From NCBI GenBank assembly GCA_004322005.1, contig SCRF01000085.1:1-37332 (forward strand): a stretch of 37,332 nucleotides of DNA, read 5' to 3'. The notes under the pieces were generated by a model that did no database searches, was not told where the DNA came from, and saw only the letters and a program-made list of their open reading frames with translations. Below, one piece after another: positions 1 through 37,332 of this stretch. Source of the stretch: Rhodanobacter sp. Its GTDB lineage: Bacteria; Pseudomonadota; Gammaproteobacteria; Xanthomonadales; Rhodanobacteraceae. Position 1 is the first letter of the stretch. The number at the start of each line of letters is the position of its first letter. A program made the translations under genes and the position numbers.

Positions 1-962
<962 letters not shown>

Positions 963-991
963 GTTCTCCACTCCCGGGTGGGGGAGGATCG

Positions 992-1021
992 ACTATAGTG
1001 CGCCGCAACAAAAGAAAGCAA
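992..1021 (-). promoter_or_regulatory. Candidate sigma70 promoter of gltB
   Basis: On the minus strand, TTGCTT (1016-1021) and TATAGT (992-997) are separated by 18 bases, about 30 bases upstream of the gltB ATG. They lie in a short AT-rich pocket inside otherwise GC-rich DNA. The spacing and hexamers fit a vegetative promoter; no experimental support is available. Confidence 0.5.
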
Positions 1022-1125
1022 GAAAATCAAATAGCCGTATATAAGGCCGATTGGCGGCGTACGCCGGTGCGGTGGAAAGGAAACAGTGGCGTGACCGTGT
1101 TGGCGCCGGCCGTGCGGCGGGCGGG

Positions 1126-1797
1126 TCAGTCGGGGTCGTTCGCCAGGGTCGGCGGGCTCTCCAGGTCGACGGCCAGTTGGCTGGCAATGAGCGCCACCTG
1201 GGTGCGGTTGTTGACGCCCATCTTGCGCATGATCGCGGTCATGTGCGCCTTCACTGTGGCTTCGGACACGCCAAGCTCCCAGGCGATCTGCTTGTTGAGC
1301 AGGCCCTCGGCGATCATCGTCATCACCCGGAATTGTTGCGGTGTGAGCGTGGCGATGCATGCGGCGGCATCGGCCTCTTCGGTTTTCAGCGTCACCGCAC
1401 CGCCGAGCAGCTGGTGCGGCAGCCACACATCGCCGTCCAGCACGGCGCGGATCGCCTGGATGATCACTTCACCGGGTGTCGATTTCGGGATGTAGCCACA
1501 GGCGCCGTGCGCCAACGCGCGGCGCGCCACCTGCGACTCCTCGTGACCGGACACCACGATGATCGGCAGGCCGGGATACTGCCCGCGAATATGCGCCAGG
1601 GCGGAATAACCGCGTGCGCCGGGCATGTGCAGGTCCAGCAGCAGCAACTCGGCTTCCGGAAACTCATCGATCATGGCCAGCAAGGTGCACACGCTATCGG
1701 CCGTGCGCACATGCGCTTGCGGCAAGGCGCCGATCACCGCGCGCTGCAGCGCATCGCGGAACAGCGGGTGATCGTCGGCGATCAGGACATCGGTCAT
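1126..1797 (-). CDS. LuxR-family response regulator, CrbR/ErdR-like
   Basis: The product is 223 aa and starts MTDVLIADDHPLFRD. Residues 1-120 form a receiver domain with acidic pocket D8-D9 and phospho-acceptor D55 (LLLLDLHMPG). Residues about 150-205 form a LuxR-type helix-turn-helix (LTPQQFRVM, NKQIAWELGVSEATVKAHM). The frame opens further upstream, but those 19 codons run into a REPIN element, so the ATG at 1797 is preferred. The gene lies 102 bases downstream of acs on the same strand. In Vibrio and Pseudomonas, regulators of this architecture (CrbR, ErdR) activate acs with a partner kinase; overall similarity and position suggest the same role here, which is inference. The partner kinase is not in the window. 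Confidence 0.88.
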   Translation of the reverse strand: MTDVLIADDHPLFRDALQRAVIGALPQAHVRTADSVCTLLAMIDEFPEAELLLLDLHMPGARGYSALAHIRGQYPGLPIIVVSGHEESQVARRALAHGACGYIPKSTPGEVIIQAIRAVLDGDVWLPHQLLGGAVTLKTEEADAAACIATLTPQQFRVMTMIAEGLLNKQIAWELGVSEATVKAHMTAIMRKMGVNNRTQVALIASQLAVDLESPPTLANDPD

Positions 1798-1815
1798 GGG
1801 AGCCATGGGTATGGT

Positions 1816-1892
1816 GTAGGAGCGCACCTTGTGCGCGAAAGGGTTTGCCGACATCCTGACAAGAGCGTTCGCGCACTTCGGTGCGCTCCTAC
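1816..1892. repeat. REPIN-type palindromic element between acs and the response regulator
   Basis: Inverted arms GTAGGAGCGCAC (1816-1827) and GTGCGCTCCTAC (1881-1892) bracket a second pair built on GTGCGCGAA/TTCGCGCAC. The same design occurs inside the helicase gene at 33804-33884. This is the usual layout of short non-autonomous REPIN doublets mobilised by RAYT transposases; no RAYT gene is in the window. It sits in the acs-to-regulator spacer and could form a large hairpin in a shared transcript. Confidence 0.85.
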
Positions 1893-1899
1893 CTCTACC

Positions 1900-3840
1900 T
1901 CATTTGATCAGCCGCTCTTCCACCAGGCTCTTCACCACGCCCGGGTCGGCCAGGGTGGAAATGTCGCCGAGCTGGTCGGGCAGGTTCTCGCCGATCTTGC
2001 GCAGGATGCGCCGCATGATCTTGCCGGAGCGGGTCTTCGGCAGACCCGGTGCCCACTGCAGGTAATCGGGTGTGGCGATCGGGCCGATTTCCTTGCGTAC
2101 CCACGCGACCAGTTCCATGCGCAGTTCGTCACTGCCGACCTCGCCGCTGATCAGCGTGACATAGGCATAGATGCCCTGGCCCTTGATGTCGTGCGGACAG
2201 CCGACCACCGCAGCCTCGGCGACCTTCGGATGCGCCACCAGCGCGCTTTCCACTTCGGCGGTGCCCAGCCGGTGACCGGAAACATTGATCACGTCATCGA
2301 CGCGGCCGGTAATCCAGTAATAGCCATCCTCGTCGCGGCGCGCACCATCGCCGGTGAAGTAGCTGCCGGGGTAGGCGCTGAAATAGGTGTCGATGAAACG
2401 CTGGTGGTCGCCGTACAGCGTGCGCATCTGCCCCGGCCAGGAATCGGCGATCACCAGATTGCCTTCGGTGGCGCCTTCAAGAACGTCGCCGGCGGCATCG
2501 ACGATGGCCGGCTTGATGCCGAAGAACGGCAACGTGGCAGAACCCGGCTTGGTGGCGATGGCGCCAGGCAGCGGCGTGATCAGGATGCCGCCGGTTTCGG
2601 TCTGCCACCAGGTGTCGACGATCGGGCAGCGCTCTTCGCCGACCACGTGGTAGTACCACTCCCAGGCTTCCGGGTTGATCGGTTCGCCGACCGTGCCGAG
2701 CAGCCGCAGCGACTTGCGCGAGGTTTTCTTGACCGGCGCCTCGCCATCGCGCATCAGGGCGCGGATTGCGGTGGGCGCGGTGTAGAAGATCGTGACCTGA
2801 TGCTTGTCCACCACCTGCCAGAACCGGCTTACGTCCGGGTAGTTGGGCACGCCGTCGAACATCACCACGGTGGCGCCATTGGCGAGCGGGCCGTACACCA
2901 CATAGCTGTGGCCGGTGACCCAGCCCACGTCGGCGGTACACCAGAACACGTCGTCCTCGCGCAGGTCGAAGACCGCTTCGTGGGTGTAGCTGGTGTAGAC
3001 CAGATACCCGCCGGAGGTGTGCACCACGCCCTTCGGCTTGCCGGTGGAGCCGGAGGTGTACAGGATGAACAGCGGGTGTTCGGCCTCCATCGGCTCGGCC
3101 GGGCAGTCGGCCGACTGCCCCTCCATCAGGATGTGGTAATAACGGTCCCGCGGCGATTGCATCGCCACCGCCGCGCCGGTGCGACGCACCACGATGACCG
3201 TCTCCACGCTGCTGGTACCCGGGCGCTCGAGGGCGGCATCCACGTTGGCCTTGAGCGCGATCTTGCGGCCACCGCGCACGCCTTCATCGGCCGTCACCAC
3301 CAATTTAATGGTCGAATCGGCGATGCGCCCGGCGAGGGAATCGGGCGAGAAGCCGCCGAACACCACCGAATGGATCGCGCCGATGCGCGCGCAGGCCAGC
3401 ATCGCCACGGCCGCCTCGGGGATCATTGGCATGTAGATCGCCACCCGGTCGCCCTTGCGCACGCCCAGGTGCTTGAGCGTATTGGCGAACTTGCATACTT
3501 CGGTGTGCAGTTCGCGGTAGCTGACGCGGCGCGATTCGTTCGGATCGTCACCTTCGAAAATGATGGCCGTCTTGTCGCCGCGCTCGGCCAGATGGCGATC
3601 GAGGCAGTTGGCCGAGACGTTGAGCAGGCCATCCTCGAACCAGCGGATGTGCAGATCCTTGGCATCGAAGGAAACGTTCTTGATGACGGTGGGCGCCTTC
3701 ACCCAGTCCAGCCGTTGCGCCACGCGGTTCCAGAAACCTTCCGGATCACTGATCGACTCGGCGTACAGGCGCGTGTAGTCGTCCTTGCCGATGCGTGCCT
3801 TGGCGGCGAATTCGGGTTTTACCGGATAGAGCTTCGACAT
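1900..3840 (-). CDS. acs: Acetyl-CoA synthetase
   Basis: The product is 646 aa, the normal length for bacterial AMP-forming acetate:CoA ligase. It activates acetate to acetyl-AMP and then acetyl-CoA in the cytoplasm. Visible signatures include the phosphate-binding loop [15 protein letters not shown], the WWQTETGG motif, [16 protein letters not shown], the [16 protein letters not shown] hinge, and the C-terminal TRSGKIMRR motif, whose Lys607 is the catalytic lysine and known acetylation site of the family. The start is supported by AGGAGG six bases before the ATG. The gene is divergent from satP across 259 bases and is followed by a LuxR-type regulator, which together form an acetate-scavenging unit. 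Confidence 0.98.
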
Positions 3841-3882
3841 GGGGTGCCTCCTGCGGCTTAGGTCGCGGCGATACGGATGGTA

Positions 3883-3904
3883 ATGCCGGCAGAGCTACCG
3901 GCAT
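3883..3904. repeat. Inverted repeat in the acs leader (ATGCCGG-N8-CCGGCAT)
   Basis: Two perfect 7-base arms separated by 8 bases lie about 43-64 bases upstream of the acs ATG. The arrangement is compatible with a regulator site or a leader hairpin in the acs mRNA. No function can be assigned from sequence alone. Confidence 0.4.
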
Positions 3905-3955
3905 GTGTCGAGTGTAGCCTCGCATCGGCCCATGCGTGGCCGCCAGCGGCTCGAC

Positions 3956-3976
3956 TTTGGTCGAGCTTAGACCAAA
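3956..3976. repeat. Inverted repeat TTTGGTC-N7-GACCAAA in the acs-satP intergenic region
   Basis: This is a perfect 7-base dyad with a 7-base spacer. It overlaps a second small dyad, CTCGAC-TTTG-GTCGAG (3950-3965). It lies roughly centrally between divergent acs and satP, where a shared activator such as the CrbR-like regulator would be expected to bind. That link is a guess based on position. Confidence 0.45.
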
Positions 3977-4050
3977 GGCGAATAGCGGCCCGCGCTGCAG
4001 CATGACCATGCTCGCCGGGAGTCAAGAGCTGGGGACTGGCAGGGCGGCTG

Positions 4051-4086
4051 CAATTCGTGACGAAGCAATTCGTCTGAACCAATTCG
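4051..4086 (+). promoter_or_regulatory. Three phased direct repeats CAATTCG upstream of satP
   Basis: CAATTCG occurs at 4051-4057, 4066-4072 and 4080-4086, that is at steps of 15 and 14 bases. The first two copies extend to CAATTCGT. The last copy touches the ribosome-binding site GAGGGG (4086-4091), eight bases before the satP ATG. The close repetition suggests binding of a protein to the promoter or leader; which protein is unknown. Confidence 0.5.
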
Positions 4087-4099
4087 AGGGGATCGCACA

Positions 4100-4663
4100 A
4101 TGAGCACTGAAAGCGCACCGAAAAAATTCGCCAACCCGGCCCCGCTGGGCCTGGCTGGCTTCGCTTTGACAACATGGTTGTTGAGCATCATCAATGTCGG
4201 CTGGTTCGACGGCGGTGCGATGCCGATGGTACTGGCCGTTGCGCTGGCCTTCGGCGGGACCGCGCAGATGATCGCCGGCGTGATGGAAATGCCAAACGGC
4301 AATACCTTCGGCACCACGGCCTTCCTCAGCTATGGTGCGTTCTGGTGGTCGTTTGCGCTGTTCCTGGAGTTCGGGCATGACAAGGTACCGGCCAGCTTCG
4401 TCGGCTGGTATCTGTTCATGTGGGGCGTGTTCACCTTCTACATGTGGGTGGCCACCCTCAAGAAGCCGCGCGCGCTGCAGCTGATCTTCCTGGCATTGTG
4501 GATCACCTTCTTCCTGCTTGCCGCAGGCGAATGGACCGGCATGAGCGCGCTGCATGTCGCCGGTGGTTACGGCGGCCTGCTCACGGCGGCGCTGGCGTTC
4601 TACCTGTCGGCCGCGGAAGTCATCAACGAGTCGCACCAGCGCACGGTATTGCCGGTCGGCTAG
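4100..4663 (+). CDS. satP: Acetate permease, SatP/YaaH (GPR1/FUN34) family
   Basis: The product is 187 aa with about six membrane helices, typical for this inner-membrane family that takes up acetate (and succinate) with protons. The family signature NPAPLGLAGFALTTW is at residues 14-28, followed by the FGGTAQMIAGVMEMPNGNTFGTTAF segment, which contains the conserved helix-1/2 region. GAGGGG precedes the ATG by eight bases. Divergence from acs and the adjacent acetate-type response regulator support acetate as substrate. The gene ends just before a strong hairpin terminator shared with the converging small membrane protein gene. Confidence 0.93.
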   Translation: MSTESAPKKFANPAPLGLAGFALTTWLLSIINVGWFDGGAMPMVLAVALAFGGTAQMIAGVMEMPNGNTFGTTAFLSYGAFWWSFALFLEFGHDKVPASFVGWYLFMWGVFTFYMWVATLKKPRALQLIFLALWITFFLLAAGEWTGMSALHVAGGYGGLLTAALAFYLSAAEVINESHQRTVLPVG

Positions 4664-4683
4664 AGAGGGGTCCGCGAAATCAG

Positions 4684-4709
4684 GGCGCGTCTGCCGGGGC
4701 AGACGCGCC
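4684..4709. terminator. Bidirectional intrinsic terminator between satP and the GlsB-like gene
   Basis: A perfect 12-base stem, GGCGCGTCTGCC and its complement, is separated by two bases and followed by TTT on the plus strand. It sits between two converging genes, 20 bases past the satP stop and 15 bases past the minus-strand stop, so it can serve both. Confidence 0.82.
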
Positions 4710-4724
4710 TTTGCGTGCGTGAGG

Positions 4725-4985
4725 TCAGGTGCGCCTGACAAGGCCGATGATTACCAGCAGGATCACCGCGCCGAGCATCGCGTAAGTGATGCTCGTCACC
4801 AGCGGATTGACCAGCATGAAGTGCACGCCAAGCCGCGGGAACAGCCAGCCGGCGAAGAACGCACCGATGATGCCGACCACGATGTTGCCGAGCAGCCCGA
4901 AGCCGAAGCCACGCACGATGAGGCCGGCCAGCCACCCGGCAACGGCACCTGCGAGAAGAATGATGATCAGTGCAGTACCTGTCAT
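4725..4985 (-). CDS. GlsB/YeaQ/YmgE-family stress membrane protein
   Basis: This small protein of 86 aa consists almost entirely of three hydrophobic, glycine-rich helices (IILLAGAVAGWLAGLIVRG, LLGNIVVGIIGAFFAGWLF, and a C-terminal VILLVIIGLVRR). This is the hallmark of the transglycosylase-associated/GlsB family, linked to general stress. The start at 4985 is preferred because GAGG lies eight bases upstream; an in-frame ATG at 5003 is less likely. An 8-base hairpin (5011-5031) lies in the leader. Its precise function is unknown in any organism I can name. Confidence 0.9.
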   Translation of the reverse strand: MTGTALIIILLAGAVAGWLAGLIVRGFGFGLLGNIVVGIIGAFFAGWLFPRLGVHFMLVNPLVTSITYAMLGAVILLVIIGLVRRT

Positions 4986-5227
4986 GTCGAGATCCTCTGC
5001 CACGTGCTGCGTGGCGTCGAGGAGACGCCACGGGCAACCGTGGTGGCTCAGGTTCTGCCCTGCCGCGTGGAGCCTTCGTGATGGCGAGGCGGCTGCGGTT
5101 CATGCAGCCATGGGGCCACTCGCCTGCCGACATCGGATACGAAGTTCGAAGGCCGGACCACGCCATGATGCACGCGGGACATACATGCGCCGCAGGAGAA
5201 CTTCAGACGCCAGCTGGCCGGGTCAAA

Positions 5228-6631
5228 TCAAGTATTCGAATGCGTCCGGGGGAAGGTCTTCCCGACGACATCCTGTTGGCTTGCCGGGATCTCGAACACT
5301 ACGCGCAGGCCCTTGCCCCCGGTGCCTGGTTCGGCGTGGATTTGCCCGTTGTGCAGCTGAATGATGCTGCGGCAGATGGCCAGGCCCAGTCCGCTGCCAC
5401 GATCCTCCGTGCCGGTCGGATTGAAGCGCACGAAGCGATCGAAGGCGCGCTCGCACTGTTCCCGGGTCAGTCCCGGGCCTTGATCCTCAATGCTGACCCG
5501 CCAGTAACGCGGTACGAACTCCGAGCGTAGCGCGATCACGCCGCCCGGCGGCGAAACCCGCAACGCATTGGTGAGAATGTTCAGCACCACCTGCCGCAGC
5601 CAGCGTTCCTCGAAGGCCACCAGACCCTGGCCGTGATGTGCGTAGTGCAGGCGACACCCTTGGTGTTCGGTCAGGGCGCAGACGTCCTGTTCGAAGTTCT
5701 GCAGGAAGCGGTGCGGATCCTGCGCCACCAGATTCATGCTGATGCCTTGCGCCTCGGCGCGCGACAGAAACAGCAGTTCGTCGACCATCTGGTTGACGCG
5801 GGCCAGCTCCTCCAGCTGCACCAGCACGGCCTCCTCCTGGGCCTGGCTCAGGGTGCCGTCGACGAGCAGTTTTTCTGCATGCAGCCGTACCAGCGAGAGC
5901 GGCGTCTTGAGCTCGTGCGACACCTCGGCGCTGAACTGGCGCACCTGGTTGAACGAGGACTCGAGCCGGTCGAACATCTGGTTCAGCAGCCGGGCCAGAT
6001 CGGAGATTTCGTCATCGATACCGCTGACACTGATGCGTTCGGTGAGGTTGTCGGAGCGGATGCGGTTGGCGGTTTCGCCGATCAGTCGTACCGGGCGCAG
6101 CATCAGGCGCGACAATCCCAACCCGATCAGGATGCTGGCCAGGATCATGCCCAGCAGCAGCGCCAGGCTGACCTGGGTATAGGCCACCATGGCGCGCCGT
6201 GCCTGGCCCATCGGCGTGCCGATGCTGACGTCGAAGGGTGGCAGCACGAATTCCGCGATGCGCAGCTCGCCGATGCCCGGCATGTTGCCGTTGAAGACCC
6301 GCCTGCCCTTCACGTCGGGCAGCGGATGGCCGGCCAGGTTTTTCGAGCGGAACAGGTTGCCATGTCCAGGCGAATCAATGCTGATATAGAACAGCACCGA
6401 CGCGTATTCGGTGGTCTGGCGAATGCGTTCGTTGATGATCTCGGGGTTCAGCGACGCATAGTCCGAACCCAGCTGCGCCTTGATCTGCTGGAATTCCGCG
6501 GCATTGAGCAGATCCAGATCATGGATCACATAGTTCTGCAGCAGCCGATAGCCAGCGACGAACAGGCAGGCGAGGGCAAGCGTGGAACTCAGCACAAACC
6601 AGAACGTGATGCGCGCACCGATCGACTTCAT
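5228..6631 (-). CDS. Sensor histidine kinase (HAMP, HisKA, HATPase)
   Basis: The product is 467 aa. Helix 1 (about residues 9-31) and helix 2 (about 151-172) enclose a periplasmic sensor region of about 120 residues without obvious metal-ligand clusters. A HAMP linker follows (about 173-226), then the HisKA box SAEVSHELKTPLSLV with phospho-acceptor His239, then the N, G1 and G2 boxes (NILTNALRVSP, DQGPGLT, GSGLGLAICRSII). The start overlaps the stop of the upstream response regulator by four bases (ATGA), so the pair is translationally coupled. The layout resembles CusS/QseC-type kinases. The signal is unknown; the divergent neighbours suggest control of the envelope gene cluster, which is inference. 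Confidence 0.93.
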   Translation of the reverse strand: MKSIGARITFWFVLSSTLALACLFVAGYRLLQNYVIHDLDLLNAAEFQQIKAQLGSDYASLNPEIINERIRQTTEYASVLFYISIDSPGHGNLFRSKNLAGHPLPDVKGRRVFNGNMPGIGELRIAEFVLPPFDVSIGTPMGQARRAMVAYTQVSLALLLGMILASILIGLGLSRLMLRPVRLIGETANRIRSDNLTERISVSGIDDEISDLARLLNQMFDRLESSFNQVRQFSAEVSHELKTPLSLVRLHAEKLLVDGTLSQAQEEAVLVQLEELARVNQMVDELLFLSRAEAQGISMNLVAQDPHRFLQNFEQDVCALTEHQGCRLHYAHHGQGLVAFEERWLRQVVLNILTNALRVSPPGGVIALRSEFVPRYWRVSIEDQGPGLTREQCERAFDRFVRFNPTGTEDRGSGLGLAICRSIIQLHNGQIHAEPGTGGKGLRVVFEIPASQQDVVGKTFPRTHSNT

Positions 6632-7287
6632 ACCAGCTGGTAGCCGATCCCCCGAAGCGTCTTGAACAGCGGCTCGCCCAGCTCGGGCTCCAGCTTGGTG
6701 CGCAGGCGGCTCATGTAGACGTCCAGCAGGTTGGTGTCGGCCAGCCCGGGCCAGATCCGCTCGGAGATGTACGAACGGGTGAGCGTACGCCCCGCGTTCT
6801 GCATGAAGATCTCCAGCAGCGCGAATTCCCGGCTGGTGAGGTCGACCGTCTGCTCCCTGAGCTTGACCGTGTGCCCCAGCAGATCCAGCCGCACGCAGCG
6901 GTGGGTGATCACGGTTTGCTTGACCGCCGACTGGCGCCGCAGCAGGGAGCGCACGTGCGCGAGCAGCTCGTCGAAACTGAACGGCTTGGGCAGATAGTCG
7001 TCGGCGCCCAGGTCGAGCCCCTTGATGCGATCCTCCACCGCATCGCGCGCGCTGAGGATCAGGACCGACTCGTTGAAGCCGCAGCGACGCCATTCCGAGA
7101 GCAGTTGCAGGCCGTCACCATCCGGCAGGCTGAGGTCGAGAATGATCACGTCGTAGTTGGTTTCCGCCAGCGCATCGCGCGCCTCCGCACAGGTGCCGAC
7201 CCAGCACACCGTGTAAGCGCATTCACTGAGCCCCTGCTTGAGAAACTGGCCGAGACGCTGCTGGTCTTCAACGACGAGAATCTTCAT
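6628..7287 (-). CDS. OmpR-family response regulator
   Basis: The product is 219 aa starting MKILVVEDQQ. The receiver domain (1-118) has E7-D8, phospho-acceptor D51 (VIILDLSLPDGDG) and the conserved Lys in LPKPF. The C-terminal winged helix (about 125-219) has LTSREFALLEIFMQNAG, SYISERIWP and VYMSRLRTKLE, ending TLRGIGYQLV. An upstream extension in the same frame lacks conserved sequence, so the ATG at 7287 is chosen. It is co-transcribed with the kinase and diverges from the exported-protein cluster at 7599 across 311 bases. It is thus well placed to regulate that cluster, though no target is proven. Confidence 0.94.
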   Translation of the reverse strand: MKILVVEDQQRLGQFLKQGLSECAYTVCWVGTCAEARDALAETNYDVIILDLSLPDGDGLQLLSEWRRCGFNESVLILSARDAVEDRIKGLDLGADDYLPKPFSFDELLAHVRSLLRRQSAVKQTVITHRCVRLDLLGHTVKLREQTVDLTSREFALLEIFMQNAGRTLTRSYISERIWPGLADTNLLDVYMSRLRTKLEPELGEPLFKTLRGIGYQLV

Positions 7288-7462
7288 GGCACACCTGCCT
7301 GTTGACATTGCGAGGCGAGTGTAGGCCAGCATCGCGCCGACCCAGTGACGCGCTGCACAACCCAGCGGGCGGTCGCACAAGCGCGGGCCGCCGGAGGCGA
7401 CGCGTCAGTCGCCTGGTCCCGTACGGGCATGTGTCGCGTGACGGCGCGGACCTGAAGAAATT

Positions 7463-7477
7463 TTAAGAATCCTTACA
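7463..7477 (+). promoter_or_regulatory. Possible response-regulator half-sites in the 7288-7598 divergent intergenic region
   Basis: The 311-base gap between the two-component genes and the exported cluster is mostly GC-rich and featureless. The exception is an AT-rich patch with TTAAG (7463-7467) and TTACA (7473-7477), two similar pentamers one helical turn apart. Tandem half-sites spaced 10-11 bases are typical of OmpR-family binding. A weak -10-like TAGGGT follows at 7500-7505. This is suggestive only. Confidence 0.3.
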
Positions 7478-7598
7478 GGTAGGCGTCAGGTTGCTGCCCT
7501 AGGGTATGTGCCACGCAGCTGCTGGATCGGCTGCACTGCGCCATAGCCGCCTATCCACGCCCCACTTCATCCGCGTCAATCTGTAGAGGACACAATCC

Positions 7599-9437
7599 AT
7601 GGTTCGTTATGCAATGTTGCTGCTCACTGCACTGGTGGCGCCGCCGCTGTTGGCACAGCAGACACCTCCGGAGAACTACGCCCAGCACCTGGTGGATGAG
7701 ACGCTGGCCACGCACCCGGAGATCGCCATCATGGCGATGCACGTGACGCCGCCGAAGCAGGCCGACAACGTCATCATCGCCTCCAACATCGGACGCATCG
7801 GCAAGAAGGCCGACTCCGACGACATGGGTGTCGTCAACACCGGCAAGCCGGCGATGGCAGTGAACAAGGAGGGCGACCATTTCGAGGTCGAGCTGCCGCT
7901 GAAGGACGTCACCAACGATACGGTCGGCGCGGTCAGCATCGTGTATCCGTACAAGGCGGGCGACGACAAGACAGCACTGGCGAAGCGTGCCGAGGCAGTG
8001 GCTGACCAGCTGCATCGGAAGATTTCCAACGCCGCCAACCTGACCCAGGCCTACCGGTTCGATCCGACCATCCCGACCCACACCTATGCGCAGCAGCTGG
8101 TCGACCAGACCATGGCCGCGCATCCGAAGCTGCTGATCCTGATGCTGCACATCGTGCCGCCGGGCAAGACGACCAACGTGGTGGTGGGATCGAGCATCGG
8201 GCGTATCGGCAAGCCGGCCGACGCGGACGACATGCGCGCCATCAACACCGGCATTCCCAACCTCGAGGTCAACGGCCTCCGCTTCGAGGTCGAGACCCGC
8301 CTGCTCGACGTCAAGGGCCGCACGCTCGGCGCGGTGGGCATCGTGTTCCCCTACAAGCCGGGCGACGACAAGGCGGCGCTGAAGCGCGAAGGGTTTGCGA
8401 TCCGCGACGAGTTGCGCGCCAGGATTTCCTCGTTGGCCAAGCTGATGCAGCCGGTGCAGCCGGTACCGGTGGTCGACCCCCACCCGACCGCCACGCTGAT
8501 CGGGCGCAGCACCGGCTGGAAGCCCGGGTATTCGGGCGATTTCGACCACTTCGGCGTCGACGTCAAGGGCAACCGGCTGTGGCTGGCGGCGGAGGATCAC
8601 GGCACGCTGGAGCTGTTCAACCTGCGCACCGGTCAGCATGAGCGCACGCTCACCGGTGTCGAGACGCCGCACGCGATCATCTACCTGCCCAAGGCCAACC
8701 GCCTGATCGTCACCGACAGCGGCAAGGGCATGACCAAGGTGTTCAATGCCACCACCTACAAGGTCGTGGGCCACATCAAGCTGGAGCCGGGTGCGGACTC
8801 GGGCGAGTACGATCCTTCCACCGGCCATCTGTACATCGTCACCGGCGGCAAGGACGTGGGCATGAAGGATTGCTTCCTCAACGAGGTCAATCCGCTCACC
8901 GGGCACGTCTACCACAAGCTGCGCTTCGACTCCGATCACACCGAGGCGGTGAAGGCGGAGCAGCACGGCAACCGGCTGTTCGTGAACGTGGCCGACCACA
9001 ATGAAGTGGACGTGGTGGACAAGAAGACGTTCAAGGTGATCGCGCGCTGGCCGCTCAGCGGCGCCCAGACCAACCTGTCCATGGCGCTGGACGAGGCCGA
9101 CCACCGCCTGTTCGTGGGCACCCGCAATCCCAGCAAACTGTTCGTGCTGAACACCGATACCGGCGCCACCGTGGCGATGCTGGATGCGCCGGCGATCTCC
9201 GACGGATTGTTCTGGGACAGCGCCAGGAAGCGCGTGTATGTGCCCGGCGGCGACGGCTACCTCGGCGTGTTCCAGCAGGTCACCCCGGATCTCTACGCCG
9301 CACGGCCGCGCATTCCCAGCGCGATCGGCGCCAAGTCCGGCATCGTGGTGCCGCAGTTGAACCGTCTCTTCCTGGCCGCCTCACCCGGTGAGCACGGCAA
9401 GGGTGGCGAAGTGCTGCAATTCGCGCTGGGTCAGTAG
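7599..9437 (+). CDS. Exported protein: duplicated N-terminal domain plus YncE-like beta-propeller
   Basis: The product is 612 aa. A signal peptide (residues 1-19, MVRYAMLLLTALVAPPLLA) is followed by two copies of a domain of about 115 residues (28-142 and 165-276). Both copies carry LVD.T....HP, IGRIGK.AD.DDM, NTG and a final YPYK.GDDK. The alternation and the GA-I-V-YPYK strand recall Cache/PAS-like ligand pockets, but this is only a guess. Residues about 300-612 form a beta-propeller of YVTN/YncE type with repeated LWLAAEDHGTLELFN, RLIVTDSGKGMTKVFN and RLFVGTRNPSKLFVLN blades. The gene is the first of a long co-directional run, with nine bases to the next propeller gene. Two-domain sensing or binding in the periplasm is plausible; the substrate is unknown. 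Confidence 0.85.
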   Translation: MVRYAMLLLTALVAPPLLAQQTPPENYAQHLVDETLATHPEIAIMAMHVTPPKQADNVIIASNIGRIGKKADSDDMGVVNTGKPAMAVNKEGDHFEVELPLKDVTNDTVGAVSIVYPYKAGDDKTALAKRAEAVADQLHRKISNAANLTQAYRFDPTIPTHTYAQQLVDQTMAAHPKLLILMLHIVPPGKTTNVVVGSSIGRIGKPADADDMRAINTGIPNLEVNGLRFEVETRLLDVKGRTLGAVGIVFPYKPGDDKAALKREGFAIRDELRARISSLAKLMQPVQPVPVVDPHPTATLIGRSTGWKPGYSGDFDHFGVDVKGNRLWLAAEDHGTLELFNLRTGQHERTLTGVETPHAIIYLPKANRLIVTDSGKGMTKVFNATTYKVVGHIKLEPGADSGEYDPSTGHLYIVTGGKDVGMKDCFLNEVNPLTGHVYHKLRFDSDHTEAVKAEQHGNRLFVNVADHNEVDVVDKKTFKVIARWPLSGAQTNLSMALDEADHRLFVGTRNPSKLFVLNTDTGATVAMLDAPAISDGLFWDSARKRVYVPGGDGYLGVFQQVTPDLYAARPRIPSAIGAKSGIVVPQLNRLFLAASPGEHGKGGEVLQFALGQ

Positions 9438-9446
9438 GAGCCAACG

Positions 9447-10532
9447 ATGCCTACGCACCTTCAGCAGAAAACGATGCGCCCGCGCAGCCGGCTGGTTGCG
9501 GCGGCCGCACTGCTCTGCCTCGCGCAACTGCCTTCGCCTGGCCATGCCACGGCCTTCTACCACCTCGGTTCGGCGGTCGCCCTGCCGGGCAAGGCGCCGG
9601 CCTGGGACTATCTGACTTACGACTCCGCGCGCTCGTACCTGTTCGTCGGCCGCCGGCACAACGGGGTCACCGTGTTCGACGTGGCGACGCACAAGGTTGT
9701 CGCCACGATTGCCGACAGCAAGGGCGCGAACAAGGCGATCCTGGTGCCGGCGCTCGATCGTGGCTACACCGTGAACGGCGACGGCTCGACCACCGAGTTC
9801 GACCTGAAGTCGCTGAAGGCGATCCGGCGCATCCGCTTCGGCAGCAACGCCGATGCGGGCAGCTACGAGCCGGTCACCGGACAGTTGATGTTCACCATGG
9901 GCGACAGCGAGAAGGTCGCCTTCATGGATGCCCGCAGCGGCAAGGTGCTAGCTACGTTGCCGATGCCCAGTCACCACATCGAGGCGTCGGCGCCGGATGG
10001 CCACGGCAACCTCTTCGTGGCCGAGCGCGACCGCGATGCGGTGGTGCGCATCGACGCCCGTACGCATCAGGTCACCGCCAGTTGGCCGACCACGCCGTGC
10101 CGCCAGCCCACCGGGCTGGACTACGACGCCACAAGCCAGCGCATCTTCGTCGGCTGCCGCAGCGACCGGCCGCTGCTCGCCGTACTCGATGCGAAGTCTG
10201 GCGCGGTGGTGGCGAGCCTGCCGATCGGTCGCGGCAATGACGGTGTGGCGTTCAATCCGGCCACGCGTCGCATCTACGCCTCCAACGGACTGGACGCCAA
10301 CCTGGTGGTGATCGACCAGCAAGGTCCCGACAGCTACCGACTGGAGCAGGCCATCACCACCCGGCCCATGGCGCGCACGCTGGCGCTCGATGCGCAGCGC
10401 GACCGCGTGTATCTGGTGGCCGCCGAGGGTGGCGTCGATCCGGCGATGAAAGTGAACACCGCCGTGGCCCCGTTTTACCCGAACTTCTATTTCGACCACA
10501 CCTTCACCGTACTGACCTATCAGAAAAACTGA
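9447..10532 (+). CDS. Exported YncE-like beta-propeller protein
   Basis: The product is 361 aa. A signal peptide ends near residue 35 (ALLCLAQLPSPGHA). The rest is a six- to seven-bladed YVTN-type propeller: YLFVGRRHNGVTVFD, GYTVNGDGSTTEFD, NLFVAERDRDAVVRID, RIFVGCRSDRPLLAVLD and RIYASNGLDANLVVID mark successive blades. AGGAG lies six bases before the ATG, and the gap to the upstream gene is only nine bases, so the two are one operon. E. coli YncE, a propeller of this class, is encoded next to the TonB-dependent receptor YncD; here a TonB receptor follows 106 bases downstream. Whether it binds ligand, peptidoglycan or DNA cannot be told from sequence. Confidence 0.88.
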   Translation: MPTHLQQKTMRPRSRLVAAAALLCLAQLPSPGHATAFYHLGSAVALPGKAPAWDYLTYDSARSYLFVGRRHNGVTVFDVATHKVVATIADSKGANKAILVPALDRGYTVNGDGSTTEFDLKSLKAIRRIRFGSNADAGSYEPVTGQLMFTMGDSEKVAFMDARSGKVLATLPMPSHHIEASAPDGHGNLFVAERDRDAVVRIDARTHQVTASWPTTPCRQPTGLDYDATSQRIFVGCRSDRPLLAVLDAKSGAVVASLPIGRGNDGVAFNPATRRIYASNGLDANLVVIDQQGPDSYRLEQAITTRPMARTLALDAQRDRVYLVAAEGGVDPAMKVNTAVAPFYPNFYFDHTFTVLTYQKN

Positions 10533-10638
10533 AGCGAGACACAAGACAGTTGCGGCGTATCGCCCCGGGGATCTGGAGAAGGGGCCCGCTATGCAGATTA
10601 CCCACAACCCAACGTGATATCTCGGGGGAGACACCATC

Positions 10639-13632
10639 ATGCAGAACTACCCACGCAAGGCGCTGTTCAGCGCGCTGTTCCTCAGTGCCGGCCTGGTTGG
10701 CCACGCCACGGCGGCAGCTGTCGCCGGTGCCGACGCGGGCACGTCGGCCAACCAAAACGAAGTGACCACGGCACCGGCCTCAGCCAGCAAACCGAAGACC
10801 ACCACCATGCAGCAGGTCGTGGTGACAGGTACGCTGTTGCCGATCGATCCCAACGCCGTAGCCGTTCCCGTCACGACCCTCGATTCACACGAGCTCGGCC
10901 AGACCGGTGTCACGAGCAACATGCTGCAGACGCTGCGCAAGGTCGTTCCAGCCTTCGCCGGTCGCAGCAATGCCGGTGCCAGCAACGCGCAGAACCGTAA
11001 CCAGTTCACGGCCGGCGGCGCGCAGGTCGAGCTGCGCAACCTGCCGACGCTGGTGCTGGTCAACGGCCAGCGCCTGGCGCTGGATGCGGTCGCGGGCCTG
11101 AGCGGCAGCAAGAATTTCGTCGACATCAGCCAGATTCCAGCCGCCGCGCTCGAGCGGGTCGACGTGCTCACCGACGGCGCTTCCTCGCTCTACGGCGCCG
11201 ACGCCGTCGGCGGTGTGGTGAACTTCATCCTCAAGCAGGATTACCACGGCGCGACATTCGGCGCCCATTACGGCGTAGCGGATGGCGGTTACAAGGACCG
11301 TTCGGCGTTTGCCACGTTCGGCGGGGACATCGGTCCGCTGAACATCACCGCCACCGTCAGCGATGCCCGGACCAGCCCTCTTTTCCAGAGCGCCCGCTCG
11401 TTCACCAGCCCGATGTACGGTGTCGTGCCGGGCACGGGCCTGCCGGGCGTCGTCGACGGCGGCAACTACGTGCTGGCGCCGGGGCTGCTCACGCCGCCCG
11501 TACCGACCGGCACCTCCGCGACCGCCGGCAGCTACGCGGACCTGTCCCCAGGCGTCTACAACGCCACCAGCGCTTCACAGCTGTCCAACGGATTCGACTA
11601 TTCCAAATATGCGATGCTGCTGCAGCGGGAGGAGCACAAGAACTTTGTCGCGAACATGACCTCGGCGCCTTTCACCGACGACCAGATCGAGGCCTTCGGC
11701 GACGTGATCATCTCGCAGAACAAGGTCCAGTCCACCTCCTGGGCGGCTGCGGGCCAGCCCTTCGCCCATGCCTCGCTCACCGTTCCGGCCGGCTCGCCCT
11801 ACGATCCGCTGACCACCGACGCGACGGGCGTGACGTTCGCCGACAGGTCGCGGCCGAAACAGGTGTTCGACACCACCGACGCGTATCGCTTCTCCTTCGG
11901 ACTCGAGGGCAATCTGCCCGGCTCGTGGACCTGGCATACCAGCGTCGATTACAGCGAGAGCAAGCTGAGGGAGCGCGACACCAATCTGATTTTCACGCCC
12001 AATCTGGCGCGGGCCGTCGCCGGCGGATACGACGCCAGCGGCAACGCGGTCGCCGGCGGCGCCTACAGCAAGGTCTACGGTGGCCTTTCGATCAACAACC
12101 CGCTGGTGCTGCAGCCGGCGCTCAACCCGTTCGCGGTGACCGGCAACTCGGCGGCCGCGCTGGCCAACGTCTTCGGCACCGAGGTGCTGACTGGCGACAG
12201 CAAGCTCTACTCCTGGGATGCGCACGTCGTCGGCGACCTGTTCGAGCTGCCTGCAGGGCGCGTGAACCTCGCGGTTGGAGCGAGCTGGCGGCATGAACAG
12301 GTTTCCGGCCACGCCGATGCGAACGGCCGCGTCACCGATCCGGTCACCGGCTCCACCGCCGGCAACGACCAGAACTGGAACGGCGGCATGTTCACCGATC
12401 CGTTCAGTCACGGCCGCAACGTGAGCGCGGCGTACGCCGAGACGCTGATCCCGATCACCTCCAGCCGCATGCATATCCCTGGCCTGCACCAGCTCGGCCT
12501 CACCGCCGCAAGCCGCTTCGAGCGCTACAGCGACGCCGGCAGCAAGAACTCGCCGAAGCTGGGCTTCCGCTGGGAGCCGATCGATGGCCAGTTCGTGCTT
12601 CATGGCACCTACACGAAGTCGTTCGCCGCGCCACCGCTGTATCAGGCCTACGGGCCGTTCGACACCCGTCCGGTGACCGACCGCCTGATCGGCATCGTGT
12701 TCGGCAGCCAGTACGGCGTCGGGAATACCTTCAATGGCGAAGACGGCGTCAATCCGTCGCTCAAGCCGTCCACCTCGACGTCGCGCTCTTTCGGCTTCGA
12801 ATTTCGTCCGAAGTTCATCAAGGGCCTGACGCTCACCGCGGACTACTCCGCGATCACCGTGCACGGTTTCCCGGGTGGCGCGGACTTCACCACGATCATG
12901 AAATCGGTCAACGATTCGGGTTCGGCCTCGCAGTACTTCGACAGCGTCAGCACGGGCAACTTCACCAACCTCGGCGGTACCGATCCGTTCGCGACGCCCG
13001 GATCGCTGAAGGCTTTCCTGACCGATCCGGTCACCGGCCTGCCCGATCCGGGCAAATATTCGCAGCTCTACGTCATCGACAAGTTCCGCAACCAGAGTGT
13101 CCTGATCGAGCACTCCTGGATGCTGGGATTGGACTATGTGCTTCCCACCAGCCATGACGGAACCTGGGCCGTGTCGAGCAAAGGGATGCTGTTCAATTCG
13201 TACAAGTTCCAGCGCTTCGCTGGCGGTCCGTCCCAGCAGTACGCAGGCAACGCCAGCAACATCGGCGTGTTCGCCGGAACGCTGCCGAAGGCCAGCTTCT
13301 ACTCGACGCTCGACTGGTCCTACGGAAACCTGGACATCACACTGGCAAATAGCTACACCTCGTATGTCAATGACGCGGGCCCCGCCGGCAACCTTCCGGG
13401 CATTCGGGTGCCGAGCTACAGCGTGTGGGATCTGCGCGGTTCGTACACCTGGATGCTCGGCGGGATCGAGAGCGACAAGAGCGTCACGGTCGCCCTTGGC
13501 GTGAACAATATCGGCAACAAGATGCCGCCGATCTTCCCGCGTTCCTTCACGAACCAGTTCACCACCAGCGACATCGGTACGTATTCACCGATCGGTCGGC
13601 TGGTGTACGCAGACGTGAAGGTGTCCCTCTGA
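10639..13632 (+). CDS. TonB-dependent outer-membrane receptor
   Basis: The product is 997 aa. The signal peptide spans about 1-26. A TonB-box-like stretch QQVVVTG occurs at about residues 56-62, followed by a plug domain with LRNLPTLVLVNGQRL and VDVLTDGASSLYGADAVGGVVNFILK. The remainder is a 22-strand barrel rich in alternating aromatic strands (for example FGFEFRPKFIKGLTLTADYS and ALGVNNIGNK), ending LVYADVKVSL, so the usual terminal Phe is missing. GGGGAG lies eight bases upstream of the ATG. It is followed by an MFS transporter, suggesting a pair that carries one solute across both membranes. The substrate cannot be read from the sequence. Confidence 0.93.
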   Translation: MQNYPRKALFSALFLSAGLVGHATAAAVAGADAGTSANQNEVTTAPASASKPKTTTMQQVVVTGTLLPIDPNAVAVPVTTLDSHELGQTGVTSNMLQTLRKVVPAFAGRSNAGASNAQNRNQFTAGGAQVELRNLPTLVLVNGQRLALDAVAGLSGSKNFVDISQIPAAALERVDVLTDGASSLYGADAVGGVVNFILKQDYHGATFGAHYGVADGGYKDRSAFATFGGDIGPLNITATVSDARTSPLFQSARSFTSPMYGVVPGTGLPGVVDGGNYVLAPGLLTPPVPTGTSATAGSYADLSPGVYNATSASQLSNGFDYSKYAMLLQREEHKNFVANMTSAPFTDDQIEAFGDVIISQNKVQSTSWAAAGQPFAHASLTVPAGSPYDPLTTDATGVTFADRSRPKQVFDTTDAYRFSFGLEGNLPGSWTWHTSVDYSESKLRERDTNLIFTPNLARAVAGGYDASGNAVAGGAYSKVYGGLSINNPLVLQPALNPFAVTGNSAAALANVFGTEVLTGDSKLYSWDAHVVGDLFELPAGRVNLAVGASWRHEQVSGHADANGRVTDPVTGSTAGNDQNWNGGMFTDPFSHGRNVSAAYAETLIPITSSRMHIPGLHQLGLTAASRFERYSDAGSKNSPKLGFRWEPIDGQFVLHGTYTKSFAAPPLYQAYGPFDTRPVTDRLIGIVFGSQYGVGNTFNGEDGVNPSLKPSTSTSRSFGFEFRPKFIKGLTLTADYSAITVHGFPGGADFTTIMKSVNDSGSASQYFDSVSTGNFTNLGGTDPFATPGSLKAFLTDPVTGLPDPGKYSQLYVIDKFRNQSVLIEHSWMLGLDYVLPTSHDGTWAVSSKGMLFNSYKFQRFAGGPSQQYAGNASNIGVFAGTLPKASFYSTLDWSYGNLDITLANSYTSYVNDAGPAGNLPGIRVPSYSVWDLRGSYTWMLGGIESDKSVTVALGVNNIGNKMPPIFPRSFTNQFTTSDIGTYSPIGRLVYADVKVSL

Positions 13633-13646
13633 GGTTGAGAAATGCC

Positions 13647-13671
13647 GCGGACGATGCTGCTGCTCGTCCGC
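13647..13671 (+). terminator. Hairpin in the TonB receptor-MFS spacer
   Basis: A perfect 8-base stem GCGGACGA/TCGTCCGC with a 9-base loop starts 15 bases after the receptor stop. No T-run follows, so it may attenuate or stabilise the receptor mRNA rather than end transcription. Confidence 0.35.
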
Positions 13672-13731
13672 GCCGCCCCAAGTCCCGGTGCCGATCGCGC
13701 CGGGGATCACTCCCACCAACAGGTGAGCAAC

Positions 13732-15132
13732 GTGTCTGAAACCGCCTCCGCCAGGATCGCCGCCCGCCTCGATCGGCTGCCGCCATCGCGCACGATATGG
13801 AAGATCATCCTGCTGATTTCGCTGGGTGGCGTGTTCGAGTTCTATGACCTGTTCTTCACCGGCTACGTCGCGCCCGGGATGATGAAGTCGGGGTTGTTCA
13901 CGCCGCAATCGCTGGGCTTTTTTTCAAGCCTGGACACGATCAAGATCGCCGGCTTCGGCACCTTCGTGTTCAGCACCTTCGCCGGCCTGTGGGTGGGCGT
14001 GGTGCTGTTCGGCCAGATGGCCGATCGTTTCGGTCGGCGGTCGGTATTTACCTGGTCGCTGGTCTGGTACGTCAGCTGCACCGCGGTGATGGCGTTCCAG
14101 CAGACCGGCGAACTGCTGAACGTCTGGCGTTTCATCGCCGGTGTGGGCTTTGCGGTGCAGCTGGTCACCATCGACACCTACATTTCCGAACTGATCCCCA
14201 GCGCGGAACGCGGCCGCGCGTTTTCCGTCAATCAGTTCATCACGTTCTGCATCGTGCCGGTGGTCGCACTGCTGGCCTGGTTGCTGGTACCGCTCAGCCC
14301 GCTCGGCATCGACGGTTGGCGCTGGGTGGTGCTGACCGGCTCGGTCGGCGCGGTGCTGGTGTGGCTGTTGGTGCAGGGGATTCCGGAGAGCCCGCGCTGG
14401 CTGGCCCTGCAGGGCCGCATCGACGAGGCGGATGCGATCATGGCGGCGATCGAGGAGCGGGTGGTCGCGGAGACCGGCAAGCCGCTGACGCCTCCCTCGC
14501 TGGCGCACGCCGAGGAGACCGGCCGGGGGCGCTTCGTGGAGATCTTCTCGCCGCAGTACCGCACGCGCACGCTGATGCTTTCGATATTCAACATGGCCCA
14601 GGTGATCGGCTTCTACGGCTTCGCCGCGTGGGTGCCGACTCTGCTCATCGCGCGTGGCATCACCGTCACGCACAGCCTCGAATACTCCTTCATCATCGCC
14701 ATCGCCAATCCAGTGGGGCCGCTGCTGGGCACCTTGTTCGCCGACCGCGTGGAGCGCAAGCGCCAGATCATGCTGGGATTGGTGGTGATGGGCCTGGCCA
14801 TGCTGGCGTTCTCGCAGGCCAGCAGCCCGGTGCTGCTGATTGCGCTGGGCGTGTTGTTCACGCTCGCCGCCAACGTGATGTCCTACGCCTACCACAACTA
14901 CCAGGCCGAGCTTTACCCCACCCGCATCCGCGCCCGCGCGATTGGTTTCGTGTATTCGTGGAGCCGTATCGCAGCGGCCTTCGCAGGCCTGGCGATCGGC
15001 TACTTCCTCGGCGCCGGCGGCGTATCCGCGGTGGCCATCTTCATTGCGATCGCGATGGTGGTGGGCATTGTCGTCATCGGGCTGTTCGGGCCGACCACCA
15101 GGGGAATTCCGCTGGAAACGATCAATCGCTGA
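13732..15132 (+). CDS. MFS transporter, metabolite:H+ symporter (sugar-porter-like)
   Basis: The product is 466 aa with 12 predicted membrane helices. The loop 2-3 motif GQMADRFGRRSVF and the PESPRWLALQGR motif after helix 6 place it in the metabolite/sugar-porter group of the major facilitator superfamily, which imports small organic solutes with protons across the inner membrane. The first helix carries the family's FEFYDLFFTGY segment. I chose the GTG at 13732 because AGGTGAG ends about four bases upstream; the frame is open further upstream but without conserved residues, and GTG at 13723 is an alternative. It lies directly behind a TonB receptor, so the same solute may pass through both. 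The substrate is not determinable. Confidence 0.9.
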   Translation: MSETASARIAARLDRLPPSRTIWKIILLISLGGVFEFYDLFFTGYVAPGMMKSGLFTPQSLGFFSSLDTIKIAGFGTFVFSTFAGLWVGVVLFGQMADRFGRRSVFTWSLVWYVSCTAVMAFQQTGELLNVWRFIAGVGFAVQLVTIDTYISELIPSAERGRAFSVNQFITFCIVPVVALLAWLLVPLSPLGIDGWRWVVLTGSVGAVLVWLLVQGIPESPRWLALQGRIDEADAIMAAIEERVVAETGKPLTPPSLAHAEETGRGRFVEIFSPQYRTRTLMLSIFNMAQVIGFYGFAAWVPTLLIARGITVTHSLEYSFIIAIANPVGPLLGTLFADRVERKRQIMLGLVVMGLAMLAFSQASSPVLLIALGVLFTLAANVMSYAYHNYQAELYPTRIRARAIGFVYSWSRIAAAFAGLAIGYFLGAGGVSAVAIFIAIAMVVGIVVIGLFGPTTRGIPLETINR

Positions 15133-15212
15133 CTGAATTTATTTTCAGAAATATTTCAGGTTGCGTAAAGACGCGCGGTCCATGATCGAAACAGGGGTGC
15201 ATGCATTTGCAC
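15133..15212 (+). promoter_or_regulatory. AT-rich upstream region of the siderophore-type receptor with dyads
   Basis: Immediately after the MFS stop codon, CTGAA (15133-15137) and TTCAG (15144-15148) form a dyad, and another TTTCAG follows at 15154-15159. Further on, GTGCA-N6-TGCAC (15197-15212) forms a second dyad. This is the most AT-rich stretch between 13.6 and 17.6 kb and probably holds the promoter of the five-gene coupled block. No good Fur box is seen. Confidence 0.35.
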
Positions 15213-15246
15213 TGAAAATGCGTCGGTGGAAAACAAAGGGGCGGTC

Positions 15247-17565
15247 ATGTCTACGAAGTCTACTAATCGGGTGCGCACTCTGGCGCTGTCGATCTCCTTC
15301 ATCCTCTGCGGTGCGACAGCAGGGTCAGCATTGGCGGGACCGGTGCAGCCAGGACAGGGCTTGAATAGCACCGGCACTGCGCCTGCGACGGGGCAACAGT
15401 CTGAATCTGCGACCGGTTCGCCCGGCACCAAGCAGCAGGCAACCAGGACCGTCACGCAACTCAAGTCCGTTTCGGTGCAGGGTCGATTCATATCGGCCGC
15501 AGGCCACAGCGCGCTCAAGATGGGCGTGCCCTCGCGCGATACGCCGTTCTCCATTTCGACCTACACCGGCAGCTTCATGCACGCGATCGAGGCGCAGAAG
15601 GTCGATGCGCTGTATCCGTACATGACCGGCATCCAGAGTGCCGGCATCACCGGGTACGACCTGGTGTTCCGAGGCTTCAAGAGCGGCGGCAACGACCAGA
15701 ACTCGATCCTGGTCGATGGCTTGCCCGGCCTGGCCACACGGTTTGGTTCACCGGCAACGATCGGTGTGTCGCGCATCGACGTGGTGCGCGGGCCGTCCTC
15801 GGTACTCAACGGCGAGGAACAGCCGGGCGGCTTCATCAACCTGATCACCAAGAAGCCCGAGGCCGATCCGCTGTACGAGTTCAGCACCAGCGCCACCGCC
15901 TACGACGGCGCCGGCATCGGGCTGGGCGACAAGCTGGGTACCGACTTCGCGGCGGATTTGACCGGCCCCATCGACAAGGACAAACGCTTTCTGTACCGGC
16001 TGGTGATGGACGACTCCAATCGGGACACCTATCGCCACGCCAGCTACGACCACAGCATCTATTTCGCCCCCAGCCTGACCTGGAACATTTCCGACGCCAC
16101 CAGCCTCACGGCCGCCTACGAATACCAGAAGCTGCATTACAGCTACGACACCTACCTGGTCGCTCCGAACAGCGACATCAACCTGGTGCCGCCGATCACC
16201 ACGCGCTATCAGGAGCCGGGCGATTTCGAGAACGAGCACGGCAGCGTCCTCACGCTTCTGTTCAAGCATCAGTTCGCCAACGGCATGACCTGGAACCTCA
16301 ATACCCGCGATGTCTGGCACACCGACGAGGCGCATGGCTTCGACGTCACCGCGATCCGCCCCGACCTGCAACACGTCGGCCGCCGGGCCCGGGGCCAGCT
16401 CAACAAGCGGCGTTACGACTACGTGGACACGAACTTGCAAATGCCGTTCGACACCTTCGGCATCGGCCACAAGATGGTGGTGGGCCTGACTGCCGGCCGG
16501 GATACCACCAACACCGACCGGCTGCAGTTCTTCAATGCCCCCGCCACCGGGCCGGACTCGCTGGATATCAGCATCTACGATCCGGTCTACGGCATGGCGC
16601 CACCGCTGGACACGCTGCCGCTGGTCGCCCCCGGCAAGAACAAGCTGCTGAACGACCGCTACACCGTGTTGAAAAGCTACGGCGCGTATTTCGCCGACAT
16701 GATGACCCTGTCCGATCACTGGAAGGCCACCGTGGGTTTGCGCTACGCGCGCAACAAGCAATCGATTTCGGAACTGAAGATTCCCAACGTACCCAGCAGC
16801 AGCAAGACCAACAACAAGGTGCTGCCGATGGCCGGTTTGGTCTACCAGCCGAACAAGCACTGGAGCTACTACGCCAGCTACAGCACGTCGTATGTGCCGC
16901 CCTCAGCCAATGCGATCGACATCAACGGGGTGAACAGCTTCGTGCCCACCTCGGCCAAGCAGATCGAAGTGGGCAGCAAGGCCAATTTTCTCGACAACCG
17001 CGTATCGGCCACCTTGGCGTTCTACCGCATCGACGAAAAGAACACGTTCAGCCATTTCCCCTGTGCCTACGGAACCTGCTATGCGCAGCTCGGCAAGGCC
17101 CGTTCGCAGGGTGCCGAGCTGGAGGTGAATGCGCGGCCCATGCGCAACTGGCAGCTCACTGCCGGCTATGCCTACACGGATGCGCGAATCACTGCCTCGA
17201 CCAATCCGGTGCAGAACAACAGTCGCCTGCCTGATGTGCCGTACAACAGCGCCCATGTGTGGTCGCGCTACGACTTCCGCTCGCATCAGCTGCAGGGGCT
17301 GGGCTTCGGCCTCGGGGTGATCTACAACAGCGGGCGCACCGGCTTCACCCCGACCAAGGCAAACAGCCCGATGCTGAGGTTGCCGGGCTACACGCGGGTC
17401 GACGCGGCGCTCTATTACAACGTCGACAAGTACGTGGTCACGTTCAAGGTCGAAAACCTGTTCGACAAGACCTACTACCAGAGCGCCGGCTTCAACGGCG
17501 ACATCAACCTGCTGCCGGGTGTGCCGCGCCTGTTCACACTCTCCGTGAGGGCCTTCTTCGAATGA
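15247..17565 (+). CDS. TonB-dependent siderophore-type receptor
   Basis: The product is 772 aa with a signal peptide of about 30 residues (LALSISFILCGATAGSALA). The plug has the siderophore-receptor hallmarks VFRGFKSGGNDQNSILVDG, RIDVVRGPSSVLNGEEQPGGFINLITKKP. The barrel includes YASYSTSYVPPSA, QIEVGSKANFLDNRVSATLAFYRID and the late VKFENLFDKTYY-like strand (FKVENLFDKTYYQS), ending LSVRAFFE. AAGGGG precedes the ATG at 15247, which is preferred over an in-frame ATG 21 bases upstream. The stop overlaps the next start (ATGA), so the receptor is translationally coupled to a PstS-like binding protein. The family usually imports ferric chelates, but the unusual partners leave the ligand open. Confidence 0.92.
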   Translation: MSTKSTNRVRTLALSISFILCGATAGSALAGPVQPGQGLNSTGTAPATGQQSESATGSPGTKQQATRTVTQLKSVSVQGRFISAAGHSALKMGVPSRDTPFSISTYTGSFMHAIEAQKVDALYPYMTGIQSAGITGYDLVFRGFKSGGNDQNSILVDGLPGLATRFGSPATIGVSRIDVVRGPSSVLNGEEQPGGFINLITKKPEADPLYEFSTSATAYDGAGIGLGDKLGTDFAADLTGPIDKDKRFLYRLVMDDSNRDTYRHASYDHSIYFAPSLTWNISDATSLTAAYEYQKLHYSYDTYLVAPNSDINLVPPITTRYQEPGDFENEHGSVLTLLFKHQFANGMTWNLNTRDVWHTDEAHGFDVTAIRPDLQHVGRRARGQLNKRRYDYVDTNLQMPFDTFGIGHKMVVGLTAGRDTTNTDRLQFFNAPATGPDSLDISIYDPVYGMAPPLDTLPLVAPGKNKLLNDRYTVLKSYGAYFADMMTLSDHWKATVGLRYARNKQSISELKIPNVPSSSKTNNKVLPMAGLVYQPNKHWSYYASYSTSYVPPSANAIDINGVNSFVPTSAKQIEVGSKANFLDNRVSATLAFYRIDEKNTFSHFPCAYGTCYAQLGKARSQGAELEVNARPMRNWQLTAGYAYTDARITASTNPVQNNSRLPDVPYNSAHVWSRYDFRSHQLQGLGFGLGVIYNSGRTGFTPTKANSPMLRLPGYTRVDAALYYNVDKYVVTFKVENLFDKTYYQSAGFNGDINLLPGVPRLFTLSVRAFFE

Positions 17566-18767
17566 GCCTCAACAACGACCTTCTTATGCGACACCCGCGA
17601 CATCCGCGTATGAAAGTTCTGCTGTTGCTGCTGCTGGGCGCGACAACTGCATCGGCTACCGCTCCGACACCGGCAGTTGGGAGGTCGGCGGGTGTGGAAT
17701 GGCGGCTCCCGGTGGCAACGACACATGCGGTGCAGACCCACGCGCAGGAAGAGGCCGGCAAGCTGGCTGGTCGACCGCTGCCGCAACCGGAACTGCTGCA
17801 GCCGACGCTGGACGCGACGCTGCCGCTGTTCAAACCGCTTCATTCTGCGCGGTTGGGCGGATCCATCAGCATGGCATCGTCAGACACGTTGCCCGGGTTG
17901 GTGCATGCATGGATCCGCGCCTTCCACAAGATCTACCCGCACGTGCATGTAACCTTCGGCCCTCCGTACGAAGGCAGCCACGGCGCGATCGAGCTGGAGA
18001 AGGGCGCCATCGACATGGCCTTCGTGTCGCGCGAGCTGAAGCCCACGGACCTCGTCGCGTTCCGCGCAAGCCATGGCTATCTGCCGCTCAGCGTGCCGGT
18101 TTCGGGCGGCTCCTATCGGCAATTCGGTTTCCTCGACGCGGTGGGATTCTTCGTCAACCAGCAGAATCCGCTGGATCATCTGACGCTGGCGCAGCTCGAT
18201 GCCGTGCTTTCGCGTTCGCGGCTGCGTGGAAATCCGAAAGCTACCACCTGGGGCGATCTTGGTGCCACCGGCGCCTGGGCCAGCAGGCCGATCCACGTGT
18301 ATGCGATCAAACCCTGGAACGGTTTCGAGGAATTCGTGCGGCAGCGGGTGCTGAACGCCGGTGCGCAGCGCGGCCATTGGCGTACCGACCTGCACTTCGA
18401 CCCGACCGTCTTCCCGATCGCCCGGCGCGTGGCCGCCGATCCGGACGGCATCGGCTATGCGGGGCTGGCCTTTGTCGACGCGCCGGTGAAAATGCTCTCG
18501 ATCGGCAGCGCTGGCGACGCCGTGGCACCCACCTATGCGAACGTCGCCTCCGCGCGTTACCCGCTGAGCCGGCTCGTCTACGTCAACGTCAACCAGAAGC
18601 CGGGCGCCTTCGTATCGCCGGCGATGCAGGAGTTTCTGCGCTTCGTGCTGAGCCGGCAGGGGCAGCAAATCGTGCTCGATCAGGGCGTGTTCCTGCCGCT
18701 GCGGGGGTTCCAGGCAACCGCCGCGCGCGCGACGGTCAACCTTCCCGCGCCGGCCACGGCACCATGA
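17562..18767 (+). CDS. PstS-like periplasmic substrate-binding protein
   Basis: The product is 401 aa and starts within the receptor stop (ATGA). A hydrophobic signal segment (MKVLLLLLLGATTASA, about residues 17-32) follows a short basic N-terminus. The mature part has the PstS-superfamily pattern SSDTLPGLVHAWIRAF, FGPPYEGSHGAIEL, GAIDMAFVSREL and PVSGGSYRQFG, then NPLDHLTLAQLDAVLS, TWGDLGATGAWASRPIHVY and VAADPDGIGYAGLAF. This fold binds phosphate in true PstS, but no pstC, pstA or pstB is present here. A role as a scaffold or binding partner behind the TonB receptor is possible. It is homologous to the two halves of the protein at 21386. Confidence 0.88.
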   Translation: MSLNNDLLMRHPRHPRMKVLLLLLLGATTASATAPTPAVGRSAGVEWRLPVATTHAVQTHAQEEAGKLAGRPLPQPELLQPTLDATLPLFKPLHSARLGGSISMASSDTLPGLVHAWIRAFHKIYPHVHVTFGPPYEGSHGAIELEKGAIDMAFVSRELKPTDLVAFRASHGYLPLSVPVSGGSYRQFGFLDAVGFFVNQQNPLDHLTLAQLDAVLSRSRLRGNPKATTWGDLGATGAWASRPIHVYAIKPWNGFEEFVRQRVLNAGAQRGHWRTDLHFDPTVFPIARRVAADPDGIGYAGLAFVDAPVKMLSIGSAGDAVAPTYANVASARYPLSRLVYVNVNQKPGAFVSPAMQEFLRFVLSRQGQQIVLDQGVFLPLRGFQATAARATVNLPAPATAP

Positions 18768-19867
18768 GTACGTGCACCATGAGTACGTTCGATCACAACG
18801 CCACCAGGTATTCGATGCGGCGGTTCTGGCGGTGCATGCCGTGGCTGGCGGCCTGCCTGTTCTGCGGCCTGGCCTCGGCCGCCATGCTTCCGCTGCGGAT
18901 AGTCCATCGCATCGTGGTCCAGGGCACGGCCCCGGTTCGGGCGATCGTGCCCGGCCCCGGCGGCACGCAGGTCTATGTGGCGAGTGGACGCGAGATCCAG
19001 GTCTACGATGTGGCTACCGGGAACCTGGCCGGCACGCTGCCGCTGCCTGCCCCGGTGCTGGACATGACCGCCGACGAACCTGCCGGCGTGGGCTATGCAG
19101 CGCTCGCGGCGCCGGCGCGGCTGGTGGTGTTCGGGCTGCGTCCGTTGCGCATCACCTCGACCATCAGGCTGACGGACGGCGTGCCCTCGGCACTGCTGCT
19201 GGATGCCGCCAGGCATGCGCTGTATGTGGAAAGTGCGGCCGGCGCCTCGCTGGCGAAATTCGATACAACCAGCGGCAAGCGCGTGGCCGCGTTACGGCTG
19301 CCGGGGGCGCTGCGGCAGATGGCGACGGACGGTCGCGGTACGTTGTACGTGGCCAACATGAGCCACGCCGCGATCGACGCGGTGGATACCGCACGCATGA
19401 CCCGCACCGGAGCGATACCGCTGGACGGTTGCACGGATCCCACCGGGCTGGCGATGGATCCGGTCGGGCGCCGGCTGTTCGTCGCCTGTCGCGATGGCGG
19501 TCGCGCGGTCATCGACACCGACATGGGTTTCGCTTTTCAGCAGCTGCCCGGTAACGTGCAGGGTGCGGTACGCACGGTCTTCGGCTTTCATCCCTTCGGC
19601 GCGAGCAGTTGGAAAGGCGGTGCATTCAGTGCCGGCGAGGCGCCACAGCTCACCGCGATCCGGATGAACGCCTTTATAAGTTACAGCGCGGCCGGCACCT
19701 ATCCGCTGGACGGAAGCTGCGAGTCGCTGGCGCTGGACACCGGTGGCCGCGGCTTGTGGCTGGCGGTGGCGCCCACTTCCGCTGCAGGCAGTCAGGCGGG
19801 TGCGCCGGTCGAGTTGCGGTTGCTGAGTGCAACGGCGTTGAGTGAAGCAGCGGGAGCCTCGAAATGA
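18764..19867 (+). CDS. Exported YncE-like beta-propeller protein (third in window)
   Basis: The product is 367 aa, starting with ATGA overlap on the preceding stop; an ATG at 18779 is an alternative. A signal segment (WLAACLFCGLASAA) ends near residue 40. Blade-like repeats include TQVYVASGREIQVYDVATGN, HALYVESAAGASLAKFD, GTLYVANMSHAAIDAVD and RRLFVACRDGGRAVID. It is more divergent than the propeller at 9447, with a longer loop around the FHPFGASSWKGGAFSAGE segment. It is flanked on both sides by four-base overlaps and so is produced together with the receptor and binding proteins. The ligand is unknown. Confidence 0.83.
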   Translation: MSTCTMSTFDHNATRYSMRRFWRCMPWLAACLFCGLASAAMLPLRIVHRIVVQGTAPVRAIVPGPGGTQVYVASGREIQVYDVATGNLAGTLPLPAPVLDMTADEPAGVGYAALAAPARLVVFGLRPLRITSTIRLTDGVPSALLLDAARHALYVESAAGASLAKFDTTSGKRVAALRLPGALRQMATDGRGTLYVANMSHAAIDAVDTARMTRTGAIPLDGCTDPTGLAMDPVGRRLFVACRDGGRAVIDTDMGFAFQQLPGNVQGAVRTVFGFHPFGASSWKGGAFSAGEAPQLTAIRMNAFISYSAAGTYPLDGSCESLALDTGGRGLWLAVAPTSAAGSQAGAPVELRLLSATALSEAAGASK

Positions 19868-21384
19868 ATCGGCGATTCCATCTCCCCGGCGTCCTCGGCC
19901 GCTGGCTGCTGGCCTTCGGGCTGAGCCTTGCCACCGCGCACGCGGCGATGCTGCCGTGGTCGGCGCTGCGGGGCAAGACGGTGCTGTTCGTGACGGGAAA
20001 CACCCCGGCCGGCGCGCCCAACGACGATGCCCTGGTGCGCCAGCATCTGGAGAAGCTCGGGTTCAAGGTCAGGACCGTCGACGAGTCCGTATCGGCGACC
20101 GCCGCCCGGGGCATCAGCCTCATCGTCATCTCGTCCACGGCCAACGCACACGCGCTGGGGACCAAGTTCGCCGGTACCCCGGTCCCATTGTTTACCTGGA
20201 ACACCTTCGACTATCCGAATCTCGGCATGACAGGGCCGCAGCTGCATCGCGATTTCGGGATCGTCGATCCGACCCAGCATTACGCGGACAGTTTTTCGGT
20301 ACTTTACGGTTACGGCGCGAATACGACCTCGGCCATCAGCAAGGCCGTCGGGCTCAAACCGCAGCTGTTCGGTACGCTGTATCTGGAGCCGGGCACCGTC
20401 GGCTGGGCGCACCCAGGGCCCGGCGGCACCGTCATCGCCTATTTTGACGGGATGGCCGACGACAAGGCGGCGGTCTTTACCTACGAACGCGATGCCAGCC
20501 TGGTGGACGGTCGCGCCGCTCCCGCGCGACGGGTCGGCTTTTATCTGGCGGACGGCAACTTCCATCTGCTCACCGCCGTGCATGGGCCGGCAGCGAAAGA
20601 CCCGCAGTTGCACAGCTGGGCGATCGGGCTGAAGCTGTTCGACGAGGCCATCCGCTGGGCGGCGAGTCAGCCGGCCCCGGTCGCGCCTTACGATCCCGCC
20701 GCACTGAATTCGCGGATCGCACGGGCGGCCCATGGCAGGAAGGTGCTGTTCGTCGAGCGCGTCAACGCCGGCGAGGGACGCGCGGCGGACGAGCACATCG
20801 TCGCGCATCTGCGCAGCCTGGGGTTCGATGTCGCCATCGCCGACCAGACGGATCCGCCGACCCGCGCTGCCGGCATGGATCTGGTGATCATTTCCGGGTC
20901 GTGCTCGAAGTACAAACTGGCCAACAAGTACATCGACGTCAAGGTACCGTTGATTTCTCTGGAAGGCTTGATGTCGGACAGCCTGCATTTTTCCGGCCGC
21001 AATCGTTACGTCGACTACGGCGAGCATGGCGAGGAAAAAGAGAGCGATGATCCGCCCGATAACTACCTGGATATCGTGGGCGCCTGGAATCCCATGGCGG
21101 CGGGTCTGCACCCCGGGCTGGTGAAGTTCACCCATCATCCGGGCATCTTGAAGTGGGCTGCGCCGCTGCCCGACGCGATCGTGATTGCCACACTGCCCAA
21201 TTCGCCCAACGAGCGCGCGATCTTCGGCTACCCCAAAGATGCGGTCATGGCCGACGGCTTCATCGCACCGGCCCGCCGGGTGTTGCTGCCCTTTGACAAC
21301 CCGTCCTTTGACGACCTCACCGCGCAAGGCCGTGCCCTCTTCGACGCCGTCGTGCTGTGGTCGATCGGTGGAGATGGTTCCTGA
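19864..21384 (+). CDS. Exported protein with two tandem flavodoxin-like alpha/beta domains, function unknown
   Basis: The product is 506 aa with a signal peptide of about 28 residues (LLAFGLSLATAHAA). Two related halves follow. The first (about 37-262) begins GKTVLFVTGNTPAGAPNDDALVRQ and contains LIVISSTANAHALGTKF. The second (about 289-503) begins GRKVLFVERVNAGEGRAADEHIV and contains LVIISGSCSKYKLANKY. Each half ends with an AP-ARRVGFYLADGNF or AP-ARRVLLPFDNPSF element. The pattern of an initial beta strand, a helix, and a VDE/DQT strand suggests a flavodoxin- or ThuA-like Rossmann fold, seen in some secreted bacterial proteins. I recognise no catalytic triad. ATGA overlap with the previous gene ties it to the receptor block. 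Confidence 0.8.
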   Translation: MNRRFHLPGVLGRWLLAFGLSLATAHAAMLPWSALRGKTVLFVTGNTPAGAPNDDALVRQHLEKLGFKVRTVDESVSATAARGISLIVISSTANAHALGTKFAGTPVPLFTWNTFDYPNLGMTGPQLHRDFGIVDPTQHYADSFSVLYGYGANTTSAISKAVGLKPQLFGTLYLEPGTVGWAHPGPGGTVIAYFDGMADDKAAVFTYERDASLVDGRAAPARRVGFYLADGNFHLLTAVHGPAAKDPQLHSWAIGLKLFDEAIRWAASQPAPVAPYDPAALNSRIARAAHGRKVLFVERVNAGEGRAADEHIVAHLRSLGFDVAIADQTDPPTRAAGMDLVIISGSCSKYKLANKYIDVKVPLISLEGLMSDSLHFSGRNRYVDYGEHGEEKESDDPPDNYLDIVGAWNPMAAGLHPGLVKFTHHPGILKWAAPLPDAIVIATLPNSPNERAIFGYPKDAVMADGFIAPARRVLLPFDNPSFDDLTAQGRALFDAVVLWSIGGDGS

Positions 21385-21385
21385 A

Positions 21386-23491
21386 ATGAGGGCCCGCGTT
21401 TGCCGCACTGGTGTCGTCGATGCGGTTGGCAAGGGGCTTGGTGCGATCTTCCGTTTCAGGCGCAAGGCGATGGCATCGCCAGCACGAGCGATCGTGGCCG
21501 CGCTTCTGCTCGGCCTCTGTCCGGGCGATGCAGTGCATGCTTCGGTAGAGCAGGCAGCGTCCGCGACCGTCGGCGCAGACGGCTTGCGTTGTCTGGGCGC
21601 CAGCACGATGCAGCCGCTGGTCGCGGCATGGGCGAATGCGTTTCAGGCAAGGCGGCTTCGGGCAGGGCAGCCCCGGGCGTCGATCCACGTAGCCGATACC
21701 ACGCGCTACTCGGCCGCTGGCGTCGCTGCCGTCCGCGCCGGTCGCGCGAACTGCGTCACCTTCGCGCGCGAACCGTTCCCGGCGGAATCGGCCGCATTCA
21801 AGAGCATGCCGGAGCGTGCGCCGATCGTCGTTCCGGTGGCGGGCGGGAGCTATGCAACGCCGCATGGAACTTTCGCGATCGCGATTTACGTGAACCGCGC
21901 CAACCCGCTGCATGGCCTGACCGTGGCGCAGCTGTCGGCGGTGTTCTCCGGCGAACCGGTGGCGGGCGGGCATCAACCACTGCGGACGTGGGGGCAGCTT
22001 GGGCTGCGCGGGCGCTGGGCGAGGCGGCCCATCCATGTCTACGGCATGACGCCGCAACGCGCATCCGGCAACCCGCCGGGTATCGTCAATTTTCTGGATC
22101 GGCGCGTCCTGGGCGCACGTCCGTGGCGCAAGGACCTGCGCGTACAAGTCGATGCGCACGGGCTGAGCGCACTGGCCGCCGTCGTGCGGCAGGTGAGCCT
22201 GGATCCGGATGGCATCGGCTACAGCGGCTTCGGCTACGCCACGAAATCCGTGAACGCCATTGCGCTGTCGGTCGGGCACGGCGCGCCATTCGTGGCAGGC
22301 ACGCCGACCAGCGTGGCCTCGGGCCGCTATGCGCTTGCCAGAAAGATCTATCTCGGCCTGCCACGAACCGGCACGGGCGGACTGACGCCGCTGGCCTGCA
22401 ACTTCCTGTCCTTCATCCTGGGAGCCGACGGACAGCGCCTGATCGGGCAGGACCGGATGCACTTCGATCCGCTCACCGCCCGGCAGCACAGCGCAGTCCG
22501 CCGCCTTCTGGCGCAGGATCACCTTTGCGATCCGCCGATGCGCACGAAGAGCACCGGGAGGTCGCCTCCGCATCAAGCCTATGTCACCAGCAGCGGCGCG
22601 ATCCGCATCGTCGGCTACAACGACATGCGCTGGATGCTCGAAGCACTGGATCGGCGGTTCGGCGCGATGCATCCCGGCATCCACTTTGATCTCGTACTCA
22701 AGGGAACCCGGACGGCGCCAGCGGCACTCGCCGCAGGCAGCAGCCTGTTCGCGCCGATGGGTGCCGAATTCACCGATCAGGCGCTGCGCCAGTATCGCCG
22801 GCGGGTGGGCGCGGACCCGCTGCGCTTTCGCGTGGCGCACGCCGCGCTCGACCCGCGCGCGCGCTCCTCGCCGCTGGCGATCTATGTGAATCCGGCCAAT
22901 CCGCTGCGCACGATCAGCATGCGCCAGCTGCGCGCCATCTTCACTTCGCCGGGGCGGCTGGCCGAGGGCGCGCAGCTGGGCCTGGGCGGCGCCTGGGCGC
23001 ACTGGCGCATCCGGCCGTGCGGGCTCGCCGCGGGTACCGCGCTGGGCGTGTTCATGCGCCGGCACCACTTCGGTGGCGCGGGCTACGTGGACGGCTACCG
23101 CGGATTTCGCGAATCGGCGGCGGTCATGCGCCATGTAGCGGCCGATCCCGCGGCGCTGTGTTTCGCCGACCTCAATCAGGCCAACCCGGGGGTGCGTGTG
23201 GTGGGTATCCGGCTGCCCGCCGGTGCAGGAGTGTCGCGCGGATCGCGGCAGGACATCGTCTCCGGGCGCTACCCGCTGGATCGCCATCTTTACGTCTATC
23301 TGCGCGCGCCAGCAGCGGGCGATCCGCTGGCCTGCGCCTACCTGGCCCTGATGCTCTCCGCGCAGGGCCAGCGCATCATCGCGGCGGCCGCGCCGGGCTA
23401 CCTGCCGCTGAGTGACGCGGAGCGCGCCTCCGAACGCCGGCGCCTCGCCGGCTGCAGCCAGCCAGTGATGAAGTCGCCTTCATCGTTGTAG
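21386..23491 (+). CDS. Tandem PstS-like binding protein (two domains in one chain)
   Basis: The product is 701 aa, starting one base after the preceding stop; ATGs at 21374 and 21470 are alternatives, the last placing the signal peptide (ARAIVAALLLGLCPGDAVHA) closest to the N-terminus. Two PstS-like halves are visible. Domain 1 (about 65-375) has CLGASTMQPLVAAWANAF, PVAGGSYATPHG, NPLHGLTVAQLSAVFSG and TWGQLGLRGRWARRPIHVYG. Domain 2 (about 404-680) has RIVGYNDMRWMLEALDRRF, NPANPLRTISMRQLRAIFT and LGLGGAWAHWRIRPCGL. Domain 2 has lost several of the ligand-loop residues seen in domain 1 and in the protein at 17562, so it may be structural. It is the last gene of the coupled block. Confidence 0.83.
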   Translation: MRARVCRTGVVDAVGKGLGAIFRFRRKAMASPARAIVAALLLGLCPGDAVHASVEQAASATVGADGLRCLGASTMQPLVAAWANAFQARRLRAGQPRASIHVADTTRYSAAGVAAVRAGRANCVTFAREPFPAESAAFKSMPERAPIVVPVAGGSYATPHGTFAIAIYVNRANPLHGLTVAQLSAVFSGEPVAGGHQPLRTWGQLGLRGRWARRPIHVYGMTPQRASGNPPGIVNFLDRRVLGARPWRKDLRVQVDAHGLSALAAVVRQVSLDPDGIGYSGFGYATKSVNAIALSVGHGAPFVAGTPTSVASGRYALARKIYLGLPRTGTGGLTPLACNFLSFILGADGQRLIGQDRMHFDPLTARQHSAVRRLLAQDHLCDPPMRTKSTGRSPPHQAYVTSSGAIRIVGYNDMRWMLEALDRRFGAMHPGIHFDLVLKGTRTAPAALAAGSSLFAPMGAEFTDQALRQYRRRVGADPLRFRVAHAALDPRARSSPLAIYVNPANPLRTISMRQLRAIFTSPGRLAEGAQLGLGGAWAHWRIRPCGLAAGTALGVFMRRHHFGGAGYVDGYRGFRESAAVMRHVAADPAALCFADLNQANPGVRVVGIRLPAGAGVSRGSRQDIVSGRYPLDRHLYVYLRAPAAGDPLACAYLALMLSAQGQRIIAAAAPGYLPLSDAERASERRRLAGCSQPVMKSPSSL

Positions 23492-23515
23492 ATGCACCGG
23501 ACATTGCGCTATGGT
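23486..23515 (+). promoter_or_regulatory. Candidate promoter of the sulfur operon
   Basis: TTGTAG (23486-23491) and TATGGT (23510-23515) are separated by 18 bases. The spacer and its downstream edge contain a perfect dyad ATGCACC-N14-GGTGCAT (23492-23498 and 23513-23519) embracing the -10 element. A transcript would start close to 23522, at the edge of the operator-like palindrome. Confidence 0.5.
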
Positions 23516-23523
23516 GCATTTCG

Positions 23524-23542
23524 CACACTTCAGTGAAATGTG
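23524..23542. promoter_or_regulatory. Operator-like palindrome CACA-N-TTCA-N-TGAA-N-TGTG
   Basis: This is a 19-base dyad whose eight outer and eight inner positions are all symmetric around base 23533. TTCA/TGAA half-sites are common in ArsR/SmtB-family operators. It lies immediately downstream of the candidate -10 and nine bases before the regulator's ATG, an ideal place for autorepression. Confidence 0.65.
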
Positions 23543-23551
23543 GAATCAACG

Positions 23552-24436
23552 ATGCGCAAAGCTGCCGCCATGCATGCCCGCGCTGTCGAGACGGCGCGGC
23601 TGCTGCGCGCGCTGGGCAACGCGCGGCGGCTGCTGATCCTGTGCCGCCTGTTCACCCGTGGCGAAGCCAGCGCCGGCCAGCTGGCCGAGGAGCTGGGTCT
23701 GGGGCTGTCGGCGCTGTCGCAGCACCTGGGCTTGATGCGCACCGAGGGCCTGCTCGGCCAGCGCCGGCACGGCCGCCAGCTGTTCTACCGCATCAGCGAA
23801 TCCGCGTCGGGGCAACTGCCGCGGCTGCTCGCCAGCATCTGCAGCGAGGTTCCGCTGCCCACCCCCGAAACAGGAGATGACCCGATGAAACCGATCACCA
23901 TGTTGGCCGCCGTGCTGGGCCTCAGCGTTGCCGCCAGCGCGGGCGTACGCGCCGCGGACGGCTTCTGGCAGACCCCGACGATCCAGGGTGCCGGCAAGAT
24001 GCATGCACTGCCGAAGGCGGCCTACCAGCCTGACGCCAAGGCCACCTACAAGGTGGTGTTCGGGCTCACCGGCGCGGCCGCCAAGCCCGACCAGGTCAGC
24101 CCGGGGCTGGAACGGGTGGCGCGTGCGGTGAACCTGTATGTGCACGCCGGCGTGCCGCTGAAGCACCTGCACTTCGTGGCGATCGCCTACGGTGCGGCCA
24201 CCGCGATCGCGCTGGACGATGCCCACTACCAGAAGCAGTACGGCGTGCCCAACCCCAACCTGCCGGTGATCGAGCAGTTGCGCAAGGCCGGCGTCGACGT
24301 CGCCGTGTGCGGGCAGGCGGTGGCCGAGCACGAGTACCAGTACGACTGGATCGACAAGCACGTGACGCTGGCGCTGTCGGCGCTTACCACCATCTCCGAG
24401 CTGCAGCAGAAGGGCTATGCCCTGGTGCCGCTCTGA
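23552..24436 (+). CDS. SqrR/BigR-type ArsR-family regulator, continuous in frame with an exported DsrE domain
   Basis: The open frame encodes 294 aa. Residues 1-100 are an ArsR winged helix (LLRALGNARRLLILCRLF, AGQLAEELGLGLSALSQHLGLMRTEGLL, RRHGRQLFYRI). Cys31 and Cys97 are 66 residues apart, exactly the spacing of the redox pair in SqrR (C41/C107) and BigR (C42/C108), which repress sulfide genes until persulfide links the two thiols. No stop follows: the frame runs on through Met112 into a signal peptide and a DsrE domain. A GTG at 23540 could extend the N-terminus but falls in the operator. The product may be a membrane-anchored fusion, or the regulator may have lost its stop; a +1 frame would stop at 23878-23880. 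Regulator identity is strong; the state of the fusion is uncertain. Confidence 0.82.
   Translation: MRKAAAMHARAVETARLLRALGNARRLLILCRLFTRGEASAGQLAEELGLGLSALSQHLGLMRTEGLLGQRRHGRQLFYRISESASGQLPRLLASICSEVPLPTPETGDDPMKPITMLAAVLGLSVAASAGVRAADGFWQTPTIQGAGKMHALPKAAYQPDAKATYKVVFGLTGAAAKPDQVSPGLERVARAVNLYVHAGVPLKHLHFVAIAYGAATAIALDDAHYQKQYGVPNPNLPVIEQLRKAGVDVAVCGQAVAEHEYQYDWIDKHVTLALSALTTISELQQKGYALVPL
23885..24436 (+). CDS. Exported DsrE-family protein (internal start in the same frame)
   Basis: A separate start at ATG 23885 is likely because GGAG lies about ten bases upstream and a signal peptide begins there (MKPITMLAAVLGLSVAASAG, cleaved near residue 24). The 183-aa product has the DsrE-like alpha/beta fold with YKVVFGLTG, VARAVNLYVHAGVPL and VDVAVCGQAVAEHEY; Cys142 sits where DsrE-family proteins carry a persulfide-bearing cysteine. 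It is probably a periplasmic sulfur carrier or trap acting with the cytochromes downstream. It overlaps the regulator entry entirely in frame, so this entry is either an alternative translation product or the C-terminal domain of a fusion. Confidence 0.78.
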   Translation: MKPITMLAAVLGLSVAASAGVRAADGFWQTPTIQGAGKMHALPKAAYQPDAKATYKVVFGLTGAAAKPDQVSPGLERVARAVNLYVHAGVPLKHLHFVAIAYGAATAIALDDAHYQKQYGVPNPNLPVIEQLRKAGVDVAVCGQAVAEHEYQYDWIDKHVTLALSALTTISELQQKGYALVPL

Positions 24437-24502
24437 TTCCACATGCCAATGCGCATTCAGCAAGACGGGATTCTTTGAGCGAACTGCCAAAGCGTTCGGG
24501 CT

Positions 24503-24530
24503 CGTCATTCCCGCTTTCGCGGGAATGACG
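24503..24530. repeat. CGTCATTCCCGC hairpin repeat
   Basis: Perfect 12-base arms (CGTCATTCCCGC and complement) surround TTTC. This is a very common dispersed palindrome of proteobacterial genomes. It lies in the 152-base gap between the DsrE and solute-binding genes, which otherwise holds only the ribosome-binding site of the next gene. It may dampen or stabilise the polycistronic mRNA. Confidence 0.85.
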
Positions 24531-24588
24531 ACCTGAAAATTCTGGATGTTTGATCGCAATTTCGTATCCGGCCTGGGTGGAGATCACT

Positions 24589-25533
24589 ATGCACAAGACA
24601 CGATTTCGCCGGCGCGGACTGGCGCTGGCGCTGATGACGGCGGTGATCGGCAGCGCCTCGGCGGCTGACCGGCCCGACTACCTGCCGCCGTGGAATCCTC
24701 CGACATCCGGTGGCGTGCAGTTCAGCGCACCGCCGGTGGACGCCATCGCCGATCTGCACGGCGACATCGTCGATCCGCAGCTGACGGTGTTTTTCGCCGG
24801 CAACCAGTTCATGGTGGTGCACGACCTGCTGGCGGCGTTCCGGCACGCCTATCCGCAATACCAGCGCATCTTTGTCGAAACGCTGCCGCCGGGCATCCTG
24901 GCCAAGCAGATCGAGACCGGCGCGCTGGTGATGGGCAACCTGCGCATCGCGCTGAAGCCGGACGTCTTTACCGCCGGAAAGGCCTCGATCGCCGCGCACC
25001 AGAAGCGGCACGGCTGGTTTGCCGACACCTACGACTACGCGCGCAACCCGCTCGCGATCCTGGTCGCGCAGGGCAATCCGAAAGGCATCCACAGCCTGGC
25101 CGATCTCGGCCGCCCGGATGTGCGCGTGAGCATGCCGAACCCGGCGTGGGAGGGCATCGCACGGCAGATCGAGGCCAGCTACCGCAAGGCTGGCGGCCAG
25201 GCGCTGGATACCACGATCATGCACACCAAGCTGGCCGACGGCAGCACGTTTCTCACCCGCATCCATCACCGGCAGACCCCACTGCGTGTGCTGCAGGGGG
25301 AGTCCGACGCCGGCGTGGTGTGGTCGACCGAGGCGTACTTCCAGCAGCAGATCCTGCATCATCCGGTGCAGACGGTGGCGATCCCGGCCGCGCAGAACAG
25401 CATGGCCACCTACACCGCCGCGCGCATGAAGGATGCGCCGCACGCGCAGGCCGCGAAGGATTTCCTCGCCTTCATGCAGACCCCGGCGGCGCAGGCGATC
25501 TACCGCAAGTACGACTTCCTGCCACCGCACTGA
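24589..25533 (+). CDS. Orphan periplasmic solute-binding protein, ModA-like type II fold
   Basis: The product is 314 aa with a signal peptide (LALALMTAVIGSASAA, cleaved near residue 26). GGAG lies seven bases upstream of the ATG at 24589, so an upstream in-frame ATG at 24550 is rejected. The mature protein has the type II binding-protein pattern: LTVFFAGNQFMVVHDLLAAF, GALVMGNLRIAL, ARNPLAILVAQGNPKGIHSLADLGRP, VRVSMPNPAWEGIARQIE, GESDAGVVWSTEAYF, and a C-terminal AAKDFLAFMQTPAAQAIYRKYDF. This resembles molybdate/sulfate-type binding proteins. No permease or ATPase follows; cytochromes do. A sulfur oxyanion such as thiosulfate is a reasonable guess for the ligand, by context only. Confidence 0.85.
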   Translation: MHKTRFRRRGLALALMTAVIGSASAADRPDYLPPWNPPTSGGVQFSAPPVDAIADLHGDIVDPQLTVFFAGNQFMVVHDLLAAFRHAYPQYQRIFVETLPPGILAKQIETGALVMGNLRIALKPDVFTAGKASIAAHQKRHGWFADTYDYARNPLAILVAQGNPKGIHSLADLGRPDVRVSMPNPAWEGIARQIEASYRKAGGQALDTTIMHTKLADGSTFLTRIHHRQTPLRVLQGESDAGVVWSTEAYFQQQILHHPVQTVAIPAAQNSMATYTAARMKDAPHAQAAKDFLAFMQTPAAQAIYRKYDFLPPH

Positions 25534-25543
25534 GGCGCACGGC

Positions 25544-26221
25544 ATGATCTTCGCTCATCGCGTGATGCACGTACCGTGGTCTCTGCTGCTGCTCCTGTTG
25601 CTGGTGTCGGCACCGAGCGCCTGGGCGATCGACGCCGCTGCCATCGCGCAGCAGGGCAATGGCCGCGGCGCGCCGGCGTGCCAGACCTGCCACGGCGCGG
25701 ATGGCGCGGGCCAGGCGGCGGCGGGATTTCCGCGGCTGGCGGGCCTGAATGCGGCCTACCTGCACAAGCAACTGGACGATCTGGCCAGCGGCGCCCGCGG
25801 CAGCGCGGTGATGCAGCCCATTGCCACCGCGCTGAGCGAAGCGGAGCGCACGGCGATGGCCGGCTATTACAGCGCGCTGCCGATCCCCGCCGCGCTGGCT
25901 CGACCCGGCACGCCGATGCCGGCGACCGACAGCGTGGGCGCGCAGCTGGCCCTGCGCGGCCGGTGGTCGCAGCAGGTGCCGGCCTGCGTGCAGTGCCACG
26001 GCCCCGACGGCGTCGGCGTGGGCGGCCACTTTCCGCCGCTGGCGGGGCAGTCGGCCACCTATATCGCGGCGCAGCTGAAGGCATGGCAGCAGGGCACGCG
26101 CCACAACGATCCGCTGCAGCTGATGCAGCACATCAGCCACGCGCTGAGCGAACAGGACATCGCCGCGGTCGCCGGCTGGTTTGCGGCGCAGCCGCTGTCG
26201 GCAGCGGGAGGAACGCCATGA
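25544..26221 (+). CDS. tsdB: Dihaem cytochrome c4-type, probable TsdA partner
   Basis: The product is 225 aa. A signal peptide (PWSLLLLLLLVSAPSAWA) leads to two similar cytochrome c domains with haem motifs C46-QT-C49-H50 and C148-VQ-C151-H152. Likely axial methionines are Met90 and Met194 in the GSAVMQPIA and LQLMQHIS segments. FPRLAGLNAAYLHKQL and FPPLAGQSATYIAAQL mark the c4 repeat. The ATG at 25565 is an alternative start. The stop overlaps the TsdA start (ATGA). In known tsdBA pairs this dihaem protein takes electrons from thiosulfate dehydrogenase and passes them on to a terminal oxidase. The name is assigned by fold and position. Confidence 0.87.
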   Translation: MIFAHRVMHVPWSLLLLLLLVSAPSAWAIDAAAIAQQGNGRGAPACQTCHGADGAGQAAAGFPRLAGLNAAYLHKQLDDLASGARGSAVMQPIATALSEAERTAMAGYYSALPIPAALARPGTPMPATDSVGAQLALRGRWSQQVPACVQCHGPDGVGVGGHFPPLAGQSATYIAAQLKAWQQGTRHNDPLQLMQHISHALSEQDIAAVAGWFAAQPLSAAGGTP

Positions 26222-27186
26222 AGATGCATCGGCTCGGCGCGCTGGCGCTGCTGTGGCTGGCGGCCTGCTCTTCCGGCACACCCCCTGCGCCGGCGCCGGC
26301 CGGTACGGCCGGAAAAGCCGCGGTGGTCAGCGCGCCGGTGGCTGTCGCGGCAAATCCGCATGCCACCGCGGGCGGCGGCGCGACGCGGTTCACGCCGCCG
26401 CCGGAATCGGCCATGCCCGCCGGCCCGTTCGGCGACGCGGTACGTCAGGGCCGCGACATTTTCGTGCACACGCGCGAGTACGCGAAGGCGTATGTCGGCA
26501 ATGGTCTGCGCTGCAGCAACTGCCACCTCGACGCCGGCCGCCTCGCGCACTCGGCGCCGCTGTGGGGCGCGTATGTGGCCTACCCGCAGTACCGCCGCAA
26601 GAACGGTCACGTGAACAGCCTCGGCGAACGCATCCAGGGCTGCTTCCGATTCAGCATGAACGGCAAGGCGCCGCCGCTGGACAGTCCCGAAATGGTGGCA
26701 CTGGAAAGCTACGCCTACTGGATGGCGACCGGTGCGCCGGTCGGTGCCCGGCTGGCCGGCGCGGGCTATCCGAAGCAGGGTTTCAAGCCGCCGCAGCCGC
26801 CGGACTATGCGCGTGGCGAGGCGGTGTTCGTGCGCGACTGCGCGCTGTGCCACGGTGCCGACGGCCAGGGTCAGCGGGTCGCCGGCCGCGACGTGTTCCC
26901 GCCGCTGTGGGGGCCGGATTCGTTCAACTGGGGCGCCGGCATGGCGCAGCTGGACAACGCCGCCGCCTTCATCAAGGCCAACATGCCGCTGAGCCGCGGC
27001 GGCAGCCTGAGCGATCAGGACGCATGGGACGCGGCGATGTACATCGACGGCCACGAGCGTCCGCAGGATCCGCGCTACAAGGGAAATCTCGAACAAACAC
27101 GCAAGCAGTACCACGACTCGCCGCTGTCGCTGTACGGCACCATGGTGGACGGCCACCTGCTCGGCGCGCGGCCCAGCCACCGGTGA
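26218..27186 (+). CDS. tsdA: Thiosulfate dehydrogenase (TsdA-type), lipoprotein
   Basis: The product is 322 aa. The signal ends in a lipobox (LWLAAC, Cys17), so the protein should be lipid-anchored. The first haem motif is C99-SN-C102-H103, followed by LDAGR. The conserved GERIQGCF motif supplies Cys142, matching the thiolate that ligates the active-site haem in TsdA (His/Cys ligation). The second haem motif is C208-AL-C211-H212, with probable axial Met256 (KANMPLSRG). TsdA oxidises two thiosulfates to tetrathionate, reversibly in some species. It is coupled to the c4 gene by ATGA and to the next gene by GTGA. The Cys ligand separates it from SoxX/SoxD cytochromes. Confidence 0.9.
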   Translation: MKMHRLGALALLWLAACSSGTPPAPAPAGTAGKAAVVSAPVAVAANPHATAGGGATRFTPPPESAMPAGPFGDAVRQGRDIFVHTREYAKAYVGNGLRCSNCHLDAGRLAHSAPLWGAYVAYPQYRRKNGHVNSLGERIQGCFRFSMNGKAPPLDSPEMVALESYAYWMATGAPVGARLAGAGYPKQGFKPPQPPDYARGEAVFVRDCALCHGADGQGQRVAGRDVFPPLWGPDSFNWGAGMAQLDNAAAFIKANMPLSRGGSLSDQDAWDAAMYIDGHERPQDPRYKGNLEQTRKQYHDSPLSLYGTMVDGHLLGARPSHR

Positions 27187-28043
27187 CGCCGCCGCTGCCG
27201 AACGACGAACGCGAAGCCAACCGCAACCACCCCACTCCGGATACCCACGCATTGAACAGCAGCAGTTTGAACCTCAGCACCGCGCGCAGCCGCCGCGGAA
27301 CACGATGGATCGTCTCCCTGCTGCTGGCGCTGGCCGCCTGCGCGCAGGCGCAGGACGTGCCGGCGCCGATCCGCGCACTCGCCAGCCAGGGCATCACGAT
27401 CAAGGGGCCGCTGGCGGCGCCGCCGGGTTTCAAGGGCTATGTCGGCGACTACCGCGGGCAGCCCATGCCTGTTTACCTGCTTTCCGACGGCCAGCATATG
27501 GTGATCGGCACCTTGCTCGATGCGAACGGCAATGACCTCACCCGCGCGCCGCTGCAGGCCGCGGTCACACCGGCGCTGAATGCGGCGACCTGGGCGGAGC
27601 TGGCCAAGGCGAGCTGGATTGCCGAAGGCGCCACCCACCCGAAACGCATCGTGTATGTGTTCACCGATACCGAGTGCCCGTATTGCCACAAGCTGTGGGC
27701 GGCCACCCAGCCGCTGCTGGCCGGCGGCGACGTGCAGGTGCGCCACGTGATGGTGGCGGTGATTGCGCCGCAGAGCCGCAACCGCGCGGCGGCGATACTC
27801 GATGCGGCCCAGCCGCAGGCGGCCCTGCAGCAGCACGAGAGCACCTTTGGACACAGCACAGTGGCGCCGGAGCCGAGCGTGCCCGCGGCCACCGCCAGCC
27901 GCATCGACGCCAACAACGCGCTGATGGAAAAGCTGGGCATCCAGGGCACGCCGGCGACCCTCTACAAGGACGCGACCGGCCGGGTCCGCGTGCTGCAGGG
28001 CATGCTGCCCGAGGACCGGCTGAAGGCGATCTTCGGTGACTGA
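27183..28043 (+). CDS. DsbG/DsbC-like periplasmic thiol:disulfide protein
   Basis: The product is 286 aa if translation starts at the GTG overlapping the TsdA stop (GTGA). No in-frame ATG precedes the signal peptide (RWIVSLLLALAACAQA, about 41-56), and a TTG near 27252 is an alternative start, so the first 40 residues are uncertain. The mature part shows the DsbC/G N-terminal domain (IKGPLAAPPGFKGYVGDYRG) and a thioredoxin fold with active site C165-PY-C168 and a cis-Pro loop GIQGTPATL. CPYC is the DsbG-type motif. In a sulfur operon it may keep thiols reduced or act on persulfidated or tetrathionate-modified proteins; that role is inferred. Confidence 0.86.
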   Translation: MTPPLPNDEREANRNHPTPDTHALNSSSLNLSTARSRRGTRWIVSLLLALAACAQAQDVPAPIRALASQGITIKGPLAAPPGFKGYVGDYRGQPMPVYLLSDGQHMVIGTLLDANGNDLTRAPLQAAVTPALNAATWAELAKASWIAEGATHPKRIVYVFTDTECPYCHKLWAATQPLLAGGDVQVRHVMVAVIAPQSRNRAAAILDAAQPQAALQQHESTFGHSTVAPEPSVPAATASRIDANNALMEKLGIQGTPATLYKDATGRVRVLQGMLPEDRLKAIFGD

Positions 28044-28932
28044 GCGCGCCGCCATGTTGCCCGCCATGCATCGTCCCGCCGTGCAGGCGTTCTTTCACGA
28101 GCCCAGCCACACGTTCAGCTACGTGGTGTGGGATCCGGCCACGCGACGTGCGGCGGTGCTCGACAGCGTGCTCGACTACGACGCGGCGGCGGGACGCACC
28201 GGCCACACGGCGGCGGACGCGCTGATCGCGTTCGCGCGGGCGCAGGGGCTCGGGGTGGACTGGGTGATCGACACCCACGTGCACGCCGACCATCTCTCGG
28301 CGGCGCCGTATGTGCAGGCACAGCTGGGCGGCCGGCTGGGCATCGGCGAACACATCCGCACGGTGCAGGACACCTTCGGCAAGCTGTTCCATGCGGGCAG
28401 CGCCTTCCGCCGTGACGGCAGCCAGTTCGATCACCTGTTCAAGGACGGCGAGCGCTACCGGGTGGGCAGCATCGAGGCCATGGCCATCCACACGCCCGGC
28501 CACACGCCCGCGTGCATGACCCATGTGATCGGCGACGCCGCGTTCGTGGGCGACACGCTGTTCATGCCCGACTATGGCACCGCGCGCTGCGACTTTCCCG
28601 GTGGCGACGCGCGCACGCTGTACCGCTCGATCCAGCGAATCTTCGCGCTGCCGCCGGCCACGCGGGTTTTCCTGTGTCATGACTACAAGGCCGAAGGGCG
28701 CGACACGTTTGTCGGCGAGAGCACGGTCGGCGCGCAGCGCGCGGACAACATCCACGTGCATGACGGCATCGGCGAGGACGCGTTCGTGCGCATGCGCCGC
28801 GCGCGCGATGCCACGCTGTCGATGCCGACCCTGATGCTGCCGGCGGTGCAGGTGAACATGCGCGCCGGGCAGCTGCCGCCGGCGGAGGACAACGGCGTGC
28901 GTTACCTGAAGATTCCACTCGATGTCATGTGA
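28036..28932 (+). CDS. Persulfide dioxygenase-like metallo-beta-lactamase-fold protein
   Basis: The product is 298 aa counted from GTG 28036, which has AAGG upstream and overlaps the preceding stop; ATGs at 28054 and 28066 are alternatives. The fold is marked by FSYVVWDP and SVLDYD, then TH81-V-H83-A-D85-H86, TPGH156-TPAC, GD173-TLFMPDYGTARCDFPGGDA, and FLCH215-DYKAEGRD. H81, H156 and D173 occupy the positions of the mononuclear iron ligands of ETHE1-type persulfide dioxygenases, which turn glutathione persulfide into sulfite. The MPDYGTARCDFPGGD segment is typical of the Blh/PDO group controlled by BigR-type regulators. Cytoplasmic, as no signal peptide is present. Confidence 0.92.
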   Translation: MTERAAMLPAMHRPAVQAFFHEPSHTFSYVVWDPATRRAAVLDSVLDYDAAAGRTGHTAADALIAFARAQGLGVDWVIDTHVHADHLSAAPYVQAQLGGRLGIGEHIRTVQDTFGKLFHAGSAFRRDGSQFDHLFKDGERYRVGSIEAMAIHTPGHTPACMTHVIGDAAFVGDTLFMPDYGTARCDFPGGDARTLYRSIQRIFALPPATRVFLCHDYKAEGRDTFVGESTVGAQRADNIHVHDGIGEDAFVRMRRARDATLSMPTLMLPAVQVNMRAGQLPPAEDNGVRYLKIPLDVM

Positions 28933-29027
28933 CTCAACGCCGGCGTGGCGGAAGCACCCGCACGCTTCCCGCTGACGGCCGGCACAGCTCCACGACGGAT
29001 TCGCCCATACCACCGGAGACCGACCGC

Positions 29028-29441
29028 ATGCAGCCGAAACGACTCACCGGGATGCTCAGCGTGGCGGGCCAGATCGAGCCGGCCGACCTCGCTGCGCTGG
29101 CCGCGCAGGGCTTTCGCAGCGTGATCAACAATCGACCCGATGGCGAGGCGGCGGAGCAGCCGGCCAGCGCCACCCTGGCGGCCGCGGCGCAGCGTGCCGG
29201 CCTGCACTACCGGCACATTCCGGTCGTGTCCGGCCAGCTGCAGCCGGCGCAGGTGCAGGCTTTCGCCGAGGCACTGGCCGCGCTGCCCGGCCCGGTGCTG
29301 GCGTTCTGCCGCAGCGGCACGCGTTCGGCCACGCTGTGGGCGCTGCAGTCGGACGCCGGTGCGCCGGCGATCCTGCAGGCCGCGCTGGCAGCCGGATACG
29401 ACCTGTCGGCGCTGCGGCCGCAGCTGCGGCCGCAGCCATGA
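29028..29441 (+). CDS. DUF442/TIGR01244-family sulfurtransferase
   Basis: The product is 137 aa. GGAG lies nine bases before the ATG. The chain opens RLTGMLSVAGQIEPADLAAL, continues GFRSVINNRPDGE and ends with a phosphatase/rhodanese-like loop FC94-RSGTR99-S. Members of this family (the N-terminal part of Blh proteins) are often encoded beside or fused to persulfide dioxygenases and are thought to transfer sulfane sulfur. It lies between the dioxygenase and the exporter, 95 bases after the former, and 13 bases before the TauE gene. Cytoplasmic. Phosphatase activity is less likely in this setting. Confidence 0.88.
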   Translation: MQPKRLTGMLSVAGQIEPADLAALAAQGFRSVINNRPDGEAAEQPASATLAAAAQRAGLHYRHIPVVSGQLQPAQVQAFAEALAALPGPVLAFCRSGTRSATLWALQSDAGAPAILQAALAAGYDLSALRPQLRPQP

Positions 29442-29454
29442 TCGGCGCCTGCGC

Positions 29455-30234
29455 ATGATCGGCCTGCCGCACATGCAGGATCTGCTGGCCGTGCTGTGCG
29501 GCTCGGCGGTCGGCTTTTCGCTGGCGCTGACTGGCGGCGGCGGCTCGATTCTGGCGATGCCGCTGGTGCTGTACGTGGCCGGCGTGCACGACCCGCACGT
29601 GGCGATCGGCACCAGCGCGCTGGCGGTGGCGGCCAACGCGTTCGCCAACCTGATTCCGCACGCGCGCGCCGGCCACGTGCGCTGGAAGCCCGCCTTCGTG
29701 TTTGCCGCCACCGGCGTGGTCGGCGCCACCCTCGGCTCGACCCTGGGCAAGGCGGTGAACGGGCAGCATCTGGTGGTGCTGTTCGCGCTGCTGATGCTGG
29801 TGGTGGCTGCGCTGATGCTGCGCGGTCGCAAGAGCAGCGGGCCGGATCGCTACCCGCTGCCGCACATGGTTCCGCGGCTCGGCGTCACCGGCTTCGGTGC
29901 GGGCGCGCTGTCGGGCTTCTTCGGCATCGGCGGCGGCTTCCTGGTGGTGCCCGGGCTGATGTTCGCCAGCGGCATGGAGATCATCCACGCGATCGGCACC
30001 TCGCTGTTCTCGGTCGGCGCGTTCGGCGTCACCACCGCAGTGAACTACGCCGCCTCGGGGCTGGTGGACTGGCGCGTGGCGGCGGAGTTCATCGGCGGCG
30101 GCATCCTCGGCGGCTGGCTCGGTGCGATGGGTGCCAAGCGGCTGGCGAAGACGCGCGGCGCGCTCAACCTGGTCTTCGCCGGGATGATCATCCTGGTGGC
30201 GATCTACATGTTGTTCAAGAGTCTGCACGGCTGA
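29455..30234 (+). CDS. TauE/SafE-family sulfite (sulfonate) exporter
   Basis: The product is 259 aa with about eight hydrophobic helices. Duplicated family motifs are visible: SLALTGGGGSILAMPLVLYVAGV near residue 22 and GALSGFFGIGGGFLVVPGLMF near residue 150. The ATG at 29455 is chosen; 29473 is an alternative. The family exports sulfite, sulfoacetate and related anions. As the last gene of the sulfur operon it would remove the sulfite made by the persulfide dioxygenase. GC-rich DNA without an obvious strong terminator follows. Confidence 0.9.
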   Translation: MIGLPHMQDLLAVLCGSAVGFSLALTGGGGSILAMPLVLYVAGVHDPHVAIGTSALAVAANAFANLIPHARAGHVRWKPAFVFAATGVVGATLGSTLGKAVNGQHLVVLFALLMLVVAALMLRGRKSSGPDRYPLPHMVPRLGVTGFGAGALSGFFGIGGGFLVVPGLMFASGMEIIHAIGTSLFSVGAFGVTTAVNYAASGLVDWRVAAEFIGGGILGGWLGAMGAKRLAKTRGALNLVFAGMIILVAIYMLFKSLHG

Positions 30235-30309
30235 GACGGCGCGGCCGGGGGGCGCTCGATCCGCGCCTGCCGGCCCCACAATGCGGGCTTTTGACGGCGG
30301 GAGTGCGCG

Positions 30310-30378
30310 GTGATCGACGTGGCGGCGAGCGTCATCTGCAGCGTGCTGGTGTCGATCGTGCTGATCAGCCGCGGTTGA
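30310..30378 (+). CDS. Possible 22-residue membrane peptide
   Basis: GTG at 30310 is preceded by GGAG seven bases upstream, and the frame reads a 22-residue, almost wholly hydrophobic helix (SVICSVLVSIVLIS) before TGA. It lies alone in the 257-base gap between the exporter and the carboxypeptidase. Nothing else identifies it; it may be chance. Confidence 0.25.
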   Translation: MIDVAASVICSVLVSIVLISRG

Positions 30379-30491
30379 GCCCTGGATCGCCCGCGGCAGT
30401 GACTTCTGGGGGGTGAAAGGCGGGCGGTCGATCCTTATGCTGCGGGTTCCCCGGGGCGCGCCGCGCCTCAGCACTCGAGGATCTCCCACCC

Positions 30492-32099
30492 ATGCGCAAA
30501 CTTCCCCTTGCCGCGGCGCTTGCCGCGCTGCTGCTCAGCTCGGTTGCCGTCGCCAGTGCGGCCAGGAAGGACGACAAGGCCAAGCCCGAGGCCAAGCCCG
30601 ACGCTGCATTGCTGCAACCGCAGTCGGCCACCAGCGAGGGTTCGGTCACGGTCGAGGGCAAACGCATCGACTACAAGGCGGTGGCCGGCACGCTGGTACT
30701 GCACGGCAGCGGCGACAAGGAGGACGAGCCGCAGGTGAGCATGTTCTACGTCGCCTATTTCAAGAAGGGCGCGGATGCGGCGAAGCGGCCGATCACCTTC
30801 CTCTACAACGGCGGCCCCGGCTCGGCCTCGGTCTGGCTGCACATGGGCGCATTCGGCCCGAAGCGGGTGGTGACGTCCGACCACAGCCACACGCCGGCGG
30901 CGCCGTATCAGCTGGTCAACAACGATTACAGCCTGCTCGATGCCTCCGACGTGGTGTTCATCGACGCGCCCGGCGCCGGCTTCAGCCGGCTGATTGCCGA
31001 TGACGCGGACACGGCCAAGCGCGCCAAGCAGATGAAGGACCGCAAGAAGGCGATCTATGGCGTGGATGGCGATGGCCACGCGTTTGCCCGGTTCATCACC
31101 CAGTTCATGTCCAAATACGGCCGCTGGAACTCGCCCAAGTACCTGTTCGGCGAGAGCTATGGCACCACCCGTTCGGCGGTGCTGGCCAACATCCTGGAGA
31201 ACCAGGACAGCGTCGACCTGAATGGCGTGATCCTGCTGTCGCAGATCCTCAATTTCGACACCAGCATCGACGGCCCCGAGTTCAACCCGGGTATCGACCT
31301 GCCGTATGAACTCGGGCTGCCGACCTTTGCCGCCACTGCGTTCTATCATCACAAGCTGCCGCAGCAGCCGGCCGCACTGGAGCCATTCCTCAAGGAAGTG
31401 GAGCAATACGCGACGGGCGATTACGCACAGGCATTGATGGCCGGCTCGCGCCTGGGCGAAGCGCAAAAGCAGGCGGTGGCGGAAAAACTGCACCAGTACA
31501 CCGGCCTGCCGGTGGCCTACCTGCTGAAGGCCAACCTGCGCGTGACCGGCGGCATGTTCGAGCACGAGTTGCAGGCCGACGACGACACCACCACCGGGCG
31601 GCTGGACACGCGCTTCTCCGGGCCGTCGATCGACCCGACGGGCAAGAATTCCGACTACGACCCGCAGTCCTCGGCGATCAGCTCGGCCTATGTCGCCGCA
31701 TTCAACGACTACGTGCGCAAGCAGCTGAAGTTCGGCGCGGGCAAGCAGTACCGGCTGTTCGCCGACATCCAGCATTGGGATTTCTCGCACAAGGCGCCGG
31801 GTATCCATGGCGAGGCGTTGCAGTCCTCGACCAACGTGATGACGGATCTGGCGATGGCGATGAAGACCAACCCGAACCTCAAGGTCTACGTCAACGGCGG
31901 CTACTACGATCTGGCCACGCCGTTCTTTGCCGCCGATTACGAGGACCATCACCTGCCGATACCGGCCAGCCTCGACGGCAACCTGAGCTTCTCGTGGTAT
32001 CCGTCCGGCCACATGGTCTACGCGCACGAGCCGTCGTTGAAGCAGCTGCACGACAACGTGGTGCGCTTCATCGAGCGGACCGACAACGTCAAGCCCTGA
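30492..32099 (+). CDS. Secreted serine carboxypeptidase, peptidase family S10
   Basis: The product is 535 aa with a signal peptide (LPLAAALAALLLSSVAVASA, cleaved near residue 23) and a Lys/Pro-rich linker. The alpha/beta-hydrolase S10 fold is marked by the oxyanion region FLYNGGPGSASVWLH, the FIDAPGAGFS strand, and the catalytic residues Ser222 (GESYGT), Asp473 (GGYYDLATP) and His507 (PSGHMVY). The family removes C-terminal amino acids at acidic pH, and bacterial members are exported. It stands as a single gene converging on lhr. The start is fixed by the signal peptide. Confidence 0.93.
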   Translation: MRKLPLAAALAALLLSSVAVASAARKDDKAKPEAKPDAALLQPQSATSEGSVTVEGKRIDYKAVAGTLVLHGSGDKEDEPQVSMFYVAYFKKGADAAKRPITFLYNGGPGSASVWLHMGAFGPKRVVTSDHSHTPAAPYQLVNNDYSLLDASDVVFIDAPGAGFSRLIADDADTAKRAKQMKDRKKAIYGVDGDGHAFARFITQFMSKYGRWNSPKYLFGESYGTTRSAVLANILENQDSVDLNGVILLSQILNFDTSIDGPEFNPGIDLPYELGLPTFAATAFYHHKLPQQPAALEPFLKEVEQYATGDYAQALMAGSRLGEAQKQAVAEKLHQYTGLPVAYLLKANLRVTGGMFEHELQADDDTTTGRLDTRFSGPSIDPTGKNSDYDPQSSAISSAYVAAFNDYVRKQLKFGAGKQYRLFADIQHWDFSHKAPGIHGEALQSSTNVMTDLAMAMKTNPNLKVYVNGGYYDLATPFFAADYEDHHLPIPASLDGNLSFSWYPSGHMVYAHEPSLKQLHDNVVRFIERTDNVKP

Positions 32100-32113
32100 G
32101 TCGGGCATGCATC

Positions 32114-32144
32114 GGCTGCCGCGCTCACGCCGAGCGCGGCAGCC
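32114..32144. terminator. Large hairpin between converging carboxypeptidase and helicase genes
   Basis: A perfect 13-base stem (GGCTGCCGCGCTC and complement) with a 5-base loop starts 15 bases past the carboxypeptidase stop and overlaps the last codons and stop of lhr. There is no clear T-run on either strand, so termination strength is uncertain. Confidence 0.55.
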
Positions 32145-35100
32145 CGTTCGATCCGAAAGCGTCGGGCAGCGGCCGCGCATGCCGCAGCAACGCAGGTTTC
32201 GCCGCCTGCATCTGGGCGGCGGAAAGTTCGATCAACGCCGCCGGCCTGCCGCCCACCAGTGCGGCGATCGCGATGCCGTCGCGATAGAGCACGCGCGAGC
32301 CGGCCAGCGCCGGCACCTTGTCGCCCACCAGCACGGTGCCGACCAGGTTCAATGGATCGCAGCCGCTGAGGCAGACCAGCTCGCCGTCGTCGGCGCGATG
32401 GCGTACGGCGCGCAGGGGCGCGATCGCTTCGGGCAGCGCGAACTGTTCGCCGACCAGGCCTTCGACGAAGCGTCCGCCGCGGATTTCCCCGCGTGCTTCG
32501 AGCCGGTGATACACCTGCCGCAGCTCGCGCCACGACGGCAACCACGGCGCCTCGCGTTCGAGCAGCTTCCAGAACACCACGCCATAGCGGCGCAGCAAAG
32601 TGCGGGCGACATGTTCCGTTTCAATCGAGTCAACTCGGCGCAGAGCGCCACGCTCGCCTCCTCTCCCCCGCGGGGAGAGGATCGAGGCGAGGGGCTGCTC
32701 TTGCCGCGAACCTTCAACGGATTCTCCCGCGAGCACCCGCCCCTCATCCGTCCCCGGATCAAGTCCGGGGCAGGCTCTTGCGGACACCTTCTCCCCGGCG
32801 GGAAGAAGGGAACTGCGTACCAGCGCCCAGCGCCCAGCGTCCTCGATGCCGCTGAGTTGGTGCCGGCGCAGGCGCCGATGCCGCCCGCCGTCGCGTTTGG
32901 CGGCCGGCAGCAGCAAGGCGCGCAGGCCGGCGAAACCGTCGGCGCTGACCCGGCCGGCCGCGACCAGTTCGCCGAGCGCATCCTCCAGCTCGGTACGCAG
33001 CAGATGGGTGATGTCCAGCAGTTCGTCGAAGAACAATGCGCCCTGCTCGCGCAGCGCATCGACCACCGCCTGCGCGCGCGAGGAGATCAGGATATCCTGC
33101 GTTTCCAAGCCACTGGCGATGGACGTCCAGACGGCCATCTCGCGCCGTGGCAGCAGCACGATCGGCGTGCTGCGTAGCGGGCCACCGCCGCCACCGCTGC
33201 CGGCACGCAGGCGGCGCCAGGCGATCCGCCCGCTGCGGCACAGCGCATCCAGCCAGCTGGCCGAGTAGTCGCCGATGCGGGCGGGCAGAATCTCCGATTC
33301 CCATGCGCCGGCCGCCGCCTCGTAGCCTTCCAGTTGCGCCAGCGTGGCGTCGAGCGCGTCCGGCCCGTGCAGCCGCGCGGCGGCAGAGACGTGCTGCCAG
33401 TCGAACAGGAAGCGCATCAGCTCGCGCCGGCTCACCGGTTCGATCTCGCGACGCAGCCGGCCGAGGGTGTAGCGATGGATGCGTGCCAGCAGGTGGCGCT
33501 CGCACCACTCGGTGTCGGCGGCATCGGCGGTGAAGCGGCCCTGCATCACGTAACCTTCGGACTGCAGCCGGGTCAGCGCCAGCTCGACGTCGGCAGTCGC
33601 GACGGCCAGCGACTGCGCCAGTGTCGCTGCCGTGACCGGGCCGAGCCCGCCGAGACGGTCGCGTAGCAGTTCCCGCAGGGCGTCGTCGCGGGTCCATGCC
33701 CGGGCGGCGTATTCGGCCGGCGCGGCGATCGCCGGCTGCATCGTCGCGGCGGGATGCACCGCCTGCCACAGCGGCAGCTTCTCGGCGGACGCCCACACGA
33801 TTGCCGTAGGAGCGCACCCTGTGCGCGATGCTTTTGGTCCGGTTGCCGACCAAGAGCCTTCGCGCACAGGGTGCGCTCCTACGGTCATTCGGGTGGCGCA
33901 GCTTGCCCCGGCCAGTGCCTGCAGGTGCCCACTCCAGCCGGCATTGGCGGCAACTTCCCCGGCCGTGACAAACCCCAGTACGCCCAGCGCCTCATGCATC
34001 TCGTCCGCATCGCGCACCTGCGGCCAGGCCTCGGCGCGTACGGCGGCGATCGCCGCCGGATCGAGCCGGCCCAGGTCGTCGGCGCTGTCGGCACCGCTCA
34101 GGCCGCGCGTCTGTACCGCTCGCGTGCGGCGTTCTTCCAGCGGCGCGTCGTCGAGGAACGCATACGGTGCCGCGTTCAGCACTTCGGCGGCGAACGGGCT
34201 GGGCGCGGTCAGCTCGCGCGCCACGATCGCGATGTCGCCGGTCTCGATGCCACGCAGGATCTGCCGCAGGCCGTCCACGTCCATCGCCTCGTGCAGGCAG
34301 TCGTGCAGGGTCTGCCTGACCAGCGGATGGTCGGGCACCTCGCGTTCACCCACGATGTTTTCCAGGCAGGCGACCTGATCGGGGAACACCGCCGCGAGCA
34401 GGTCCTCGCTCTTCATCCGCTGCAACGGCGGCGGGGTCTTCTTGCCGCCGGTGAAGCGCGGCAGCGCCAGCGCGGTCACCGCATTCCAGCGCCAGCGTGC
34501 GGGGAACAGCGGCGCGTCGAGCAAGGCCTGCACCAGCACGTGCTCGGCACTGTTCGAGTGCAGGTAGTGCGCGACCTCTGCCAGCGGAAAACTGTGGCTG
34601 GTCGACAGCGACAGCACGATCGCGTCCTCGGTCGCCGCCGCCTGCAGTTCGAAGTTGAACTGGCGGCAGAAGCGCTTGCGCAGTGCCAGCCCCCACGCGC
34701 GATTGATGCGGCTGCCCCATGGCGCGTGGAGCACCAGCTGGGTGCCGCCGGATTCGTCGAAGAAGCGTTCCAGCACCAGCGTGCGCTGGCTCGGCAGCAC
34801 GCCCAGCGCCGCCTTGGCGCGGGCCAGGTAATCGACCAGCTGCTGCGCGGCCGCTTCGTTCAAGTTCAGTTGATCGCGCAGCCATGCTTGTGCGCGGGCA
34901 TGGCACCCCTCTCCCTGCGGGAGAGGGGTTGGAGGTGAGGGTTCGACCGTGCCGGATGACGCGGTGATCGCGGAACCCTCACCGCTGCCCCTCTCTCGCA
35001 GGGAAAGTGGTTCTTCAAGGCCGTCCAGCTGCGCGGAAATCTCCTGGCGCAGGCGCGACACGCCGAACGACAGTTCCCGGCTGCGACCCGGCGCCTCGCC

Positions 35101-36909
35101 CAGCCAGAACGGGATGCTCGGCGGCGCGCCGTGCGCGTCCTCCACCCGCAGGCGGTCGCGCTCGACCCGCTGGATGCGATAGCTGGCGTTGCCGAGCTGG
35201 AAGATGTCGCCGGCCATGCTCTCGACCGCGAAATCCTCGTTCACCGTGCCGACGATGATCGCCTGCGGCTCCAGCACCACCTTGTAGTCGGCGGTGTCGG
35301 GAATGGTGCCGCCGGAAGTCAGTGCGGTGAGCCGCGCGCCGCGCCGCGCACGCAGCTGGCGATGCACGGCGTCGCGGTGGATATAGGCCGCGCGCGCACC
35401 GCGGCGGGTGGTGAAACCCTCGGCCAGCATGCGCACCACGGCATCGAAATCCGTGCGCGCCAGTGCGCGGTATGGATATGCGCCGCAGACCAGCGCGTAC
35501 AGCGCGTCCTCGTCCCATTCGCGGCAGGCGACTTCGGCCACGATCTGCTGCGCCAGCACGTCCAGCGGCTGCGGCGGCAGGATCAACGCGTCCAGTTCGC
35601 CACGGCGCACGCAGTCCAGCAGCGCGCTGCACTCGACCAGATCGTCGCGGGTGGTCGGGAACAGGCGCGCCTTCGGCGTGCCGTCGAGACTGTGGCCGGA
35701 GCGGCCGGCACGCTGCAGGAAGGCGGCGATCGAACGCGGCGAGCCGAGCTGGCAGACCAGATCGACCTCGCCGATGTCGATGCCCAGTTCCAGCGACGCG
35801 GTGGCCACCAGCACCGACAGCTCGCCACGCTTGAGCCGCTGCTCGGCGTCCAGCCGCAACTCCTTCGACAGGCTGCCGTGATGCGCCGCCACGGTCTCCG
35901 TGCCGAGCCGTTCGGACAGCTGCCGCGCGGCGCGCTCGGCCATCCGCCGCGTGTTGACGAATACCAGCGTGGTGCGATGTGCGCGCACCAGCTGGGCGAG
36001 GCGGTCGTAGACCAGCGCCCAGCAGTCGTTCGACATCACCGCTTCCAGCGGCACCGGCGACACCTCGATCGCGAGGTCGCGCGGGCGCGTGTGGCCCACG
36101 TCGATGATCATTGCTTTGCTCCCTCTCCTGCTTGCAGGGAAGGGTTGGGGAGGGGTGCTCTTCGCCTCAAGGTCAAGAGCTTCACCCCCTCCCAACCTCC
36201 CCCTGCAAGCAGGGGGAGGAGCAAAGCCTACAAGTTCGGCGTTCTCGCGGGCGCCGACCAAAAACTCGGCGATCGTTTCGATGGGCTTCTGCGTCGCCGA
36301 CAGCCCGATGCGCAACAACCGTCGCCGGCACAGCGACTGCAGCCGTTCCAGCGACAGTGCCAGGTGCGAGCCGCGCTTGCTGCCGGCGATCGCGTGGATC
36401 TCGTCGACGATCACCGTGTGCGTGCCGGCCAGCATCGCGCGGCCGGAGTCCGAGCCCAGCAGCACGTACAGCGATTCCGGCGTGGTCACCAGGATGTGCG
36501 GCGGCAGCCGGCGCAACAGGCTGCGCTCCGCCGGCGGCGTGTCGCCAGTGCGCACCGCGGTGCGGATCGCCACGTCGGGCAGGCCGAGTTTCGCCAGCTC
36601 GACACGGATGCCTTCCAGCGGGGCCTCCAGGTTGATGTGGATGTCGTTCGACAGCGCCTTCAGCGGCGACACGTAAACCACGCTGGTGGTATCGGCGAGC
36701 ATGCCGCCATGCGCCATGCCTTCGCGCACCAGCGCGTCGATCGCCGCCAGGAACGCCGTCAGCGTCTTGCCCGAGCCGGTCGGCGCGGCCACCAGCGTGT
36801 GCCGGCCCGAGCGGATCGCCGGCCACGCGGCGGCCTGTGCCGCGGTAGGCGCGGCGAAGGTTGCGCGAAACCAGTTGGCGATGGCGGGATGGAAGGCGTG
36901 CAGTGACAT
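32125..36909 (-). CDS. lhr: Lhr-type large DEAD/DEAH helicase with four repeat elements in frame
   Basis: The product is 1594 aa starting [14 protein letters not shown]; the frame is open 43 codons further upstream but without conserved sequence. The helicase core shows Walker A ([13 protein letters not shown], about 41-53), the DEIH box ([18 protein letters not shown]), the [10 protein letters not shown] motif and motif VI ([10 protein letters not shown]). The winged-helix and Lhr core C-terminal domains follow. Lhr enzymes are 3'-to-5' DNA helicases linked to DNA repair. The frame carries four stretches from palindromic repeats (about residues 228-265, 634-668, 1009-1035, 1366-1421); without them the length is near 1440, close to the usual size. 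Activity depends on whether these fall in surface loops. Confidence 0.93.
32646..32812. repeat. Palindromic repeat cluster inside lhr (C-terminal part)
   Basis: It contains CTCTCCCC-CGCGGGGAGAG, a GAGGCGAGGGG ... CCCCTCATCC pair, CCCCGGA-TCAAG-TCCGGGG and a CTTCTCCCC-GGCGGGAAGAAG pair. This is the composition of dispersed intergenic repeats, yet the helicase frame reads straight through it. Edges are uncertain by several bases. Confidence 0.72.
33804..33884. repeat. Complete 81-bp REPIN inside lhr
   Basis: Perfect 25-base inverted arms, starting CCGTAGGAGCGCAC, occupy 33804-33828 and 33860-33884. A second dyad TTGGTC/GACCAA lies in the loop. Its length is 27 codons exactly, so insertion keeps the helicase frame. 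It matches the design of the REPIN at 1816-1892. Confidence 0.9.
34904..35009. repeat. Palindromic repeat inside lhr (middle)
   Basis: CCCCTCTCCCTGCGGGAGAGGGG at the left and a degenerate CCCCTCTCTCGCAGGGAAAG at the right are joined by GGTGAGGGTTC/GAACCCTCACC arms. The pattern is that of a dispersed intergenic palindrome, here translated in frame. Confidence 0.75.
36114..36226. repeat. Palindromic repeat inside lhr (helicase core)
   Basis: Arms beginning CTTTGCTCC (36114) and ending GGAGCAAAG (36226) contain CCTGCTTGCAGGG/CCCTGCAAGCAGGG and GGGGAGGGGTG/CACCCCCTCCC pairs. In protein it replaces the short linker between AELVGF and MIIDVGH by about 38 residues of low-complexity sequence. Confidence 0.83.
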
Positions 36910-37205
36910 GGGTACGGGCCCGCACCGGACGGGGGCAAACCGATCATAGAGGCAAGCCGGCTCCGGCGCAGAAAGGGGCGGCCCGCTCGGGAAACTCTCG
37001 CGTATGGCGCGATTGTATGAGAATGAGTCGGACGCCACCCGCTACGGCATCGCTTGCGGCGAGATCGGCGAGTTCTGCGTCTATACCGACTGGAACCATC
37101 GTCGGCGTGGAGTTCCGCGCCGAGCTGCAAGCGTGCTTGCCCGCACCATGCCAGTGGCTGGTACTGTGCGGCCGAGTAAAATCCCTTGACCATCGAGCGA
37201 GCGCG
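36910..37205. other. Intergenic region between divergent lhr and the hydrolase gene
   Basis: The 296 bases hold no convincing gene; short frames in either direction lack a ribosome site or recognisable sequence. A TGAGAATGAG patch near 37018-37027 resembles half of a Fur site but lacks the other half. Promoters for both flanking genes should be here, but none stands out. Confidence 0.4.
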
Positions 37206-37332
37206 AAGTGGATCTGCCCGATTCGACCGGCAAACCGGTTCTGACGATGTCCGATGGCCAGCAGCTGTTCCTGCGCGACTGGCCGCGAGCGCAGGCGCGC
37301 GGGGCCGTGCTGATCGTGCACGGGCTTGGCGA
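37206..37332 (+). CDS. Alpha/beta hydrolase, N-terminal fragment (cut by window edge)
   Basis: The frame from GTG 37206 runs to the window end (42 codons). It reads MSDGQQLFLRDWP and then AVLIVHGLGE, the first strands and the oxyanion-loop HGLG of the lysophospholipase/monoacylglycerol-lipase-like hydrolase group. The catalytic residues lie outside the window. The true start may be GTG 37206 or the ATG at residue 14. It diverges from lhr. Confidence 0.7.

Follow-up and report, generated by a model that had tools for sequence, protein, structure and literature searches.

We find that an ArsR-type winged helix-turn-helix (HTH) domain and a DsrE domain are joined within a single gene, and that this fusion is real and conserved in ten distinct genes. 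In the stretch of 37,332 nucleotides of Rhodanobacter sp. DNA analysed here (the window), an ORF reading shows the frame to be open from 23537 to the stop codon at 24434–24436 of the forward strand, with no stop codon between the two domains, as a preliminary description of this DNA had maintained. The predicted protein has 294 residues when read from the ATG at 23552 (23552..24436) and 298 when read from an alternative GTG at 23540. By comparison with known proteins, the gene appears to be of the sulfane-sulfur-sensing ArsR kind with an added DsrE, and we see an even chance that it gives rise to two products, an ArsR-DsrE regulator and an exported DsrE translated from an internal start.

The HTH part (residues 14–97; 23591..23842, forward strand, as for all features of the frame given below) is delimited by profile and PDB matches and by a cysteine alignment, and contains Cys31 (23642–23644) and Cys97 (23840–23842). 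The Pfam profile HTH_5 matches residues 25–67 with 29.5 bits (cutoff 22.0) and is the best Pfam HTH match, so that the domain is assigned to the ArsR type and not to the OmpR type. The NCBIfam profile HTH_metalloreg was likewise passed (66.3, cutoff 55), and the PDB matches include BigR (3pqj, 2.6e-16) and YgaV (3cuo). The preliminary description had named the protein a persulfide sensor of the SqrR/BigR kind; that name is based on the cysteine pair, and the NCBIfam BigR equivalog scores 62.5 bits, below its cutoff of 155. The spacing of 66 residues between Cys31 and Cys97 is invariant in all ten fused proteins and, according to two reports, is that of SoxR and sHdrR Cys50/Cys116 (PMC10451225, PMC12423496). 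The DsrE domain (residues 185–292 by the Pfam stretch; 24104..24427) scores 39.4 bits (cutoff 22.7) and holds the only other cysteine of the frame, Cys253 (24308–24310), which is also invariant in the ten fused proteins and present in two sphingomonad DsrE proteins. A search of the PDB with the DsrE profile returned no chain at E 0.01, so Cys253 is unmatched to any known active-site cysteine. The structure model of the fused protein is poor (mean pLDDT 51.3), with a low-confidence helix at residues 113–130. The source genome holds one fused gene; the three other matches listed for it span the HTH part only.

When orthologous loci were compared for a stop between the domains, as the preliminary description had proposed, none of the ten fused genes was found to have one. 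The unbroken frame recurs in a metagenome-assembled genome (MAG) whose protein is 94% identical (L046) and in eight further genomes, and a codon-by-codon comparison of seven fused genes showed that linker lengths vary by whole codons only. Because relatives share the frame and the linker changes by whole codons, a base-calling error or a local mutation is ruled out by these nine additional fusions, all distinct and free of stops. Release of the HTH by a programmed frameshift is judged unlikely, the linker being unconserved in codon alignments except for the internal start signal.

Among the matches listed, all ten distinct stop-free fusions fall within one family. Six of the 197 family genomes, including the source genome itself, have a full-length stop-free match with 68–100% identity, and a seventh, G034, has one with 42%. 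By genus, and again among the matches listed, fusions occur in 4 of 45 genomes of the window's own genus (G000, G801, G786 and G794) and in 4/4, 1/6 and 1/5 genomes of the genera of G003, G031 and G034, respectively; the G801 ORF is the same as that in the MAG record JAJYSM010000002.1 (‘Proteobacteria bacterium isolate DX1.bin48’). Wider samples, of 299 genomes from the order, 369 from the class and 398 from the phylum, gave no fusion outside the family among the matches listed; these searches rest on the best matches and would miss a fusion with a very different DsrE. Across 104 loci, same-strand HTH-DsrE neighbours were in frame every time, representing eight distinct genomes. The only unfused ArsR-dsrE pairs encountered were those on plasmids of two sphingomonads, Sphingomonas aliaeris (L228) and Sphingobium yanoikuyae (L231), and on the S. 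aliaeris plasmid the stops between the separate genes were read directly. A different gene lies directly 5′ of dsrE in Sphingobium sp. SYK-6, S. xenophagum and Limimaricola variabilis. On plasmids of Acetobacter ascendens (L230) and Paraburkholderia fungorum (L229), DsrE proteins with 62–63% identity are followed by substrate-binding-protein genes; the former plasmid has an IS5 transposase just 5′ of dsrE and cytochrome c genes downstream, which hints at transfer. No paper on an ArsR-DsrE fusion was found in the literature searched, most subscription papers being outside its reach.

The internal ATG at 23885 with its Shine-Dalgarno GGAG (23873..23876), to which the preliminary description had drawn attention, is kept in eight of the ten fused genes. 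From this ATG we predict a short product, an exported DsrE of 183 residues (23885..24436), with a Sec-type signal peptide at residues 112–135 of the frame (23885..23956) that could be a signal anchor in the long form; this element is read from the sequence, its hydropathy and the low-confidence helix, and start and signal peptide occur together in eight of the ten genes. By eye, the ATG is followed by a lysine, an uncharged hydrophobic stretch and V-R-A-A-D, in the manner of a Sec-type signal peptide. Predicted pairing with the 16S tail at this start is −7.4 kcal/mol, first of the 35 start-like codons in the ORF; in the eight genes it ranges from −7.4 to −8.8 kcal/mol and, among 25–38 start-like codons, is the best in six genes, the second best in another and the third best in the last. 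The HTH starts have no Shine-Dalgarno, and pairing there reaches −3.3 at best. Moreover, the glycine codon inside the internal GGAG is GGA in 8/8 genes, and GGA makes up 28 of the 237 glycine codons across the ten ORFs. The internal start is very probably used, to judge from these sequence features. On a transfer scale, the best 19-mer of the hydrophobic segment scores 1.3–3.2 in the eight genes, compared with 2.6–4.1 for the five best TauE blocks, 3.2–7.0 for five signal peptides of the window and 6.0–9.0 for globular parts. Thus, in eight of ten genes the segment is as hydrophobic as the TauE helices of the window, and the long form could insert into the membrane, although the segment ends in a cleavage-like motif. 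Scans of the locus gave no sigma-70-type promoter match within 23350–24700 and no terminator match.

Two fused genes depart from this pattern. In G794, a TCG stands in place of the internal ATG, the remaining pairing there is −5.7, and between Cys97 and the DsrE domain the only in-frame ATG, GTG or TTG is a single TTG at the edge of that domain. Its segment has an aspartate in the core and no AxA site; the best 19-mer (7.5 on the transfer scale) lies barely beyond the signal peptides of the window, and on the Kyte-Doolittle scale the segment is not set apart from the others. In G034, the hydrophobic segment is absent (best 19-mer 11.8 on the transfer scale), and the five start-like codons between Cys97 and the DsrE domain have weak pairing (−1.0 to −3.8), none of them preceding a signal peptide. 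Loss of the signal peptide appears clear in G034 and probable in G794. Both genes retain the fusion and all three cysteines, and G034 also retains a dyad at its start, described below. In G794, dsbG comes after the fusion, and a free exported dsrE heads solute-binding-protein and cytochrome genes on a separate contig (C40). Contamination as the source of this second dsrE is judged unlikely (contamination estimate 4); the fusion contig (C125) and C40 are alike in composition (GC 0.645 and 0.661, dinucleotide distance 0.044). The products of two C125 genes near the fusion resemble PyrD and MurB by eye.

Selection appears to have maintained the HTH part, with pN/pS values of 0.13–0.50 in all 12 pairs compared. 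For the DsrE part, pN/pS is 0.02–0.39 in the ten pairs without G034, including 0.20–0.27 in the three G794 pairs; two G034 pairs give 0.71 and 0.83 with synonymous change near saturation, so the G034 values lend no support to constraint on that domain. The linker is poorly conserved across the fused genes. In a DsrE tree of 55 rows (four long rows of 59, namely G034, L197 and two paralogues, were dropped), the nine fused DsrE proteins are joined by those of the unfused genes in G809 and G793 (branch 100/97), and a single clade of the nine fused proteins is not rejected (p-AU 0.533). A search for an HTH relic upstream of dsrE in G809 (L187) and G793 (L189) found none; these two genomes may have lost the HTH, and their place in the fused DsrE clade indicates that the fusion is dispensable. 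Resolution in the HTH tree is poor and its branches are long; all ten fused HTHs fall to the same side of a branch supported at 64/84.

Just upstream of the start lies a putative operator that was missed in the preliminary description, the near-perfect 17-bp dyad ACACTTCAGTGAAATGT (23525..23541), with 7 of 8 dyad pairs. A dyad of consensus AYATTTCA-S-TGAAATRT is found at or just before the start at all ten fused loci, matching at 14–16 of 17 positions and 5–7 of 8 pairs, the consensus being derived from these ten loci themselves. The source genome contains two such sites, that at 23525 with a single mismatch and another with three. For comparison, we used 47 unfused loci, a non-random set consisting of six same-genus loci, the G794 locus on C40 and 40 loci hand-picked from the best matches listed. 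Within 500 nt upstream of dsrE, the best dyad score at these loci was 12 of 17. At 10 of the 47 unfused loci, and at 0/10 fused ones, the 3 kb upstream of dsrE contain a relative of one AraC-type query; the loci with such neighbours are L041, L042, L043, L045, L186, L188, L190, L191, L192 and L224. The dyad at fused loci and the AraC-type gene at unfused ones only suggest a change of regulator, with self-repression of what would be one cluster.

Downstream of the fusion and on the same strand lie genes for a solute-binding protein (24589..25533; Pfam SBP_bac_11), which adjoins dsrE at most compared loci, a c-type cytochrome with two haem-domain stretches (25544..26221; Pfam Cytochrom_C) and a second c-type cytochrome with a SoxA-TsdA domain (26224..27186; PF21342, 41.3 bits, cutoff 27), which is thiosulfate dehydrogenase-like and scores 58.6 against the NCBIfam SoxA profile, below the cutoff of 110. 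These are followed by the thiol:disulfide interchange protein DsbG (27240..28043, start approximate; NCBIfam DsbG equivalog, 272.3 bits, cutoff 124) and, identified by profile matches, an MBL-fold protein corresponding to the dioxygenase half of Blh (28066..28932) and a TIGR01244 sulfur transferase corresponding to its other half (29028..29441), and then by a TauE/SafE permease (29455..30234; Pfam TauE, 169.1 bits). We note that between 28066 and 29441 the sulfur transferase and dioxygenase halves of Blh are thus separate genes, in an order reversed relative to the Blh profile. Directly upstream of the fusion, 21437–23491 encodes a 684-residue protein with two PstS-like stretches (PBP_like_2 twice), and 19864–21384 encodes a protein of 506 residues with a hydrophobic stretch at its N terminus and two halves that look alike by eye; searches of Pfam (E 0.001) and NCBIfam (E 1e-5) gave no match to it.

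In a tblastn search with one query, a DsbG homologue was found downstream on the same strand at 10/10 fused loci and at 1/47 unfused loci (G809), or 1/43 when the four unfused loci with less than 5 kb downstream (L181, L188, L189 and L210) are set aside. The Fisher value of 3e-10 ignores kinship and is not taken as a sign of many events; in the independence test, one pair lay on starred branches. Given the grouping of G809 and G793 with the clade of nine, the dsbG and dyad associations rest on about one origin plus G034. A WCxxC thioredoxin-like membrane protein (TlpA-like by eye) is encoded in full length 5′ of dsbG at seven of the ten fused loci, is represented by a match of 38 residues in G794 and went undetected in G000 and L046; at the 47 unfused loci, two homologues are nearly full-length and three partial or weak. 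In G794, an apparent internally shortened remnant of this protein lies between the fusion and dsbG (L180:780–1380).

How might such a gene work? Weak pairing at the HTH start and strong pairing at the internal one predict that initiation at the former would be poor and yield little of the long ArsR-DsrE protein, whereas strong initiation at ATG 23885 would yield much DsrE with a Sec signal peptide. The long form would repress its own cluster by binding the dyad at the start codon of its gene, and the exported DsrE would act in the periplasm alongside the TsdA-like cytochrome. Within the long form, the lone Cys253 could accept sulfane sulfur or a thiosulfonate and load Cys31/Cys97 in cis, and repression would end once sulfur is available. 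The TsdA-like enzyme, if active, would supply tetrathionate at the locus; Metallosphaera DsrE3A takes thiosulfate from tetrathionate (PMC4175335). Such a relay in cis is suggested by the conservation of the cysteines. The full reading, a persulfide-sensing repressor with its own sulfurtransferase, in which Cys253 loads Cys31/Cys97 in cis, the internal start supplies a periplasmic copy and one mRNA sets both, is one we hold to be less likely than not. On this reading, the gene would be reduced to a pure sensor-transferase in G794, where a second gene provides the exported DsrE, and in G034, where this gene does not yield one.

The preliminary description had also envisaged a regulator with a tail plus a free DsrE. 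Taken to its limit, this would make the protein an ordinary ArsR repressor whose ancestral stop was lost by accident and whose tail is idle, only the short exported DsrE being of consequence. The strong internal start in eight of ten genes agrees with it, as do the little-conserved linker and the fact that G809 and G793 manage without an HTH. G794 and G034, however, fit it poorly: both lack a good internal start but retain an intact DsrE part, Cys253 included, and the low pN/pS of the G794 DsrE in three pairs argues against a tail without function. In addition, one base change could make a stop in the linker, and 0/10 genes have one. We therefore consider an idle tail rather unlikely.

Less of the ToxR-like topology put forward in the preliminary description is upheld. 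Here, the long form would be an inner-membrane protein with a cytoplasmic HTH and a periplasmic DsrE sensing sulfur, and signal peptidase might release or cut it. What stands is the uncharged hydrophobic segment in eight of ten genes, resembling TauE blocks in its 19-mers, together with helix 113–130 in the weak model; the G794 segment, which lacks an AxA site, might even serve as an anchor that is not cleaved. The cleavage-like motif at the end of the segment speaks against such an anchor, as does G034, which lacks the segment and keeps the HTH, DsrE, cysteines and dyad. G794, with its aspartate-bearing segment, weakens the topology less. That G794 and G034 keep the fusion without a working-looking start or signal peptide argues against an obligatory ToxR-like anchor and suggests a sulfur relay in cis. 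ArsR repressors of the SqrR/BigR kind are known to be soluble. On balance, a membrane-bound sensor is improbable. Finally, it is very improbable that the HTH part is not made at all and that transcription or translation begins at the internal start alone, leaving the upstream frame a relic, since the lack of a Shine-Dalgarno at the HTH start and of a sigma-70-type promoter match must be set against HTH pN/pS values below 0.51 in every pair and the retention of both HTH cysteines and the dyad at all ten loci.

The persulfide-sensing repressor with its own sulfurtransferase would bear on a wider problem, the route by which outside sulfur reaches ArsR-type sensors. Li et al. describe as not yet answerable whether SoxR and sHdrR are loaded via TusA or directly by transported sulfur (PMC11582611). 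The joint between sensor and DsrE offers a defined case of loading by a dedicated transferase, and the internal start, if used, would be a compact route to a regulator and an exported protein from a single frame. G794 and G034 constitute natural experiments that separate the regulator and export roles.

Among known systems, the fused gene resembles SqrR, BigR, SoxR, sHdrR and YgaV in its ArsR winged HTH, in two cysteines 66 residues apart, in a dyad next to the start codon and in the Blh-like, TauE and thiosulfate-oxidation genes nearby. It differs from them by the in-frame C-terminal DsrE and the internal start for a predicted exported product, and from BigR in falling under the NCBIfam equivalog cutoff. 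With DsrE/DsrF-like proteins and the exported DsrE of tsd-type clusters it shares a DsrE domain above the Pfam cutoff, a lone cysteine and a signal peptide, as well as neighbours like those at the 47 unfused loci; unlike DsrE/DsrF-like proteins, it is joined to a DNA-binding domain, and no PDB chain was matched at E 0.01. The sphingomonad plasmid pairs (L228 and L231) come close in arrangement, with an ArsR gene directly 5′ of an exported dsrE and with MBL and YeeE genes nearby, but in L228 a stop lies between the genes and the ArsR protein has a serine at the position of Cys31. ToxR-like membrane one-component regulators have the same order of HTH, hydrophobic segment and further domain. Their HTH is of the OmpR type, whereas that of the fused protein is of the ArsR type and is followed by a segment with the look of a cleavable signal peptide, which G034 lacks. 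Two-polypeptide phage endolysins are reportedly encoded by in-frame nested genes with an internal start, and the fused gene is like them in having two overlapping in-phase frames with a common stop and an internal start kept in eight of ten cases. Here, however, the short product would be exported and the long one would be a regulator.
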